A stretch of 64,000 nucleotides of DNA from Armatimonadota bacterium (GTDB lineage Bacteria > Armatimonadota > Fimbriimonadia > Fimbriimonadales > Fimbriimonadaceae), in contig JAEURN010000008.1 of assembly GCA_016789105.1 (NCBI GenBank), forward strand, positions 248,001 through 312,000, written 5' to 3'. A model generated the notes under the pieces. It was not told where the DNA came from and searched no databases. It worked only from the letters and a program-made list of their open reading frames with translations. The position numbers and the translations under genes are program-made. This document shows, piece by piece, positions 1 to 64,000 of this stretch (positions are counted from its first letter, which is position 1; each line of letters starts with the position of its first letter).

Positions 1-1
1 G

Positions 2-1645
2 GTGTACAATCCGGTTATGGGTTTTTCCGTCCGGCTGGCAAATGACGAGTCCACTGTCGAGCCCGGATCCAGCGCCCCGGTTGCCTTCGAAATCACTAAC
101 GACGGAGACCAAGAAGAGGAGTTTGAGGTTTCCGTCGAAGGGCTTGACCCCGAATGGACGGCCATCCCGGTGCCAACGTTGTGGGTTCCCGCCGGCGAGA
201 CCCGGGTTGACCGGATTTTCATCAAGCCACCCCGGGAAGCCGAAAGCCGAGCCGGGGTTTACCCCTTTGTCATCAAAGTGCGGTCCATGGATTCCGGGGA
301 GGCCCGCTCGGCCCAGAGCTCCCTGGCCGTCAACCCTTTCAGCCACGTCAGCATTGAGGCCACGCCCAAACGCGCCGAGCTCACAGCCCTCAACCGCTCA
401 GCCCAGTTCGAAGTGACGGTCATGAACCTCGGCAACACCGAGGAAAACCTCCAACTGTACGCCAGCGATGTCGACGACCTGATCGCTTTCGAATTCGCCC
501 AAAACACCGTTACGTTGGCCCCCGGCCAGTCCAAAGTCGTTTCCATGACGGCCACCGGGACAAAGGTCAAAGCCCTCCAGGGGCTCCAGGTGGCCCCCGT
601 CACCGTCAGCACCCGCAGCACCGACCGGCCCGCCGTGGCGGCCAACTGCCAGCTGCATGTGGAAATCCGCCCGGTCGTCAGTCCAGGGCCGATGATTGCG
701 GCATTCGTCGTTCTCGCCCTCCTCGTCGGGTGGATCCTCAGCATCCCCAAACCGCCCTCGATCGCCAACTACTCCGTCCAACCCCGACAAGCAACCGTCG
801 GCGACCAAATCGAAATCGGCTGGGAGGCCAAAAATGCCTCCAGCGTCACCGTCGAGTTCGGCGAAACCCTTTACGAGATGCAACCGGTCAAGGGGACATT
901 GCCAATTGCCGCCGACAAGGCCGGGAAGATCGATATCAAGATCATCGCCGTCTCCGGGGATGTCCGGAGCAACCCCATCTCGATCTCCGTGGAAGTCAAG
1001 GAACCCCCCACTGTCCCCGAACCGGAAATCTTGGCATTTTCGGCCGGCCGGTCAGAAGTGCCGCTGGGTTCTTCGATTGTCATCGACTACCGTCTGAACG
1101 ATGCGGCTACCTACGCTTACCTGGAACCGATCGGGGCCATTGACCCCAAGGCGCAATCCATCCAAGTGCCCTCCCCACCCGACGACCTGCCAGGGAAGGG
1201 CGTCAAATCCATCACCTACACCCTGATCGCCCGGAACGCACAGGGGCACGAAGTCAGCAAAAAAATCTCCGTCAAATTCATCAAAGATTCCAAAGCCGTC
1301 ATCTCGCAATTCGAGGCGAACCCTCCCGAAATCGACCCGGAAGCCCCCCAAGTCACTATCCGATGGCGGGTTGCGGGAGCCGCCCGACTCGAACTCATCC
1401 AAGGCGATCAGCGGGAATCCTTGACCGAGTTGGAAGGACAAAGAGAATTCAGCCTGGGCGAGGAGACCACTTTCACACTGGTGGCCACCGACGACCAGGG
1501 ACTGGAAAACCGGAAGACGATCACGGTCAAGCTGAAGAAACCGGCAGAGCCCACCGTCGATCCTGGCACCACCGGAACCGGTGGGGACAACCCGGGCGAC
1601 ACCGGGGGAGTCAAGCGGCCTGTAACGGGCGGCAACAGGGTGTAG
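2..1645 (+). CDS. Ig-like multidomain membrane protein (5' end at window edge)
   Basis: The reading frame is open to the first base of the window, so the true start may lie at or just before the edge; the first start-like codon seen is GTG at 2. The N-terminal ~225 residues are beta-rich repeats of the kind seen in NEW3/Ig-like domains (N-x-G-x-x-E motifs). One hydrophobic segment at about residues 231-248 is followed by three Ig/PKD-like beta domains and a Thr/Gly/Pro-rich tail from about 515. No enzyme motif is visible. purH starts 10 nt after its stop, so the two are probably co-transcribed. A surface or envelope scaffold role is inference; the function is unknown. Confidence 0.7.
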   Translation: MYNPVMGFSVRLANDESTVEPGSSAPVAFEITNDGDQEEEFEVSVEGLDPEWTAIPVPTLWVPAGETRVDRIFIKPPREAESRAGVYPFVIKVRSMDSGEARSAQSSLAVNPFSHVSIEATPKRAELTALNRSAQFEVTVMNLGNTEENLQLYASDVDDLIAFEFAQNTVTLAPGQSKVVSMTATGTKVKALQGLQVAPVTVSTRSTDRPAVAANCQLHVEIRPVVSPGPMIAAFVVLALLVGWILSIPKPPSIANYSVQPRQATVGDQIEIGWEAKNASSVTVEFGETLYEMQPVKGTLPIAADKAGKIDIKIIAVSGDVRSNPISISVEVKEPPTVPEPEILAFSAGRSEVPLGSSIVIDYRLNDAATYAYLEPIGAIDPKAQSIQVPSPPDDLPGKGVKSITYTLIARNAQGHEVSKKISVKFIKDSKAVISQFEANPPEIDPEAPQVTIRWRVAGAARLELIQGDQRESLTELEGQREFSLGEETTFTLVATDDQGLENRKTITVKLKKPAEPTVDPGTTGTGGDNPGDTGGVKRPVTGGNRV

Positions 1646-1655
1646 TCTCTCCGGA

Positions 1656-3188
1656 ATGCCCCGCGCCCTCATCAGCGTCACCGACAAAACCGGCGTCGTT
1701 GAATTTGCCCAAAGACTCCTCGATTCAGGTTTTGAGATCCTAAGCACTGGCGGCACCGCCAAAGCCTTGCGGGAGGCCGGCCTCCCCGTTACCGATGTCA
1801 AGGATGTGACTGGGTTTCCGGAAATGCTTGATGGCCGGGTGAAAACCCTACACCCCCACATCCACGGCGGAATCTTGGCCGACCGGAACAACCCGGGCCA
1901 CGTGCGGCAACTCGAAGAATCCGGCATCGCGGCTATCGACTTGGTCTGCGTTAACCTTTATGCGTTCGAAAAAACGGTTTCGGGCCCCCATGAACTCGCA
2001 GACGCCGTGGAATCTATCGACATCGGGGGGCCGGCGATGGTTCGCGCCGCGGCCAAAAACTTCGGCAGCGTCACCGTCGTTGTTGACCCGGCAGATTATG
2101 GAAGGGTTGCCGATGCCATCGCATCGGGCGGACTCCAATCCCTCCGGCTGGAATTGAGTGCCGCCGCATTCCGGCACACCGCGTTTTACGATTCAGTGAT
2201 TTCGCGCTATCTGACAGCCGCCGCCGGGGTGGAGCCCCTATCATCCACGGCCACGTTCGGCCTCCGCAAAACGCTGGATATGCGGTACGGGGAAAACCCT
2301 CACCAAACAGCCGGGCTCTACACCGACCCGTTGCAACGGGGGGGCGCCGCCCGGGCCCGCCAGCTTTGGGGCAAGGAGCTGAGCTACAACAACATCCTGG
2401 ATGCCGATGCCGCTTGGGAGTTGGTTTGCGACCTGGCCGAAGGATCTTGCGCAATCATCAAGCACGGGAACCCTTGTGGGGCGGCCCAAGGTTCAAGCCT
2501 CGCCGAAAGCTACGCCCTGGCAAGATCCAGCGACACGGTTTCCGCGTTTGGCGGCATCGCGGCCTTTTTGGGGGAGATCGACCGTGACGCTGCCGAAGAG
2601 ATGACGAAGCCGGAAAACTTCTTGGAGGTCGTCATCGCCACCGGCTTCACCCAGGAGGCCGTCGAGGTCTTCACCGCCCGGAAGGGGTGGGGCCAAAATG
2701 TGCGGTTATTGGCCGCAGAGCCTTCGCCGGCTCAAAATTACCTGGCCCTGCGTTCGATCCGCGGAGGGGTGCTGGTCCAAGATTCTGACGAGGATCCGGG
2801 CCACGAGTGGACCATTGCCACCAAACGGCAGCCGACTCCGGAAGAATCGGAAGCCCTCCGGCTCGCGTGGCGGATCATCCCTCATGTCAAGAGCAATGCC
2901 ATCGTGCTGGCCGACAACCGGCAGCTTTTGGGGGTTGGTGCCGGCCAAATGAACCGCGTGCAATCAGTGAGGTTGGCCATTGAACAAGCGGGGCCAGCTG
3001 CGGGCCGGTGCGTATTGGCCAGCGACGCCTTCTTCCCGTTCGCCGACAGCATCGAAGCCGCGGCCGCAGCCGGCATCCGCGCCATCGTGCAGCCAGGCGG
3101 GAGTGTCCGCGACGGCGAAGTCGTCGCTAAAGCGGACGAATTGGGGATCGCCATGGCATTCACGGACACCCGGCACTTCCGCCATTGA
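1656..3188 (+). CDS. purH: Bifunctional AICAR formyltransferase/IMP cyclohydrolase PurH
   Basis: This enzyme carries out the last two steps of de novo purine synthesis, formylating AICAR with 10-formyl-THF and closing the ring to IMP in the cytoplasm. The 510-residue length fits the family. The N-terminal MGS-like cyclohydrolase domain shows STGGTAKAL (about 30-38) and DGRVKTLHP (about 59-67). The C-terminal transformylase domain shows RYGENPHQ (about 210) and the KHGNPCG catalytic motif (about 270). The ATG lies 10 nt after the upstream gene with only a weak Shine-Dalgarno, suggesting coupled expression. No other purine genes are in the window. Confidence 0.97.
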   Translation: MPRALISVTDKTGVVEFAQRLLDSGFEILSTGGTAKALREAGLPVTDVKDVTGFPEMLDGRVKTLHPHIHGGILADRNNPGHVRQLEESGIAAIDLVCVNLYAFEKTVSGPHELADAVESIDIGGPAMVRAAAKNFGSVTVVVDPADYGRVADAIASGGLQSLRLELSAAAFRHTAFYDSVISRYLTAAAGVEPLSSTATFGLRKTLDMRYGENPHQTAGLYTDPLQRGGAARARQLWGKELSYNNILDADAAWELVCDLAEGSCAIIKHGNPCGAAQGSSLAESYALARSSDTVSAFGGIAAFLGEIDRDAAEEMTKPENFLEVVIATGFTQEAVEVFTARKGWGQNVRLLAAEPSPAQNYLALRSIRGGVLVQDSDEDPGHEWTIATKRQPTPEESEALRLAWRIIPHVKSNAIVLADNRQLLGVGAGQMNRVQSVRLAIEQAGPAAGRCVLASDAFFPFADSIEAAAAAGIRAIVQPGGSVRDGEVVAKADELGIAMAFTDTRHFRH

Positions 3189-3218
3189 CCCGGCGGGGCG
3201 TAACCTTTTGGCAGGCAA

Positions 3219-3240
3219 GGTGCATCACACTCGATGCACC
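3219..3240. promoter_or_regulatory. Perfect 8-bp inverted repeat upstream of the mre operon
   Basis: GGTGCATC and GATGCACC are separated by 6 nt (ACACTC). No T-run follows, so it is not an obvious terminator. It sits just upstream of a TAAACT -10-like box (3248-3253), covering the expected -35 region, which would suit an operator. It could instead be a structural element after purH. Confidence 0.4.
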
Positions 3241-3247
3241 GCCGTGC

Positions 3248-3253
3248 TAAACT
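3248..3253 (+). promoter_or_regulatory. Candidate -10 box of the small-protein/mreBCD operon
   Basis: TAAACT lies 25 nt upstream of the TTG start at 3279, leaving a short leader that contains AGGAG (3268-3272). The same hexamer recurs before several other genes in the window. Confidence 0.4.
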
Positions 3254-3278
3254 CAGGGAACCCCGTCAGGAGCCGGAA

Positions 3279-3569
3279 TTGAAAGACCAAACGAACTTGA
3301 TCGTGATTATCGTGGCCATCGTGTTTATGATTGGCTGGACGCTCGGATTTGCCTTGAGCCAACGCAAGACCGTTGTGCTGCAGGATCCGGCAGCGGTGCC
3401 AGTCGCCCCGGTTTCGCCACAGGAAGGCGCCGTCGTTTTCGCGAACGCGCTTCCGAACGCTGGCAAAGGCGCGGCAACCGGCGGAGCCGGAGCCGCAGGC
3501 GGCGCGCTCGGCGGCAACGGCCAACCGCGGCGCGGGCCGATCACCGCAGACAACGCCGGCGGCAGGTAA
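3279..3569 (+). CDS. Small single-span membrane protein leading the mre operon
   Basis: This 96-residue protein has one transmembrane helix at about residues 6-26, then a Pro/Ala/Gly-rich tail of low complexity. I chose the TTG start because AGGAG (3268-3272) lies 6 nt upstream; a longer reading from 3234 adds residues without support. It ends 21 nt before mreB and is probably co-transcribed with it. I recognise no family. Association with the cell-shape machinery is inference from position only. Confidence 0.6.
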   Translation: MKDQTNLIVIIVAIVFMIGWTLGFALSQRKTVVLQDPAAVPVAPVSPQEGAVVFANALPNAGKGAATGGAGAAGGALGGNGQPRRGPITADNAGGR

Positions 3570-3590
3570 GACGGGCTGAACCGCACCTGA

Positions 3591-4655
3591 GTGTCCAACG
3601 GCCAACCTCCTGCCTGGATCCGTTCCCTCACATCACGGTTCCGTCGAGATATCGGGATCGACCTGGGAACGGCTAACACCCTCGTCCACCTTGCTGGACG
3701 GGGGATCATCATCCGTGAGCCCAGCGTCATCGCCATCAACAAAGATACCAACGAAGTCTATGCCGTTGGTGAAGAAGCCAAACGCATGCTTGGTCGGACC
3801 CCGGCCAACATCGTCGCGATCCGCCCCCTCCGCGATGGCGTGATCGCTGATTACGAGCAAACGCTGGCCATGATCCGCCACTTCATCAAGAAGGCCAGCC
3901 GCGGATTTGCCCTCCAAACCACGGTCGTCGTCGGAATCCCTAGCGGAGTCACCGAAGTCGAGCGCGACGCCGTGCTCGATGCCGCCCGCAAAGCCGGGGC
4001 CCACCGAGCCTACGTCATTGAAGAACCCATGGCCGCGGCGATCGGCGCCGGGCTGCCGGTCGAAGAGCCCGTCGGATCCATGATCGTCGACATCGGCGGC
4101 GGCACCACCGAAGTCGCCGTGATCTCGCTGGCCGGCATCGTCCACAGCCGCAGTGTCCGCACAGCCGGCGACGAAATCGACGAAGCCATCGCCGCATATG
4201 TCCGAAGGGCCTACAACCTCTTCATCGGTGAACGGACCGCCGAACAAGTCAAGATCGAAATCGGCTCCGCGTACCCGATGGACGAAGAACTTTCCATGTC
4301 CATTAAAGGGCGCGACCTCATCAGCGGCCTGCCCAGGAGCGCCGACATCACCAGCGTCGAAATCCGGGACGCCATCCACGATCCCGTCCAAGAAATCGTC
4401 GAGGCCGTCAAGCTCACCTTGGAAGCGACCCCGCCCGAACTTGCCGCCGACTGCATGAACCATGGGATCGTCATCGCCGGGGGAGGGGCCTTGATCCGCG
4501 GGCTGGACCAACTCATCTCCCGCGAAACCGGCATGCCCGTCCTCATCGCCCGCGACCCCTTGAGCTGTGTCGCGATCGGAACGGGCCGTATGCTAGATTT
4601 GTTGAACGAAAACCCGTCGATCCGGCGGATGTTGGAGAACGCATCGAGAGGCTAA
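3591..4655 (+). CDS. mreB: Rod shape-determining protein MreB
   Basis: This is the bacterial actin that organises lateral wall synthesis under the inner membrane. The 354 residues match the family. The actin-fold phosphate loops are visible: DLGTANT (24-30), [11 protein letters not shown] (about 166-176) and [10 protein letters not shown] near residue 300. The N-terminal [11 protein letters not shown] segment is a plausible amphipathic membrane anchor. The start is GTG. The order mreB-mreC-mreD downstream is the classic arrangement, and the 3' end of mreB appears to overlap the beginning of mreC. Confidence 0.97.
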
Positions 4656-4693
4656 CCGACCCCCCGCGGCGGGAATGGGTCTGGCTCCTCCTA

Positions 4694-5452
4694 TTGCTCG
4701 CCGCGGCAATGGGACTCGGCACCTTGCAAAACCGCATGAGGGGGGCAGGGAGGTTGGATCCTGTCAGCACAACGGTGCAGGCCCTGCTGATCCGGCCGGT
4801 CGCCTCGCTCTCCCAAAGCATGGGCAACATCGACCGATTTTTTGCCGGCGTTTTTTCAGCCGAAAGGATCAAGGCCGAAAACACCCGGCTTCGTCAATTG
4901 GCACGGGCTGCCGCCGATTACCAGGAAACCGTGCAACGCAAGGATCGGGAAATCAGCGACCTGCGGGCCAAACTGCACCTCAACACCATCGGCAGGGAGC
5001 GGGTGGACGCAGACATCATCCATTACGTGCCCTACGATAACCGGATCACCTTAGACAAAGGGTCCCGCGACGGGGTCAAACCCAACCTGCCCGTCATCAC
5101 GCAAGATGGACTCCTTGCGCTGGTCAGCACCGTCCAGGACGACACGTGCCAAGCCGTGCTTATTACATCGAGCACGGTCAGCATCGGTTGCTTGGCGATC
5201 GGTTCGCCCAATGTGGCCGGATTGGTGAAAGGGCAACGCAGCGACCGCCTTGTGATGGACGTGTTTGACGACGTTGAAATCACACCTGGGGCGGACGTGG
5301 TGACAACCGGGTACAGCGAATTCATCCCCCGAGGCATTCGCATCGGAACCGTCTCCGAGTACGTCAACGACCGTGAATTCGGCGTCCGCCGGGCTTTCAT
5401 CGTCCCTTCCAGCCAGATCGGGTTCAGCAAAGAGGTGACGATCCTGAAATGA
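4694..5452 (+). CDS. mreC: Rod shape-determining protein MreC (start uncertain)
   Basis: MreC is the periplasmic scaffold of the elongasome. The coiled-coil region (AERIKAENTRLRQLA and following) and the two beta-barrel domains (GSRDGVKPNLPV, GADVVTTGYSEFIPRGIRIGTV) are recognisable. The first canonical start, TTG 4694, falls inside the predicted membrane helix. The same frame upstream encodes a convincing positively charged N-terminus ([18 protein letters not shown]) with no ATG, GTG or TTG. GGAG at 4634-4637 precedes an ATC at 4643, a possible non-canonical start overlapping mreB. The true 5' end is therefore probably upstream of the coordinate given. Confidence 0.85.
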   Translation: MLAAAMGLGTLQNRMRGAGRLDPVSTTVQALLIRPVASLSQSMGNIDRFFAGVFSAERIKAENTRLRQLARAAADYQETVQRKDREISDLRAKLHLNTIGRERVDADIIHYVPYDNRITLDKGSRDGVKPNLPVITQDGLLALVSTVQDDTCQAVLITSSTVSIGCLAIGSPNVAGLVKGQRSDRLVMDVFDDVEITPGADVVTTGYSEFIPRGIRIGTVSEYVNDREFGVRRAFIVPSSQIGFSKEVTILK

Positions 5453-5925
5453 AGAACCCCGTCGGCGCAGCCATTGCCGTAGTCATGCTCATTGCCGCCA
5501 CCGTTTTGCAAGAAGGCGTCCTCAATCGGTACACGCTTTTGGGCGCCCAGGCGAACTTGCCCGTTGTCGTCGTGCTTTGTGTTTCTTTGGTGAGCCGCCC
5601 GGCCGCCGGCGGAGCGTTTGGACTGTTGAGCGGCATCCTGACCGGGGGGCTTTCCGGGGCGACCATGATGCACTATGCGGTCAGCCGGATTTTGGGCGGG
5701 TATGCGATAGCCACCCGCGGGCATGAGGAGATTGACGGCCGCACCGCCGTCATCTGGGTCGCCGCCGGAACCGCATTCTGCCAAGGGATACTCATCCTGT
5801 TGGCCCCACCGAACCCCCTGCTCCCAGCCGTAGCGGCTACAATGCTTTCGGCGGTCTACAACGGAGTTGCCGCCATCCCGGTCTTTGCGCTCACTGCAAG
5901 GATGTTCCAAAACAGAGTGGTTTGA
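5449..5925 (+). CDS. mreD: Rod shape-determining protein MreD
   Basis: This 158-residue, highly hydrophobic inner-membrane protein has about five predicted helices. It overlaps mreC by ATGA, indicating translational coupling. MreD is poorly conserved, so the assignment rests mainly on size, topology and position after mreC. Residues such as LQEGVLNRYTLLGAQANLPVV near the N-terminus resemble the family's first loop. It would act with MreB and MreC in the elongasome. Confidence 0.88.
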   Translation: MKNPVGAAIAVVMLIAATVLQEGVLNRYTLLGAQANLPVVVVLCVSLVSRPAAGGAFGLLSGILTGGLSGATMMHYAVSRILGGYAIATRGHEEIDGRTAVIWVAAGTAFCQGILILLAPPNPLLPAVAATMLSAVYNGVAAIPVFALTARMFQNRVV

Positions 5926-5935
5926 AAAAAGAAAC

Positions 5936-7186
5936 ATGAGCGATTACGACGTACAGGCAATGGCCCGGCAGCAGTTGCAACAAGCATCTGCTTATCTCGA
6001 CCTCGATGAGGGCCTGATCGAAGTCCTGGGGCGCCCCAAACGCGCCCTGGTCGTCAATTTCCCGGTCGTGATGGATAGCGGCGAAGTCCAAGTTTTCGAG
6101 GGCTACCGCGTCCAGCACAACCAAAGCCGCGGGCCCACAAAAGGCGGGATCCGCTACCACCCGGATGTCGACTTGGGCGAGACGACTGCGCTTGCCATGT
6201 GGATGACCTGGAAATGCGCCGTTGCCAACATCCCCTATGGCGGGGCAAAAGGCGGGGTCAAAGTCAATGTCAAAGAGCTCAGCATGCGGGAACTGGAAAA
6301 GCTCACGAGGCGGTTCACCGCCGAGATCAGCCCGATCATTGGCGAGCGATCCGACATCCCCGCCCCCGACGTAGGGACGAGCCCCAAGGTGATGAGCTGG
6401 ATCATGGACACCTATTCCATGCAGTCCGGCTACACCGTGCCGGGGGTCGTCACCGGAAAGCCGATCGAACTCGGCGGGTCGGAAGGGCGCGTTGAAGCCA
6501 CCGGCCGCGGCGTCATCGTCTGCGCCGAAGAAGCCTGCCACAACGCCAACATGAACTTCGAAGGCTCGCGGATCGTTGTCCAGGGCTTTGGCAACGTGGG
6601 TTCGGTGGCCGCCCGCCTGGCCGAACAGAAAGGCGCCAAGGTCATCGCGGTTAGCGACACCAGCGGGGCAATCGCCAACCCCAACGGGCTCCCGATCCAA
6701 GACCTTTACGACAAATACAGTGGCGTCGACGGGGGAATCCAAAACTATACGGAATGCGACAAGATCTCCAACGATGAGCTGCTCGCCCTCGATTGTGACG
6801 TGCTGATCCCGGCCGCCATCCAAGCTCAAATCACGGAGAAAAACGCCGACCAAGTCAAGGCGAAGATTGTGGTGGAAGGGGCCAACGGACCCACAACGCT
6901 CGAAGCCGACAAGATCCTCCACGACAAGGGCATCCTGGTCGTCCCGGATATCTTGGCCAATGCGGGAGGGGTCGTTTGTAGCTACTTCGAATGGGTTCAA
7001 GACCTCCAAAACTTCTTCTGGGAAGAAGACCAGGTCAACGACAGGCTGAGCCGGCTGATGAAGCACTCCTATGGCGCTGTGGCCCACGAAATGCGGGTCC
7101 ACGACACCGACATGCGGACAGCCGCCATGATCATCGGGGTCAAACGCGTGGCCGAAGCCACCTTGATGCGCGGGATTTTCCCCTAA
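5936..7186 (+). CDS. gdhA: Glu/Leu/Phe/Val dehydrogenase (glutamate dehydrogenase)
   Basis: Reversible oxidative deamination of glutamate to 2-oxoglutarate and ammonia with NAD(P). From ATG 5936 the protein is 416 residues, normal for the hexameric class. KGGIRYHP near residue 63 and TWKCAVANIPYGGAKGG (about 91-107) carry the substrate-binding and catalytic lysines. GFGNVGS (about 217) is the Rossmann nucleotide loop. The start follows mreD by 10 nt, so it may be read through from the mre operon, although the function is unrelated. Its last 4 bases overlap the convergent tmk gene. Confidence 0.93.
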   Translation: MSDYDVQAMARQQLQQASAYLDLDEGLIEVLGRPKRALVVNFPVVMDSGEVQVFEGYRVQHNQSRGPTKGGIRYHPDVDLGETTALAMWMTWKCAVANIPYGGAKGGVKVNVKELSMRELEKLTRRFTAEISPIIGERSDIPAPDVGTSPKVMSWIMDTYSMQSGYTVPGVVTGKPIELGGSEGRVEATGRGVIVCAEEACHNANMNFEGSRIVVQGFGNVGSVAARLAEQKGAKVIAVSDTSGAIANPNGLPIQDLYDKYSGVDGGIQNYTECDKISNDELLALDCDVLIPAAIQAQITEKNADQVKAKIVVEGANGPTTLEADKILHDKGILVVPDILANAGGVVCSYFEWVQDLQNFFWEEDQVNDRLSRLMKHSYGAVAHEMRVHDTDMRTAAMIIGVKRVAEATLMRGIFP

Positions 7187-7767
7187 GCGCGAGTACGGAT
7201 CGCCGCCCAAACTTCCTCAAACACCTTTTGAGGAGGTTGGGCGGCATCGATTTTCAACCACCGCGACGGATCGCGGGACATTTCGGCCAAGAACCCCGCT
7301 CTCACCTTTTGGTGGAACTCTATCGGCTCGCGATCCAACCGGTCTTGCCGGCTTTGCCGGCCGAGGCCCACGGCCGGATCCAAATCTAACAGGACTGTCA
7401 TATCTGGGATGAGGCCACCGGTGGCCATTTGATTGGCCGTCCGCAGAAAATCTAGGTCTAACCCCCGGGCGTGGCCCTGATACACCACTGTCGAATCCGC
7501 ATAACGGTCGCACAAGACCGTTTTGCCTGCTTGCAACGCCGGGCGGATCACGGTCTCCACATGGTTGGCCCGGTCTGCCAGAAACAGGAACAGTTCCGAC
7601 CAGGGCGGTATTCCCTCGCCTTCCAGCAACAATCGGCGGATGGCCACCCCGAACTCCCCAGATCCGGGCTCCCGGGTGACCACTGCACGTTCTCCGAGCT
7701 CCTGGGCCAGCCGGGCGACCAGGGTCGATTTCCCGGCCCCTTCCGGCCCTTCGAAGACGATGAACAC
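7183..7767 (-). CDS. tmk: Thymidylate kinase
   Basis: Phosphorylates dTMP to dTDP with ATP. The 194-residue protein has the P-loop FEGPEGAGKST (5-15), the DRYADSTVVYQG dTMP-binding motif (about 90-101) and a LID region rich in Arg (RQSRQDRLDREP). The start is GTG at 7767, only 31 bp from the divergent glcD start. The stop overlaps the 3' end of the glutamate dehydrogenase gene. Confidence 0.95.
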   Translation of the reverse strand: MFIVFEGPEGAGKSTLVARLAQELGERAVVTREPGSGEFGVAIRRLLLEGEGIPPWSELFLFLADRANHVETVIRPALQAGKTVLCDRYADSTVVYQGHARGLDLDFLRTANQMATGGLIPDMTVLLDLDPAVGLGRQSRQDRLDREPIEFHQKVRAGFLAEMSRDPSRWLKIDAAQPPQKVFEEVWAAIRTRA

Positions 7768-7785
7768 GCATCCATGTTACTCGGA

Positions 7786-7791
7786 TAAACT
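7786..7791 (+). promoter_or_regulatory. Leaderless -10 box of glcD
   Basis: TAAACT ends 7 nt before the GTG at 7799, so a transcript starting at the usual distance would begin at or next to the start codon. No clear -35 element is visible. Confidence 0.5.
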
Positions 7792-7798
7792 GAACCTG

Positions 7799-9217
7799 GT
7801 GGCAGAGCAGTTGGAAGATGCGATGGTAGGATTGCTAGGCGCCGAAGCGGTGCTCAGCGGAGACGCCGTCCGCCGGGTCTATGCCCACGATGCCTACACG
7901 GTCGAACAATCGCAGCCCGTTGTCGTTGTTTTGCCACAAACAACAGCCGAGGTCGCTCAGGTGGTGGGCTGGTGCGCCGCCAACGGGGTGCCCATCACCC
8001 CCCGGGGGGCGGGAACCGGGCTCAGCGGGGGAGCGATGCCCGCGCTCGGCGGCGTCGTGGTCAGCACCAAACGCCTCACCGCAATCCTCGACTATTCGAT
8101 CCGCGACGAGTGGCTCCTTGCCCAGTCCGGAGTTGCCAACGCCAAAGTCAGCCAAATGGTCCAACCTTTTGGTTACCACTTTGCCCCTGACCCGAGCAGC
8201 CAAAGCGTTTCGACGGTCGGCGGCAACATCGCCATGAACTCCGGCGGGCCCCACACCCTCAAATATGGTGTGACGGCCCAACATGTTTCTGGAGTGCGGA
8301 TCGTGACCGCCCAGGGTGAAATCGCAACCCTCGGAGGACCGCTCGGCGGCGACCCAGACCTGCTCAGCCTAGTCGTGGGGAGCGAAGGCACCGTCGGAAT
8401 CGTTACCGAAGCCTGGCTCAAACTCACCCCGCTCCCGGCCGCCACCGCTACCGCAACCATCTGCTTCGCGGCCGTAGGAGACGCGTCCCGATGTGTGGGG
8501 GACATGATCCGGAGCGGGGTCACCCCAGCCGCTCTCGAGATGATGGACGCCGCCGTCCTTGCCGCCGTCCGCGCTGCTTTCAGTCTCGAATACCCGGAGG
8601 GCACAGCCGCAATGCTGCTGGTAGAGACCGACGGCGAAGCCAACCAAGCAGAGGACGAGCTCCAAACCCTTTTGGAAATCGGACGCCGCCATGGGGCCAT
8701 CGAAACCCGGACAGCCCAAAACCCCGGAGAACGAAACAAACTGTGGACAGCCCGCAAAAAAGGAGTCGGCGCCTTGGGGAGACTAGCCCCGACCGTCGTC
8801 ACCCACGACGGTGTGATTCCTCCGAGCCGGTTGCCAGAGATGTTGGACGCCGTCTACGAAACCGCTCGCCGACACCGACTCGGCGTGGCCAACATCTTCC
8901 ATGCCGGGGATGGCAACCTGCATCCCATTTTCTACTTTGACGAACGAGAGGAGGGCGCGGTGGACCGCGTCGTGCAAGCTGGAGAAGAGATCATCCGGCA
9001 CTGCCTGGCCCTCGGCGGTTCGGTCACCGGAGAACACGGGGTCGGGGTCGAAAAAACCGACCTCCTGGCCCAGATGTTCGACCCGGCAAGCCTCGAAGTC
9101 CACGGCCGAATGCGCGGCGTATTTGAATCAGGGAGTCTCTGCAACCCCTGCAAAGTCATCCCCGACGCAAAGGGCTGCCTGGAACACCGGCCGAGGTGGA
9201 GCGGGGCCGCAACATGA
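7799..9217 (+). CDS. glcD: FAD-linked oxidase, GlcD-like (glycolate/D-lactate oxidase subunit)
   Basis: An FAD-dependent oxidase of 2-hydroxy acids such as glycolate or D-lactate. The 472-residue protein has the PCMH-type FAD-binding motif PRGAGTGLSGGA (about 66-77), a FAD-oxidase C-terminal domain with GEHGVGVEKTDLL (about 412), and a terminal CNPCK. GTG 7799 was chosen because the leaderless box TAAACT lies exactly 7 nt upstream; ATG 7823 is an alternative with a GGAAG site. It overlaps glcE by ATGA. The precise substrate cannot be read from sequence. Confidence 0.88.
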   Translation: MAEQLEDAMVGLLGAEAVLSGDAVRRVYAHDAYTVEQSQPVVVVLPQTTAEVAQVVGWCAANGVPITPRGAGTGLSGGAMPALGGVVVSTKRLTAILDYSIRDEWLLAQSGVANAKVSQMVQPFGYHFAPDPSSQSVSTVGGNIAMNSGGPHTLKYGVTAQHVSGVRIVTAQGEIATLGGPLGGDPDLLSLVVGSEGTVGIVTEAWLKLTPLPAATATATICFAAVGDASRCVGDMIRSGVTPAALEMMDAAVLAAVRAAFSLEYPEGTAAMLLVETDGEANQAEDELQTLLEIGRRHGAIETRTAQNPGERNKLWTARKKGVGALGRLAPTVVTHDGVIPPSRLPEMLDAVYETARRHRLGVANIFHAGDGNLHPIFYFDEREEGAVDRVVQAGEEIIRHCLALGGSVTGEHGVGVEKTDLLAQMFDPASLEVHGRMRGVFESGSLCNPCKVIPDAKGCLEHRPRWSGAAT

Positions 9218-9966
9218 CCATTGCCGATAACATCCAAGACATCTGCGATGCGGTGAAGGAAGGGCCGTTGCGGATCGGCGGCCGCGGATCAAGTCGATGC
9301 CTGGGCAAAAACCCCCCAACCCTGAGCATGCAGAATTTTCACCATTTGGTTTATTACCGACCGGACGATCTGGTGGTGCGGGTCGGGGCCGGATTCTTGC
9401 TCGACGAACTGGCCGAACTGACGGCCAAAGATGGGCTTTGCCTCCCCATCCACCGTGGGTGGCTCGGATACACCGGTCAGACGGTTGGGGGGCTTGTCGC
9501 CACGGGGATGCCGCATTACCACCAAGAACAAACGGGCGCCGTCCGCGATTGGGTGACCGGAATGTCATTCGTCACGGGGGACGGTTCCATCGTCCGGTCG
9601 GGGGCAGATGTCGTCAAAAGCGTCGCCGGATTCGATATCCATCGGGCACTCGTTGGCTCTCGGGGAAGCCTTGCCGCGATTCTGGAAGTGGCGCTTCGGC
9701 TCAAGCCGGCTGGCCAGACCGATGGCGCCCGGGCGCCAGAGCCCGATAGGCCGCATTGGGCCAGTCGCGTGCCAACCGGGTGGGGAGAAGGCATCCGTGA
9801 CCCGTCGGGAAAATGGCTGTGGACAGAAGAACCGATAGCTCTTCCACCTTATGGTTGGTCTATACACCCAGATGGGCGGATGCTTGGGGAACAAAGCCCC
9901 TTGGCGGCGCGGTTCCGGGCAAACCTGAAGCAAGCCCTGGATCCCCAGGGTGTATTCTCTGAGTGA
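9214..9966 (+). CDS. glcE: FAD-binding oxidase subunit, GlcE-like
   Basis: This 250-residue protein has a PCMH-type FAD-binding domain (RIGGRGSSRCLGKNPP near the N-terminus; VRVGAGFLLDEL and RGWLGYTGQTVGGLVATGM in the body) and a short substrate-region tail ending ARFRANLKQALDPQGVFS, as in GlcE. It overlaps glcD by ATGA and the next gene by TGATG, so the three form one operon. The iron-sulfur subunit GlcF that completes glycolate oxidase is not found next to it. Confidence 0.85.
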   Translation: MTIADNIQDICDAVKEGPLRIGGRGSSRCLGKNPPTLSMQNFHHLVYYRPDDLVVRVGAGFLLDELAELTAKDGLCLPIHRGWLGYTGQTVGGLVATGMPHYHQEQTGAVRDWVTGMSFVTGDGSIVRSGADVVKSVAGFDIHRALVGSRGSLAAILEVALRLKPAGQTDGARAPEPDRPHWASRVPTGWGEGIRDPSGKWLWTEEPIALPPYGWSIHPDGRMLGEQSPLAARFRANLKQALDPQGVFSE

Positions 9967-11045
9967 TGGACAAGCGGACCCCGAGCCAGATCCTGCAGCA
10001 AGCCGAGGACTACTTGACTACCGAAGTCGCACCCAATGCCAATGCGGTCGATGGGAGCGAAGAGGCCTTGGCGCAGGCCCTGCAAGGGCTGAGGGATCGC
10101 GGTTTGATGGCCCTGCGCCGACCGGCAGAATATGGCGGGCCCGACCTGGACGAAACCTCTTTCCGGCTTTTCCAAGAGTCGGTTGCCCGCCGGAGCGGGT
10201 CTTTGGCATTTTTGCAAACCCAGCACCAGAGCGCGGTCAGCATGCTGGCCCGGTGGGGAAATGAGCCCCTCAAAGCCCGGCTCCTCCCGCACATGGCAGC
10301 CGACCGCTTGGTTGGGATCGGGTTCAGTCAACTCAGGAGGCCGGGGGATCCAATCCTAAAGGCAAAGGAGGCAGACGGGGGTTATCGGTTAGATGGCTTG
10401 GTGCCGTGGGTGACCGGCCATGGATTCTTTGGCGAATTCCTTGTCGGGGCCGCCCTGCCATCGGGTGAATCCCTCTTTGGGATTGTGCCGTTCCAAGACA
10501 CCGAGGCCAACGGCGGTTCCATCGTGTTTGAAGGGCCGATGCGCCTCGCCGCAATGGAATCTCCCCGGACAATGTCCGCAACCCTCACCAATTGGTTGAT
10601 ATCTTATGACGATACGGCGTTCATCAAACCTGCCGGATGGTTGGCTAACAATGACATGATCAACGTCACGCTGCAAGCCTGGTTTGCCTTGGGGTGCGCC
10701 CGGGCGGGCCTGGACATCGTGCATGCCGCTTCCGTCAAACGGGGGGCAGGGTTCCTCCTTGCCGCTTGGAAGGCCCTGGACGCGGAACTCGCCCGGTGCC
10801 GGGAAAAAATCTTGCAGAACGAGGATGACCTCCACGCCAGGCTGAGGGCCCGGGCCTGGGCGATCGATATGGCCGCCCGGTGCGCCCATGCGGGAGTCGC
10901 CGCCAGCTCGGGTGCTGCCAACAGTATCCACCACGACGCCCAACGCGTCTATCGCGAAGCGCTCGTCTACACGGTATCGGCCCAAACCACCGAGATCATG
11001 GAGGCAACCCTCGACCGTCTTGTGAGCCGGGGCGCTGACAGGTAA
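9966..11045 (+). CDS. Acyl-CoA dehydrogenase family protein
   Basis: The 359 residues have the acyl-CoA dehydrogenase layout: an N-terminal helical domain (LRDRGLMALRRPAEYGG is the typical AGLLGLSVPEEYGG position), a central beta domain (IGFSQLRRPG in place of the usual family A-x-TEP-x-x-GS motif) and a C-terminal helical bundle (AHAGVAASSGAANSIHHDAQRVYREALVYTV). The usual catalytic Glu cannot be placed confidently and the substrate is unknown. TGATG overlap with glcE shows coupling, suggesting that all three oxidise related carbon substrates; that link is inference. Confidence 0.75.
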   Translation: MDKRTPSQILQQAEDYLTTEVAPNANAVDGSEEALAQALQGLRDRGLMALRRPAEYGGPDLDETSFRLFQESVARRSGSLAFLQTQHQSAVSMLARWGNEPLKARLLPHMAADRLVGIGFSQLRRPGDPILKAKEADGGYRLDGLVPWVTGHGFFGEFLVGAALPSGESLFGIVPFQDTEANGGSIVFEGPMRLAAMESPRTMSATLTNWLISYDDTAFIKPAGWLANNDMINVTLQAWFALGCARAGLDIVHAASVKRGAGFLLAAWKALDAELARCREKILQNEDDLHARLRARAWAIDMAARCAHAGVAASSGAANSIHHDAQRVYREALVYTVSAQTTEIMEATLDRLVSRGADR

Positions 11046-11055
11046 AACCACGCCC

Positions 11056-11667
11056 ATGCCCAAAGCAATCTTCCTGATCGCTGCCGCGGTTGCCGCCGCC
11101 ACTGCCGGCGCAGACCGGATCATCTCAACCCCCATGGGCAAAAAAGTGCCGCAAAACGCGGCCAAGCTCGAATTCTTGTCCGTGCCCGGCCGAGACGCGT
11201 CGTTCGGGTGGATCGGGCTCGGCCTCACCAATTCCATCGAATTGGAACTGTCCGGCGAGAGATTCAACAACGACCGGGTCATACCCGGCCTCAACCTCTC
11301 TTACAACTACCTCACTCCCATCACGGACTTGGCACCCGGGGTCAGCGCCGGGATCCTGGACGCCACCGACCAAACCGCCGAAAGGCGTGCCGCCTATTTG
11401 GCTATTACCTACTACTTTGGGAATCTAGACATTTTCAACCAAGACACCCCCACAATCCTGACATTTGGCGGATGGTCGCGCGATGGCGGTGGGTTTTTCT
11501 TCAACATTTCCATCCCCTTGACCAACGAATTTCGCCTGATCGGGGACCACGACGGAGGCACGCTCACCGCGGGGGTGGAATACAAACCATTCCCCGAGGC
11601 CTCACTCAAGTACCTTTTCCGTGAGGGGGCGCCGGCCTTCGGGTTTTCCCTGCAAAAGAAGTTCTAG
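11056..11667 (+). CDS. Secreted barrel-like outer-membrane protein of unknown function
   Basis: This 203-residue protein has a signal peptide (about 1-18, AAATAGA cleavage region), then alternating beta-strand sequence ending in LQKKF. A terminal Phe after a beta-strand is typical of outer-membrane barrels. It shares style with the 169-residue protein at 22253 but I see no clear close homology. It lies 10 nt after the acyl-CoA dehydrogenase gene and overlaps the convergent plsC by 4 nt. Function unknown; the barrel call is inferred from strand pattern and C-terminus. Confidence 0.6.
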   Translation: MPKAIFLIAAAVAAATAGADRIISTPMGKKVPQNAAKLEFLSVPGRDASFGWIGLGLTNSIELELSGERFNNDRVIPGLNLSYNYLTPITDLAPGVSAGILDATDQTAERRAAYLAITYYFGNLDIFNQDTPTILTFGGWSRDGGGFFFNISIPLTNEFRLIGDHDGGTLTAGVEYKPFPEASLKYLFREGAPAFGFSLQKKF

Positions 11668-12314
11668 TCCAGGGGATCCAATTCCAGGCCTGCTTGCGTG
11701 CATGCCTGGTGCAAGCGCCCGGTGAGGGCCTTGACAAACAGGGTTCGGTTCTCCCGCTCGCTGGATCCTGTCGCTGTGTCTTGATAGGTGAAGGCCGGGC
11801 CGAAACAGACAACCAGCTTGGTCCGCCGAGGGAACAATTTGCCTTTGGGCAACATGGCGGCAGCCCCCGCAATACCGACCGGCAAGATCTTTGCCCCCGA
11901 CTTTTTGGCAATCATCGCCGTGCCGATCTGGATGTCTCCCAAACGGCGGCCATCCCCCCGCGTCCCCTCCGGAAAAATCAAAATCGCCGCACCGTGTTCC
12001 AATTCGGCCAAGGTCAGACGGATCGCCGCACTGTCCCCTTCGCCACGGCCGACCGGGAACGCTCCTAGGCTGCGGATCAGCGGGCCCAACGGGAAAAAGA
12101 ACAGTTCCTTTTTGGCCATGAAACGTAAGATTCGAGGACAGACAGATCCCACCAAAGGAGGGTCGATATGGCTGGTGTGGATCGGGGCGACCAACAGGGG
12201 GCCTTCCGCAGGGACGTTCTCCAAGCCGCGGACTTCCAGCCGTCCAAGGGGGCGGAAGAAAAATGTCCGGCAAAACCACCCTGCGAACCGGTACCACCGC
12301 CCGTTTTGCGCCAT
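11664..12314 (-). CDS. plsC: 1-acyl-sn-glycerol-3-phosphate acyltransferase
   Basis: Transfers an acyl chain to lysophosphatidic acid to make phosphatidic acid at the inner membrane. The 216-residue protein has the catalytic HTSHID (H-x4-D) box, the FPEGTR substrate box and the downstream VGIAGAA block. ATG 12314 was preferred over TTG 12323 because a CATAAT box lies 8 nt upstream and there is no Shine-Dalgarno. cdsA and plsX elsewhere in the window belong to the same phospholipid route. Confidence 0.92.
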   Translation of the reverse strand: MAQNGRWYRFAGWFCRTFFFRPLGRLEVRGLENVPAEGPLLVAPIHTSHIDPPLVGSVCPRILRFMAKKELFFFPLGPLIRSLGAFPVGRGEGDSAAIRLTLAELEHGAAILIFPEGTRGDGRRLGDIQIGTAMIAKKSGAKILPVGIAGAAAMLPKGKLFPRRTKLVVCFGPAFTYQDTATGSSERENRTLFVKALTGRLHQACTQAGLELDPLD

Positions 12315-12322
12315 CGACCGCA

Positions 12323-12328
12323 ATTATG
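12323..12328 (-). promoter_or_regulatory. Candidate leaderless -10 box of plsC
   Basis: CATAAT on the minus strand ends 8 nt before ATG 12314. It deviates by one base from the TANNNT boxes seen elsewhere. Confidence 0.35.
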
Positions 12329-12400
12329 CCTCATGCGGCCAAAATCGCAATTATCGCCAAATAACATTCGTAATCCATTACATATCATTTGGCAAAGACC

Positions 12401-12736
12401 ATGGCCCATGTCCAGCAGAGCAATCACGGAGAATCAGTCAACCGATCGATCCTGCAAATGGCCAAACATGTGAACCAACAAACCCAACTTTTGCTCCTTG
12501 ACCTGGAAAACGGTGTCCGGTGTGACGCCCTCCAAAGCCGGCTAGGTGGGCTGAGCGGAGCTGTCATCCAGATGGAAAACCTGCTCAATGCCTGCCAAGG
12601 GATTCTCGGGAACGGCATCATCCAAAACCAAAATGGGCATCCCGGCCGGCGTCGGCCGCATTGCCCGCCCCCAGCAGGGGTGCCTGTCGCGACCGACTGG
12701 AACCGGCACCCGAACCGGAAACTTGACCGAGATTGA
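12401..12736 (+). CDS. Small protein A of a tandem paralogous pair (unknown)
   Basis: A 111-residue protein from ATG 12401, without a strong Shine-Dalgarno. The segment LLLLDLENGVRCDALQSR (about 30-47), followed by a predicted helix, aligns without gaps to LFLLDIAAGVPVEGLERR in the next gene: L-x-LLD-x3-GV-x4-L-x-x-R, then L-x-x-AV. The C-terminal ~35 residues are Pro/Arg/His-rich and may be less constrained. No known family recognised. The shared segment argues that both ORFs are real genes that arose by duplication. Confidence 0.5.
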   Translation: MAHVQQSNHGESVNRSILQMAKHVNQQTQLLLLDLENGVRCDALQSRLGGLSGAVIQMENLLNACQGILGNGIIQNQNGHPGRRRPHCPPPAGVPVATDWNRHPNRKLDRD

Positions 12737-12784
12737 GCAAAATCCCCCTCTCGGAAACAGCGTTTTTCTGGCGACAATGGGGAC

Positions 12785-13084
12785 ATGGACAGGTCTGTCG
12801 AGCGGCTCAAAAACAGGGTCAAGTCCGGCCCCGTCAGTTTTGAAGCCATCCGACTCCACGAGGTCTCCACGCTCTTCTTGCTCGACATCGCGGCAGGTGT
12901 GCCGGTAGAAGGGCTCGAAAGACGCGCGGGAGAACTCCAGCAGGCTGTCGCGGACTTACGGAATGCCCTTGGAGATGCCGTTGCCGAGAACCTCCCCACA
13001 ACCGATAGTGAGGTACCAATCGCGGCATGCCGCAAGTGCCTTCTGCAACCTGGAGAAAAGCGGAACAATCAGAACTCGGTTTGA
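12785..13084 (+). CDS. Small protein B of a tandem paralogous pair (unknown)
   Basis: This 99-residue, mostly helical protein carries the block LFLLDIAAGVPVEGLERR shared with its upstream neighbour, continuing into a helix (GELQQAVADLRNALGDAV). The C-terminus has a CRKC pair (about 83-86) that could bind metal. A GACAAT box lies 6 nt before the ATG. It overlaps the convergent photolyase gene by 16 nt. No known family recognised. Confidence 0.55.
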   Translation: MDRSVERLKNRVKSGPVSFEAIRLHEVSTLFLLDIAAGVPVEGLERRAGELQQAVADLRNALGDAVAENLPTTDSEVPIAACRKCLLQPGEKRNNQNSV

Positions 13085-14457
13085 AACAACGCGATGGCCT
13101 TTGCTTTTTGGACCGCATGGTCGACCAGCGGATCCGGATAACCCGGAGGAGTGACCAAATTTCGGGTTCCGTCGGGCGAGAAGGGCCAATGAACCGATTC
13201 GGAATCCAGGCCGCGCAATTCAGGAACCCATTCGCGGATGAATTCACCCTCCGGGTCAAACTTGCGGCTTTGCAACACCGGGTTGAAAATCCGGAAATAG
13301 GGCTGGGCATCCGCGCCCGTCCCCGCAGACCACTGCCATCCCCCGTTGTTGCTGGCCAGGTCGAAATCCAGAAGATTATCGGCAAAATACGCCTCGCCAA
13401 GCCGCCAATCTAGCAAGAGGTCTTTGGTCAGGAACATCGCGGTCACCATCCGCAGGCGGTTGTGCATCCAGCCGGTTGCGGCAAAGCAACGCATGGCGGC
13501 ATCCACCAACGGGTACCCGGTTTGGCCCGCCTTCCAAAGGTCAAATGAGCCGGGGTCGCCCGGCCACTCCAATCCCTGGTATTGCGGGTTGAACGCGCGA
13601 CCTGCCCCGACTTCGGGGAAGTTGGCGAGGATCATGTGATAGAACTCCCGCCAAATCAACTCGTTCTCCCAAGTTTCCGCCCCGGGCGAGCCATCGGCCC
13701 GGGCAACCCGCAAGCATTCCCGGATGCTAATCGTGCCGAACCGGAGGGCCGTGCTGAGCCCGCTGGTTCCGAGCCGCGATGGGGTGTCCCGGTCAATCTT
13801 GTAGTTGGGGAGCTTCGCCGCAAACTGCGCAAGCTGGCCCCGCGCGGCGTCTTCGCCCGGCTCCACAACTAGGCGGCCGCAACCTTGGAACCCGATATGT
13901 TCCAGAGTGGGGTTGCCGACCTGGCCGACATTGACCCTGGCCGGCCGTTTCAACCGGGATAGATCTGGATCTTTGGGCGCGAAATCTTGGCTGACCACCG
14001 ATGCCTGCCATGCCCGCCGATAGGGCGAATAAACCCGGTACGGCGTCCCATCATCCTTGACCACTTGTTGCTTTTCCCGCACCAGATGGTCGAGCACCGT
14101 TTGGAACCGCTCCCCCAACACCTCCCGAATGCGACTGTCCCGGCTAACGGCGTAGGGGTCGTCGTCATGGGCGGCAACCACCCAATCCGCTCCCAGGTCT
14201 TGGGCTAAGGCCGGGATCAGCTCGACCGGGTCGCCGACGAGCGTGACCAAGGCCCCCGTTTTCCGGAAGATCTCTTCGAGGGATTGGTGGATGAATTGAA
14301 CCCGGCGGTCTTGCCGGTTGGGCAGCCGATCCAAAATGTTGGCGTCGTACACAAAAGCCAAACACACCTCACGGCAATGCTGGGTGGCAAAGGTCAGCGC
14401 CGCATGGTCGGTCAACCGGAGGTCGCGTCGCAGCCAGACAATCGCTCGGTCAGGCAC
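13069..14457 (-). CDS. phrB: Deoxyribodipyrimidine photolyase
   Basis: Light-driven, FADH-dependent repair of cyclobutane pyrimidine dimers. The 462 residues comprise the N-terminal alpha/beta antenna domain (IVWLRRDLRLTDHAAL, residues 5-20) and the helical FAD domain with WENELIWREFY, DAAMRCFAATGWMHNRLRMVTAMFL and the diagnostic NNGGWQWSAGTGADAQPYFR. It is preceded closely by the uracil-DNA glycosylase gene on the same strand (3 nt gap), forming a small repair cluster. Start GTG at 14457. Confidence 0.96.
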   Translation of the reverse strand: MPDRAIVWLRRDLRLTDHAALTFATQHCREVCLAFVYDANILDRLPNRQDRRVQFIHQSLEEIFRKTGALVTLVGDPVELIPALAQDLGADWVVAAHDDDPYAVSRDSRIREVLGERFQTVLDHLVREKQQVVKDDGTPYRVYSPYRRAWQASVVSQDFAPKDPDLSRLKRPARVNVGQVGNPTLEHIGFQGCGRLVVEPGEDAARGQLAQFAAKLPNYKIDRDTPSRLGTSGLSTALRFGTISIRECLRVARADGSPGAETWENELIWREFYHMILANFPEVGAGRAFNPQYQGLEWPGDPGSFDLWKAGQTGYPLVDAAMRCFAATGWMHNRLRMVTAMFLTKDLLLDWRLGEAYFADNLLDFDLASNNGGWQWSAGTGADAQPYFRIFNPVLQSRKFDPEGEFIREWVPELRGLDSESVHWPFSPDGTRNLVTPPGYPDPLVDHAVQKAKAIALFQTEF

Positions 14458-14460
14458 GGT

Positions 14461-15093
14461 CTAATCTACGGCACGCGGGGCCACGGTGTCGGCGGCTTTT
14501 CGCCGAAGTTCTTGGGCGGCTGACCATGCCTTCCCGATGTCGGCCACCAAAAGGCCGTAACCGCCATCGCCGGAAATGTTCTGTTGCCGCAAGATGTAGC
14601 TTGGGTGCAAGGTTGCAATCGCCGTTTTTGCGTAAGAGCAAGGGAAGTAGAGTCCGCGCTCCTTTGTGATCTTGAAATCTTTCTTGATGAGGTTTTTGGC
14701 ACTGGGTGCGCCGATTGCCAGGATGACAAAGGGGGCGATCAGCGCCAGTTGGGGGATCAGCCAATCACGGCACGCTTCCGTTTCTGCAGGTGTGGGAGGG
14801 CGGTTTTGCGGCTTGCCCGACCCCCAATCTGCGGCCCGGCACTTGACCGTGTTGCAGATGTAAACCATCTTACGGTTCAGCCCGTTTTCGGCAAGGGCTT
14901 GGTCGAGCATTTGGCCGCTCCGGCCGACGAAGGGCCGGCCCGACCGGTCTTCTTGGTCGCCAGGGCCCTCGCCGACCAGCACCAGCGGGCTTGCCGGGTC
15001 GCCCTCGCCGAAAACAACGTTTAGCCGCCGCTCGCTCAAGCCGCAACGGGTGCAGGATTCGCACTCGGCCTTCAGGGCTTCAAGATCCGCCAT
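14461..15093 (-). CDS. Family 4 uracil-DNA glycosylase (4Fe-4S)
   Basis: Removes uracil from deaminated DNA. The 210-residue protein has the family-4 cysteine ligands: C-x2-C-x2-C near the N-terminus (residues 11-17) and later Cys in CNTVKCR and EACRDWL. The catalytic motif GEGPGDQEDRSGRPFVG is present and the C-terminal HPSYILRQ motif supplies the active-site His. It overlaps the upstream HIT gene by 14 nt and is followed by the photolyase gene. Confidence 0.94.
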   Translation of the reverse strand: MADLEALKAECESCTRCGLSERRLNVVFGEGDPASPLVLVGEGPGDQEDRSGRPFVGRSGQMLDQALAENGLNRKMVYICNTVKCRAADWGSGKPQNRPPTPAETEACRDWLIPQLALIAPFVILAIGAPSAKNLIKKDFKITKERGLYFPCSYAKTAIATLHPSYILRQQNISGDGGYGLLVADIGKAWSAAQELRRKAADTVAPRAVD

Positions 15094-15577
15094 ACTTCGC
15101 TTGCTCCAACAGGTCGTAGGTGGTTTCCAACGATTGCGGGATCACCCGCACGCCGCCGACCGAAGTCATGTAGTTGGTGTCGCCGTTCCACCTGGGCACG
15201 ATATGCCAATGGAGGTGGCTGGGGATGCCCGCACCGCCCGCCGTGCCGATGTTGAGCCCGATATTGAACCCATCCGGCCGAAACGCCGCCTTGATCCACC
15301 CCACCGCGTCGCGGATTAGTTGTTGGACCTCAAGCAGCTCATCATCCGCCAAGTCGCCAATTTCAGCCGTATGGCGGTACGGCGCGACCATCACATGGCC
15401 ACTCGTGTAGGGGTATTTGTTGAGGATCACGAACGCGGTTGCGCCCCGGTGGAGGATCAAATTTTCTCGATCGTTCTGCAAGGCCGGGAGATCGACGAAG
15501 ATGCAACCGCCTTTCCTTTCGTGGTCAGCCGATTTGACGTAGTCGAACCGCCACGGTGCCCAAAGTTGCTCCGCCAT
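15080..15577 (-). CDS. HIT family nucleotide hydrolase/transferase
   Basis: The 165-residue protein has the histidine-triad motif HLHWHIVPRW near residues 115-124 and the N-terminal LWAPWRFDYV block common in Ap4A-phosphorylase-like bacterial HIT proteins. Likely substrate is a dinucleoside polyphosphate or adenylated compound. ATG 15577 fits family starts better than the 21-nt longer reading. It leads the HIT-udg-phrB unit on the minus strand. Confidence 0.9.
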   Translation of the reverse strand: MAEQLWAPWRFDYVKSADHERKGGCIFVDLPALQNDRENLILHRGATAFVILNKYPYTSGHVMVAPYRHTAEIGDLADDELLEVQQLIRDAVGWIKAAFRPDGFNIGLNIGTAGGAGIPSHLHWHIVPRWNGDTNYMTSVGGVRVIPQSLETTYDLLEQAKYGGS

Positions 15578-15648
15578 CAGCCCATTTTGCCAGATCAAGG
15601 GCCTGGGCCCTCATTGGATTATTCATTTTGTTTTTCCATAATTTATTT

Positions 15649-16098
15649 ATGTCCCACATAAAATTTGCTTCCTTCACCATTGTCATCGCTGCCACCTTTG
15701 CATTAGTTGGGTGCGGCGGTGCCATCGGCTCGTTTGAAGGCATCGACCCGCGCGTCACTGTCATTTCTGACCTACAAAGCAAGTCGTTCCGATTCGATTG
15801 GTTTCCAGTTGGGAATCCAATCAAAGACAGTCTCGGCAGTTTCTCTTTGGAGTTCGGCGTGTTCGACTCTCAAAATGCCGCGCCCTTCACGATTGTGGAG
15901 GACGATGGGGGCTCCGCCACAGGTTCGGCTCAACTCATGGGCGACAACCTGCAATTCACGATCCAGGCAGTGGCAACAGGCAGCGTGTTTGCCGCAGGGG
16001 AGACCCGTCTCCTCAAAATTGAATCCGACCAGAATGACGGTCGAATCCGATTCACCGATCAAGTCACTGGGAGGGAGGTCACTTCCAGTCCACAATAG
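15649..16098 (+). CDS. Putative lipoprotein of unknown function
   Basis: The 149-residue product begins with a lipoprotein signal ending in the lipobox LVGC (Cys about 21), followed by a beta-rich domain of about 125 residues (FRFDWFPVGNPI, LGSFSLEFGVFD). A longer reading from 15556 was rejected because the signal peptide begins at this ATG. The region before it is unusually A/T-rich. The membrane-protein gene follows after only 3 nt. Function not recognised. Confidence 0.6.
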   Translation: MSHIKFASFTIVIAATFALVGCGGAIGSFEGIDPRVTVISDLQSKSFRFDWFPVGNPIKDSLGSFSLEFGVFDSQNAAPFTIVEDDGGSATGSAQLMGDNLQFTIQAVATGSVFAAGETRLLKIESDQNDGRIRFTDQVTGREVTSSPQ

Positions 16099-16101
16099 GG
16101 C

Positions 16102-16548
16102 ATGGCCAAGCGCGCCGAAAAACTTTTCCGAAGTGTCCCCCTCATGGCCATCTTGATGGCCGCATTTGTAGCGGCTTGGCCCCTGATCCGGTCACTCAAT
16201 GGAGAAGGTGGCTGGCTTGTTGGCGCAGGAATCGCACCGGCTTGCCTGGCCGCCGCAGCAGGCATACTCTGCCTTGGTTCGATTTTCAATGGTTCGGGAT
16301 TTCTAGACCGCCGATGGGATCGCCTGCCTTTGGCACGAGGATTGTTCTTGGCGGCGGCGGCGGTATTTGTCATCGCTAAGTTGGGCCTGCCCTCGGTTTG
16401 GCCATTGTTTGCCGACCTTGGTAGTGCCCCCATCCGGACGGTTGTGACCACTGTCGGATTGGTTGGGTTAGCCCAGCTTTGTGCCGGACTCAAGGCTAAG
16501 GCAGACCAAGCCCTGGCCTACCAACTCGATTCTGAGGCGATCCTTTAA
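16102..16548 (+). CDS. Four-helix membrane protein (DUF2975-like)
   Basis: The 148-residue protein has four predicted membrane helices (about 14-31, 38-60, 78-96 and 110-128). Its size, topology and the immediately following small XRE-type regulator match the conserved DUF2975-plus-regulator pair; the family call is tentative because the sequence is divergent. It starts 3 nt after the lipoprotein stop. Confidence 0.6.
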   Translation: MAKRAEKLFRSVPLMAILMAAFVAAWPLIRSLNGEGGWLVGAGIAPACLAAAAGILCLGSIFNGSGFLDRRWDRLPLARGLFLAAAAVFVIAKLGLPSVWPLFADLGSAPIRTVVTTVGLVGLAQLCAGLKAKADQALAYQLDSEAIL

Positions 16549-16552
16549 GACT

Positions 16553-16786
16553 ATGCCGATCATCGTCAAGCTCGACGTTGTCCTCGCAAAGCGGAAAATG
16601 CTTTCCAAGGATCTCGCGCAAGCCATTGGAATTTCGGAAGTGAACCTCTCGCTGCTTAAAAAGGGGCATGTGAAAGGCATCCGGTTTGGCACGTTGGAAT
16701 CCATCTGTGAATGCCTGCAATGCCAACCGGGCGATTTGTTGGAATATGTGCCCGTCGAACCGTTTCAAAGCAGCGTGGCCGGCTGA
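16553..16786 (+). CDS. XRE/Cro-type helix-turn-helix regulator
   Basis: The 77-residue protein is little more than one HTH domain: MLSKDLAQAIGISEVNLSLLKKG is helix-turn-helix, followed by IRFGTLESICECLQCQPGDLLEY, the typical end of small Cro/C1 regulators of the YozG type. ATG 16553 is 4 nt after the membrane-protein gene, with which it probably forms a regulatory pair. Confidence 0.85.
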   Translation: MPIIVKLDVVLAKRKMLSKDLAQAIGISEVNLSLLKKGHVKGIRFGTLESICECLQCQPGDLLEYVPVEPFQSSVAG

Positions 16787-16793
16787 CCAGGGA

Positions 16794-17360
16794 TCAGACT
16801 TCGCTGGCCAGGATGATCGCCTCGGCGACCTCGCGCATGGATTTGCGGGCATTCATGGACTGGGTCTGGATCCGCCGGTAAGCCTCCGATTCGTCCAGGC
16901 CTTGATCCTTCATCAGGATGCCTTTGGCTTTTTCAATGGCGCGCCTCGCTTCGAGCCGTTCTGTCAAGTCGGAAATCTCCCGGTTAAGGATTTGGTTGCT
17001 TTCAAACCGTGACCGGGCGACTTCGATGGCCGGGCCGAGGTCGCTGGGTTTGAACGGCTTGACCAAATATCCGAAGACCCCCGCCTCCTTGGCCCGTTCG
17101 ATTAATTCCGAATCGCTGTAGGCGGTCAGCAAGACGGTGGGGGCAAGGCCTTCTTCGGCGATTTGGCCGGCCGCATCGATGCCGTCCAGCGAGGGCATTT
17201 TCACATCGAGAAGGCAGACATCGGGGGATTCGCTCTTCGTCAGCGAAACGGCCGCTAAGCCGTCTTCCGCCTCGGCCACCACCTGGTAGCCAAGGGTTTC
17301 GAGCATTTGCCGCAAGTCCAAACGGATAATCGGATCGTCATCCGCAATGAGTACACGCAT
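16794..17360 (-). CDS. Response regulator with ANTAR RNA-binding output domain
   Basis: The N-terminal receiver domain (MRVLIADDDPIIRLDL; phosphoacceptor Asp in CLLDVKMP near residue 54; Lys in LVKPFKP near 104) is followed by a coiled linker and a C-terminal ANTAR domain (ARRAIEKAKGILMKDQGLDESEAYRRIQ). ANTAR proteins act as phosphorylation-controlled antiterminators that bind paired hexaloop hairpins in nascent RNA. The 188-residue start at 17360 has AAGGA upstream. No partner kinase or target leader is seen nearby. Confidence 0.93.
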   Translation of the reverse strand: MRVLIADDDPIIRLDLRQMLETLGYQVVAEAEDGLAAVSLTKSESPDVCLLDVKMPSLDGIDAAGQIAEEGLAPTVLLTAYSDSELIERAKEAGVFGYLVKPFKPSDLGPAIEVARSRFESNQILNREISDLTERLEARRAIEKAKGILMKDQGLDESEAYRRIQTQSMNARKSMREVAEAIILASEV

Positions 17361-17450
17361 CGTGTTTCCTTGACCCCCAATCGGGACGACACCGCATCGT
17401 GGCGCAATGGAGGTTGATGAAAGATACCAAAATTCCCCCACCTCTCGGGA

Positions 17451-17456
17451 TAAACT
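17451..17456 (+). promoter_or_regulatory. Leaderless -10 box of the fumarylacetoacetase operon
   Basis: TAAACT ends 7 nt before GTG 17464, the same hexamer and spacing as at glcD. No Shine-Dalgarno precedes the start. Confidence 0.55.
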
Positions 17457-17463
17457 CCCCAGC

Positions 17464-18366
17464 GTGAATCCGCTGCTGGGCCAACTGCTCGACGGGGTGA
17501 TCGACTATGCCGGCCTCTTCCCCCCGGCCCAGCTTGGGCTGGAAGACGCCTTTGGCGAGTTCCAATCCCTGCCCACCGATGTTGCGTGGTTGGCCGACCT
17601 TTTCGTCTGTCCGAGCAACAAACTTGCCGAACTTGATGCCCTCGCCAGAAGGAAAGGGGTCGACGGATTAGCCGTCTCCGTCATCGGGAACCCCGTCGAA
17701 TCCCCCGACAAGGCACTCGCCAGCTTTGAACGGGACATCCAGCGCATGGAAGGGTGCGCCAACCTTGAATTCGGGGCCTACGAAGTCCGGATCGGACACC
17801 ACGGCGAAGGCGGGGTCGCGCGATCCATCAAAGCCCTGGACCGCAGCGGCATACTCGATCTCGTCGACGACGCCTATGTGGAGCTCGGTTGGCCGGGCGG
17901 CCTCGAAGATTGCCTCCACGAACTGGCGGCCATCAACCCGGAATTCGGAGCAAAAGCCCGAACCGGCGGGACAACCGCCGACGCCTTCCCCGGCATTGAA
18001 CAGCTCGCCCTCTTCATCCATACCGCCGTCAACATCGAAATCCCGTTCAAGATGACGGCCGGGCTGCACGACCCCTTGCGCCATTGGGACGAATCGTTGA
18101 GCGTCCACCGGCATGGGTTCTTGAACGTGTGCCTGGCCGGGCTTTTTGCCCTTGCCGCCGACCTCTCCACAGCGGAGATCGGGGACATCTTGGCCATGGA
18201 AAGCCCCGATGCTCTGGAGCTTGGCGGCGAAATGTTGATCTGGCGCGGCCACCAGGCGGATGAAGAAGCCATCCGGCTTTTCAAAGACTGGTTCGGGGGG
18301 TTTGGCAGTTGTAGCATTGCCGAACCCGTGGACGGGCTCAAAAAGCTGGGATACTGGACGGCATGA
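17464..18366 (+). CDS. Conserved-looking protein of unknown function, first gene of fah operon
   Basis: A 300-residue cytoplasmic protein with no signal or membrane segment. The alternation of strands and helices (LAVSVIGNP, LEFGAYEVRIGHHG, DDAYVELGWPGG, IPFKMTAGLHDPLRHW, HGFLNVCLAGLFALA) suggests a TIM-barrel-like fold; the Lys in FKMTAGLHDPLRH is a candidate active-site residue. It is coupled to fahA by ATGA, which ties it to aromatic amino-acid degradation. I do not recognise the family. The start is set by the TAAACT box 7 nt upstream. Confidence 0.65.
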   Translation: MNPLLGQLLDGVIDYAGLFPPAQLGLEDAFGEFQSLPTDVAWLADLFVCPSNKLAELDALARRKGVDGLAVSVIGNPVESPDKALASFERDIQRMEGCANLEFGAYEVRIGHHGEGGVARSIKALDRSGILDLVDDAYVELGWPGGLEDCLHELAAINPEFGAKARTGGTTADAFPGIEQLALFIHTAVNIEIPFKMTAGLHDPLRHWDESLSVHRHGFLNVCLAGLFALAADLSTAEIGDILAMESPDALELGGEMLIWRGHQADEEAIRLFKDWFGGFGSCSIAEPVDGLKKLGYWTA

Positions 18367-19604
18367 AGCCGTTCATCGTCCCGCCGACCGACCGGAGTTG
18401 GATTGAGGTGTCGCCCGAAAGCGATTTCCCCATCCAAAACCTCCCGTTTGGCGTTGCCGTCCACAAAAACCGGGGGGACGGAATGGTCTGTGCCATCGGG
18501 GATTTTGCGCTTGACCTGCCAGTCTTGATGGAACACGGAATGATCGATGAAGAAGAGTTCCCCTGGCTCGACAGCTTTTTGGGTTTGGACAAGGAATCAT
18601 TGACCGCCCTGAGGAAACGGCTCTATGAACTCCTCCTCGACTCGCACAGTGAACTCCGCGACAATGCCAAGGTGCGCAAAAAAGCCGTTTTGGATCGCAA
18701 GTCGCTGCAAATGGCCGTGCCCATCCCGCCGACATCGTTCGTCGACTTCTATTCGGGGATCGAACACGCCAGCAACGTCGGAAAGATGTTCCGCCCCGAT
18801 ATGCCGGCCCTTCTCCCCAACTATCGACACTTGCCCGTCGGCTACAACGGTAGGAGTTCAAGCGTAGTCGCCAGCGGCACCCCCATCGTGCGGCCCAAAG
18901 GCCAAACAAAAGCCGCCGACGCAGAGGCCCCATCGTTTGGGCCGACGCTGGAAATGGACTTTGAACTGGAAATGGGGTTCTACATTGCAGAGGGGAACGA
19001 CATGGGCAAGCGGATCACCTGCAAAGCCGCAGACGAACATATCCTCGGCATGGTCATCGTCAACGACTGGAGCGCCCGAGATATCCAACGGTGGGAATAC
19101 CAACCCCTCGGCCCGTTCCTCAGCAAGTCTTTCGGGACTTCTGTTTCGCCTTGGCTGGTCACCATGGACGCCCTGGAGCCCTTCCGCATCGAGGGCATGG
19201 AGCAAGACCCGGAAGTCCTGCCCCATTTGCGGCGACAGGGCCGCCAGCATTTCGACATCGCCTTGGAAGTGTGGCTAAACGGGGAACAGATCTGCGCCAG
19301 CAACACCAAACACCTCTACTGGTCCATGTCCCAACAGATTGCCCACCAAACCAGCAACGGCACACCCATTGAATTTGGCGACCTCTATGCCAGCGGGACA
19401 ATCAGCGGACCCGAGCCGGGCAGTTACGGATCCATGCTGGAATTGACTTGGAAAGGGACTCAGCCATTGGCGCTTTCCAACGGCAAAACCCGGACATTTC
19501 TCGAAGACGGCGACTCTATCTCCATGCGCGCCTATGCCCAAGGCGATGGTTTCCGCATCGGGTTTGGGGAATGCGAGGGCACCATCAAGCCGGCGGAGGC
19601 ATGA
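18363..19604 (+). CDS. fahA: Fumarylacetoacetase
   Basis: Last enzyme of tyrosine/homogentisate degradation, splitting fumarylacetoacetate into fumarate and acetoacetate. The 413 residues match the family: SH3-like N-terminal domain, then DFYSGIEHASNVGKMFRP, the metal-ligand/substrate stretch LPVGYNGRSSSVV, and NDWSARDIQRWEYQPLGPF (about 233-251). It overlaps the preceding gene by ATGA. homogentisate dioxygenase and HPD are not in the window. Confidence 0.95.
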   Translation: MKPFIVPPTDRSWIEVSPESDFPIQNLPFGVAVHKNRGDGMVCAIGDFALDLPVLMEHGMIDEEEFPWLDSFLGLDKESLTALRKRLYELLLDSHSELRDNAKVRKKAVLDRKSLQMAVPIPPTSFVDFYSGIEHASNVGKMFRPDMPALLPNYRHLPVGYNGRSSSVVASGTPIVRPKGQTKAADAEAPSFGPTLEMDFELEMGFYIAEGNDMGKRITCKAADEHILGMVIVNDWSARDIQRWEYQPLGPFLSKSFGTSVSPWLVTMDALEPFRIEGMEQDPEVLPHLRRQGRQHFDIALEVWLNGEQICASNTKHLYWSMSQQIAHQTSNGTPIEFGDLYASGTISGPEPGSYGSMLELTWKGTQPLALSNGKTRTFLEDGDSISMRAYAQGDGFRIGFGECEGTIKPAEA

Positions 19605-19605
19605 G

Positions 19606-20160
19606 ATGAAGCTCCGAGCCGACGAATCTTTTGTTGCCGTCATCGACGTCCAGCCGAAATTCATGCAAGGCTGCCTCGATTACGAAAAAACGCTCAACCG
19701 GGTCAAGTTCTTGGTTGAATGTGCCAACCACCTGCACGTCCCCGTCCACCACACGGTGCAATATCCCGAACGCATGGGAGGAACCGAAGAATCGCTGGCT
19801 GCCCTCATCGGCAAACCGGCCTTGGCCAAAATGGCCTTTTCTGCCTGCGGCAATGAAGACTTCCTTGTTGAACTCCGGGATTCCGGTGCCAACCAAATCG
19901 TGTTGGCCGGGTGCGAAACTCACATTTGCGTCTGCCAAACCGCACTCGACCTCCTGGCCATTGGCTATGAAGTCTTTTTGGCCATGGACGCGGTGACAAG
20001 CCGTTCGGCCGAGGCGACCAAATTCGCCGTCAAGCGGCTCCGCGATGCCGGGGCATGGGTTTGCCACACGGAGAGCGCGGTTTATGAGTGGATGGGGGAA
20101 GCGGGAACCGATGAGTTCCGCGACATCCTACAGATCGTCAAATCGTATCCCGTCAGCTAA
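19606..20160 (+). CDS. Isochorismatase-family cysteine hydrolase
   Basis: The 184-residue protein has the family triad positions: Asp in VIDVQPKFMQG (about 13), Lys in LAKMAFSAC (about 74-76) and the Cys loop AGCETHICVCQTALDL (about 103-118). ATG 19606, with GGAGG 6 nt upstream, lies 1 nt after the fahA stop. Members hydrolyse isochorismate, nicotinamide or various amides; the substrate here is unknown, but operon context suggests a role beside aromatic degradation. It overlaps the convergent glyS by 8 nt. Confidence 0.85.
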   Translation: MKLRADESFVAVIDVQPKFMQGCLDYEKTLNRVKFLVECANHLHVPVHHTVQYPERMGGTEESLAALIGKPALAKMAFSACGNEDFLVELRDSGANQIVLAGCETHICVCQTALDLLAIGYEVFLAMDAVTSRSAEATKFAVKRLRDAGAWVCHTESAVYEWMGEAGTDEFRDILQIVKSYPVS

Positions 20161-22138
20161 TCACCAATTTGGTGTAATCGCCGGTTTTCAGGAGCTCAGC
20201 TTCCACCAATAAAAGGAGGCTCAGGTTGCGGCTACGGATCGCGGGATCTGGGTCGTTGACCATTGTCGCTTCAAAAAAGGCGTGGATCGGGCCACGCAAG
20301 TCTCCACCCGTTTCAACCGCTTGAAGGAGGTCGCGGCCGGCGCCGGTCAAGGCGTCCTGGGGCAACGCAGTTGGTTCGATCGGCCCCTTGGCCCTCTCCG
20401 CATTGAGGATGTTGAGCGGCCGGGTGAACGTTTGGACAAGATCCGGATCCCCCTTGGCGGCGGCCAGGGCCTCCACTCTGGCTGAGTACGAGTTGGGGCT
20501 TTGGAGCCGTTCCCATGAACCCGGGGCGGATGCCGCATCATGCACATCGTGGGGGACATCGGCAAGCAGGGAGCGGTACCGGCCATCGAACAGGTCGGCC
20601 AGCGCGGCCCGGGCCGCCGGTTCGTCGAGCTGCACCCCTTGCGAAGCATAGGTTTCAAACGACAGCGATAGAAGGGGATCCAAATCCACCAGCAGGCCAC
20701 TCAGCCTAACCGCCTGGATCACCAGGCTGGCGGCACGCCGCAAGCCAAACGGGTCGCTACTGCCCTTGGGGACCATCCCTAACCCAAGGAACCCCGCCAA
20801 TTTATCCAATTGGTCGGAAACCAAAAGCGACACACCCGGGCGGGTCGATGGCGTGAACTCATCGGGCAGCTGGTATTGGGAACCGATCGCCAAACTCACC
20901 AACTCCGGAAACCCTTCCCGCGCCGCATATTCGCCCCCGACGACACCTTGCAGAGAACTGAGCTCGCTGACCAAGCCGCAGCTGAGGTCGGCTTTGGCAT
21001 AGAGGCCAGCCAACCGGGCTGAGTCGGAGTCATCCCCGCCAAACAGTGAATCCACCTGCTGGTTGAGCTTGGCCAACCGGTCTGCCCGCTGGCGGACGGT
21101 TCCCAAACCGTCTTGGAACAGCATCCGTCCAGTCATCGCCAAAAAGTCGTCCATCGTGCGCTTTTTGTCTTCGTTGTAGAAAAACCGGGCATCGTTGAAC
21201 CGGGCATTGAGAACCCACTCGTTGCCGGCGCGGACGGAGGACTCGCTGCCGTTGTTCCGGATGGAGACGAACCGGTTTGTCACCTTGCCCCGGTCGCGGA
21301 CGGGGAAAAACCGTTCGTGCTTGGCCATGGCGGTCACCAAGACCGGTTCCGGCAGCTCCAAGAACTCTTCGGCAAACACCCCTTCGTGGGCGGTGGGCCA
21401 TTCTGTGAGCTGCACATTTTCCTGCACGAGCGCCTCCGGAAGATCCGGCTCTCCCCGGGCGACGCTCTTTGCCTCAGAAACAATCCTCTTCCGTCTTTCG
21501 GCAGGGTCGGGCTCCACAAAGTGCGACCGAAGCAACGCCATGTGGTTATCCCAACCTGATGGTTCAAACCACACATCCCCCATGAAGCGGTGACCCCTGG
21601 ACGAAAGCCCGGACTGGATGCCGAACAGTTCAAAATCAACCAACCCGTCACCCAATCGGGCCAAAATCCACCGGACCGGACGGACAAATCGGGCTTTTTC
21701 CAACCCCCAGCGCATGGTCTTTTCAAACTTCAGCGATTTGACGGCATCTGGGAGGACGGATGACAAAAGCGAGCCGGCAGATTGACCCGGGATCTGCTTG
21801 ACCGCCCAAACGTAGCCGTCGCGCCGGAAAACGCTGCCTGGCTCAACTCCTTGGCCCCGGCAAAACCCCTCTAGGGCCTTTGCCGGTTGTCCATCCGGCC
21901 CGTAGGCGGCCTCTAGACGGGGCCCCCGCACCTCTTCTTCGCGGTCTGGCTGCCGGTCCGGGAGGCCGTCGATGCCCAAGATCAGGCGGCGCGGGGTTCC
22001 CAGATGGCGGACCGCCCCGAATTCAATCCCAGATTCAACGAGCCGGGCACAAACCAAGTCGGCAAGGTCTTTTGTTGCGCGGTCCACCGCGGTCGCGGGC
22101 ATCTCCTCACATCCCAATTCAAACAACAGGTCCGGCAT
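20153..22138 (-). CDS. glyS: Glycine-tRNA ligase beta subunit
   Basis: Beta subunit of the alpha2beta2 glycyl-tRNA synthetase. The 661 residues from ATG 22138 begin with the hallmark LLFELGCEEMPA, and the body contains GVFAEEFLELPEPVLVTAMAKHERFFPV and GTVRQRADRLAKL; the C-terminal DALR-like anticodon domain closes it. ATG 22138 is preferred to TTG 22162 because TACACT lies 8 nt upstream. The alpha subunit glyQ is not adjacent. Confidence 0.96.
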   Translation of the reverse strand: MPDLLFELGCEEMPATAVDRATKDLADLVCARLVESGIEFGAVRHLGTPRRLILGIDGLPDRQPDREEEVRGPRLEAAYGPDGQPAKALEGFCRGQGVEPGSVFRRDGYVWAVKQIPGQSAGSLLSSVLPDAVKSLKFEKTMRWGLEKARFVRPVRWILARLGDGLVDFELFGIQSGLSSRGHRFMGDVWFEPSGWDNHMALLRSHFVEPDPAERRKRIVSEAKSVARGEPDLPEALVQENVQLTEWPTAHEGVFAEEFLELPEPVLVTAMAKHERFFPVRDRGKVTNRFVSIRNNGSESSVRAGNEWVLNARFNDARFFYNEDKKRTMDDFLAMTGRMLFQDGLGTVRQRADRLAKLNQQVDSLFGGDDSDSARLAGLYAKADLSCGLVSELSSLQGVVGGEYAAREGFPELVSLAIGSQYQLPDEFTPSTRPGVSLLVSDQLDKLAGFLGLGMVPKGSSDPFGLRRAASLVIQAVRLSGLLVDLDPLLSLSFETYASQGVQLDEPAARAALADLFDGRYRSLLADVPHDVHDAASAPGSWERLQSPNSYSARVEALAAAKGDPDLVQTFTRPLNILNAERAKGPIEPTALPQDALTGAGRDLLQAVETGGDLRGPIHAFFEATMVNDPDPAIRSRNLSLLLLVEAELLKTGDYTKLVIS

Positions 22139-22146
22139 CAAAAGTG

Positions 22147-22152
22147 AGTGTA
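22147..22152 (-). promoter_or_regulatory. Leaderless -10 box of glyS
   Basis: TACACT on the minus strand ends 8 nt before ATG 22138. TTGCCG about 15 nt further upstream is a weak -35 candidate. Confidence 0.45.
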
Positions 22153-22252
22153 CCGAACACAAAATTGCGGCAACTGTTTATCCTGAGGCGTCCAGTCCAG
22201 TAGAATAAGGGCGCCCAACTCCCTTGGGCTTTCCTGATTGGAAGAGCGAACC

Positions 22253-22762
22253 ATGAAGCATGTGACTCTGCTGACAGCGATTGGCCTTGCGGCGATCAGC
22301 TCGGCCCAAGTGAACTACCTCGAACCCCCGACCAACGTCTCGTTCCGGCTCGGGTACGTCTACCCCGTCGACGCAACCATGCGCGACATCGCGGCAAGCT
22401 ATATCGGCGTCGGTGCCGACTTCGTTACCGATATCCGGTTGCTGCAAGATGCGACCACGATGCTCTCGATTGACTGGATGGGCAAATCCGGCTCGGGCGC
22501 AAAAGGCAACGCCTTCCCGATCTTGTTGAACCAACGGTTCTATCTTGACGGCAAGGATCCCGAGCACCGCGACTACTTCCAAATCGGAGCTGGCGTCGCG
22601 ATTGTCGACCTGACCTCAACCAAAACGGTTTTGGCCGGACGGGTCGGTGTCGGCCGCGAACTGGGTGACGCCCTGTTCGGGGAAATCAACTTCTTCTACT
22701 CCGACGGGGCCAACGGTGCCCGCGCAACGGCCCTGGGCTTCTACCTCGGCTACAAGTTCTAA
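22253..22762 (+). CDS. Small secreted barrel-like outer-membrane protein (unknown)
   Basis: The 169-residue protein has a signal peptide (about 1-18, ISSAQ) and a mature part of amphipathic strands ending GFYLGYKF, the terminal Phe expected of an outer-membrane beta-barrel. GAAGAG precedes ATG 22253 by 5 nt and TAGAAT at 22201 is a possible -10. A strong terminator follows. The function is unknown; an 8-strand OmpA/OmpW-like barrel is inferred from pattern only. Confidence 0.65.
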   Translation: MKHVTLLTAIGLAAISSAQVNYLEPPTNVSFRLGYVYPVDATMRDIAASYIGVGADFVTDIRLLQDATTMLSIDWMGKSGSGAKGNAFPILLNQRFYLDGKDPEHRDYFQIGAGVAIVDLTSTKTVLAGRVGVGRELGDALFGEINFFYSDGANGARATALGFYLGYKF

Positions 22763-22787
22763 CCCGGCTATCCGGATTGAGGAAAGG

Positions 22788-22820
22788 CCCCCGGTTGCAC
22801 CCGCAACCGGGGGTTCTTTT
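22788..22820. terminator. Rho-independent terminator between barrel-protein gene and prcB
   Basis: A perfect 10-bp stem, CCCCCGGTTG with CAACCGGGGG, has a 6-nt loop and is followed by TTCTTTTT on the plus strand. It ends 4 nt from the convergent prcB stop. Confidence 0.9.
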
Positions 22821-22823
22821 TGG

Positions 22824-23558
22824 TCAACCGACCGGGATTTGTTGCACGGCCGCCAAAATTTCGTCTTCGCCATACCGGCGGACACCGTCCCGGGTCAATT
22901 CGGCAACCACCGGCAGGTGCCGCCGAACCCCGCCGGTCGCACTGTCCATGTCTGCAGCTAGTTCTAACATCGTCAAAACATCAACCAACACGTCTTCCCG
23001 AGCCCGGGTCGACCAATGGCCCTTGGTCCGCGCCACATATTCGAAAACCCCACGGATCCGCTCTGATCCCGATCCGGCTGCCGCGTAATCGGCCCCCATG
23101 AACCGTGCCCCCGCCGTATCGAAGAAATAGACCCCGAATGAATCGGCTTTGCGGTCATAAGTCGCCGCGATCGGCAAAAACACCCCGCCCTGCATCGCGA
23201 TTTCCAGGTTGTTGGCCAGTGCCCGCGAAATCTCCATGAGCTTGCCCTCCGTCGAGATCTCGAACAGGTTCAACCGCTCGTAGTACATAAAAGCATGCCG
23301 GAGGTACCGGCAGACTTCCAGCGAACGCGCATAGGCCCCGCTGATCGCCACCACCGTCGAATCATCGAGGACCTCGATCTTTTCTGCACCCTCATACATG
23401 ATGAGGTTGCCCATGGTGGCCCGGCGATCCCCCACCACCAAAACGCCTTCCTTGTGGCGGATGGCAATGACCGTGGTCCCGTGGACATGGTCGGCAGGAA
23501 CCGGCTGGGGACGGAACCCCACCAATTCGGCAAAGTCGCGGGTTGGCAAAACCGTCAT
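22824..23558 (-). CDS. prcB: Proteasome beta subunit
   Basis: Catalytic subunit of a 20S-type proteasome. The 244-residue precursor has a 27-residue propeptide ending HG, then Thr28 (TTVIAI) as the N-terminal nucleophile. Downstream are GDRRATMG with the conserved Asp, EKIEVLDD with the Lys, and ADYAAAGSGSERIRGVFE. It overlaps the UBact gene by ATGA and is the last gene of a lipoprotein-dop-UBact-prcB operon. No alpha subunit or ARC/Mpa ATPase gene is in the window. Confidence 0.95.
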   Translation of the reverse strand: MTVLPTRDFAELVGFRPQPVPADHVHGTTVIAIRHKEGVLVVGDRRATMGNLIMYEGAEKIEVLDDSTVVAISGAYARSLEVCRYLRHAFMYYERLNLFEISTEGKLMEISRALANNLEIAMQGGVFLPIAATYDRKADSFGVYFFDTAGARFMGADYAAAGSGSERIRGVFEYVARTKGHWSTRAREDVLVDVLTMLELAADMDSATGGVRRHLPVVAELTRDGVRRYGEDEILAAVQQIPVG

Positions 23559-23737
23559 TCCCCTGACCGCTGGCGGTATTTCTTGGCCTGGTCCGGATCA
23601 ACGTTCTTCATGCGCTTAAGAAGCTCGTTCGGCACCGAGGGACGTCCGATATCCGGCTTGGAGGGCCCACTGTCATCGCCGAGCTTGCGTTCGGGTTCGG
23701 ATGGGCGCGGGGATTGTTGGCGGTCGGCGTGGATCAT
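23555..23737 (-). CDS. UBact-type prokaryotic ubiquitin-like protein
   Basis: The 60-residue, charged and probably disordered protein ends KKYRQRSGE. A C-terminal Gly-Glu is what PafA-type ligases attach to substrate lysines; the (Y)RQR-x-GE ending characterises UBact, the Pup relative of Gram-negative phyla. The C-terminal half (VPNELLKRMKNVDPDQAKKY) would form the coiled-coil docking helix. Both ends overlap neighbours by ATGA (dop upstream, prcB downstream), showing tight coupling. Because it already ends in Glu, no deamidation step is required. Confidence 0.9.
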   Translation of the reverse strand: MIHADRQQSPRPSEPERKLGDDSGPSKPDIGRPSVPNELLKRMKNVDPDQAKKYRQRSGE

Positions 23738-25167
23738 GGCTTTGCGGCAGAAATCAAATCTCCAACCGATTCTACGTCCTCAGGGCTCGCCGTGTACCAC
23801 CGCGAAGGGTCTAGCAACACCTCTTCTCCCGATTTGAACCTGATCCGGCCCCAAGAGAGCGATTCGACTTGATCCGGGAGCTTTTGCACGGCCGCCGCTC
23901 TGATCCGCGCCCGAGAACCCGCGGGAAGCGGGGGTGGTGATGGCACTTCGGGGATTTGGAGGCATCCGCTTTCCAAAAGCCCGAAATACAATCCTTCCCC
24001 TTTATCAAGTAGGTGATATTGCAAATCGAGGGCCTGCATCTGCGATTCCTCCCACCCAGAATCGGCGGCAAACTGTTCGAGCAGCCACAATTTGGCGGCC
24101 CAATCCACGTGGGGCCAAAAGGAATCGGGGTCGGAGTGCCGGGCCTCGAGCAACGTCAAAGTCTCATCGGCCACATTGGCCACCTCGCGATCATCCAATC
24201 CAGCCGCCTGAGCCGCCAGGCAATACGACTCGAGGATGTTGCGGGGAGTCGTCCAACTCCGGCCTTCCAAATCCACTCGCCCTTCCCCCGTGGCGTCCCG
24301 GCTCACCAACTGGAACCCTTGGACAGGGTCGGGGATCTCCCAATTGGGCACCGCGTCCTGGATCAGCAACTGCAAGGCGAGTTTGACCAGCCCCACCTTG
24401 CGGCGCGTGCATCCCGGGTGCATGTTGCTGTCGCCGCAAATCACGTGGACGCGGCGCCACTGAGAAAACTCGGCATGCGGTTCGTCGCGAGTGTTGAACA
24501 CCGGTCGGCGGGAAAGGGTTTCCACGTTCATCGCCTCGACAAAGAAATCGGCCCGTTGCGAGATTTGGAAGCGAACCGGCCCCCGTGATTCAGAGCCGAC
24601 CTTGCCGGCCCCGCTCACAACTTGCCGAGCGATCAAGACCGGAATCAACGCCTTGGCGAGGCTGTTGAATGGGATCTCCCGGGGGACCAAGTAGCTTTCG
24701 TGGGTTCCCCAAGAAGCCCCATGGAAATCTGTGTTGTTCTTGTAAAGCTTGACTTTGGAGCCGATGGAGGCGGCGTAAGCCCCTGCCGCCCGCAAGGCCA
24801 CCTGGTCGCCCCATTGCTCGTGGTTGATGAGATCTTGGAGCGTCCAACACTCCGGTGTGGCATATTCAGGATGCCCGTGGTCGTTGTAAAACCGGGAGCC
24901 GGCCGCCAAAACACGGTCAGACCGCTCTTCGGCACCGCCGGGCCTCGCCCGCCCAACATCGTATTGCGCATCGGCTTGGTCTACCGCCAGGCGATCCACC
25001 TGGAACCCCCGCATGTCCCGCCTCGGGTTTTCGTCACGGTAATCCCAAAATGGAACGCCCCCATCCGGCAGAGCCCGGACGAGGGCGATGCTGTCATCAG
25101 CTTGAGATTGGACGCCGTGGCCCTCAACGGTGAAACCGTACTCGGTGTCGATACCGCTGAGGGTCAC
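23734..25167 (-). CDS. dop: Dop/PafA-family enzyme, most like the depupylase Dop
   Basis: The 477-residue carboxylate-amine-ligase fold protein acts on Pup-like tags. SGIDTEYGF is the N-terminal ATP/Mg motif, WDYRDENPRRDMRG (41-54) resembles the Dop-specific catalytic-Asp loop, and FYNDHGHPEYATPEC (about 93-107) and KNNTDFHGASWGTHESYL (about 142-159) complete the active site. Features of the first loop favour Dop over the ligase PafA, but a single-copy enzyme could be either. GTG start, 10 nt after the upstream lipoprotein gene; ATGA overlap with UBact. Confidence 0.88.
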   Translation of the reverse strand: MTLSGIDTEYGFTVEGHGVQSQADDSIALVRALPDGGVPFWDYRDENPRRDMRGFQVDRLAVDQADAQYDVGRARPGGAEERSDRVLAAGSRFYNDHGHPEYATPECWTLQDLINHEQWGDQVALRAAGAYAASIGSKVKLYKNNTDFHGASWGTHESYLVPREIPFNSLAKALIPVLIARQVVSGAGKVGSESRGPVRFQISQRADFFVEAMNVETLSRRPVFNTRDEPHAEFSQWRRVHVICGDSNMHPGCTRRKVGLVKLALQLLIQDAVPNWEIPDPVQGFQLVSRDATGEGRVDLEGRSWTTPRNILESYCLAAQAAGLDDREVANVADETLTLLEARHSDPDSFWPHVDWAAKLWLLEQFAADSGWEESQMQALDLQYHLLDKGEGLYFGLLESGCLQIPEVPSPPPLPAGSRARIRAAAVQKLPDQVESLSWGRIRFKSGEEVLLDPSRWYTASPEDVESVGDLISAAKP

Positions 25168-25177
25168 GCTGGCGTCG

Positions 25178-26476
25178 TTACAGGGCGTAAACCGCGAACG
25201 TGCCGGTTGCCGGAAGCGCCGCAGGGGCGCCCGTCAAGGAGAAGTCACCGTCGATGACTTTGGATCCCACCTTGGTCAAGTTGCTGAACGTGCCGGTGAA
25301 GCCACCAGTGCGGCTGCCGGCATCGATCCCAGCCTGATCCACGGGCCACAGGTTGACGCTTCCCCCGCTAGATGTGATTGTCGCATCCCCGAACCACAAA
25401 CCGGTGATCACACCGCCGGACCGGACATAGGCGACAGCCATATCCGGCTGGCCAGCTCGCGTCGTGGGGAAGATCAGGATTCCAGAATCGCCGAGATTGT
25501 TGACGACATCGGTGACGTTGCGCCATGTCCCCTGGAGGGCGACGATGCGCACAATGGCCGGAGGAATGACCGCCGGGTTCGGCTCCAGGACGTTGTATGT
25601 CCCCGGGGCAGTCCCGTCAGGCAGAATGACCGGGTTGGTCAACACGCCCGATTCAACGAAGTTGGGGCTGAAGAGGTCGAACGAACCATCGAAGCCGGAT
25701 TGACGCCCAATCCCCATCGAATCGCCGGTCAGCATGAATTTGTCGGCAGTGCCCCCAGAGCTCATGTTTGGCCGGCTTGCCACGTTGGAGATGTCGAATG
25801 ACACCATGTCGCTCAAAAATCCGTCGATCCGGTTGGATCCGGTCAACCCGTTTTCCAAGTCAAATTGGGCTTGGTCGAAGGTCGGGCTCAGGAACAGGTT
25901 GTCAAACCCCAGTGCAGCGTTGTTCAAATAAACTTGAACCGTGGTTTGGCGGCCGGGCCGGACAGGGACATTGACCGGGACATCCGGGATGCCGAACGAA
26001 CCGTTGAACAACAGGTTCAACGTCCCATCCGGTTGCTCTTCAAGCATCTTGGTGATGTTCATCGAAAGGACTTGGTAGTCCTTGCCGGATGAACCGTTCA
26101 ACGATTGGGCGAATCCGAATTTGTTCGTCGTGTACCCGTCCAGTTGGAGGTTGACCCCATCGGTGGAGCCGCTGAATTCGGTCGGGATGATATCAGTAGA
26201 GCCTAGACGCAAACGGATCTGGCTAGCTTGGCAGTAAAGGGATCCCGGTACCCGGCGCCCTTGGCCGGAAAGGTAGGCCACGCGCACATCGGCCTGATCG
26301 GACGGCATGTTGACTTGGGGAACCGATCGAACGGGGCCACCGGTCGTCGAACCGGTCGTCGTCCCTGTCGTCGTCCCGGTGGTCACGCCCCCGGTTGTGC
26401 TGGCTTGGTCGCCGATCCCGCCGGCACAGCCCGCGACAATCGCACCGGCCAAGAATAGGATCCAACCCTTCTTCAT
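25178..26476 (-). CDS. Lipoprotein of unknown function, first gene of the UBact operon
   Basis: The 432-residue protein has a lipoprotein signal with lipobox IVAGC (Cys17), a Thr/Gly repeat linker (about 27-47) and a large beta-rich exported domain with no motif I recognise. ATG 26476 has AGGA 7-8 nt upstream on the minus strand; longer readings add nothing. Only 10 nt separate it from dop, so it should share the transcript with the proteasome genes, an odd partner because it is predicted to be outside the cytoplasm. Function unknown. Confidence 0.65.
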   Translation of the reverse strand: MKKGWILFLAGAIVAGCAGGIGDQASTTGGVTTGTTTGTTTGSTTGGPVRSVPQVNMPSDQADVRVAYLSGQGRRVPGSLYCQASQIRLRLGSTDIIPTEFSGSTDGVNLQLDGYTTNKFGFAQSLNGSSGKDYQVLSMNITKMLEEQPDGTLNLLFNGSFGIPDVPVNVPVRPGRQTTVQVYLNNAALGFDNLFLSPTFDQAQFDLENGLTGSNRIDGFLSDMVSFDISNVASRPNMSSGGTADKFMLTGDSMGIGRQSGFDGSFDLFSPNFVESGVLTNPVILPDGTAPGTYNVLEPNPAVIPPAIVRIVALQGTWRNVTDVVNNLGDSGILIFPTTRAGQPDMAVAYVRSGGVITGLWFGDATITSSGGSVNLWPVDQAGIDAGSRTGGFTGTFSNLTKVGSKVIDGDFSLTGAPAALPATGTFAVYAL

Positions 26477-26628
26477 CGCAAAATCCTGCATTCGCTCACT
26501 CACAGTTGCTGACGCTGGCACACGGCACCCTCACGACCACCATGCGCTCGTTGCCAGAGCGTACACCAAAGGACGATGCGAATGCCCGCCTTCGTTCAGA
26601 AAGTCGCTAAAAAACTGGCCGGGACCAG

Positions 26629-27501
26629 CTAGGCGGCGATATTTGCCGCCGTCAGAGCCGCTTGGCCCATCCGCTCGGCCATCCGGCCAAGGTCTGCTTC
26701 AGAGAGCCCGATGTCGGGGATCAAAGACGGGTGGATTGGACCGCAGGCATTAGCAAAACCCACAGTGCAACCCACCTGGTGGGCAACGTTGGCACAAACC
26801 CGCACCGAAGCCACCAACAAGTCGCTTGTCGGCTCTGGCGAATGGTGCGTCCCCGCGCTGGACCAGACGGCGTCCGGCATCGTGCACGCTGCCAAGAACA
26901 TTGCCCCCGCATCTTCATGCGTGAACCCAAACTCACCGTACTCCCAGTCTTCCAGCGTCGTCGCGGAACCTTGGAGGGCCAACTGGGCCGACAAATACTT
27001 TTCCGGGTGCGCGTGGGCCATGACGGCCAAACCGATGTTGTGGAACAAACCCGAAGCAACGAACATCGCCCGGGGAAGATTCAGCGATTCGGCCACCACT
27101 CCACAACCCGCCGAAGTCGCCATCGCATGCCGCATGAACTCCCGGATATCAATGTCGGTCGTTTCCAACAAAGGCCTGACCACCGTTTCCAAACCCGCGG
27201 CCACAACGATCTCCCACGTTGTCGCCTGGTCGAACATAGCAAAAGCCTGGCGCAAATCCGCAATGTCTATGGGCTCTGGACAATATGTTCCCGAACAGAT
27301 GCCCGTCCGGATGTTCGCCTCGAATTCTGGAGTTGTCACGGCCAGCCGCGTAATCAGAACAGGTGAGATTTGGTCGTTGTTGACGATCGAAGAAAGCTTT
27401 GAAGCCGCCCCGGCAACACATTTATGGCTCAGGGATTTGAACACCGCATTGCGCAGTCCCGAGTCTGCTTGCTTGTCCCTTGTCGCCGAATCCCTCTTCA
27501 T
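26629..27501 (-). CDS. HDOD domain signalling protein
   Basis: The 290-residue protein fits the HDOD family, a catalytically degenerate relative of HD phosphohydrolases used in signalling. Seen: SLSHKCVAGAASKLSSIVNNDQISPVLITRLAVTTPE (helical bundle), SAGCGVVAESL and GLFHNIGLAVMAHAHPEKY, where Asn replaces Asp of the HD pair. This loss fits a non-enzymatic role. The start at 27501 was chosen over GTG 27537, which lacks a binding site. No adjacent signalling gene. Confidence 0.7.
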   Translation of the reverse strand: MKRDSATRDKQADSGLRNAVFKSLSHKCVAGAASKLSSIVNNDQISPVLITRLAVTTPEFEANIRTGICSGTYCPEPIDIADLRQAFAMFDQATTWEIVVAAGLETVVRPLLETTDIDIREFMRHAMATSAGCGVVAESLNLPRAMFVASGLFHNIGLAVMAHAHPEKYLSAQLALQGSATTLEDWEYGEFGFTHEDAGAMFLAACTMPDAVWSSAGTHHSPEPTSDLLVASVRVCANVAHQVGCTVGFANACGPIHPSLIPDIGLSEADLGRMAERMGQAALTAANIAA

Positions 27502-27649
27502 CTCTGCTCTACCGGGCTTGAATATCGCCTCCCCCACTGATCATGGTTTGCTGCCCAATCCGGCACCGTTAGAGGTTGTTGCGAAATCAACAATATTGAA
27601 GATGTCCGGGACGCGGGCCCGCCCGCCAACACACCCCCAGTGAGATTGG

Positions 27650-27655
27650 TAAACT
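27650..27655 (+). promoter_or_regulatory. Leaderless -10 box of the DUF177-plsX-fabH operon
   Basis: TAAACT ends 7 nt before ATG 27663, identical in hexamer and spacing to the boxes at 7786 and 17451. Confidence 0.55.
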
Positions 27656-27662
27656 TCTGCGC

Positions 27663-28184
27663 ATGAAACGCCACGGGCTGATCGATTTGAACGAGGCGGT
27701 TCAAAACCCGGGCAAACGGTTGGCCTTTGCCGTCGAAACGGTCCTCCCGGATGAGGCGGACATCGATCTGTTGGAACCCCTCTCCGGGGAAATCGAGGCC
27801 GTAAGCACGGGGAACGCCCTTTTGGTTTCCGCACACCTCAAAACGAGGGCAGTGGTGGAATGCGCCCGGTGTGGCGAGCCGCTGGAATACTCCCTCGAAT
27901 TCGGCATGGAAGACGACTTCGCCGTGGAAGGTGTCCCCAGCTGCTACGCCTCCGACGGGTACGCCGAAGTGGTGAGCGACGAAGCCGACCCCGTGTTCGA
28001 TAAAAACGGGCTCATCTTTGATAAATATGCTCGACAGGGCCTAATCCTGAACTTGCCAACTCAGCCCCTTTGCTCGGGGAGTTGGGACACACCTTGCCCC
28101 AATGCAGCACCTACCACTCGGAGCGCCACTGGGGGACACCCCGCTATGCAAGCACTCGAACAGTACCGGAGCGATGCGGATTGA
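27663..28184 (+). CDS. DUF177 (YceD) family protein
   Basis: The 173-residue protein has the DUF177 layout: an N-terminal beta region, a central ECARCGEPL Cys pair, and a C-terminal LNLPTQPLC...PCPN segment that matches the family's closing Cys motif. In most bacteria this gene precedes rpmF (ribosomal protein L32) and is implicated in 23S rRNA metabolism. Here rpmF is missing and plsX follows directly, with the stop overlapping the plsX TTG start. Confidence 0.8.
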   Translation: MKRHGLIDLNEAVQNPGKRLAFAVETVLPDEADIDLLEPLSGEIEAVSTGNALLVSAHLKTRAVVECARCGEPLEYSLEFGMEDDFAVEGVPSCYASDGYAEVVSDEADPVFDKNGLIFDKYARQGLILNLPTQPLCSGSWDTPCPNAAPTTRSATGGHPAMQALEQYRSDAD

Positions 28185-29179
28185 AAATCGCCCTTGACGC
28201 GATGGGAGGGGATTACGCCCCCGAACCGATCGTCGCCGGGGCCCTGACCGCCGCTACGCAAATCAAGGGCGAAATCCTGCTCGTCGGGATCCCTGCCGAA
28301 ATCGAGCGGTACTTGCCGGCCGGGTGCCCAGCCAACATCTCGGTCGTCCCTGCAACCCAGGTCATTGGCATGGATGAAACGCCGACCACCGCCCTGCGCC
28401 AAAAGAAGGACTCTTCCATCAGCGTCTGCGCTCAAATGGTCAAGGATGGAAAGGCGCAAGCGATGGTTTCGGCCGGGAACACGGGTGCCTGCACGGCAGC
28501 CGCCCTGCTCGCCTGGCGGCAGATCGAAGGCATCCACCGTCCCGCCATCGCCACGGTTTTCCCTTCCCAAACCGGGCGGTTCCTGCTTTTGGATGCCGGG
28601 GCATCGCCCGATGTCGATCCCGAGCACATAGTCGAATTCGCCATCATGGGCCGCGCCTACCTAGAGCAAGTCCTCCAGCGCCAAAACCCCACCGTCCACC
28701 TCCTCAATATTGGGGAAGAGCCCGCCAAGGGCAACGCCTTTGCCAAAGAAGCCCACAAGCTGCTGGCCGGGCAGGACTGGTTTGCCGGGAACATCGAAGG
28801 CAAAGACATCTTCCGCAAAAATGTGGACGTCGTGGTTTGCGACGCCTTCGTCGGGAACATCCTGCTCAAAGCCTGCGAAGGGGTTGCCGAATTCATCATG
28901 GACGAAATCCGCAACGCCATCCCCGATGGGCCGCAAAAGCTGCTGTTTTTGCCCATGCGGGGCGCCCTCCGGCCATTGCGCGACAAAATGGATTACGCGG
29001 AATATGGCGGGTCGCCCCTGTTGGGGTTGAACGGGGTGTGTATCATTAGCCACGGACGCAGCAACGCCAAAGCCATCCACAACGCCTTGCTCAATGCGGC
29101 CAAGTGTGTGGAATCGGATGTGGTCGGCGCAACTCGGGATAGGGTCGCCGCCCAGCTGACAGGGACACAATTTGAATGA
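28181..29179 (+). CDS. plsX: Phosphate acyltransferase PlsX
   Basis: Makes acyl-phosphate from acyl-ACP for phospholipid synthesis. The 332-residue protein begins KIALDAMGGDYAPEPIVAGA, the family signature, and includes ISVCAQMVKDGKAQAMVSAGNTGA and LLDAGASPDVDP. Start is TTG 28181, overlapping the upstream stop (TTGA), with GGAG at 28168-28171. It overlaps fabH by ATGA. plsC and cdsA elsewhere in the window are later steps of the pathway. Confidence 0.96.
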   Translation: MKIALDAMGGDYAPEPIVAGALTAATQIKGEILLVGIPAEIERYLPAGCPANISVVPATQVIGMDETPTTALRQKKDSSISVCAQMVKDGKAQAMVSAGNTGACTAAALLAWRQIEGIHRPAIATVFPSQTGRFLLLDAGASPDVDPEHIVEFAIMGRAYLEQVLQRQNPTVHLLNIGEEPAKGNAFAKEAHKLLAGQDWFAGNIEGKDIFRKNVDVVVCDAFVGNILLKACEGVAEFIMDEIRNAIPDGPQKLLFLPMRGALRPLRDKMDYAEYGGSPLLGLNGVCIISHGRSNAKAIHNALLNAAKCVESDVVGATRDRVAAQLTGTQFE

Positions 29180-30156
29180 CTAGAGCGGTGGTCACCGGAA
29201 CCGGGCATGGGATCCCGGCGAAAATCCTCACCAACTTCGATTTGGAAAAAATCGTCGACACCAACGACGAATGGATCTTTTCGCGCACGGGGATCCGCGA
29301 ACGCCGAATCTGTGCCCCGGACGAACTCTGTTCTGATTTGGCCGTGGCCGCTTCCAAAGAAGCCCTCGCCGCCGCGGGGATCACCGGGGCCGACCTGGAC
29401 ATGGTCATTGTCGCCACCGTGAGTGCCGACTTCATCTTCCCCAGTGCTGCCTGCCGGGTTCAAAACGAGATCGGGGCGACATGCGGGGCGTTCGACATCG
29501 GGGCGGCCTGCGCCGGCTTCATCTACAGCTTGCACCTCGCCGACGGCCAAATCCGGTCCGGCCTTGCCAAACACATCCTCGTCGTCGGCGTGGACACCCT
29601 AACCAAATACCTGGATTGGACCGATCGGTCGACCTGTGTCTTGTTCGGCGATGCGGCTGGGGCCGCCGTCGTCTCCGCCGCCGAAGGCACGGACCGCGGG
29701 GTCATTGCGACGGTTTTGTTCAGCGACGGCGCGGGAGGGCCGCACATCAGCATGTTGAGCGGCAAAACCAAATACCCGCCGTTCATGCAGATCGAACAGG
29801 TGGATTCCCCCTACCTCTACATGAACGGGAACGAAACATACCGGTTCGCCGTCACCGCGCTCGGCGACGCCTGTTTCAAAGTGTTGGAAAAGGCGGGGAT
29901 GACGGCCGCCGATGTTGACCTATTCGTCCCCCACCAAGCCAACGTCCGCATCATCGACAGCGCGGCCAAACGTATCGGCCTCGACCCGGACAAGGTTTTT
30001 TTGAACATTGAAAAATACGGCAACACCTCGGCTGGCTCGATCCCGTTGGCCCTCTATGAGGCCGAACGAGGCGGCAGGCTCAAGCCCGGCGACGTAGTTC
30101 TCACCGTCGGCTTTGGCGCGGGATTGGTGTGGGGCGCAAACCTGATCCGCTGGTAA
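29176..30156 (+). CDS. fabH: 3-oxoacyl-ACP synthase III
   Basis: Condenses acetyl-CoA with malonyl-ACP to start fatty-acid elongation. The 326-residue protein shows the catalytic triad context: Cys in DIGAACAGFIY (about 112), His in VPHQANVRI (about 254) and Asn in EKYGNTSAGSIP (about 284). The N-terminal DEWIFSRTGIRERR binds CoA. ATGA overlap with plsX places fatty-acid initiation and acyl-phosphate formation under common control. Confidence 0.96.
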   Translation: MTRAVVTGTGHGIPAKILTNFDLEKIVDTNDEWIFSRTGIRERRICAPDELCSDLAVAASKEALAAAGITGADLDMVIVATVSADFIFPSAACRVQNEIGATCGAFDIGAACAGFIYSLHLADGQIRSGLAKHILVVGVDTLTKYLDWTDRSTCVLFGDAAGAAVVSAAEGTDRGVIATVLFSDGAGGPHISMLSGKTKYPPFMQIEQVDSPYLYMNGNETYRFAVTALGDACFKVLEKAGMTAADVDLFVPHQANVRIIDSAAKRIGLDPDKVFLNIEKYGNTSAGSIPLALYEAERGGRLKPGDVVLTVGFGAGLVWGANLIRW

Positions 30157-30171
30157 GGCTGGCGCCGGGGC

Positions 30172-31557
30172 TTACCCCGACTTCCGCAACCGGCTGCTGA
30201 GCAGTTTGGTGCGGTCCCGGTACTTGTTCACCGTCCGGCGCGCCACCGAAACCCCTTTTTCTTCCAGCATCTGGGCAATCCGCTCATCGCTGAGCGGGCT
30301 TGACGGGTTCTCGCTTTCCAAGATCTCTTCGATCATTTTTTGAACCCGGAGAGCCGGTTTGAAGAACACCTCGAAGCTCACGGTGTCGCCGTTGACGATC
30401 TGCACGAATTTGCCGGCGGTCGCCCGGCTGACCGTGCTTTCGTGCACGCCCAGGTCGGCCGCAACCTGCGACCGGGTCAGGGGCTTCAAGAACCGGTATT
30501 CCCCAGTCCGGACAAACCCGCCCTGGTGCTCAACCAGGTATTTACCGATCCGAGCCAACTGTTGCCGGCGCTGGGTCAGGGCATCTAAAAACCGTTGGGC
30601 CCGATCCACAAATTCGTTGACATGTCGGCTTTCGGCGGGATCCAACCCGCGCTTCTTTTTGAGCTCGGCCCGACGCTTTTCGTAGGCTGGGTTCACCCGG
30701 AGGTGCACAGGAGATGGCCCGGGGACTTCGATCAGGTAACCCGCTTCTTCCAACGTGATCACCACATCCGGTTGGGCCGAGACCGTTTTGTGCTTGGAAG
30801 AGTTGGCGAACGATTGCCGGCTAAAACTCTCGCCGGGGAACGGGTTGAGCCCCGTGATGACCTCGAACGCCGCTTCGGCGAGTTCGGGATCCAAATTGTA
30901 TTTTTTGCAGATCGATTTTTTGTCCCGGGCAACAAGTTGCTCCCAATTCCGCTTGAGAATGATCCTAGCCAGACGTTCGGTTTCGGTTTGGGCCTCGCGC
31001 AATTGCAATGTCAGGCAGTCGCGGAGGTCTAAGGCCCCCACCCCCGCCGGTTCGCAGGAACGGAGCGCGTCGAGCACGAATTGCGCCTCCTCCAAACTGG
31101 TCCCGCAATCGAGGGCGGCATCCTCGACCGTGCAGGTCAAATATCCCCGGTCGTTAACCGACCCCACGAAGTAAGTAGCCAGATCTAGGTGCCCTTCTTC
31201 CAGGCGGACCCGCATCTGCGCCAACAAGTGATCCCACAACGAATCATCACTCACCGTCAGATCCAGCCAATCGACATCCGGTGTGTCGTTGGGCATGCTG
31301 CGCAACAACTCTCGGTCGCTGCTCCCCGGTTTGAGTTCTTGCGGAGCCACCGATTTCAGGATTTCATCGATCCCGACCACGTCTTCGAAATCATCGAGCC
31401 GGTCGAGCGCCGGGTTTTCCATCAACTCGGATTGGATCATTTGCTCCAGCTCTTGGCCCGAGAGCTGCAACATGTGGCTCCCCAGCACCACCTTGGGGTC
31501 AACGCGCTGGTGCTGTCCCAGCCCGGCGCGCGTATTTTGCCTCAATCCGTTGTTCAT
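30172..31557 (-). CDS. rpoN: RNA polymerase sigma-54 factor
   Basis: Alternative sigma factor that recognises -24/-12 promoters and needs AAA+ activators. The 461-residue protein has a Gln/Leu-rich region I (MLQLSGQELEQMIQSELMENPALDRL), the core-binding domain, a HTH (LTRSQVAADLGVHESTVSRATAGKFV) and the C-terminal RpoN box VARRTVNKYRDRTKLLSSRLR, a slight variant of the usual ARRTVAKYRE. No enhancer-binding activator and no convincing -24/-12 site was seen in the window. Confidence 0.96.
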   Translation of the reverse strand: MNNGLRQNTRAGLGQHQRVDPKVVLGSHMLQLSGQELEQMIQSELMENPALDRLDDFEDVVGIDEILKSVAPQELKPGSSDRELLRSMPNDTPDVDWLDLTVSDDSLWDHLLAQMRVRLEEGHLDLATYFVGSVNDRGYLTCTVEDAALDCGTSLEEAQFVLDALRSCEPAGVGALDLRDCLTLQLREAQTETERLARIILKRNWEQLVARDKKSICKKYNLDPELAEAAFEVITGLNPFPGESFSRQSFANSSKHKTVSAQPDVVITLEEAGYLIEVPGPSPVHLRVNPAYEKRRAELKKKRGLDPAESRHVNEFVDRAQRFLDALTQRRQQLARIGKYLVEHQGGFVRTGEYRFLKPLTRSQVAADLGVHESTVSRATAGKFVQIVNGDTVSFEVFFKPALRVQKMIEEILESENPSSPLSDERIAQMLEEKGVSVARRTVNKYRDRTKLLSSRLRKSG

Positions 31558-31657
31558 CGTTCTTGAGTTGATGGTTGGAGCTCGCCGGGCCGCCGGTCAT
31601 CCCAAGGATTGCCAGGTTTCTTGCCAACCGGCCCGATTGGCATGCCCCTCCCGCCGC

Positions 31658-31663
31658 TAGAAT
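31658..31663 (+). promoter_or_regulatory. Leaderless -10 box of ribE
   Basis: TAGAAT ends 6 nt before ATG 31670. No FMN-riboswitch-like leader exists, in keeping with a transcript that starts at the ATG. Confidence 0.5.
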
Positions 31664-31669
31664 CTGAGC

Positions 31670-32251
31670 ATGTTTACAGGCCTCGTCCAATCCCGGTCAT
31701 CCGTGGTCGCCCGCAACGGATCTCGGTTGACGGTCTCCGCCCCTGAAGGGGTCGAAGATTGGGTGATCGGCGAAAGCATCGCCGTCAACGGTGTTTGCCT
31801 GACCTTGACAGGGCTCTCGGCGGGGATGGAATTCGATGTCAGCGGCGAGACCGACTCCCGAACGACGCTCGGCCGCCTTGCGCCCGGGCATCCGGTCAAC
31901 ATCGAACGGGCCATGCGGCCGGTCGACCGGTTCGGGGGGCATATCGTCCAGGGCCACGTTGACCGGGTCGGTTCAGTGGTTGCCATTACCCGGCAGAAGG
32001 GCGGTTGGGATTTCGAGTTCGAATGCGGGGCCGATGGCGACCGCTACCTCGTCGACAAGGGATCCGTCGCGGTAGATGGGGTCTCATTAACCGTGATCCA
32101 GCCAAAAAACGGCCGGTTCCGGGTGGCGGTGATCCCCCACACCTTTGCCGAGACGACTCTGGGTTCGCTCCAACCTGGCGACCCGGTTAACATCGAATTC
32201 GATGCCCTGGCCAAGCATGTCGAAAAATTGATCTCTGCCTGGGCGCGCTGA
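31670..32251 (+). CDS. ribE: Riboflavin synthase alpha subunit
   Basis: Dismutates two 6,7-dimethyl-8-ribityllumazines into riboflavin. The 193-residue protein has the two homologous lumazine-binding domains: MFTGLVQ at the start, ESIAVNGVCLT and GHIVQGHVDRVG in the first, KGSVAVDGVSLTV and IPHTFAETTLG in the second. It stands alone here, with no other rib genes. Divergent from rpoN, and its stop abuts the convergent acyl-CoA ligase gene. Confidence 0.96.
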   Translation: MFTGLVQSRSSVVARNGSRLTVSAPEGVEDWVIGESIAVNGVCLTLTGLSAGMEFDVSGETDSRTTLGRLAPGHPVNIERAMRPVDRFGGHIVQGHVDRVGSVVAITRQKGGWDFEFECGADGDRYLVDKGSVAVDGVSLTVIQPKNGRFRVAVIPHTFAETTLGSLQPGDPVNIEFDALAKHVEKLISAWAR

Positions 32252-34000
32252 TCACTTTTCGAGGGATTGGATCAAGTCGGCGTATTTGTCTTTGACGACC
32301 TTCCGCCGGACTTTGAGGCTGGGGGTCAGTTCACCGCCATCGACGCTGAAGGCCTGCGGCACCAAAACATGCCGGCGAACCCGCTCAAAGTCGGCCAATG
32401 TTTTGTTGGCGGCCTCCACTTCTTTCCGGATCAGATCCCGGACGTCATCCCGTTCGACGATTTTCGATGTGTCGGGCTCATCGACCCCTTTAGCTTTGAG
32501 CCACCCTTGCACGCGCTCAAATTCGGGGATGATGAGGGCCGTGCAGTGCTCTTGCCCGTCGCCGAGCAGCATCGCCTCGGCAATGAATTCACTCTCCTTC
32601 AATCGGTTTTCGACCGGCTGGGGAGCGACGTTTTTGCCGTTGCCCAAAACTAGCAGGTCCTTCTTCCGATCGGTGATCCGCAAGTGGGTGCCTTCGAACT
32701 CGCCGATGTCGCCCGTGTGGAACCACCCTTCAGAATCGATCGCCTCTTTGGTCGCATCCGGCAGGTTGAAATAGCCCGACATCACCGAGTCACCCTTGAT
32801 CAAAATTTCGCCGTCGCTGGCGATTTTGATTTCGACTCCCCGGATCGGTGCGCCGACGGTGTGCGGCCGGTTGTCGTCGGGTGAATTCAGGCTGCTGGCC
32901 GCCGTGGTCTCCGTGAGCCCGTAACCCTGCAATACGGGGATGTTAAGGGCGTTGAAAAACTCGTTGGTCGCCGGCGGCAGGGCCGCGCCCCCGCTCACGA
33001 AAAAGCGGAGGCTCCCCCCCGTTCGCTCCCTGATCTTTGCGCACACCACCTTGTCCAGCAATCCGGCCAGCGGGGCGAACTTCCCCTGGAACCTAGCCAA
33101 ACCCTGGGATAAGGCCAGATGGAACAGCTTTTGCTCAAACGGCTTCTTTTTTGCAACGCCATCCAAGACCTTGGCGCGCAAGCTGTTCAAAAAGCGCGGG
33201 ACGCACAGAACGATTGTGGGGTGGACCTTTGCCATATCGCTGGCCAGCGAGGCGATCCCGTTGGAATATGCCACCGTTGCCCCGATCGAAACCGGCAAGA
33301 AATGGCCCGCATACCGCTCAAAAACATGGGCGAGGGGAAGCCAACTCAAGAACCGGTCGCCCACTCCCACCGGCAGCGTGTTGGGAACATTGAAATTCAT
33401 CCACGTGATGTTGCGGTGGCTGATCATCGCCCCTTTCGGTTGGCCCGTTGTTCCGCTGGTGTAAATCAAAGTGGCCAAATCGTCGGGCTGGATCTGTGCC
33501 GCCAAACGAGAGACATCCTCCCGAGTCAACGGAGACCCCAGGGCATAATCGGCATAGTTGTCGCCGTCTCCGGGCCTCCATGTGTAAGTCGGCAAATCAG
33601 GGAACTTGGCCGCCTGCCGGGTATCGCTGCACAGGGCGAACTTGGCTCCGGAATCTTTAGCGATGTATTGGGCCTGATCCGGCGGGAGGGTCGGGTAAAT
33701 CGGAACGCTGGCCACGCCCAGCATTTGGCAGGCCCAGTCTGCCAGGGCCCATTCAAACGACGTTTCCCCGACAATCGCCACCCGGTCACCCCGTTCCGCC
33801 CCGAGGGCGGCCAACGCCTTTGCCCTTTCAAAGACAAGCCCGTGGAATTCGCGGAACGTGTAGGATTTGAACCCTTTGCCATCCGGCACCATGTGGCTGA
33901 CCAGGTCTGGCCAACTTCCGACCGACAACTCCAGTTGCGCGGCGAGCGAGGGGGCGGGTTCTTTGGGCGGCATTTCTTGGTGTTCCAGTTTACGGGGCAT
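32252..34000 (-). CDS. Long-chain fatty-acid CoA ligase (AMP-forming)
   Basis: Activates fatty acids to acyl-CoA through an acyl-adenylate. The 582-residue protein has the P-loop LIYTSGTTGQPKGAMISHRN, the adenylate motif GYGLTETTAASSLN and the hinge region GWFHTGDIGEFEGTHLRITDRKKDLLVLGNGKNVAP, in the family order and typical of FadD15-like enzymes. The start is uncertain between GTG 34012, ATG 34000 and ATG 33973. It could feed beta-oxidation, to which the acyl-CoA dehydrogenase at 9966 might also belong. Confidence 0.93.
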   Translation of the reverse strand: MPRKLEHQEMPPKEPAPSLAAQLELSVGSWPDLVSHMVPDGKGFKSYTFREFHGLVFERAKALAALGAERGDRVAIVGETSFEWALADWACQMLGVASVPIYPTLPPDQAQYIAKDSGAKFALCSDTRQAAKFPDLPTYTWRPGDGDNYADYALGSPLTREDVSRLAAQIQPDDLATLIYTSGTTGQPKGAMISHRNITWMNFNVPNTLPVGVGDRFLSWLPLAHVFERYAGHFLPVSIGATVAYSNGIASLASDMAKVHPTIVLCVPRFLNSLRAKVLDGVAKKKPFEQKLFHLALSQGLARFQGKFAPLAGLLDKVVCAKIRERTGGSLRFFVSGGAALPPATNEFFNALNIPVLQGYGLTETTAASSLNSPDDNRPHTVGAPIRGVEIKIASDGEILIKGDSVMSGYFNLPDATKEAIDSEGWFHTGDIGEFEGTHLRITDRKKDLLVLGNGKNVAPQPVENRLKESEFIAEAMLLGDGQEHCTALIIPEFERVQGWLKAKGVDEPDTSKIVERDDVRDLIRKEVEAANKTLADFERVRRHVLVPQAFSVDGGELTPSLKVRRKVVKDKYADLIQSLEK

Positions 34001-34058
34001 CGCCGTCAACACGCTACGATTCGCACATTGTTACGGGCCCGGGCGTCCAATTAGAGCA

Positions 34059-35330
34059 ATGACCGGACTTTTGACCGCTTTGGCGATTGCCCAGACCGTG
34101 GATGGACGGCTCATCAAAGCGTTTGACCTCTTCCCCCCCATCAGCGAGTCGCCAACCATCGCCCTGGCCGATTCCGACAGCCTCAAGGCCAAATCGCTGG
34201 CCAAGGTTTACCGAGGCGCCAAACCGGGTCAGGCGTTCATTGATAACGGCATTGTCCAAGTCCAGGCATTGGTCCAACCATTCGGTCGGATCGAATCGTT
34301 TTCCGTGCGGTCTACTGGGCAAACGGTAGCCGACCTGCCAATGCCCATCATCACCCTCAATGGGGTGGCCTGTGCGCTGGGCACGGCCGAAAACCCGTTG
34401 AGACCGATGACCGCCCAAGGAACTTTGTTTGCCAAGCCGTTCGACATCCGGGAAACACCAGGGCCCGCCTTCGTTTGGCCCCCCCGTGGCATGGGGGTCA
34501 AATTCACCTGGAACCACCCTGAAATGCCTGACCTCATCGTGGAGTTGCGATACCAAATGGTGGACCGGGAACCTGTCCTCAACCAAACCCTCACCATTCG
34601 CAACGGGTCGCCCTACGCCATCTCTATCGACCAAATGGATGGAGGAGGGCAATGGCCCGGAGAGGTCTTCAGGAGTCAAATGCTCCACTGGGTGATCCGG
34701 CCCGGACGGGTTATCGAGCTCCCCGATGCCTGGTACAGCCTCGACCCCCAGGGCCGGTGGGTAGACGGCACCCGCCGACGCACCGCCGAATCACTTTGCC
34801 CATGGAATGCCCTGAAAGCTAAAACCCTGACCGCCTGGCCAGCCTCGGAATCCGAAGTGAAGCAAGCGGCCAAAGCAGGATACGATGCCGTCCTGGTGCC
34901 GCTGTCGGCAGGGATCGCCTGGTCGGCCCCAACCGCAGAAGACATCGAAGCGGTCGGGGCGTTCGTCGCCATGGCGAAAAAAGCAAAGGTCGCTGCCGGC
35001 ACTGAATCCGACCTCGGTCAAATCCCGGCTGAGCCGAAGGACAGGACAGCCGGGGCGGACTCTCCCGTTTGCTGGCAAAGTTTTGCCGGGATCCATTGGC
35101 GACAAAACGCCTTGCTCACGTGGCGCCGGCTGGGAATCCAGTTCGTCCAACTCAGCGGGGAACTGCCGGGCTCATGCGACAAAGAAGGCCATGGCGACCA
35201 CCAAGGATCGGCGCAAGCCAGGATTGAGAACGCATTGGCCACGCGGGATTTCCTGAGAGCCGGCCTGGCGTTGGGGATTGTGATCCGACACCCCGGAGCC
35301 TATGCCTATGGGCCCTCAGCTACCTACTAA
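34059..35330 (+). CDS. Protein of unknown function, possibly two-domain carbohydrate-related
   Basis: The 423-residue protein starts with a short hydrophobic stretch that might be a weak signal. Residues ~15-240 are beta-rich (sandwich-like, with MVDREPVLNQTLTIRNGSPYAISI). From ~265 the alternation of strand and helix (AGYDAVLVPLSAGIAW, GAFVAMAKKAKVAAG, RRLGIQFVQLSGEL) looks like part of a TIM barrel, as in some glycoside hydrolases, but it is too short for a full barrel and no catalytic pair is evident. It overlaps the convergent DUF58 gene by 4 nt. Family not recognised. Confidence 0.5.
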   Translation: MTGLLTALAIAQTVDGRLIKAFDLFPPISESPTIALADSDSLKAKSLAKVYRGAKPGQAFIDNGIVQVQALVQPFGRIESFSVRSTGQTVADLPMPIITLNGVACALGTAENPLRPMTAQGTLFAKPFDIRETPGPAFVWPPRGMGVKFTWNHPEMPDLIVELRYQMVDREPVLNQTLTIRNGSPYAISIDQMDGGGQWPGEVFRSQMLHWVIRPGRVIELPDAWYSLDPQGRWVDGTRRRTAESLCPWNALKAKTLTAWPASESEVKQAAKAGYDAVLVPLSAGIAWSAPTAEDIEAVGAFVAMAKKAKVAAGTESDLGQIPAEPKDRTAGADSPVCWQSFAGIHWRQNALLTWRRLGIQFVQLSGELPGSCDKEGHGDHQGSAQARIENALATRDFLRAGLALGIVIRHPGAYAYGPSATY

Positions 35331-36643
35331 ATCAGGCTGAGCCGCTTGACCCGCAAGTAGGCGGTCACCAACTCTTTGGCAAGGTTTTGAGGCTCCGCTT
35401 CCAGGCTATTGAGCCCAGCCCCTCGCAGGGCGGCTTCCGCCCTTTTCCTGTCGCCGATGTACCAGAGCGCGGCAGATTGGTCGAACAACTCACGCTCCCC
35501 GTCGATGTCGGCGGCCAGGAATTCCCGCAACTTCGGGTCGCTAACCCGGACGACATACACCAGATGCCGGCGGCGGATTTGGCTGAGGGCCACGGTCAGC
35601 ATCCCCGCCTGGTCAACATTTTCGGCATCGGTGAACACAACAACAAGCGACCTTTTCTTCCACCGGGACGCCAAAAAACTGAACGCTTCGATGTAATTCG
35701 GCTGCACCGGCTCGGCTTGGGCATCGTAAAGCGATTCCAAAATGCGGGCGACTTGGGTCTTCCCCCGGCGAGGGGCGATATAGCTCTCCACCCGGTCGTT
35801 GAAGGTGAGCAGCCCCACCTGGTCGCCGGCGCGTTCGGCCGAATGTAAAAACAACAAGGCGGCGTCCAGGCAGTGGTCGAGCTTGCGGACACCTTCGACT
35901 TCGCCCAACATGTGGCGACCCACATCCACACACACCACCACGCCTTGGTTAGTCTCTTGTTCGAAATTGCGGACGACGAGTTTCCCGCGGCGGGCGCTGG
36001 CTTTCCAGTCGATCTTCCGGAAATCGTCTTCGTTATAGTCGCGGAGGGATTCGAATTCCATCCCCAACCCTTTTTGCCGCGACTGCCGCATCCCCAGGTG
36101 GTTCAAGTGGCCCGTTTGTTTGAGGAGTTCAAATTCCTCGATCGCTTTGACATTGGGATAGACCCGAACCGGAGTTGGTGGCAGGATCATTTTTTGAACC
36201 TGCGCCAACCCCAGCAACGCGGGATAGCGGATGAACAAGCCCCGGAATTCCCACTCGCCCCGGCTGGTGGGCGTGAGGGCGTATTTCTTCTTGAGCCGCT
36301 CGCGTCGGGGCAGGAAGATGCGGAACTCATTCCCTTCGGCATGGCAGTTTTCGGGGGGCTCATCCCGGATGGCGACCGTCATGGACGATCCGCTGAGATT
36401 TTCGATCTCCAGCGTCACCACGTTCTTCACCCGGACTGACAGCACCGGATCGGTTACACGGGTCACGCGGGCAACCTCCCATGTCCGGGCCTGCCGACCC
36501 GTCAAGTACCAAACGGTGAGCAGCCCGACATCGAAGAAAAAGACGAACCGTTCCAGACCGGGGATGACAGCCCCACCCAACGCCAGGGGGATGCCCAAGG
36601 CCAGCACCAGCCAGAGCCGGGGGGTCGGGAGGATCGTCGCCAT
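35327..36643 (-). CDS. DUF58 domain protein with vWA-like fold
   Basis: The 438-residue protein has two N-terminal membrane helices (about 8-45), a beta domain, and the DUF58 core GMEFESLRDYNEDDFRKIDWKASARRG, followed by a von Willebrand A-like domain with VVCVDVGRHM and VVVFTDAENV. DUF58 proteins usually travel with a MoxR AAA+ ATPase and transglutaminase-like proteins; here only an RDD protein lies next to it, divergently transcribed. Role in envelope or stress functions is inference. Confidence 0.88.
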   Translation of the reverse strand: MATILPTPRLWLVLALGIPLALGGAVIPGLERFVFFFDVGLLTVWYLTGRQARTWEVARVTRVTDPVLSVRVKNVVTLEIENLSGSSMTVAIRDEPPENCHAEGNEFRIFLPRRERLKKKYALTPTSRGEWEFRGLFIRYPALLGLAQVQKMILPPTPVRVYPNVKAIEEFELLKQTGHLNHLGMRQSRQKGLGMEFESLRDYNEDDFRKIDWKASARRGKLVVRNFEQETNQGVVVCVDVGRHMLGEVEGVRKLDHCLDAALLFLHSAERAGDQVGLLTFNDRVESYIAPRRGKTQVARILESLYDAQAEPVQPNYIEAFSFLASRWKKRSLVVVFTDAENVDQAGMLTVALSQIRRRHLVYVVRVSDPKLREFLAADIDGERELFDQSAALWYIGDRKRAEAALRGAGLNSLEAEPQNLAKELVTAYLRVKRLSLI

Positions 36644-36651
36644 GCCAGAGG

Positions 36652-36657
36652 TACGAT
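36652..36657 (+). promoter_or_regulatory. Leaderless -10 box of the RDD gene
   Basis: TACGAT ends 7 nt before GTG 36665, and contains the first two bases of an upstream ATG that is therefore unlikely to be the start. Confidence 0.45.
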
Positions 36658-36664
36658 GTTACTC

Positions 36665-37411
36665 GTGAACGACCGGTACTTGGTTCTCACGCCGGAAAAG
36701 GTGGTGATCTCGTACCAACATGCCGGCTACGGGGCCCGTATCGTCGCCCAGGTCATCGACCTGATCATCGTGTTTCTCATGTACTTCTTCGCCCTCACCG
36801 CCGGTGTGATTGCCGCAGTCGCCGTCGGGCAAGGCCTCGCAAACCTGTTCATCGGGCTTTTCGTCTCCTTCGCCGGATTTGTGTATTTCATCGTTTGCGA
36901 AGCCGCGTGGCGTGGCCAAACCCTCGGTAAACGCGCAATGAACATCCGGGTGCTCATGGCCGACGGGACGCCCCTCAGCTGGCGGGGATCCTTTTTGCGC
37001 AACATCCTGAGGATTGCCGATCTGTTGCCAATTTTTTACGGCGTGGGGTTTGTGACCATGTTCCTCAACGAAAAATCCCAAAGGCTCGGCGACTTGATCG
37101 CGGGAACGGTGGTCGTCAAAGTCAACGACGTCCCGCAAGGGTTCGCATTGGCGCCTTACAAAGTTGGCATCCACCCTTTGGAATACTCGGTTGGTGACCT
37201 TGCCGGGATGTCGCTGCCCGAGTACCACGCCATCAAAAGGCTCTGCGACCGGTTCCCCAACCTGCCCTACACCGAGCAGCACAAAAGCATCGCCTCGATT
37301 TGGGAGCCGTTCCGGGAAAAACATGCGATCGCCCCCCTGGCCAATGTCCACCCGATCTACCAAATGGAGGCAGTCGTCATGAAATTTGGCCGCTTGAAAA
37401 ACCTTGTGTGA
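36665..37411 (+). CDS. RDD family membrane protein
   Basis: The 248-residue protein has an RDD domain: Arg in GYGARIVAQVIDLIIVFLMYFF, a helix pair, then WRGQTLGKRAMNIRVLMADGTPLSW with the conserved Arg/Asp positions, and a third helix before NEKSQRLGDLIAGTVVVK. The C-terminal ~80 residues are soluble. GTG 36665 is preferred to ATG 36656 because of the TACGAT box; the two differ by three residues. Divergent from the DUF58 gene, a common pairing. Confidence 0.88.
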   Translation: MNDRYLVLTPEKVVISYQHAGYGARIVAQVIDLIIVFLMYFFALTAGVIAAVAVGQGLANLFIGLFVSFAGFVYFIVCEAAWRGQTLGKRAMNIRVLMADGTPLSWRGSFLRNILRIADLLPIFYGVGFVTMFLNEKSQRLGDLIAGTVVVKVNDVPQGFALAPYKVGIHPLEYSVGDLAGMSLPEYHAIKRLCDRFPNLPYTEQHKSIASIWEPFREKHAIAPLANVHPIYQMEAVVMKFGRLKNLV

Positions 37412-37624
37412 AATCGGGGGAAATCCGGGGGAATCATGGGCCTTTCCCAGGACTGAGGAAAAACCCCCGGGTTTCACGATGGATTTCCACCAATTTCCCC
37501 TGTTGCCATCTCGGGCGGTTTTTGAACTCCAACCAGCTTCGGCGTCGGGTAGCCCCAACGTGTTTATCCACCAAATTCAAAGCCTAACAACTACTGATTC
37601 TTTTAGAATCACCTTGGATGATTA
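37412..37624. other. Intergenic region before recF with inverted repeats and DnaA-like box
   Basis: This 213-bp gap is long for this genome. GGAAATCC near 37429 is matched by GGATTTCC near 37480, flanked by runs of G and C (GGGGG, CCCCC). TTATCCACC near 37564 differs from a DnaA box by one base. The final ~55 bp are A/T-rich and hold TAGAAT 15 nt before recF, a likely promoter. No gene seen. Confidence 0.4.
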
Positions 37625-38728
37625 ATGAAAAGCGTCGGTGGGAAAGAGCCGGTCTGGCTCCGGGGAATTGAGGTTTCGCACTACCGGAACCTTCAGCCCG
37701 CGGGGTTGGCGTTTTCGCCCCGGTTCAACATTTTGGCCGGCCAGAATGCCCAAGGCAAAACAAGCCTTTTGGAAGCCGTGTACCTCCTCTCCTCCAGCCA
37801 GGTGTTGCGGGGGACGCGCGATGTCGAAGCCATCCAAGAAGGGGCCGATGGGGCCACCGTCAAAGGCGAAATCGAACCCGGAACCACGGCGATTGCAGTG
37901 GAACTGGCGGCAGGTAAACGCAAGAAGGCTTCCATCAACGGCATTGCCCTGCCCCGGGCCAGCGACCTGATCGGGCGGATGCCCGCCGTCTGTTTTTGGT
38001 CTGGCGACCTGGCCTTGGCAACGGGCGACCCTGCGTTCCGCCGCTTGATGCTGGATACCGAAATCAGCCAAATCTATCCCGGTTACCTCAAGGCCTTTGG
38101 GGTTTACAAACGGGCCTTGCAGCAACGGAACGCCCTGCTGAAAACCGCACACGAGCGGTTTGTGCCCAACGAACTGTTTGAAGGTTGGGAGGCTCAGATG
38201 GCATCTGCGGGCAGCCAGATGCGCAGTTACCGGATGAGGTGGGTGGAGGCCATCCGGCCCGTTGCCGCCCAAACCCACGCCTTTATGGGGTTGGGGGAAG
38301 TGTTGGAAGTCGGCTATGCCGTGAAAGAACCGGGGGATCTCGCCGATCTTTACGCCACGGCCCGAAACCGCGAAATCGCCCGAGGAGCCAGCCTGTTTGG
38401 ACCCCACCGGGACGACCTGGACATCTTGATCGACGGACGTCCGGCGAGGCAGTTTGGCAGTCAGGGACAACAACGGACAGCCGTCATCTCGCTCAAGTTG
38501 GCCGTGCAAAGCGCAGCCCAAGAAACGTTGGGTTTTCCACCGGTCTTGTTGCTCGACGACATCTTCAGCGACCTGGATGAAGGCCGTCGGCACCGGCTTG
38601 TTGAATCTGCAATGGGGGCCGGAGGACAGGTTTTTGTCACCTGCACCGAAAGTGGACAAGCTGGGGAAAGCTTGCTTGGACATGCAAAGCTGTTTTCTGT
38701 AGAATCGGGGTGTGTGAGGGAGGTATGA
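37625..38728 (+). CDS. recF: DNA replication and repair protein RecF
   Basis: An SMC-like ATPase that helps load RecA at single-strand gaps. The 367-residue protein has Walker A GQNAQGKTSLLEAVYLLS (about 39-56), the signature GSQGQQRTAVISLKLA (about 278) and Walker B PVLLLDDIFSDLDEGRR (about 305). The usual neighbours dnaA, dnaN and gyrB are missing, but the DciA-like gene follows with ATGA overlap, as in recF-DUF721 operons near origins. Confidence 0.95.
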   Translation: MKSVGGKEPVWLRGIEVSHYRNLQPAGLAFSPRFNILAGQNAQGKTSLLEAVYLLSSSQVLRGTRDVEAIQEGADGATVKGEIEPGTTAIAVELAAGKRKKASINGIALPRASDLIGRMPAVCFWSGDLALATGDPAFRRLMLDTEISQIYPGYLKAFGVYKRALQQRNALLKTAHERFVPNELFEGWEAQMASAGSQMRSYRMRWVEAIRPVAAQTHAFMGLGEVLEVGYAVKEPGDLADLYATARNREIARGASLFGPHRDDLDILIDGRPARQFGSQGQQRTAVISLKLAVQSAAQETLGFPPVLLLDDIFSDLDEGRRHRLVESAMGAGGQVFVTCTESGQAGESLLGHAKLFSVESGCVREV

Positions 38729-39030
38729 GGCGGCTTTCGGAAGTACTGGGGACGGCATTTGCCGATTCCGACGTGCCCAATGCGGCGAGGGCGAGTTTGG
38801 CCATGAGGCAGTGGCGAGTCGCCGTCGGCGACATGCTGGCCGACCACTCGTCGCCCGACCGCTACGACCACGGCGTTTTGTGGGTCGAAACCAGCGGATC
38901 GGCCTGGTCGCAAGAGATCCGGATGGCCCAGGGGGTCATCGTTGACAAAATGAACGAAATCGCCGGCGAACCGCTTTTCCGAGAGGTTCGGGTGCTCCAC
39001 CGGGCCCGCAAGCCGGAAATGTTGGGATAG
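38725..39030 (+). CDS. DUF721/DciA-like replicative helicase loader domain protein
   Basis: The 101-residue protein fits DUF721: RASLAMRQWRVAVGDMLADHSSPDRYDHGVLWVETSGSAWSQEIRMAQ corresponds to the family's W-x-x-VVG and L-x-V-x-x-SS-x-WAQEL core. DciA loads DnaB in bacteria lacking DnaC. ATG 38725 overlaps the recF stop; GAGGGAG just upstream also permits GTG 38710. Confidence 0.85.
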   Translation: MRRLSEVLGTAFADSDVPNAARASLAMRQWRVAVGDMLADHSSPDRYDHGVLWVETSGSAWSQEIRMAQGVIVDKMNEIAGEPLFREVRVLHRARKPEMLG

Positions 39031-39043
39031 GGATCAAATCCCC

Positions 39044-40384
39044 GTGCGCGCGCAGTTCCTCAACCGGCCGCTGCTTGTGGCCTTCTTGGGGTTTTCGGCT
39101 GGGCTTTCTTTCACATTCGGCGTTTGGCCCGCCGTCTTGTTTGCTCTCTTCGTCCTTTGGCTTCGTAACTGGAAGATCTCTGCATTTGCCGCGCTTTCGC
39201 TGGCCGCAGGTTGTTTCTTGAAACCGCCCGCGCCCAGCGGCTGGTTTGAGACGTTTGCCTTTAACGGTATTGTGACGGTTGCCAGCGTGCCCGACCGATA
39301 TGCGGATGGGGTTGGCTGCCTCGTTGAATCCCAAGGCGTCCGGTACCGCCTCTCCGCGCCGCCCGCCCCCCTGTTCACATTGGGCGACCAGATCCGGGTT
39401 TCTGGAGAACTAGGCCCCCTGGGAGAGGCCTCTGGCTATAGCGGGGGAGCACAAGGGATGATCCGCGCCAAGTCGGTTGTGGCCATCGCAACCGGCCCGC
39501 CCTGGTGGCACTGGGGCCTGATGGCATCGGAAAGTTTCCGGACTATCGTGGAATCGCACTTGACGCCACGTTCTGCCGCGCTTGTCAAGGGAGTGTGTTT
39601 CAACCAAACCGCTGGCTTGAATTTGGACGACTGGGAGGCCTTTCGGCGTTTTGGAGTTGTCCACTTGTTGAGCGCAAGCGGCTTCCACGTGGCGATCGTC
39701 GCCGGCGCACTGCTTTGGCTGGCCTCCTTGTTGCCGATTCCGCGCGTGGTGCAGTTGGCCGCCGTGTTTGCGGTTCTAGCCCTTTTTGCCGTGGCCGCTG
39801 GATTCAAGCCACCCATTGTGAGGGCTGTGTTGATGGCGGTAGTTGCGCTTTCGGCCTACTTGTTCCGTCGGGAGGCGGATGGGCTGACCGCCGTATCGTT
39901 GGCGGGATTGGCCACGCTCGCCTGGGCCCCGGCTTCCATTGCCGATTTGGGGTTCCACCTCTCGGTAGCGGCAACGCTCGGGCTTGTGATGGTGGTGACC
40001 AGGCCGCGATGGCGGGAATGGGGCCCCACGTTGCGGGTCACCGTTCCCACCCTTGCCTCCACTGCCGCGGTGTTCCCACTCACCGGATATGTCTTCGGTG
40101 AAATTAGCATCCTTGGATTAGCCGGGAACCTCATCGCCGGGCCACTCGTCGGATTTTTGGTTGTAGCCTCTCTTGTCGCATGGATCAGCACCGTGCTGGT
40201 CCCACCTATCGGTGGAGCGTTATTTAAGGCAATTGAACCGTTTGCGGCCTTGACCATGGACTTGGTGGACACTATGGGCCGCCTACCGGGATCGACGGTG
40301 CCGGTACCGCCCTATTCGGTCGTTGGCCTCTGCTGTCTTTATGGAATCTTGGTGCTGGCTTGGGGTCGCTATGCGGTGGATTAG
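39044..40384 (+). CDS. comEC: ComEC N-terminal part: competence channel domain
   Basis: The 446-residue membrane protein has about ten helices, an OB-like external domain (FNGIVTVASVPDRYADGVG) and the ComEC competence core VVHLLSASGFHVAIVAGALLWL, the LSASG-x-H signature of the DNA-uptake channel. It ends without the metallo-beta-lactamase domain that normally completes ComEC; that domain is encoded by the next gene, which overlaps by 14 nt in another frame. Confidence 0.9.
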   Translation: MRAQFLNRPLLVAFLGFSAGLSFTFGVWPAVLFALFVLWLRNWKISAFAALSLAAGCFLKPPAPSGWFETFAFNGIVTVASVPDRYADGVGCLVESQGVRYRLSAPPAPLFTLGDQIRVSGELGPLGEASGYSGGAQGMIRAKSVVAIATGPPWWHWGLMASESFRTIVESHLTPRSAALVKGVCFNQTAGLNLDDWEAFRRFGVVHLLSASGFHVAIVAGALLWLASLLPIPRVVQLAAVFAVLALFAVAAGFKPPIVRAVLMAVVALSAYLFRREADGLTAVSLAGLATLAWAPASIADLGFHLSVAATLGLVMVVTRPRWREWGPTLRVTVPTLASTAAVFPLTGYVFGEISILGLAGNLIAGPLVGFLVVASLVAWISTVLVPPIGGALFKAIEPFAALTMDLVDTMGRLPGSTVPVPPYSVVGLCCLYGILVLAWGRYAVD

Positions 40385-41234
40385 CCTAGCACTCCTCGGC
40401 ATTCTGATTGCCGATATTTGGTCCCACCAACCACATGATGGACTTACATTTATCCAAGTTGGCCAGGGTGACTGTATTTTGGTTAACAGGAAAGACACCC
40501 ACCTTTTGGTAGACGTGGGTCCACGCAACCCGAGGTTTGATTCCGGATCTCGGTTGGTATTGCCGGAACTGCGCCAGCAGGGGGTCACCCATCTCGATGC
40601 CGTCTTCCTCACCCACTTTGACCAAGACCACATTGGTGGGCTGGAATCGCTTCTCAAGCGGGTTTCTGTCGACCATGTCGTCATGGTCACACCGGCCGGT
40701 ATTGACGACGCCCACCGTCAGCTCTTGATCGAGGCTGGCGTCAGGTCCGACCAACTGGTTGTCTATAGCAGCGCAATAAACCTTGATTTCCCCGGATTGA
40801 CGGTCGAATGCATGCCTGGCATCTTGCAAAGCGACCGAAACGACAACGATCAGTCGCCCTACCTGATTTTCCACTTCGGAACTGATTCCGCCGTGTTGAC
40901 CGGCGATGCTTCATCATTAGTCGAAGCCCAGTGGATTGCCCAGGGGGCAAAGCCGGCGCGAATCCTCAAAGCAGGGCACCACGGTAGCAGCCAATCGATG
41001 AGTCCCGAATGGCTTGCCGCCATCAAGCCGGCATTCGTCGTCTTCAGTGCCGGGCGCAACAACCAGTGGCACCACCCGACCCAGGAAGCAACGGCAAGGG
41101 CCGCAGCATCCGGCGCCCAAGTGTTCCGCACAGACCGGGACGGGTCAGTCCGGTTCTTTGCCGATGGTGGCGGCCGGCTGAAGTTAGCCCCCGCCGAAGA
41201 CCGCCCGCCGCTTTTCCAGCTTTTCCAACGTTGA
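40371..41234 (+). CDS. ComEC C-terminal part: metallo-beta-lactamase-fold protein
   Basis: The 287-residue protein starts with one hydrophobic helix, then a metallo-beta-lactamase domain: IQVGQGDCILV, the metal site THFDQDHIGG (about 81-90), TGDAS, and KAGHHGSSQSM with WHHPTQEA near the end. This is the usual ComEC C-terminal domain, proposed to degrade the non-transported strand. Because the helix is retained, the product should sit in the membrane beside the channel protein. Its last 51 bases overlap the convergent valS. Confidence 0.88.
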   Translation: MRWISLALLGILIADIWSHQPHDGLTFIQVGQGDCILVNRKDTHLLVDVGPRNPRFDSGSRLVLPELRQQGVTHLDAVFLTHFDQDHIGGLESLLKRVSVDHVVMVTPAGIDDAHRQLLIEAGVRSDQLVVYSSAINLDFPGLTVECMPGILQSDRNDNDQSPYLIFHFGTDSAVLTGDASSLVEAQWIAQGAKPARILKAGHHGSSQSMSPEWLAAIKPAFVVFSAGRNNQWHHPTQEATARAAASGAQVFRTDRDGSVRFFADGGGRLKLAPAEDRPPLFQLFQR

Positions 41235-43775
41235 GGCAAGATCTGCGGCAGCCGCTCGCTCCCTTTCGACAACTTCCGGCTTGGCTCGCTCGACAAAACT
41301 GGGGTTTTCCAACCGGGCAGAGAGCTTGGCCAGCTCCGCGGCAGTCTTTTCAACCTCTCGCTCCAACCGGGCCAATTCCTTGGTGACATCGACCCCTTCG
41401 AGCGGGATGTGGAAGTCAACCCCATGCGACGTCACCGTGACATGGGTGCCTGGCGCGGGCCCAACCAAAAGGTCATCAAACCAAGCCTGCCCGCGGATCA
41501 ATTCGGCGCCATCGCCGAGGCTTTCGCTGCAGTACAGCTGCGGCGATGATTTGAGCGGCTGCAACCCGACATCGGCCCGCAAAGCACGGATGGCCCGGGT
41601 CATTTCAATCCAGGATTCGACCTTGGATTCAGACTCCTGGTCCCACCATTCGGATGGGACACTTGGCCAGGTTTCATCCATCAGGTGCCCGGCCTTGCCA
41701 CTCAAGGGGAGCAGGGCATAAACCTCTTCTGTAATGAACGGTATGGCCGGGTGCATCATCTTGAGGAAGGTGGAGAGGGCCTGCAACAAAACCCATTGCG
41801 GGGTCTGCCGCTTGGCAGGGTCTTGGAGCCGGACTTTGGACTGTTCAATATACCAATCGCACAACTCACTCCAGAAAAACTTATATAAAGCAGCCATTCC
41901 GGCCTGGATGTCATAAGACTCATAGGATGTCCGAACCGTCTCTTCGCACTGCGCCAGCCGGCTTAACAACCACCTGTCCAACGTATCCAATTTGGCTGGT
42001 TGGGAGTCCTCATACCCCTCCAGATTCATTAAGATGAACCGGGAAGCGTTCCAAATCTTGTTGCAAAAGTTCCGGGCATCGTCGGTTTTGCGTTCGCTAT
42101 ACCGGATATCTTGGTTGTATCCACTTTGGCTTAGCAGCGTGAACCGCAAGGCATCCGCCCCTTTGGATTCCACAACTCCCATGGGGTCGACGCCCGTTCC
42201 CAGGCTTTTGCTCATCCGCTCGCCCTTTTCCGTCAGAACAGTGGCATAGATATAAACGTCTTTGAACGGGATTTTTCCGGTGAAATAGAGCGACATCATC
42301 ACCATCCGGCTCACCCAGAGGAAGATGATGTCCCTCGCCGTCACCAGCACGTCGGTGGGGAAGTACCTTTCCAGGTCTTCTGTTTGTTCTGGCCACCCCA
42401 TTGTGGCAAAGGGCCACAATCCAGAACTGAACCAGGTGTCGAGGACATCCTTCTCTTGGCTCGCGATGGGTTCACCGGCTTTGGCCTCTGCCTCCTCCCA
42501 ACTCAAAGCGGCCACGGCCCGGCCCGACTCAGTGTAATAGATGGGGATGCGGTGGCCCCACATCAGTTGGCGGGAAATGCACCAGTCCCGGATGTTGTTC
42601 ATCCAATCCAGATAGACATCTTTGTATCGGGGCGGGTGGAACGTCACCTCACCCGATTCCACCACGTGGATGGCACGCTCAGCAAGCGGCTTTTGCGAGA
42701 CGAACCACTGTTCGCTGGCCAAAGGCTCGATGATCTCCCCACTCCGCTCGCTAACCAGGATCGGGATCGAATGGTCTTCCACCTTGACCAGGAATCCCTG
42801 CTCTTCCAGGTCAGCGACAACCTCCTTTCTCGCCTCAAGTCGGTCTAAACCGGCGTAGGGCCCCCCGATTTCGGTTACTTTGCCCGACTCATCCATCATG
42901 CAAGGGATGCCCAGGTTGTGGCGCTGGCCCACTTCGTAGTCGTTGGGGTCGTGGGCCGGCGTGATCTTGACGGCCCCGGTGCCGAATTCGGGGTCGGGGT
43001 ATTCATCGGCGATCAAGGGGATTTCCCGATCGACGAGCGGCAGCCTCAGCATCCGGCCGACCAGGCCCGTGTATCGCGCGTCTTTGGGGTGCACGGCCAC
43101 GGCAACATCGGCAAGCATCGTTTCGGGCCGAGTTGTGGCAATCACGACGTCGCCCGAACCATCGGCAAACGGATAACGGATATGGTAAAGCTTGCCGGCC
43201 ACATCCTTGCGCTCGGTTTCGATATCGCTGACACTGGTTTTGAGGGCAATATCCCAGTTGACCACCCGTAGCCCTTTGTATATAAGGCCCGCATCAAACC
43301 AGTCGATAAACACCTTAAGCACGGCTTCGGCGTATTGCGGGTCGAGCGTGAACCGGGTGCGCGACCAATCAAAAGCGCAACCAAGCGACCGGGACTGGTT
43401 AAGGATGGCATTACCCGACTCATTCCGCCACTCCCAAACTTTTTCGACAAACTCATCGCGAGAAAGGCTGAACGGGTTGACCCCAGCCTTTTTGAGCTGC
43501 TTGATCACCACACTTTGGGTTGCAATCCCGGCATGATCTTGGCCAGGCAAGATCAAAACGGGCCGGCCCCGCATGCGGTGGTACCTTCCCAACAGGTCTT
43601 GGATGCTGTAACACAGGGCGTGCCCCATGTGCAAAGACCCTGTAATGTTGGGCGGGGGAATTGTGATCACATAGGGATCACTGCCGGATTTCGGCGAAAA
43701 AGCGCCGGATTCTTCCCAGCGCGAGTACCATTTGGATTCGACGCCCTTGGCGTCGTAACCTGATTTCTGCTCCAT
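41184..43775 (-). CDS. valS: Valine-tRNA ligase
   Basis: Charges tRNA-Val. The 863-residue class I synthetase shows PPPNITGSLHMGHAL (HIGH, about 42-56), the large editing domain, DVLDTWFSSGLWPFATMGWP, KMSKS as GERMSKSLGTGVDPMG (about 530) and the C-terminal coiled coil (EGVDVTKELARLEREVEKTAAEL). ATG 43775 is chosen over 43784. Its upstream region holds parS and a hairpin rather than a T-box. Confidence 0.97.
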   Translation of the reverse strand: MEQKSGYDAKGVESKWYSRWEESGAFSPKSGSDPYVITIPPPNITGSLHMGHALCYSIQDLLGRYHRMRGRPVLILPGQDHAGIATQSVVIKQLKKAGVNPFSLSRDEFVEKVWEWRNESGNAILNQSRSLGCAFDWSRTRFTLDPQYAEAVLKVFIDWFDAGLIYKGLRVVNWDIALKTSVSDIETERKDVAGKLYHIRYPFADGSGDVVIATTRPETMLADVAVAVHPKDARYTGLVGRMLRLPLVDREIPLIADEYPDPEFGTGAVKITPAHDPNDYEVGQRHNLGIPCMMDESGKVTEIGGPYAGLDRLEARKEVVADLEEQGFLVKVEDHSIPILVSERSGEIIEPLASEQWFVSQKPLAERAIHVVESGEVTFHPPRYKDVYLDWMNNIRDWCISRQLMWGHRIPIYYTESGRAVAALSWEEAEAKAGEPIASQEKDVLDTWFSSGLWPFATMGWPEQTEDLERYFPTDVLVTARDIIFLWVSRMVMMSLYFTGKIPFKDVYIYATVLTEKGERMSKSLGTGVDPMGVVESKGADALRFTLLSQSGYNQDIRYSERKTDDARNFCNKIWNASRFILMNLEGYEDSQPAKLDTLDRWLLSRLAQCEETVRTSYESYDIQAGMAALYKFFWSELCDWYIEQSKVRLQDPAKRQTPQWVLLQALSTFLKMMHPAIPFITEEVYALLPLSGKAGHLMDETWPSVPSEWWDQESESKVESWIEMTRAIRALRADVGLQPLKSSPQLYCSESLGDGAELIRGQAWFDDLLVGPAPGTHVTVTSHGVDFHIPLEGVDVTKELARLEREVEKTAAELAKLSARLENPSFVERAKPEVVERERAAAADLASTLEKLEKRRAVFGGG

Positions 43776-43820
43776 GTTGTGCACCTACCTGTCGTGTAGA
43801 CCCGGTTAGGTTACCACCGG

Positions 43821-43836
43821 TGTTTCACGTGAAACG
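43821..43836. promoter_or_regulatory. parS site 1 (ParB binding)
   Basis: TGTTTCACGTGAAACG matches the parS consensus TGTTTCACGTGAAACA in 15 of 16 positions. It lies between valS and cdsA. ParB spreads from such sites for chromosome segregation; parS normally clusters near the origin. Confidence 0.92.
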
Positions 43837-43859
43837 GGTCCAACCGTTAGGTGGACCCG
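43835..43859. repeat. 8-bp hairpin between the two parS sites
   Basis: CGGGTCCA and TGGACCCG form a perfect stem with a 9-nt loop. No U-run follows on either strand. It may end cdsA transcription weakly or be structural. Confidence 0.4.
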
Positions 43860-43877
43860 CAATTCAGACGCCAGGTG

Positions 43878-43893
43878 TGTTTCACGTGAAACT
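43878..43893. promoter_or_regulatory. parS site 2, spanning the cdsA stop codon
   Basis: TGTTTCACGTGAAACT matches the consensus in 15 of 16 positions, 57 bp from site 1. On the minus strand it contains the last codons and stop of cdsA (Ser-Phe-Thr-stop). Confidence 0.92.
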
Positions 43894-44766
43894 CCCGCGG
43901 GCGAGAAGCCACAGAATCAGGCACACGGGGACGGAGGCAAACAGAAAGGAATCGATCCGATCTAAGATTCCGCCATGCCCGGGGAGCAGATTCCCGCTAT
44001 CCTTGACCCCCGCGCTCCGCTTGAGGGCGCTTTCTAGCAAATCGCCGATCTGGCCCAAGATGCCCCCCGTGAGCCCGACGGCCAACAAAATGGGGGTGGC
44101 AACCGGTTCCACCAAGTGCTGGTTGAGTGCGGCCCCGACGGCAAGGGATGCCAAGACGGAAACCACCAAATTCGCCATCGAACCCACAACCGTTTTCTTG
44201 GGCGATATCCCGGGGGCGAGAAGGCGCTTTCCGTACTTTTTGCCAAAGAAGTAGGCGGCCGTGTCGCCAAGCCACAGCGGAAGGGCCACAACGGCCAGCA
44301 GGTTGGGGGAAAACAGGCGGGAAGAATCGGCAGAGGCGTTATGGAGCCAAATGGCGCAAGCCACCGGGCCAGCAATCCAGCCAAAAGAGAGCCCATCCAG
44401 AGCGCTGGGCTTGCCCCGCCGGATACGGAGCGCCAGGCCGACGGTGCCGGCCAAAACTACGGCCAATGCCGCAAAAGGTGCGGCCATGAACAAACTAAGG
44501 AGCCACACCACGGCAAGGGAACCGCCCATGGCCAAAAGTGCCAGCACTCGGTTGCGCCCGCCGAGGATTTCGTCGATCTCCAAAGCGGCAAATAAACTCA
44601 CGGCCCCCGCAAGCAGGTAAATGGGCCACTCTGGGGTTGCCAGGATGGCAGCGAGGCTCCCTGCTGCCAAGAGGACGGCCGTCCGAACCCGGCTGGAGAG
44701 GTTTTGAAAGGAAACGGCGGCCGACACCGAATCTGCGCTCAGGTGCGGGCCGCCGGCCGATGACAT
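43882..44766 (-). CDS. cdsA: Phosphatidate cytidylyltransferase
   Basis: Makes CDP-diacylglycerol from phosphatidic acid and CTP in the inner membrane. The 294-residue protein has about eight helices and the C-terminal signature GDLLESALKRSAGVKDSGNLLPGHGGILDRIDS (about 248-280). The start has AAGGA upstream and TATAAG 9 nt before it. The final four codons coincide with a parS sequence. Confidence 0.94.
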   Translation of the reverse strand: MSSAGGPHLSADSVSAAVSFQNLSSRVRTAVLLAAGSLAAILATPEWPIYLLAGAVSLFAALEIDEILGGRNRVLALLAMGGSLAVVWLLSLFMAAPFAALAVVLAGTVGLALRIRRGKPSALDGLSFGWIAGPVACAIWLHNASADSSRLFSPNLLAVVALPLWLGDTAAYFFGKKYGKRLLAPGISPKKTVVGSMANLVVSVLASLAVGAALNQHLVEPVATPILLAVGLTGGILGQIGDLLESALKRSAGVKDSGNLLPGHGGILDRIDSFLFASVPVCLILWLLARGSFT

Positions 44767-44784
44767 GATCCTTTCCTTATACGG

Positions 44785-45756
44785 CTACGGGTTGACCGTC
44801 ACTTGGATCGTTGTTTTGTAGGGTTGCTTTAGGCCGTAAATGTCGACGGCCGTCAAAGTCACGGTGAACGTGCCCGCCGTCCGGAACCGGCGCTTGACCG
44901 AGGGGCCCTCGGCATCCACCGAAATCCCGTCCGAGCTGTCGAAATCCCAAAGGAACTTCACCGGGGTTGCCCCGGCCGAACCAGAGGCAGTGAAGGTGAA
45001 CTCATCACCATAACCCAAATTCAACTCTCGCACGTTAGGGTCGGCGAAAACAGGGGTCGAATCCCGAAAAATCGACGCTTGGCCGAGATAGACGGTTGCA
45101 ACCGAATCAAGGCTGACCGAGATGCTGGCAAGAACCTTGTTCGTGTTGGCCAATCCGTTGATCGCTTGCAAAGGAACACCGACCGAGAACCAACCGCGTT
45201 CGTCCTTCAAGCTGGTCGAGACATCCAAATAAACTTCACCGTGCTTGCCGTCGGTTGTTGTAAAGACGACGCGGATTTTGCTCACCGGTTTAGACTGGTC
45301 GGTGGCTTGCGGGCCACCTGCCCCTCCCGGTGCGCCGCCGATGCCTCCTTCGACACCAGCACCACCCCCGCCGCCGCCGGCAGTCCCGGCCCCGGCAAGG
45401 CCGCCACCACCCCGGCCACCGCGGTTAGATCCGCCCGTGGTGGGCGAGCCTTGGTTGGGTATGTTGAGCATAAACCGCAACAAGTTGTCTTTATTTTCAA
45501 AAAGTCCGCTCATATCGAACGGTTTGAGGAGCATGATTTTGCCACCTTGGAAGAAGTTGCGGCTCGAGATGCGGATCGAAGTGCCGCCATCATAGGCCAC
45601 CGAATCGTCTTCGGCCACGGAACCGCTCCCCCAACCAACAAGTTTCAACCCTTGGTCGGCGGCGGTGCGCGTGGGGTCGTAAACCGTCTGGGCTTGGGCC
45701 AAAGCCCCAAACGCGACCAAGCAGGCCAGCCCCATCATCTTTGTCATCAGCTTCAT
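44785..45756 (-). CDS. Secreted PKD-domain protein
   Basis: The 323-residue protein has a signal peptide (about 1-23, ALAQAQ), an N-terminal beta domain, a Gly-rich insertion at about 105-150, and a C-terminal PKD domain (LNLGYGDEFTFTASGSAGATPVKFLWDFDSSDG with the WDFD signature, ending FTVTLTAVD). It probably follows the ymdB-like gene in one transcript (about 20 nt gap). Export and surface location are predicted; the ligand is unknown. Confidence 0.75.
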   Translation of the reverse strand: MKLMTKMMGLACLVAFGALAQAQTVYDPTRTAADQGLKLVGWGSGSVAEDDSVAYDGGTSIRISSRNFFQGGKIMLLKPFDMSGLFENKDNLLRFMLNIPNQGSPTTGGSNRGGRGGGGLAGAGTAGGGGGGAGVEGGIGGAPGGAGGPQATDQSKPVSKIRVVFTTTDGKHGEVYLDVSTSLKDERGWFSVGVPLQAINGLANTNKVLASISVSLDSVATVYLGQASIFRDSTPVFADPNVRELNLGYGDEFTFTASGSAGATPVKFLWDFDSSDGISVDAEGPSVKRRFRTAGTFTVTLTAVDIYGLKQPYKTTIQVTVNP

Positions 45757-45775
45757 TTTCCGTTCCCTTGCAAGG

Positions 45776-46549
45776 TTAGCGTTGGATTCGCTCGATGCGC
45801 AACGCCGCTCCGGTGGAGACTTGGACGTCTATCACCACCCCACAGATTACACCAGGTTCGTCCGCGACTTCAAAGCGGGCGGGCATGGAAGTGCGGAACT
45901 TTTGCAAGATTATCCGCCGATCCATGCCGATCACGCTTGGATAGGGTCCGCACATGCCGACATCCGTGATGTAGGCGGTACCGCCGGGTAGCACCTTTTC
46001 GTCGGCGGTTTGGATGTGGGTGTGCGTGCCGACCACCGCGGTGGCTCGGCCATCGCAATGGAACCCAAACGCCACTTTCTCGCTGGTCGCCTCCGCGTGG
46101 AAATCGACAAAACGGTGACGGGTCTGGACTTGGGCGTCCAACCGGTCGAACGCCGCAAACGGGTCGTCAAATGAATCCATGAAGACTCGGCCATGGATGT
46201 TCATGACCGCGAGTTCGATCCCCTTTTTTTGAACATGGCAGATGCCCCGGCCGGGTGCCGATTCCGGCAAATTGACCGGACGGATGATTGCGGCGCCGGA
46301 ATCAAGATAGGGGTAGATCTCCCGTTTGTTGAAGGCGTGGTTTCCCAATGTGACCACATCCACTCCGGCAGAAAACAGCTCGGCGGCGATTTTAGGGGTG
46401 ATCCCCATTCCGGCGGCGGCATTCTCGCCATTAACCACGATGAACAAGGGGTCGAATTCTGCCCGCAAGGACGGAAGTTCAGCAAGCACTGCATCGCGGC
46501 CGGGCCGGCCAACGACGTCGCCCAAGAACAAAATCCGGTACCTCTCCAC
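45776..46549 (-). CDS. YmdB-family metallophosphoesterase
   Basis: The 257-residue protein has the family's metal motifs: FLGDVVGRPGR (8-18), VVNGENAAAGMGI (about 38-50), TLGNHAFNKREIYPY (about 66) and GTHTHIQTADEKVLPGGTAYITDVGMCGP (about 172-200). Such enzymes hydrolyse 2',3'-cyclic nucleotides or similar diesters and influence RNA turnover and sporulation/biofilm decisions in Bacillus. Start GTG; it follows recX by 18 nt. Confidence 0.92.
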   Translation of the reverse strand: MERYRILFLGDVVGRPGRDAVLAELPSLRAEFDPLFIVVNGENAAAGMGITPKIAAELFSAGVDVVTLGNHAFNKREIYPYLDSGAAIIRPVNLPESAPGRGICHVQKKGIELAVMNIHGRVFMDSFDDPFAAFDRLDAQVQTRHRFVDFHAEATSEKVAFGFHCDGRATAVVGTHTHIQTADEKVLPGGTAYITDVGMCGPYPSVIGMDRRIILQKFRTSMPARFEVADEPGVICGVVIDVQVSTGAALRIERIQR

Positions 46550-46567
46550 AAGGCAGATGGTACCGGC

Positions 46568-47014
46568 TCAAAACTCGCAGCCGGGAAAGTACATCTCTAG
46601 CGCCCGGCAAATTTCTTCTTCCCGATACCCCTTTCCGGCGAGATGGCGGGCAGCCCTTGCCCAGACTTTCGGGTCTGCACTCGATTCCTGCCCGTTGAAG
46701 CGGCGGCCCAGCGCCAAAAGGGCTCTCTGGACGGCATCGCTGGATTCGACCTCGGCATCGAGCCCGCGTTTTTCAAGCCGGTCCAAAATTTTAAGGTCCC
46801 CGGCAAGCCCCCTCTTCATGGCGGATTGGACGCGGTTAGCCAGTGCCTCGTCATCCAGATAACCATAGCCCCGGCACTTTTCAAGGGCCTCGGCAGTTTC
46901 GGCAGCCCCAAACCCCTTACGTTCAAGATAGTTGCGGAGTTCTGGTTCCGACCGGTGGGCCCTCTCCAACCATGAGAGGGCCGCCTGCAGGGCCGACTGC
47001 TCGGCCAAGGTCAA
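46568..47014 (-). CDS. recX: Regulatory protein RecX
   Basis: The 148-residue helical-repeat protein modulates RecA filaments. Triplets of helices are visible ([50 protein letters not shown]), and the [14 protein letters not shown] and GYLDDEALA signatures are typical. It overlaps the end of recA by 4 nt (ATGA-type), the classic recA-recX arrangement. Confidence 0.92.
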
Positions 47015-48069
47015 TCCTCAAGGCTGACAAGCGCGCCGAGCTCGGGCGGGTCGAGCGGAGTTGTCGGCAAGCCAAGGATCGTTCGGACTTTCTGGTCGAG
47101 CTCGGTCAGGAGCTGCGGGTTTTCGTCCAAGAACGCCCGAGCGTTTTCCCGGCCTTGGCCCAACCGCGTTTCGCCGTAATTGTAATAAGTTCCGGCCCGG
47201 CTCACGACCTCATGCATGACGGCAAGATCCAGAACGTCGCCCGCTGTGGAAATCCCGTGACCGAAAATGATGTCGAACTCCGCCTGGCGGAATGGCGGGG
47301 AGACCTTGTTCTTGACGACTTTGACCTTGGTTCGGGCCCCATAGGCCTCGGTCCCCGATTTCAAAAACTCGCCGCGTCGCACCTCAAGCCGGCAGCTCGC
47401 CCAGAACTTGAGGGCTCGGCCCCCGGGGGTTGTTTCCGGGTTGCCGAACATCACCCCGATCTTCTCACGGATTTGGTTGATGAAGATCACCGAGGTTTTG
47501 GTCTTGTTCACAACCCCACCCAGCTTCCGGAGAGCCTGAGACATCATCCGCGCCTGGATCCCGACATGGGCATCGCCCATGTCGCCCTCGATCTCTGCTT
47601 TGGGCACCAGCGCGGCCACCGAGTCCAGGACGACCACATCCATGGCGCCGCTGCGGATCATCGATTCCATGATCTCCAAGGCTTCTTCACCAGTCGTTGG
47701 TTGCGAAACATAAAGACGGTCTGTGTCGACCCCCAAAACCTTGGCGTATTCCACGTCCAACGCATGTTCGGCGTCCACGAACAGGGCCATGCCGCCAAGC
47801 TTTTGCGCTTCGGCGATGATCTGCAAAGCAACGGTTGTCTTCCCGCTCGATTCAGCGCCATAGATTTCGGTGATCCGAGAACGCGGCACCCCGCCGATCC
47901 CCAAAGCGTAATCAAGGGCCAGGGAGCCGGTGGGAATGGCGGCGATCTTCTCGGCTGTCTGGCTGCCAAGCTTCATCACTGAACCCTTGCCGAACGATTT
48001 TTCAATCTGTTGCAGGGCTAATTCGAGGTTGCGGTCTTTGTCGGATTGGGAGTTTTTTTCTGGGGGCAC
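47011..48069 (-). CDS. recA: Recombinase RecA
   Basis: ATP-dependent strand-exchange protein. Walker [10 protein letters not shown] (about 65-73), [16 protein letters not shown]-like Walker B region, DNA-binding loops ([44 protein letters not shown]) and a C-terminal domain are intact; about 352 residues. GTG 48069 is preferred because AGGAG lies 8 nt upstream; TTG 48075 would leave only 2 nt. A strong promoter precedes it; no Gram-positive-type LexA box is seen. Confidence 0.97.
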
Positions 48070-48095
48070 GTTCAATTCTCCTTTTGGTAAACATC

Positions 48096-48124
48096 AGTAT
48101 ACATAGTTAGCAGACAAAAGGCAA
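48096..48124 (-). promoter_or_regulatory. recA promoter
   Basis: On the minus strand TTGCCT (48119-48124) and TATACT (48096-48101) are separated by exactly 17 bp, a near-consensus sigma-70 promoter giving a leader of about 20 nt that contains AGGAG. Confidence 0.75.
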
Positions 48125-48284
48125 GACATGAAATCGACATCGTCAATATTACTGGAATTCAGGCCGTTCTTCCCAAATTTGGCACGGCATGGCGCATATC
48201 TTGCGCCTTTCCTGATATCGTGTCCATGTTGCTGGAAACAGCGCATTGATTCGGTTTCCGCTTTGCGGAGGAAGGTGCTAAAAA

Positions 48285-48866
48285 ATGCTCAAACAAGCTC
48301 TCATCATCGGTCTGGCTTTCGGTGCTTTCGCCGCGGCCAATGCCGTCACGATCGCCACCCATCAAGATCCGGCCCTCAACGGGTCCACCCCCTTGTTCTT
48401 TGTGACGCCGGGCGCCAACGGTAGCGTCACTGGCTCCTGGACCGGCAACGGCCTGACTCTCGACGTGCCGGTGGTTTCTCAATCGTTCAATAACGTCAAG
48501 ATGCAAATGAACTCGGTGACCAAAACCGGCAACACCCTGGGTGCCGGCAGCGTCGTGTTCTATACCACCAACGTCGCCAATCCGTTGTTCCAAATCGACT
48601 TCAACTCCGCCACCATTTTCCAACCGTTTGGGCTTGGCGGCAGCTACATCGAAGGCAATAACGTCACCTTCAGCGGTTCGGCGGTCAACGGGCTGCAATT
48701 CCAAAACGCCCAGTTCGCGTTCAGTTTTGCCAACCCGGTGCAAACGCCCAACGGTAACACCTACACCGCCTCGTTCACCTCGTCGGCCGACGTGGTGCCC
48801 GAACCGGCGACCATGGCCGTTGCCGGTCTTGCCTTGGCGGCCCTGGCCAAGCGCAAGCGCAAGTAA
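48285..48866 (+). CDS. PEP-CTERM sorted surface protein 1
   Basis: The 193-residue exported protein has a signal peptide (cleavage near ANA), a beta-rich body and a C-terminal VPEP motif, hydrophobic helix and KRKRK tail, the signal recognised by exosortase. GGAGGAAGG precedes the ATG. It is clearly paralogous to the next gene: AVTIATHQDP and SADVVPEP are shared and many positions between align. A terminator follows. Exosortase itself is not in the window. Confidence 0.88.
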   Translation: MLKQALIIGLAFGAFAAANAVTIATHQDPALNGSTPLFFVTPGANGSVTGSWTGNGLTLDVPVVSQSFNNVKMQMNSVTKTGNTLGAGSVVFYTTNVANPLFQIDFNSATIFQPFGLGGSYIEGNNVTFSGSAVNGLQFQNAQFAFSFANPVQTPNGNTYTASFTSSADVVPEPATMAVAGLALAALAKRKRK

Positions 48867-48894
48867 GCTCCAAGAGCCCAAACATCCCATCCGA

Positions 48895-48930
48895 CCGGCA
48901 AGATTCCCAGCAATCTTGCCGGTTATTTTG
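48895..48930 (+). terminator. Rho-independent terminator after PEP-CTERM gene 1
   Basis: CCGGCAAGATT and AATCTTGCCGG form a perfect 11-bp stem with a 6-nt loop, followed by TTATTTTG. Confidence 0.9.
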
Positions 48931-49043
48931 TTAACTGATCGTTAGGGTGCCTGTTTTCCTCCCATTCCGTTGGCCGGACCTGATACTGTTGAGGCAACGG
49001 GATCTGCCCTCTTTGGGTGGCCCGTGATTCGAGAGGAGCAAAA

Positions 49044-49658
49044 ATGAATACACTCAAAATCACAACCCTCGTTGTCGCCTTATGCGGTGTCTCGGCGGCC
49101 CAAGCGGTCACCATTGCCACCCACGACGATCCTTCTGTCGGAGCGCCTCAGGTGTTCACAATCGACTACAACACCAACACCGTGATGGGCGGTTGGGCGT
49201 TGCCGGGCCTGAACCTGAGCATCCCGGTCTTGGCAGGCAATTACAACAACCTGACGATGTCGGTCGCCAATATGGCCATCACCAATGTCCAAGTGGTCGG
49301 CCCGTTGACGATCCTCACGCTCGGCGCGGGAGAAATCCGGTACTGGGACACCGACATCAACAATCCGGTCTTTCAAGTCAATTTCGACTCTGCCACCCTT
49401 GTTGAACCCGCGACGGCCCAAGCGGCCGACCTGACCGGGAACAATGTGACGTTCAGCGGTTCCGGCCTTGGTGCTTTGAACGGCAACCTGACCAACGAGG
49501 TCATCGCCTATTCCTTCGCCAACCCCGTCTACAACGGCAACGTGCACACCTACACGGCTTCGATGACCTCATCGGCCGACGTGGTGCCAGAGCCGGCTTC
49601 CATGACCCTGCTGGCCCTTGGGGTTGCGGCGTTCACCGCCCGGCGCCGCGCGCGCTAA
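49044..49658 (+). CDS. PEP-CTERM sorted surface protein 2
   Basis: The 204-residue paralogue of the preceding gene has the same layout: signal peptide ending near AQA, then AVTIATHDDPS, repeats of NNVTFSGSG, YSFANPV, and SADVVPEP with a hydrophobic helix and RRRAR end. GAGGAG 6 nt upstream supports ATG 49044 over the longer reading. The two genes arose by tandem duplication but are transcribed separately, since a terminator lies between them. Confidence 0.88.
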   Translation: MNTLKITTLVVALCGVSAAQAVTIATHDDPSVGAPQVFTIDYNTNTVMGGWALPGLNLSIPVLAGNYNNLTMSVANMAITNVQVVGPLTILTLGAGEIRYWDTDINNPVFQVNFDSATLVEPATAQAADLTGNNVTFSGSGLGALNGNLTNEVIAYSFANPVYNGNVHTYTASMTSSADVVPEPASMTLLALGVAAFTARRRAR

Positions 49659-49685
49659 CCCAGACATCAGGCATTCAAGCCGCGT

Positions 49686-49718
49686 GGGCCGCACCCCTTA
49701 GAGGGTTGGGTGCAGCCC
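49686..49718. repeat. Imperfect hairpin after PEP-CTERM gene 2
   Basis: GGGCCGCACCC and GGGTGCAGCCC pair with one mismatch around an 11-nt loop. No T-run follows, so a terminator role is uncertain. Confidence 0.35.
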
Positions 49719-49747
49719 ATGCGGTGCCTGTGTGCCGCCGCCCTGCG

Positions 49748-49753
49748 TATAAT
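49748..49753 (+). promoter_or_regulatory. Leaderless -10 box of the SBP-permease fusion gene
   Basis: A consensus TATAAT ends 8 nt before ATG 49762, so transcription should begin at the start codon or within 1-2 nt of it. Confidence 0.6.
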
Positions 49754-49761
49754 CCAACCCT

Positions 49762-52170
49762 ATGAAGTGGTGGCTGGCCGTCGTCGTCGCCTTGTTTGCG
49801 GCGGTTGCCCCTGCCCAAGCCAAGGAAGTCACCACGATCCGCATGATGGCTTCGGGCCAAGGGTTGCCATCGCCCAATGCCACCGACCCCAGATCCCTCG
49901 CCAGGCGGGCCGTTTTTGAAGAATTTCACCGGCAAAACCCCGATGTCCAGGTGATCAATGCCGGAGGTCTTGAACTCAGCGGGGAAAAGGCCGAAAGTAA
50001 TTTCCTGATGTCCATGGCGGGCGACACGGCCCCCGACGTTTTTTATGTCAACTTTCGCCAGTACTACAACTACATTGACCAAGGGTTCTGCCGCCCGCTG
50101 GACGACTTGGTTGCCAAAGACCCGTCAGTCATGGACCCCGTCAACCCGACGATCCTCGACATTATCAAAAGCTACGACGGGCACATCTATGCCCTTCCGT
50201 ATTTCCAAGTCGCCCAGGCCCTCTATTACCGGAAAGACCATTTCATCGAAGCCGGATTGGATCCCAACCGGCCACCCAAAACATGGGATGAATTCTATGC
50301 CTATGCCCAAAAGTTGACGGAATCGGCACCGGGCCGGAGCGGGTTCGGGTTTAGCTCAGGACCCCAGGGGCAGGCGTATTTTTGGGTCAATTTCATGTGG
50401 CAGGCGGGCGGCGAAATCGTTGAGCCGACCCCCAGCGGGGCTTGGCGCGCCACCATTGCGACCCCAGCCGGGGTAACCGCGCTCGAGTTCTATCGGAAGC
50501 TGACGACCGCTAAATGGGTCACGGGCGGCAAAACTTATGGCCCCGCCGCCAGCGTCGGCACTAGTTATGCGCAAGATATCACGGCGGGCAAGACCAGCAT
50601 GTGGTTTGCCTATTCCCAAGATACCGTTCTCAATGTATCCAGCCTGCCGCCCAGCGTCATCGGCATTGCGCAAATGCCCGCCGGCCCCGGTGGGAGCTGG
50701 AACGAGATTAACGCCGGGATGTGGGCCATCAACGCCAACGTCAAAGACCCCAAAAAGCTCGACGCCTGCTGGCGGTTCATCGATTACTTTGTGAGCCAGA
50801 GGGCCGCAAAGGTTTCGACGGACAAGTTCGTCGATTTTGGGATGGCGAACCTGGTCAACCCCGACCTGCTCAACAAATTCGGTTACGAACGGTATGCCGC
50901 CACCGTCGACCCAAGCTACGTCGCCGCAAACCGGGAGCTGTTCAAACACGGCAAACCCGAACCTTACGGCCGGAATTGCGGCCAGGTCTACACCGTCCTG
51001 GACACCGCGATGGATTTGGCTCGAACCCAACCAGACCGCCCAGCCATGGAGATTTTGCAACAAGTGCAGGGCGAAATGGACCAAGTGTTGTTGGGTTACA
51101 CCCCGCCTGAGATCCAAAAAGTCCGCCGGACTTGGGCGCTGGGGATCCTCATCGCGGCGACTTTGATCGGCGGGGTATTGGTGTACCGCGGGTTCCGCAG
51201 TGCCTCGCAGCACTTGGAAGAAGTCCAAGACCGCCTGCCGGCGGGAACCGACCGCCGCCGCGCCCTGAGATTTGTGGCTCTCTGCCTGGCCCCGGCGGTT
51301 TTGAGCCTGTTGGTTTGGGCCTACTACCCCCTCCTCAAGGGGCTCACCATCGCCTTCCAAGACTACAGGATCATGAAAGAGACCCGCTGGGTGGGGCTCG
51401 ACAACTTCATCGACGTTTTCACCCAGCCGATCTTTTGGCAGTCATTGGGGAACAGCTTCGTCTATGTGGGATTGACCATTTCCGTGGGTTTTTTGCTCCC
51501 GATCCTCCTCGCCATTGCCCTCAACGAAATCCCGCGGTTCAAACTTCTGTTTCGGACGATCTTCTACCTCCCGGCCATGACCAGCGCCATCGTCGTCTCC
51601 TTCCTCTGGCGGCAGATTTACGACAAATCCGAGCACGGCGTCCTCAACTCCGCCCTGGATTTGCCGCTGGCTTTTTGGGATTCGCTGTGGCATGTCAAAC
51701 ATGTGCCCCTCGCCATGGATTGGCTCGGTTCGCCGCAATTGGCGATGTTTGCCGTGGTCATCCCGGGCATCTGGGCTGGAGCCGGCCCGGGGTCGATCCT
51801 TTACCTGGCCGCACTCAAACAGATCCCCGACGAACGTTATGAAGCCGCCGATCTGGATGGGGCCACATGGATCCAAAAGATCTGGTTCATCACCTTCCCC
51901 GGGTTGCGCGCCCTGATGCTCATCAATTTCCTCGGCGTCTTCATTGCGGGGTTCAAGGCGATGGAAAACATCTTCATTCTCACCGGCGGCGGTCCCAACC
52001 GGGCAACCCGGGTGATCGGCCTTGAAGTTTGGGAAATCGCTTTCATGTACCTCAAGTTCGGCTATGCCACGGCCGCGGCTTGGGTTCTCGGCGCCATCCT
52101 CATCGGGTTCACCCTGGTCCAGATCCGCAACCTGACCCGGATGAAGTTTTCCGCGGCGGCTGGACGGTAA
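49762..52170 (+). CDS. Fused ABC sugar-type substrate-binding protein and permease
   Basis: The 802-residue protein joins two normally separate parts. A signal-like helix (1-20) leads a family-1 extracellular solute-binding domain to about residue 450 (SMAGDTAPDVFYVNFRQYYNYI, ALPYFQVAQALYYRKDHF). A helix at about 458-475 and a linker then precede a MalF/UgpA-type permease (about 500-800) with the EAA loop EAADLDGATWIQKIWFITFPG near 693. The frame is continuous. The second permease and ATPase are not adjacent. Tethering the binding domain to its permease is inference from the fusion. Confidence 0.88.
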   Translation: MKWWLAVVVALFAAVAPAQAKEVTTIRMMASGQGLPSPNATDPRSLARRAVFEEFHRQNPDVQVINAGGLELSGEKAESNFLMSMAGDTAPDVFYVNFRQYYNYIDQGFCRPLDDLVAKDPSVMDPVNPTILDIIKSYDGHIYALPYFQVAQALYYRKDHFIEAGLDPNRPPKTWDEFYAYAQKLTESAPGRSGFGFSSGPQGQAYFWVNFMWQAGGEIVEPTPSGAWRATIATPAGVTALEFYRKLTTAKWVTGGKTYGPAASVGTSYAQDITAGKTSMWFAYSQDTVLNVSSLPPSVIGIAQMPAGPGGSWNEINAGMWAINANVKDPKKLDACWRFIDYFVSQRAAKVSTDKFVDFGMANLVNPDLLNKFGYERYAATVDPSYVAANRELFKHGKPEPYGRNCGQVYTVLDTAMDLARTQPDRPAMEILQQVQGEMDQVLLGYTPPEIQKVRRTWALGILIAATLIGGVLVYRGFRSASQHLEEVQDRLPAGTDRRRALRFVALCLAPAVLSLLVWAYYPLLKGLTIAFQDYRIMKETRWVGLDNFIDVFTQPIFWQSLGNSFVYVGLTISVGFLLPILLAIALNEIPRFKLLFRTIFYLPAMTSAIVVSFLWRQIYDKSEHGVLNSALDLPLAFWDSLWHVKHVPLAMDWLGSPQLAMFAVVIPGIWAGAGPGSILYLAALKQIPDERYEAADLDGATWIQKIWFITFPGLRALMLINFLGVFIAGFKAMENIFILTGGGPNRATRVIGLEVWEIAFMYLKFGYATAAAWVLGAILIGFTLVQIRNLTRMKFSAAAGR

Positions 52171-52242
52171 GCGATGCCGGGCGATAGCCCCCCAAATTTG
52201 CCCAGACCGGCCAGAAAATGCGGATACAGTAACCCCTGAGGA

Positions 52243-54645
52243 ATGGCGCAACGCATCCATGTGGCAGAGGTCGGACTGGATTCCCGGATGGCGGGGGCCG
52301 AGGCTGTCTACACCTATGCCGCCACCCCGGCCACCCAAGTCGGAGAAGCCTACATGGTGCCGCTCGGCCCCCGGCAGACCGTCGGTTACGTCTTGGCCGT
52401 CAAAGAAATCTTCGACCTCGAACTTGGTTTCCCGGTGGAAAACCTCAAACCGCTCGGCTCCAAAATCGCCAACCTCTCGCTTCCCAAGCAGGGGGTGGGG
52501 CTCGTTTATGAAACCGCCCGCCAAACCCTCTCCCCCGTACCGGTTTGTTTGAGCCTGGCAACCCCCCCAGGGATCAAAGACCGCCTCACCCGCGAATGGA
52601 GGCCGACCGGGAAGGCCCCGGAATCACCGCTGACCACGGCCCAACAAGAAGCCTTGTTGGCGCTGGCCGAAAAGCCGTTGGTCGAAAAAAAGGGGACGGT
52701 GATCCCAAGGGGCCTCAAAAGCACACTCAACGCGCTCCGGGCGCGCGGCCTCATCGAGCCCGTTGCCAGCGTGCAGCCGTTTGCCTCTCGCCGCCAGGCC
52801 GGCGAGGCATACCAACTCACCGCCGACGCCGCAAAAGTCGATGCCTATATCACCAAACACGCCAAGAAACGGCCAGCCCAGGTCGTGACCCTCATGCGGT
52901 TGCAAGGGTCCGAGGGGGTCGCTTTCTCCACCGACGAGATCAAGGCCCTTGGACAAGTGAGCGACGCCACACTCAAGGCTTTGGTTAAAGAAAAGCTGCT
53001 CGTCGAACCGGAATCCGGCCCGAGGGCGGCAAAACCTCCGCCACTCCCCAACCCCGACCAACAAGCAGCCATCGACGCCATCTGTGCCGAGGTCAAAGGC
53101 GGCCGTCACAAGGATTTCCTCCTCTTCGGCGTCACCGGATCCGGGAAAACCGAGGTGTACCTGAGGTGTGCCGAAGAAGCCTTGTCCCGTGGCCGCCAAG
53201 TGCTCTACTTGGTGCCGGAAATCGCCCTCACCGCCCAAGTCGTCGCCCAACTCCGCGACCGGTTTGGGGACCGTGTCGCTGTGCTGCACAGCAACCTATC
53301 GGCCCGTGAGCGGATGGAAAACTGGCTCCGAGTGGCCAGTGGCGAAGCCCCGGTTGTGCTGGGCCCACGGAGCGCCCTGTTCGCTCCGCTCGACAACCTC
53401 GGCCTGATCGTTTTGGACGAGGAGCACGAAGCCAGCTACAAGCAGGAAAACCTGCCCCGGTACCACACAAAAAGCCTGGCCCGATTCCTCGGCCAAGAGT
53501 ATGCGTGCCCAGTGGTAATGGGTTCGGCAACCCCGGCCATCGAATCGTTCCATGCCGCGCTGAGCGGGGAAATGGAACTTCTGAAGCTCCCGGGCCGCGC
53601 AGCAAGCGCCAAGCTGCCGCAGGTGTTCATCGAAGATTTGCGGGAAGGCTACAAAGACCGATCCGCCGGCGTATTTTCCCCCCGCCTTTCCAAAGCGGTC
53701 AATGAGACGCTGGCCCGGGGAGAACAAGCCATCTTGTTCCTCAACCGCCGGGCATTTGCCCCGTTTGTGGTTTGCCGCGACTGCGGCAAACGGTTTCAGT
53801 GCCCGCACTGCGCCGTCGCATTGGCGCTCCACCGGCGGGATGGCAAGCTAAGGTGTCACCACTGCGACTACCAGATGCCCGCCCCCGAATCGTGCGACGA
53901 ATGCGGTAGCGACCGCGTCAAGGCCTTCGGCATTGGGGCTGAGCGCGTCGAGCAGTCGGTTGCGGAGCAGTTCCCCGGGGCCAATGTGGCGCGGCTGGAT
54001 CGAGACATTGCCCGCAAACGAGGCGCATTGGAAGACACGCTGGCCAGGTTCCGCACGGGAGAATTGAATGTGCTTGTTGGCACTCAAATGGTGGCCAAGG
54101 GCCTCGACTTCCCCAATGTCACCTTAGTTGGGGTGATTGCCGCCGACATCAGCCTCGCCATCCCCGATTTCCGGGCCAGCGAACGCACCTTCCAGCTCCT
54201 GAGCCAAGTCGCCGGCCGGGCAGGACGCGGCCAAAGGGCCGGGCAGGTCGTCATCCAAACCCTTTCTCCGGATCATCCGTCGGTCGTCATGGCCCAAAGC
54301 CACGACTATGAGGCCTTTTATGCCAACTTGATCCAAGAACGGCAAGCGGCGGGGTACCCACCCTTCGTCCGGTTGGTGAATGTGCTGTTCGTCGGGCCTG
54401 ATCGGGACGAGGTGTATGGCCTATCTGCCGTTGCCGGGCAAAAAATCAAGCTCGCCCTCCCCGATGCCCCTGTTTTGGGCCCGGTCGATTGCCCGCTCAG
54501 CAAACTCAGCAACCTCCACCGGAGGCACATTCTGGTCAAACTCCCACCCGGTGCCGACCCCGGCCCGGTCGCCCAGGCGTTGGAGGGGCTCAAAACCCAA
54601 AAGGCCCGCGTCACGGTCGATGTCGACCCCAACAATCTAGTCTAG
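52243..54645 (+). CDS. priA: Primosomal helicase PriA
   Basis: Restarts collapsed replication forks by binding D-loops and loading the replisome. The 800-residue protein has the 3'-end-binding N-terminal domain, Walker A GVTGSGKTE (about 297-305), DEEH (about 392), and two zinc-binding sites between about 510 and 555 (CRDCGKRFQCPHC; CHHCDYQMPAPESCDEC), then helicase motifs GTQMVAKGLDFPNV and QVAGRAGRG. TACAGT lies 12 nt before the ATG. It overlaps the convergent next gene by 4 nt. Confidence 0.96.
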   Translation: MAQRIHVAEVGLDSRMAGAEAVYTYAATPATQVGEAYMVPLGPRQTVGYVLAVKEIFDLELGFPVENLKPLGSKIANLSLPKQGVGLVYETARQTLSPVPVCLSLATPPGIKDRLTREWRPTGKAPESPLTTAQQEALLALAEKPLVEKKGTVIPRGLKSTLNALRARGLIEPVASVQPFASRRQAGEAYQLTADAAKVDAYITKHAKKRPAQVVTLMRLQGSEGVAFSTDEIKALGQVSDATLKALVKEKLLVEPESGPRAAKPPPLPNPDQQAAIDAICAEVKGGRHKDFLLFGVTGSGKTEVYLRCAEEALSRGRQVLYLVPEIALTAQVVAQLRDRFGDRVAVLHSNLSARERMENWLRVASGEAPVVLGPRSALFAPLDNLGLIVLDEEHEASYKQENLPRYHTKSLARFLGQEYACPVVMGSATPAIESFHAALSGEMELLKLPGRAASAKLPQVFIEDLREGYKDRSAGVFSPRLSKAVNETLARGEQAILFLNRRAFAPFVVCRDCGKRFQCPHCAVALALHRRDGKLRCHHCDYQMPAPESCDECGSDRVKAFGIGAERVEQSVAEQFPGANVARLDRDIARKRGALEDTLARFRTGELNVLVGTQMVAKGLDFPNVTLVGVIAADISLAIPDFRASERTFQLLSQVAGRAGRGQRAGQVVIQTLSPDHPSVVMAQSHDYEAFYANLIQERQAAGYPPFVRLVNVLFVGPDRDEVYGLSAVAGQKIKLALPDAPVLGPVDCPLSKLSNLHRRHILVKLPPGADPGPVAQALEGLKTQKARVTVDVDPNNLV

Positions 54646-55415
54646 CGGTTGCGAAACGGGACGTTGTAAATGTTGCCCCGGATCGACTTCTCCAATCCTT
54701 CCGAATCCACATAACCGGTTCGGCCCGAGACATTGGAAACGGCGGATTGGTTCCCAAACACCGGCTTGCGGATGAAAAACATCAGGGTTTGCCGGGGGTC
54801 GATCACCGAACCCTGGCGGATCACGCTCAAGTTCGGGTTGGCTTCAATCGGAAGCCCCGGCCCGGCATCCAAGCGGCTCCCCGGTTCCAAGTAGGGCCGG
54901 ATCTGGTCCTTCCATTTGTCCGAATCCATGCCCGATGGGAAAAACCCGTCGTGGTCGTTGCAATATTGGATCGTCGCCTCGGTCACCCGGTTGAGGGCAC
55001 TGATCGCATCCATCGACTGAACACCGGGAACTCCGCCGCCGACCAAGCCCCCGCCGGCCCCTTGCCCGCCCCCTTGGAACAGCAGGAAGCCAGGGATGCA
55101 ACACAGGCTGATGGCCACGACGGCCACGATGACGGCAACCGTCCCTTGGGAGGCTTTTTGCGGGCCAAGCACCGGTGGGGCACCCCCATCGGTCATCACG
55201 CCAGGCACTGCGGCTTCTGCCTCCGGCTCCGCGTGCCCACCCGGGGGCAGATCGCCGAATTCGAGGTTGTCGCCGGCCCGGAACGGCTCACCCCCTTCGG
55301 CGGGAAAAAGCAAATCGTCGGCCGTGAGCCCACCCCCCTTTGCCATCCGCAAAAGGTACTCATAGCTGTAAGGCCCTTCCTGGTCGGGCGATCCATGGCG
55401 TTGGAGATAGAACAC
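54642..55415 (-). CDS. GYF-like domain, transmembrane, pseudopilin-like protein
   Basis: The 257-residue protein begins with a GYF_2-like module (QEGPYSYEYLLRMAKGGGLTADDLLF), then an acidic/Pro linker, one transmembrane helix (about 92-112), a Gly-rich spacer and a C-terminal segment (AISALNRVTEATIQYCNDHDGFFP and later strands) resembling the globular part of type II pseudopilins. Such layouts are frequent in planctomycete- and armatimonad-like genomes, often without known function. Start GTG 55415; TACACT lies 17 nt upstream. Confidence 0.65.
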   Translation of the reverse strand: MFYLQRHGSPDQEGPYSYEYLLRMAKGGGLTADDLLFPAEGGEPFRAGDNLEFGDLPPGGHAEPEAEAAVPGVMTDGGAPPVLGPQKASQGTVAVIVAVVAISLCCIPGFLLFQGGGQGAGGGLVGGGVPGVQSMDAISALNRVTEATIQYCNDHDGFFPSGMDSDKWKDQIRPYLEPGSRLDAGPGLPIEANPNLSVIRQGSVIDPRQTLMFFIRKPVFGNQSAVSNVSGRTGYVDSEGLEKSIRGNIYNVPFRNR

Positions 55416-55638
55416 GGGCGGGGAGGGGCTTTAGTGTATCCCGAAAGCGCGATTCTGCCATCAAGGGACTCAGGGGCGGCCACAGAGGCGCCAATTTCCT
55501 TAACCCGATCTTGAAGGGCTGCACGGCTCGGGGGAGCAGACAACGCTCCCAGCCGGCAACCTAGCAAATTTATTAGTGAATCAAATAGGAAAGTCTGATA
55601 GTCTGTTGATGCACCCTGTTTGGGGAGTTGAGGAAAAA
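55416..55638. other. Intergenic region between GYF-like gene and PEP-CTERM gene 3
   Basis: This divergent control region of 223 bp holds a TACACT box for the minus-strand gene. The last ~75 bp are A/T-rich (AATTTATTAGTGAATCAAAT), a likely promoter for the PEP-CTERM gene with AGGAAA as ribosome-binding site. No gene seen. Confidence 0.35.
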
Positions 55639-56370
55639 ATGAAAATCACTGCAATAATCTCGGTCTTTGCGTGTGCGGCTGTGGCTTCGGCGGTTGATGT
55701 CGTCGCCCCGAATGCCTTCGCAGCCACCGAGGGCCCAGGAACTTTTTCGCTGACCACTAACACGGCCGGCGGCCGCGTATACCAAATGGTCATCGATTCT
55801 TCTCAGTTGACCGGGCTGGTCGGGACTAACTTGGATGGCATGTCGTTCCGGCTGAATTCCGGGGCTACCTGGCCCCCCGTCCAGGTCGATATGTCTCAGT
55901 TCGACATTTGGGTTGGGGAAGGAGTCGACCCGACGGCGATCACGACGACGGTCGACAGCAACTTCATCGGCACGGCGACACAAGTCCGCTCGGGGGCGAT
56001 TTCGTTCTTCCCCGGTGACTTCCCGACCGGGGGGACGCCCAACGGGTTTGGGCCCAATTTCGGATTCAACTTGGGCAGCTACGCCTACAACGGCGGCGAT
56101 TTGGCGGTTCTCATCCGATTCGCCACCCAAACCCCCATCGGGGGCACGGCCGGACAAGCCGCGTTCGACGCCATTGCGGCCACTGACACCGCCAACGGTT
56201 ATGGATCCCTCTTCGCCGCCAAGTGGCAAAGTGGATCCACCTCCACGACCGTGAACTCCAACGGAAACTTCATCGTCACAAAGTTCAGCGGCACCCCGGT
56301 GCCAGAGCCGATGACCCTCGGTCTGCTGGGTTTGGGCGGACTCGCCGCGTTGCGCCGCCGAAAGAAGTAA
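55639..56370 (+). CDS. PEP-CTERM sorted surface protein 3
   Basis: The 243-residue exported protein has a signal peptide ending near ASA, a beta-sandwich-like body, and the C-terminal sorting signal TPVPEPMTLGLLGLGGLAALRRRKK. AGGAA precedes ATG 55639; the longer reading is unsupported. It differs in its body from the pair at 48-49.6 kb. Surface attachment by exosortase is established for the signal; the role is unknown. Confidence 0.85.
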   Translation: MKITAIISVFACAAVASAVDVVAPNAFAATEGPGTFSLTTNTAGGRVYQMVIDSSQLTGLVGTNLDGMSFRLNSGATWPPVQVDMSQFDIWVGEGVDPTAITTTVDSNFIGTATQVRSGAISFFPGDFPTGGTPNGFGPNFGFNLGSYAYNGGDLAVLIRFATQTPIGGTAGQAAFDAIAATDTANGYGSLFAAKWQSGSTSTTVNSNGNFIVTKFSGTPVPEPMTLGLLGLGGLAALRRRKK

Positions 56371-56389
56371 GAAGGCGGATGGCCGAAAT

Positions 56390-56430
56390 GTTCGCCGGGT
56401 GGCCATCAGGCTCCCGGCGAACTGCTTTTC
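56390..56430 (+). terminator. Terminator-like hairpin after PEP-CTERM gene 3
   Basis: GTTCGCCGGG and CCCGGCGAAC form a perfect 10-bp stem with a 13-nt loop, followed by TGCTTTTC. It abuts the stop of the minus-strand tiny lipoprotein gene. Confidence 0.75.
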
Positions 56431-56551
56431 AGTCGATGGTGTAAGAGCCTGAATGGCCCGGGTCAGTCACCGTCCCGCCGATCCCATTGCCGCCGCACCC
56501 GGCCAAGGCCGTCAACACCAGAGCCAACAACCAGAACATCCGAGACTTCAT
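56429..56551 (-). CDS. Tiny lipoprotein of 40 residues
   Basis: The short minus-strand frame starts MKSRMFWLLALVL, has the lipobox LAGC (Cys19) and a mature part of only 22 residues, GGNGIGGTVTDPGHSGSYTID after the Cys. The signal peptide is textbook, so I regard it as a real gene although no clear ribosome-binding site precedes it. The mature end resembles codons lying just beyond the htrA stop (ATDPSDSATHTID). It fills the otherwise empty 56371-56678 gap; the remaining 127 bp upstream show nothing recognisable. Confidence 0.6.
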   Translation of the reverse strand: MKSRMFWLLALVLTALAGCGGNGIGGTVTDPGHSGSYTID

Positions 56552-56678
56552 GGAAGGGTTAACCGCAATTTGCGGGCCAAAGCCCTTCAAACCTGGTCGT
56601 CGTTTGGCGCGGAGTCAGCGAATCCGCCCTTCTCGCCCTTTGCGCACTGCGCCGCCTGGATTTGGGGTAGGAACAGCC

Positions 56679-57878
56679 ATGGCGGTTGAAGCGTGGATGC
56701 TCGGCATTGGGTTGGCGTTGCTTGTGAGCATCGTCGCCAGCCGGTTGGCTTCACGCCTTGGCGTCCCCGTGTTGCTCAGTTTCCTAGTGCTCGGCATGGC
56801 CCTCGGGTCGCAAGGGCCAGGCGGAATCTGGTTCTCGGATGCCCGCCTCGCCCAAGAGATCGGCATCGTCGCCCTCGCCTTCATCGTGTTCTCAGGGGGT
56901 ATCGGCCTCGATTGGAGGACGGCGCGACCCCAGCTCCCCAAAGCCCTGGTGCTTGCGACCCTGGGCGTCGCCGCCACCGCCGCCGTGGTCGGCGCGGCGG
57001 CTCACTATTTCCTAAAGTTCTCGATCACCGAAGGGTTGCTCCTGGGCGCCATCGTCGCCCCCACCGACGCTGCCGCCGTGTTCAGCACCCTGAGCCGGGG
57101 CGATATCCGCATCAAACCCGAGCTCCGCGACACGCTGGAAATGGAATCGGGCACCAACGACCCGACCGGAATCTTTCTCGCCGGAGCCCTCATTGCCTCG
57201 CTGACCGAACCGACCTTCAACGCCGGAGCCAGCGCACTCGGCTTCGCGACGCAAATGGCGATCGGCGGGGCCGGGGGATGGCTGGTCGGGCGCCTGGGCG
57301 TCCTGGCGATGCGCAAGCTCCGGCTCGAATTCGTCGGCCTCTACCACGGGCTCGGAATTGCCATTGTCTTGGTGGCGTTCGGCGGCACGGCGATGCTGTG
57401 GGGTAGCGGATTCCTGGCCGCCTACGTCTCGGGGGTGATCTTCGGCAACCGAGAATTCCGCCAGCAAAAGGGTCTCGCTCGGTTTTTCGACGGAGTCGCT
57501 TGGCTGATGCAGATTGGCCTCTTCGTGGTGCTGGGGCTCCTTGTTTTTCCGCGCGAGCTGATCCATGTGGCAGGACCCGGCACCCTCGTCGCGCTGATTC
57601 TGATGTTCGTGGCCAGGCCGCTCGGGGTGTTTGTCTCTCTTGCCCCCTTCCGCATCCCCTGGCGCGACCAACTTCTGGTCTCCTGGTGCGGCCTGCGGGG
57701 TGCCGTGCCGATCGTCCTCGCCACATTCCCCCTTCTCGCCGATTTGCCGCGGGCACACGAAATCTTTAATCTCGTGTTTTTCGTGGTGGTTTTCTCAACC
57801 GTCCTGCAAGGCCCGACGATCCCCCTGCTGGCGAAAAGGCTCGCACCGGATTCTCCGCCGGTTCCCGAAAAGCCTTAG
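56679..57878 (+). CDS. CPA1-type sodium (or potassium)/proton antiporter
   Basis: The 399-residue membrane protein has about twelve helices. Family motifs: LGVPVLLSFLVLGMALG near the N-terminus, FIVFSGGIGLDWR, GAIVAPTDAAAVFSTL, the ion-binding MESGTNDPTGIFLAGAL (Asn-Asp, about residue 160) and SWCGLRGAVPIVLATFPL. The NhaP2/CvrA-like N-terminal half fits best, but without the cytoplasmic TrkA_C domain. AGGA lies 6 nt before ATG 56679. The cation cannot be told from sequence. Confidence 0.9.
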   Translation: MAVEAWMLGIGLALLVSIVASRLASRLGVPVLLSFLVLGMALGSQGPGGIWFSDARLAQEIGIVALAFIVFSGGIGLDWRTARPQLPKALVLATLGVAATAAVVGAAAHYFLKFSITEGLLLGAIVAPTDAAAVFSTLSRGDIRIKPELRDTLEMESGTNDPTGIFLAGALIASLTEPTFNAGASALGFATQMAIGGAGGWLVGRLGVLAMRKLRLEFVGLYHGLGIAIVLVAFGGTAMLWGSGFLAAYVSGVIFGNREFRQQKGLARFFDGVAWLMQIGLFVVLGLLVFPRELIHVAGPGTLVALILMFVARPLGVFVSLAPFRIPWRDQLLVSWCGLRGAVPIVLATFPLLADLPRAHEIFNLVFFVVVFSTVLQGPTIPLLAKRLAPDSPPVPEKP

Positions 57879-57952
57879 CGCCGGTCGTCGATCGTATGGG
57901 TTGCCGAGTCGCTCGGATCCGTGGCCGGGGTAAAGCTGATCGTCCCTTCTTT

Positions 57953-59098
57953 CTAAGCCTGATCGTCGCCAAGCGTGATGGTCAGTGTTTTGGTCTCGCC
58001 TCGCGACCAAATCTTGACCGTAAGCTTTGCCCCCGGCTTTTTATCCGCCATGAACACTTGGTAGTCCTCGGTGGCGTGCATCGGCTTGCCGTTGATTTCG
58101 GTGATGACGTCGAGCGGGGCCATGCCCGCCTGGGCCGCCGGACCTTGGAAGACCTGGCTGACGATGACGCCTTCCGTCGGTGGTTCAGACTGGGCCCCGG
58201 TTTGGGATTTGAGCCGTGCCCGGATCTGCGGAATGCCGAGGATGCTGCTGTCGCTGCGCACGGCGATTCCGATGCGACCATAACGCGCCCGTCCGAACTT
58301 CAAAATTTCGTCAACAACGGTCTTGACCCGGTTCACGGGAATCGCAAATCCGATCCCAACCGAGCCTTGGTCCGTTGAGGCGATCATCGAATTGATCCCG
58401 ATCAGCCGGCCTTGGGCATCGCACAGCGCCCCACCCGAGTTCCCATGGTTGATGGCCGCGTCAGTTTGGATGCCGTCGACGAAAATGGCGTAGTCGTCGG
58501 TTTTCAGCGGTCGCTTGGTGTTGCTGACGATGCCCACGCTGACCGTTTGTTCAAATCCAAGGGGGTTTCCGGCTGCAATGGCCCACTGGCCGACTTCCAA
58601 GGACTCGCTGTCGCCAACCTCGATCGGGGTGAGGCCCCCGTGCTTCACCTGCAGAACCGCGATGTCGGATCGTTCGTCGCTACCGATGACCTTGGCTTCG
58701 GCGGTGGTGCCGTCGCTGAACTTGACCAGGATTTTGTCGGCCGTCCGGTTGCCCCCGGCAGTCACCACATGGTTGTTGGTGACGATGTGCCCATCGGTGC
58801 TGAGCACGACCCCGCTCCCGGTCCCGCTGGGCTCGATGTACCGTTCGCCAAACCAGTTTTCCCCTTCCATCAACGTCGTCACGCTGACAACGCTCGGCAA
58901 GATTTTTTTCGCCGCGGCCCGGAAATCGGGCAATGATTTCGCCGCATTCTGGACCTCCACGCTGGAAACGGTGCTCGGTTCAATGCGGTACACCGCCGGG
59001 CTTTGCGATGCCGCCCCTACTTTAAACGCAACCAAGGAGGCGGCGAACACCACGCCGAACAACCCCACGCCCATCAAAATCACGTGTCCTGGCTTCAT
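57953..59098 (-). CDS. HtrA/Deg-family periplasmic serine protease with PDZ domain
   Basis: The 381-residue protein has an N-terminal membrane anchor (about 5-26), a trypsin-like domain with the triad His (TNNHVVT, about 106), Asp (ERSDIAVL, about 143) and Ser (NHGNSGGAL, about 221), and one PDZ domain (about 290-375). It degrades or refolds misfolded envelope proteins. The amber stop is followed in frame by 25 further sense codons before TAA at 57875-57877. Start ATG 59098 with AGGAA upstream. Confidence 0.93.
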   Translation of the reverse strand: MKPGHVILMGVGLFGVVFAASLVAFKVGAASQSPAVYRIEPSTVSSVEVQNAAKSLPDFRAAAKKILPSVVSVTTLMEGENWFGERYIEPSGTGSGVVLSTDGHIVTNNHVVTAGGNRTADKILVKFSDGTTAEAKVIGSDERSDIAVLQVKHGGLTPIEVGDSESLEVGQWAIAAGNPLGFEQTVSVGIVSNTKRPLKTDDYAIFVDGIQTDAAINHGNSGGALCDAQGRLIGINSMIASTDQGSVGIGFAIPVNRVKTVVDEILKFGRARYGRIGIAVRSDSSILGIPQIRARLKSQTGAQSEPPTEGVIVSQVFQGPAAQAGMAPLDVITEINGKPMHATEDYQVFMADKKPGAKLTVKIWSRGETKTLTITLGDDQA

Positions 59099-59170
59099 CG
59101 TCCGATTCCTACCCAACTGCCAATACGCAAAAATCCGTTCAGGCGATCCGGCATCTGCCCCGACCGGGCC

Positions 59171-59410
59171 CTAGTGCCGGTCCAGGAATTCCCGCATGGC
59201 ACTCCCAGCCTCTTCATTGCTCGGCTTAAAACCCCGGTTGTCGCGGTTGGTCCAAACAACCCATCCGTCATAGGAGATTTCCAGGATCCCACCCTTCCCG
59301 GGGACGAGCTCCGCCTCAAGTCCGAACTCCTCCCGGTACATCGCCGCCAACCTGGCGGCATGGGGGAGGTAGTTTCATTGCACGCAGTATTCAATGGTCA
59401 GCCTTGGCAC
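59171..59410 (-). CDS. SelW-like Rdx-family protein with in-frame UGA (candidate selenoprotein)
   Basis: Reading the UGA at 59377-59375 as selenocysteine gives a 79-residue protein beginning MPRLTIEYCVQ-U-NYLP. Cys9-x-x-Sec12 is the redox motif of the SelW/SelT/SelH (Rdx) thioredoxin-like fold, and the rest fits: NYLPHAARLAAMYREEFG, ELVPGKGGILEISYDG, then GFKPSNEE. No other Cys is present. GTG 59410 has TAGAAT 6 nt upstream. A SECIS-like hairpin lies 15 nt after the UGA. Alternatives are a Cys-to-stop pseudogene or a sequencing error. It is divergent from a peroxiredoxin-like gene. Confidence 0.75.
59343..59359 (-). promoter_or_regulatory. SECIS-like hairpin downstream of the UGA
   Basis: On the minus strand GCCGCCAGGTTGGCGGC folds into a 7-bp stem with apical loop GGU, starting 15 nt after the UGA. 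Bacterial SECIS elements have a stem in this position with G at the start of the apical loop, and E. coli fdhF also carries AGGU at its tip. It is internal to the coding sequence, as expected for bacteria. Confidence 0.55.
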
Positions 59411-59416
59411 GATTCC

Positions 59417-59422
59417 ATTCTA
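59417..59422 (-). promoter_or_regulatory. Leaderless -10 box of the Rdx gene
   Basis: TAGAAT on the minus strand ends 6 nt before GTG 59410. It also supplies the upstream in-frame stop, so GTG 59410 is the only usable start. Confidence 0.5.
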
Positions 59423-59453
59423 CATTGGCCCCGGGGACGCGGGAGGAATGCCA

Positions 59454-59459
59454 TAAACT
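59454..59459 (+). promoter_or_regulatory. Leaderless -10 box of the peroxiredoxin-like gene
   Basis: TAAACT ends 6 nt before ATG 59466. Together with the box at 59417 it makes a compact divergent promoter pair within 55 bp. Confidence 0.5.
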
Positions 59460-59465
59460 AGGTCC

Positions 59466-60152
59466 ATGAAAATGCTCCCCGTTGCCGTTGGTGTGCTCTG
59501 CGCTGCCGTGGTTGGCGCCGGGGTTTGGGTGCAGTCCGCCAAGCCGGCCTTCCGGGGGGTCAAAGTCAGCACCTACAACATCAAGGATGTCCCCCGGCAC
59601 CCGGTGACCAAGAAAATGGAAGTCGATGCGGCTTCGTTCGTTGGAGAACCTCTGCCACAGTTCCGACTCCCCGACACCCAGGGAGCCGAGATTGAAAGCA
59701 AAAAACTGCTCGGTGGCAAACCGGCAGTCGTTGTGATGACTAAGGACGGGTGCCCTTGTTCGATCGAGGCCCAGCCGTTCTTCACCGCGTTGGCCCGGCA
59801 CTACGGGTCGGATGTGCAATTCGTCGGCTTGTTCGATGCCGGAAGCCAGGCGGCAAAGAAATTCAAGACCGATTTCTCAGTCCCCTATCCGATCTTAGCG
59901 AGTGAGACCGATACCGTCTTCCGAGAATTTGGAGCCAAGCAGTCGGTTTACACGTACGTGGCCGACCAAGAAGGCACCGTCGTCCAGGTTTGGCCGGGAT
60001 ACAACAAAACGATGCTCAACGATTTGAACTTGGAGCTGAGCAAGCTATCCGGCAAACAACCCGCAAATTTAGACATGGAGATGGCGCCGGAAAAGATGAC
60101 CAGCGGATGCTTTTTCTTCCGCCCCGTCGGCACTGACAAGCCGGCATGGTAA
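59466..60152 (+). CDS. Exported AhpC/TSA-like thiol redox protein
   Basis: The 228-residue protein has an N-terminal signal or anchor (about 1-22), then a thioredoxin/peroxiredoxin fold: FVGEPLPQFRLPDTQG, KPAVVVMTKDGCPCSIEAQPFF with Cys96-Pro-Cys98, and a strand/helix pattern to VVQVWPGYNKTMLNDL. A C-x-C pair in place of the usual Cys arrangement is uncommon. Another Cys lies near the C-terminus (SGCFFF). Peroxidase or thiol-transfer function is inferred. It is divergently transcribed from the SelW-like gene. Confidence 0.75.
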   Translation: MKMLPVAVGVLCAAVVGAGVWVQSAKPAFRGVKVSTYNIKDVPRHPVTKKMEVDAASFVGEPLPQFRLPDTQGAEIESKKLLGGKPAVVVMTKDGCPCSIEAQPFFTALARHYGSDVQFVGLFDAGSQAAKKFKTDFSVPYPILASETDTVFREFGAKQSVYTYVADQEGTVVQVWPGYNKTMLNDLNLELSKLSGKQPANLDMEMAPEKMTSGCFFFRPVGTDKPAW

Positions 60153-60183
60153 CACAATTGCCGCTGAATTCCGGCCTACCGAA

Positions 60184-60189
60184 TACAAT
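60184..60189 (+). promoter_or_regulatory. Leaderless -10 box of the MFS transporter gene
   Basis: TACAAT ends 6 nt before GTG 60196. Confidence 0.5.
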
Positions 60190-60195
60190 CGACCT

Positions 60196-61392
60196 GTGAA
60201 GCGCGGCCAAATCCCGCTGATCGCCGCCGTGGCCCTGGATATGACGGGCTTCGGCATGATCATCCCCGACATCCAGACGCGGGCCGAGTTGTTCCTGCGT
60301 GCTGAGCGGTGGAGCCTGCCCCCCGGAGTGACCGATGGGGTCGTCATCGGACTCATTCTCGCCAGCATGTTCATCGTGCAGTTCCTGGTGAGCCCAGTCT
60401 GGGGGGCCAAAAGCGACCATTTGGGCCGAAAGAACGTGTTCGTCGCCTGCACCTTGCTGAGTGCGGGGGCGATGGCGGTTTATGCCCTGGCGGGGACGGC
60501 AGCCATGCTCTTTGCCAGCCGCATCATTGCCGGCCTGGGTGGGGCCAATGTCGCCGTCGCCCAGGCGAGCATCGCCGATTCCACCGACGGCAAGTCCCGG
60601 GCGGTGGGGCTCGGTTACCTGAGTGCGGCCCAAAGCACCGGGTTGATTGCCGGGCCGTTCATCGGCGGCGTGATCGCCACCGCCTTTGGGTCGCATGTGC
60701 TTGGATGGGTGGCCATGGGGCTTTCCGTGACCGGGGTTGCCGCCGTCCTCCTGTGGGGAGAATTCTCCCAGAACGAGGCCGTGGCCACCCGGCGGAAGTT
60801 CGGGTTCCGCCCCTTGGTCCGGGAATTCCCCAAACTCCTCCCGCTCGTCCTCCTTGCTGGGTCGGCCTGGTTCGCCTTGGCGACATTGGAAGGCACGTTC
60901 GGTCGCCTCCTCAACGCGGTATGGGGTCTGCAGGAATTCCATTTTGGACTGCTGTTCGGGTTCGAAAGCGTTGTCGGGTTGCTCGTCCAAGGCCTACTCC
61001 TCAAGCGGCTGGTTGCCGCATTCCCCGAACGGGGGCTCCTGTGGACCAGTTACATCCTCCAAGGGTTGGGGCTCGCCATGACTCCGTTTGTGCCTAATTT
61101 AGCGGGATTGTTTGCCGCCAGCCTGTGCTATGCCGTCGGAGTGAGCGTCGCTAACCCGACTGTCAACGGCCTGTGCAGCAAATCCGTGGCTGAAGACCGG
61201 CAAGGCGAAGTGTTCGGGGTTCTCCAATCGGCCCGGAGCATTGGGTTCATGCTTGGGCCGCTCATCGGCGGGGCCCTCTTTGACCGGTGGCATGCCTTGC
61301 CTTACCTCGTGGCCGGCGGGGTGTGCCTGCTCGTCGCCTTCGCCGCCCCTTTGGCCGTGCCCCATGCCGAAACCGCCCCCGCCCCAGGGTAA
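60196..61392 (+). CDS. MFS transporter, TetA-like drug:proton antiporter group
   Basis: The 398-residue protein has about twelve helices. The loop 2-3 motif GAKSDHLGRKNVFVAC (motif A, G-x-x-x-D-x-x-GR-K) and a motif C-like AAQSTGLIAGPFIGGVI mark the DHA1/TetA group, as does MTGFGMIIPDIQTRA in helix 1. Substrate unknown. The DinB gene follows after 9 nt and is probably co-transcribed. Confidence 0.88.
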   Translation: MKRGQIPLIAAVALDMTGFGMIIPDIQTRAELFLRAERWSLPPGVTDGVVIGLILASMFIVQFLVSPVWGAKSDHLGRKNVFVACTLLSAGAMAVYALAGTAAMLFASRIIAGLGGANVAVAQASIADSTDGKSRAVGLGYLSAAQSTGLIAGPFIGGVIATAFGSHVLGWVAMGLSVTGVAAVLLWGEFSQNEAVATRRKFGFRPLVREFPKLLPLVLLAGSAWFALATLEGTFGRLLNAVWGLQEFHFGLLFGFESVVGLLVQGLLLKRLVAAFPERGLLWTSYILQGLGLAMTPFVPNLAGLFAASLCYAVGVSVANPTVNGLCSKSVAEDRQGEVFGVLQSARSIGFMLGPLIGGALFDRWHALPYLVAGGVCLLVAFAAPLAVPHAETAPAPG

Positions 61393-61401
61393 AAGCGAGC
61401 C

Positions 61402-61854
61402 GTGAACAACCGCTACCTGCTCAATGCCCTCGAAGCTGGCCCCCTTTCCGTCGCAAGGCTGATGGAAGCCATCGGTAAGGACAAATGGGACGGGGCCGAA
61501 CCAGGTTTTTTCACCCCCAGGGAAACAGTTGCCCACCTGGCCGATTGCGAACCGATGCTCCGGGCGAGATTTGCCGCCGCCGTGCAAGCCCCCGGATCTG
61601 AAGTCGAGTTGTTTGACGAAGAAGCCGAGGCGGTCAACAAAAATTACGCCGGATCCGATGTTGGCCAGCAGTTGGCCGCCTGGAAAGCCGACCGGGAGGA
61701 AACCCTGGCCTTTGTCCGTAGCGTCACTGATTGGTCCGGGCACATCATCCACCCTGAGCAAGGCCGCATGGGTGCCGAATCGGTGATTTGCACGGTGATC
61801 GGGCATGATCTCTACCACATCGAACGCCTCACCCGGCTCTTGTCGGACAATTGA
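61402..61854 (+). CDS. DinB-family protein
   Basis: The 150-residue four-helix protein fits DinB/DUF664: ARLMEAIGKDKWDGAEPGFFTPRETVAHLADCEPM has the first metal-ligand His (HLADCE), and VIGHDLYHIERLTRLL has the closing His pair. Members are metal-binding; some are thiol-dependent transferases (bacillithiol/mycothiol S-transferases). The reaction here is not known. Start GTG, 9 nt after the transporter gene. Confidence 0.8.
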   Translation: MNNRYLLNALEAGPLSVARLMEAIGKDKWDGAEPGFFTPRETVAHLADCEPMLRARFAAAVQAPGSEVELFDEEAEAVNKNYAGSDVGQQLAAWKADREETLAFVRSVTDWSGHIIHPEQGRMGAESVICTVIGHDLYHIERLTRLLSDN

Positions 61855-61884
61855 CCAAGGTGCCACGTCTAACCAATTGACACA

Positions 61885-64000
61885 GTGAAGCTCAAGCAGG
61901 CGACCGACGCGCTCTGGCGCATCTTTTTGGCATTTGGGCGGGCGTTGCTCGCTTGGTCGCCGACCCTGCTTTTGACCGTCCTGGGCGCGATCTACCTTTT
62001 CAACTGCCTCGAAGTCCTGGCTGCGCCGGGCACCGGGTTAGATATCGCTTACACGGGGCGGGGCGGAACAATCCACATCAGCGCCGAATCCTATTCCATC
62101 GATCCGGTCTCGCAAACCTTGGGCGCTACCGGGGTCACCGTCCGCAACCAGCAAGGCGAAGTGGTGGCCCAGGCAAAGAAGATTTTTGTGGCCCGCAAGG
62201 CGGAAACCTTTGACGCACGGGTGTATTCGGTCACGGGGACCATCGTCCGGCGCAAGGACGGAACCTTCAACACCCTCGACATCTTGCCCCCCCACAACCC
62301 GGATGCCAAGCCCAAGCCGATCCATTTGATGGTGGATCGCGCCCAACTCACGGTCAGCGACCAATCGGGGCAAAGGCCGGTTGCAGAATCCTTGATTGTC
62401 AGGGGGCTCGAGTTCTCCTCCGACGGCAAGCAGAACGTTGTTTCTGGCGATTTTGATTGGGGGGGCGCGGCAAAGGCCAGGATCAACGCCGCGTTTGACC
62501 GGGAAAACCGGTTCAAGGCGCAGGTCACGGGGTTGGCCGCCAACCTCAACCGGATGCGGCCCCTTGCCAATGCCTTTCTCGACCTCAAAACCCGGCGGAT
62601 CGCCGACCGCTGGCAGGCCGACGACCTGTCCCTGGCCGGCGACGCGACGGTTGCCGGCGACGAAAAACACATTTCCTCAATCCACGGCGAGTTGGCCCTG
62701 ACGGGGAAAGGGATCAGGGATCCCGATTACTTCCGCGGGGCGGCCCTTGCCGCCCGGGTCTCTTTGTACTCCCAGTCCGCCCAAATCACCGCCCGGGTCG
62801 AGGAGCCCGGGCGCATGCTCAGTTGGGATGGGCCCGTGAGTTGGTCCGGCGGATTTTCCGGCTCGGGGAAGGTGGTGGCGGTCCTGGCCGATTCCCGCCG
62901 CGCTTGGCCGGCCATCTCCCGCGCAATCCCCAAAGGCGTGGCGCTTGCCGGAGGGCGGTTTGAAGGGGTGGCTTCCATCGACCGGGGGAAGGTTTCGGTG
63001 AGTGGCAATGTTTCTGCAGACCGGATCGACGCATCCGGGGAAAGGGTCGGCCAGATCGCCGGCAACGTGGTTGCAGACGGCGAGCGGGTGAGTGTTGTGA
63101 TCGATCGGGCGATTTGGCAGTCGGCCGCCCTTAAAGGGTGGGTCACCGCCGATTACCGCGGCAATTTTGTCGCTGGGGAAGTCGAAACGGTGGGAGACAA
63201 GATCGTGCCGCTCGAATTCCCACTGGACAACGGGGTATTCGTTTTGGCCGCCCGGGCCAAGGCCCTTTTGACCGGAACCCCCGCTGACCCGCAGATTTTG
63301 GCCGATGTCGCCGGCTATGCCCAGTTGAGCCTGGGAGACAAGGACTACCTTCTTGGCGAAGTCGATGCCCGGATTGGATGGCGCAAAGGGTTGGCGACGA
63401 TCGAGCGGGCCGTTGCGAGTGGCCCGAACGGCGTTTTGAGCGCAAGCGGGTCTGTGAACACCGACAAGCAGGCCCTGAACCTAGAGGTCGAAGCGGGCGG
63501 GGTTGACCTCTCGGCCTACACAAACCAACTCACAGGTGTCGCCTATGGCTCGGGGACGCTCACGGGGACTTTCCAGTCGCCGAGGGCCGTTTTGGAAGCC
63601 ACCGTGCTCAACCTTCGCGCAGGGGACACGGTTTTGCCCAGGACGGAAGCGACGTTGGCCTTTGATGGCAAGCAGGTTTCGGCCAGTCGGATCGTTTCCC
63701 AATTCGGCTTGGGACGGGTGACTGGCCAAGCGACTTATGACATCGAATCGGGCGGAATCCTGGCCAACCTTGCCGCCAAAGACATCTTCCTGGCCGACCT
63801 GCTGCCAGATGCGCCGTTCGTTGGCCGGGTCGATTCCGATGCCATCACGGTCTCCGGGACATTGGATGAGCCCGAGTTCCAGGCCACCGCCCATTCAAGC
63901 GACCTCATCGTCGCCGGTGTGCCGGTCGATTCCGTGGCCTTGCAAGCCTCAGGTTTGGGTACCCGGATCCGGGTGGACAGCCTACAGGGCCGGATCGGGA
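61885..64000 (+). CDS. AsmA/TamB-like large envelope protein (5' part; runs off window)
   Basis: The frame from GTG 61885 is open to the window end (705 codons). An N-terminal helix (about residues 22-42, SPTLLLTVLGAIYLF) anchors it in the inner membrane, and the rest is long, repetitive beta-sheet sequence (VRNQQGEVVAQAKKIFVARK; GTFNTLDILPP; SGSGKVVAVLADSRRAW; YGSGTLTGTFQSPRAVLEATV) as in AsmA-like and TamB proteins that bridge the envelope to carry lipids. The C-terminal domain that would decide between these is beyond the edge. Confidence 0.75.
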   Translation, partial: MKLKQATDALWRIFLAFGRALLAWSPTLLLTVLGAIYLFNCLEVLAAPGTGLDIAYTGRGGTIHISAESYSIDPVSQTLGATGVTVRNQQGEVVAQAKKIFVARKAETFDARVYSVTGTIVRRKDGTFNTLDILPPHNPDAKPKPIHLMVDRAQLTVSDQSGQRPVAESLIVRGLEFSSDGKQNVVSGDFDWGGAAKARINAAFDRENRFKAQVTGLAANLNRMRPLANAFLDLKTRRIADRWQADDLSLAGDATVAGDEKHISSIHGELALTGKGIRDPDYFRGAALAARVSLYSQSAQITARVEEPGRMLSWDGPVSWSGGFSGSGKVVAVLADSRRAWPAISRAIPKGVALAGGRFEGVASIDRGKVSVSGNVSADRIDASGERVGQIAGNVVADGERVSVVIDRAIWQSAALKGWVTADYRGNFVAGEVETVGDKIVPLEFPLDNGVFVLAARAKALLTGTPADPQILADVAGYAQLSLGDKDYLLGEVDARIGWRKGLATIERAVASGPNGVLSASGSVNTDKQALNLEVEAGGVDLSAYTNQLTGVAYGSGTLTGTFQSPRAVLEATVLNLRAGDTVLPRTEATLAFDGKQVSASRIVSQFGLGRVTGQATYDIESGGILANLAAKDIFLADLLPDAPFVGRVDSDAITVSGTLDEPEFQATAHSSDLIVAGVPVDSVALQASGLGTRIRVDSLQGRIG

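Follow-up and report, generated by a model that had tools for sequence, protein, structure and literature searches.

We analyzed a 64,000-nucleotide stretch of DNA (hereafter, the window), corresponding to C8:248001-312000 of a 2.75-Mb genome of the Fimbriimonadaceae (Armatimonadota) with 99.96% completeness. The following features were assigned to the locus, with positions given in window coordinates.

57953-59116, minus strand: HtrA/Deg serine protease, the downstream neighbor, on the same strand as the Rdx gene
59171-59410, minus strand: predicted Rdx/SelW-like selenoprotein gene (79 aa), with a GTG start at 59410-59408 and a TAG stop at 59173-59171
59343-59359, minus strand: putative bacterial SECIS, whose core hairpin GCCGCC-AGGUU-GGCGGC begins 15 nt past the UGA and shows covariation
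59375-59377, minus strand: in-frame UGA, putative selenocysteine (Sec), residue 12 and second position of C-V-Q-U, kept in phylum homologues
59417-59422, minus strand: probable -10 box TAGAAT, 6 nt ahead of the start codon, with NANNAT at this spacing in all seven genus members that have the gene
59466-60152, plus strand: AhpC/TSA (peroxiredoxin/ResA-like) protein, the divergent upstream neighbor, in an association conserved in the genus

Read directly, the minus strand from 59410 to 59171 encodes VPRLTIEYCVQ-UGA-NYLPHAARLAAMYREEFGLEAELVPGKGGILEISYDGWVVWTNRDNRGFKPSNEEAGSAMREFLDRH-TAG. A first-pass annotation had proposed that UGA replaces the second Cys of a CxxC motif in this frame, and the direct reading bore out both this placement (59377-59375) and the 67 sense codons that it had counted from the UGA to the TAG. 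The start that it had described as the single possible one was also recovered: GTG 59410 is the sole ATG, GTG, or TTG codon from the upstream in-frame TAG to the Cys, and it aligned with the ATG of congeners. As had been claimed, ordinary ORF calling breaks the gene at the UGA, the frame being open under translation table 11 just as a 59-aa fragment from TTG 59350 onward. A 152-aa antisense ORF (59003-59461, plus strand) spans the entire Rdx gene, and automatic callers could wrongly annotate it as a gene. The expressed product might be either this antisense ORF or the 59-aa ORF, both of which are open under table 11; we regard this as extremely improbable, given that the 59-aa ORF contains neither the first strand nor the redox motif, that the Rdx family match extends across the UGA, and that the conserved frame is that of the minus strand, also upstream of the UGA.

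The family assignment of the first-pass annotation was upheld by profile and structure comparisons. The read-through protein matched PF10262 (Rdx) at 46.6 bits (E = 4e-12; cut-off 22.6) and TIGR02174 (CXXU_selWTH) at 39.3 bits (cut-off 34.2), both above the curated cut-offs, and solved SelW-related structures matched it at E = 6e-11. Its best NCBIfam match by E-value (4e-16) was NF041051 (SelTWH_Campy), the score of 58.9 bits lying below the equivalog cut-off of 88 for this model. The AlphaFold model of the read-through protein (pLDDT 94.6) showed the SelW-related structures 2fa8, 2oka, and 2ojl as its best PDB matches (TM 0.84-0.85), and mouse SelW (2npb) also matched with 17% identity in the structural alignment. 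In the model, motif residues 9-12 come after the strand formed by residues 4-9, as in the thioredoxin-like fold of Rdx proteins. A CxxU motif at this place in a thioredoxin-like fold, where the first strand ends, points to thiol/selenol exchange. The product most likely serves in the cytosol as a small thiol/selenol oxidoreductase, with a Cys-Sec selenylsulfide formed in its cycle; its redox chemistry and substrates we infer from knowledge of the family. A redox function and an interaction with glutathione have been suggested for the SelW family (PMC1088965).

The conservation of the UGA was evaluated across the phylum. A search of 121 genomes with the read-through protein yielded 28 matches with exactly one TGA each, located at the same codon in every matching sequence that we read. 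The Pfam profile detected 33 Rdx matches in these 121 genomes and, across 291 genomes of Armatimonadota, 39 Rdx genes, of which 38 contained exactly one in-frame TGA and none a second stop. The TGA-bearing homologues were spread over many families of Armatimonadota. The sole Rdx gene without an in-frame stop encodes ITYCVPCGHQPHA, in which the motif is YCVPC with Cys at the Sec position. This Cys-form gene (L100:229-804) belongs to genome G176, in which selB is present, and it is a candidate for a Sec-to-Cys change. The alignment with relatives, which the first-pass annotation had named as a check, thus showed either UGA (38/39) or Cys (the remaining one) at this codon, and decayed copies, which it had listed as a refuting observation, were not found in relatives.

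Substitution patterns downstream of the UGA were those of a protein-coding sequence. In the two closest pairs, dN and dS after the UGA were 0.014 and 0.27 (L025 and L026) and 0.014 and 0.08 (the second pair, with few changes), and the comparison of the window gene with L023 gave a dN of 0.28 and a dS of 2.1. These values indicate that coding (purifying) selection persists past the UGA. An Rdx gene in which codon 12 had been altered by a nonsense mutation, or misread in sequencing, would also show an in-frame stop that breaks the ORF under table 11. The retention of the TGA in 38 of 39 homologues, drawn from many families, already refutes such a pseudogene, and the lack of other stops in the homologues, the dN far below dS past the stop, and the complete Sec machinery of the genome (described below) leave it with a negligible probability. 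The gene, seemingly broken by a stop, is very probably intact, because the UGA would be read as selenocysteine by the host.

The distribution of Rdx genes was also compared with that of selA. Among genomes with at least 90% completeness, Rdx genes were found in 25 of the 59 with selA and in none of the 34 without it (Fisher p = 1.3e-6, uncorrected for shared ancestry). Two genomes, G090 (73% complete) and G120 (88% complete), contained Rdx without a selA match, and both are incomplete. The congener G001 has selA and selD and is devoid of Rdx; therefore, the Rdx gene is dispensable, and the Sec machinery of G001 must be kept for other selenoproteins.

Profile searches of the genome itself recovered all four components whose presence had been put forward as a check on the selenoprotein proposal: selA (432 bits), selB (331.8 bits in a 650-aa frame; cut-off 242), selD (357 bits), and tRNA-Sec (72.7 bits), the last of which ARAGORN called as SeC with the anticodon tca (UCA). 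In the selD gene, too, a TGA lies in frame at the active-site position (SCSGUAGK), followed by a hairpin approximately 25 nt past the UGA; a selenoprotein is likewise predicted as the product of this gene (L018:1426-2475; C8, about 168775-169692, minus strand). Most selD genes of phylum relatives carry the TGA and a few do not, and many of the TGA-containing genes show a hairpin with a GUU, GUG, or GUC apex approximately 25 nt downstream.

General reassignment of UGA, or its decoding as Trp, Gly, or some other residue by a suppressor, would by itself produce an identical open frame through the codon. UGA is not generally reassigned in this genome, because RF2 is present (475 bits) and, of 45 long non-overlapping ORFs that the window contains, 18 stop at TGA, the DinB gene among them. 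Moreover, the tRNA with the UCA anticodon is tRNA-Sec, and a catalytic Cys occupies the corresponding position in the UGA-less phylum homologue and in solved family members. We accordingly give reassignment or suppression almost no weight against selenocysteine as the residue at codon 12.

The RNA downstream of the UGA was examined for a SECIS element. The hairpin has a stem of 6-7 bp and the loop AGGUU, in which G35 is invariant. The 66-nt stretch containing it folded with z = -3.4 against shuffles, and a longer stretch of 111 nt was not significant. In a gap-free alignment of 28 relatives, 89.3% of stem cells were paired, compared with 84.2 ± 0.8% in shuffled alignments (0 of 500 shuffles reached 89.3%), and eight cells were changed on both sides, compared with 1.3 after shuffling. 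Compensatory changes were found in stem pairs 30-42 (CG, AU, UA, GC, GU, and UG, and never unpaired) and 32-40 (CG, UG, and UA), and RNAalifold recovered the same stem. Several of the pairs overlap conserved Ala, Arg, and Leu codons, and pairing is therefore partly invariant for coding reasons. These comparative data identify the hairpin as a predicted bacterial SECIS element. A lower stem (CCUCCC/GGGAGG), conspicuous in the fold of the window sequence, is absent from relatives and was for this reason not counted as part of the SECIS; therefore, support is limited to the short upper hairpin. The Rfam scan of the window at gathering thresholds returned no match, and Rfam models evidently do not capture bacterial SECIS elements. 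In a whole-genome search with a covariance model of the Rdx SECIS, the Rdx gene was the only convincing match. The next match (C3:196202, E = 0.09) was read, showed no fitting in-frame TGA, and was taken as a chance hit.

Next to the start codon, the promoter box reported in the first-pass annotation was found as the -10-like hexamer TAGAAT (59422-59417), and the hexamer is kept in the genus: all seven members with an Rdx gene have NANNAT at identical spacing (TAGAAT, GATAAT, three CAAAAT, and two TACAAT). The hexamer is probably a -10 box, from which transcription would start at or beside the start codon and produce a leaderless mRNA. In the window, TANNNT motifs peaked 6-7 nt ahead of long-ORF starts, which suggests that leaderless transcripts may be common in this genome. 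Over-represented boxes at this distance include those before the starts at 59466, 60196, and 31670. Taken together, SelW of Armatimonadota may be nearly always a selenoprotein (38/39) whose mRNA in this genus is leaderless, with the UGA 33 nt and the SECIS at most approximately 70 nt from the 5' end; we advance this combined proposal tentatively and rate its chance at somewhat below even. If it is true, selenocysteine insertion would occur on a leaderless message.

The genomic context of the gene is partly shared within the genus. The Rdx gene and the AhpC/TSA gene have a common intergenic stretch of 55 bp, and a peroxiredoxin-like gene was located near Rdx in all six congeners with Rdx, with HtrA near it in five of the six. 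From this synteny, a redox link between the Rdx protein and its peroxiredoxin-like neighbor is at most a plausible guess. Elsewhere in the window, a protein encoded at 55576-56370 (plus strand) ends in a C-terminal PEP-CTERM sorting signal (PEPMTLGLLGLGGLAALRRRKK), and an exosortase system is therefore implied.

Based on these data, we consider it almost certain that 59171-59410 holds a functional gene for a selenoprotein belonging to the SelT/SelW/SelH (Rdx) family. In the proposed mechanism, the ribosome would start at GTG 59410 and reach the UGA at codon 12, where the SECIS hairpin 15 nt past the UGA would recruit SelB bearing Sec-tRNA(Sec), made by SelA using the selenophosphate of SelD. 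Selenocysteine would then be inserted and translation would proceed to the TAG, yielding a 79-residue thioredoxin-like protein with the C-V-Q-U redox motif ending the first strand. The insertion of Sec at the UGA we infer from knowledge of the family.

In the literature searched for selenocysteine in Armatimonadetes or Fimbriimonas, we found no relevant paper and no published selenoproteome for Armatimonadota. The present gene is a well-supported selenoprotein gene, with a predicted SECIS and the full Sec machinery, in a little-studied phylum, and standard gene calling would truncate or miss it. Genomes that have kept Sec can be set against the one Cys form as a natural comparison for the change from Sec to Cys; apart from this comparison and the phylum, the finding extends known biology.

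Bacterial selenoproteins of the SelW-like type have been on record since 2005 (PMC1088965), and the finding therefore adds a member from a phylum that has received little study. The CxxU proteins of this type form a classical family that is abundant in bacteria, with sources including the Sargasso Sea, Global Ocean Sampling, Geobacter, Desulfotalea, and Symbiobacterium (PMC1088965, PMC1794560, PMC2398784). They are among the most widespread selenoproteins in the Global Ocean set (427; PMC2398784), and very few Cys homologues occur in Sec-using bacteria (PMC1794560). The protein described here resembles them in family, in the CxxU motif, in the near-absence of Cys forms among Sec users, and in the position of the putative SECIS immediately 3' of the UGA with a small G-containing apical loop, whereas it differs in its phylum, in its probably leaderless mRNA, and in its linkage to HtrA and a peroxiredoxin-like gene. 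Among solved proteins, 2fa8, 2ojl, 2oka, 3dex, and 2obk share the fold and approximately 35% identity, and their CxxC aligns with C-V-Q-U; those of them that were aligned by sequence differ in that the second residue of their motif is Cys rather than Sec. The Rdx fold and the CxxU motif are also shared with mammalian SelW (mouse, 2npb). It differs in that the eukaryotic SECIS sits in the 3' UTR (PMC1088965).
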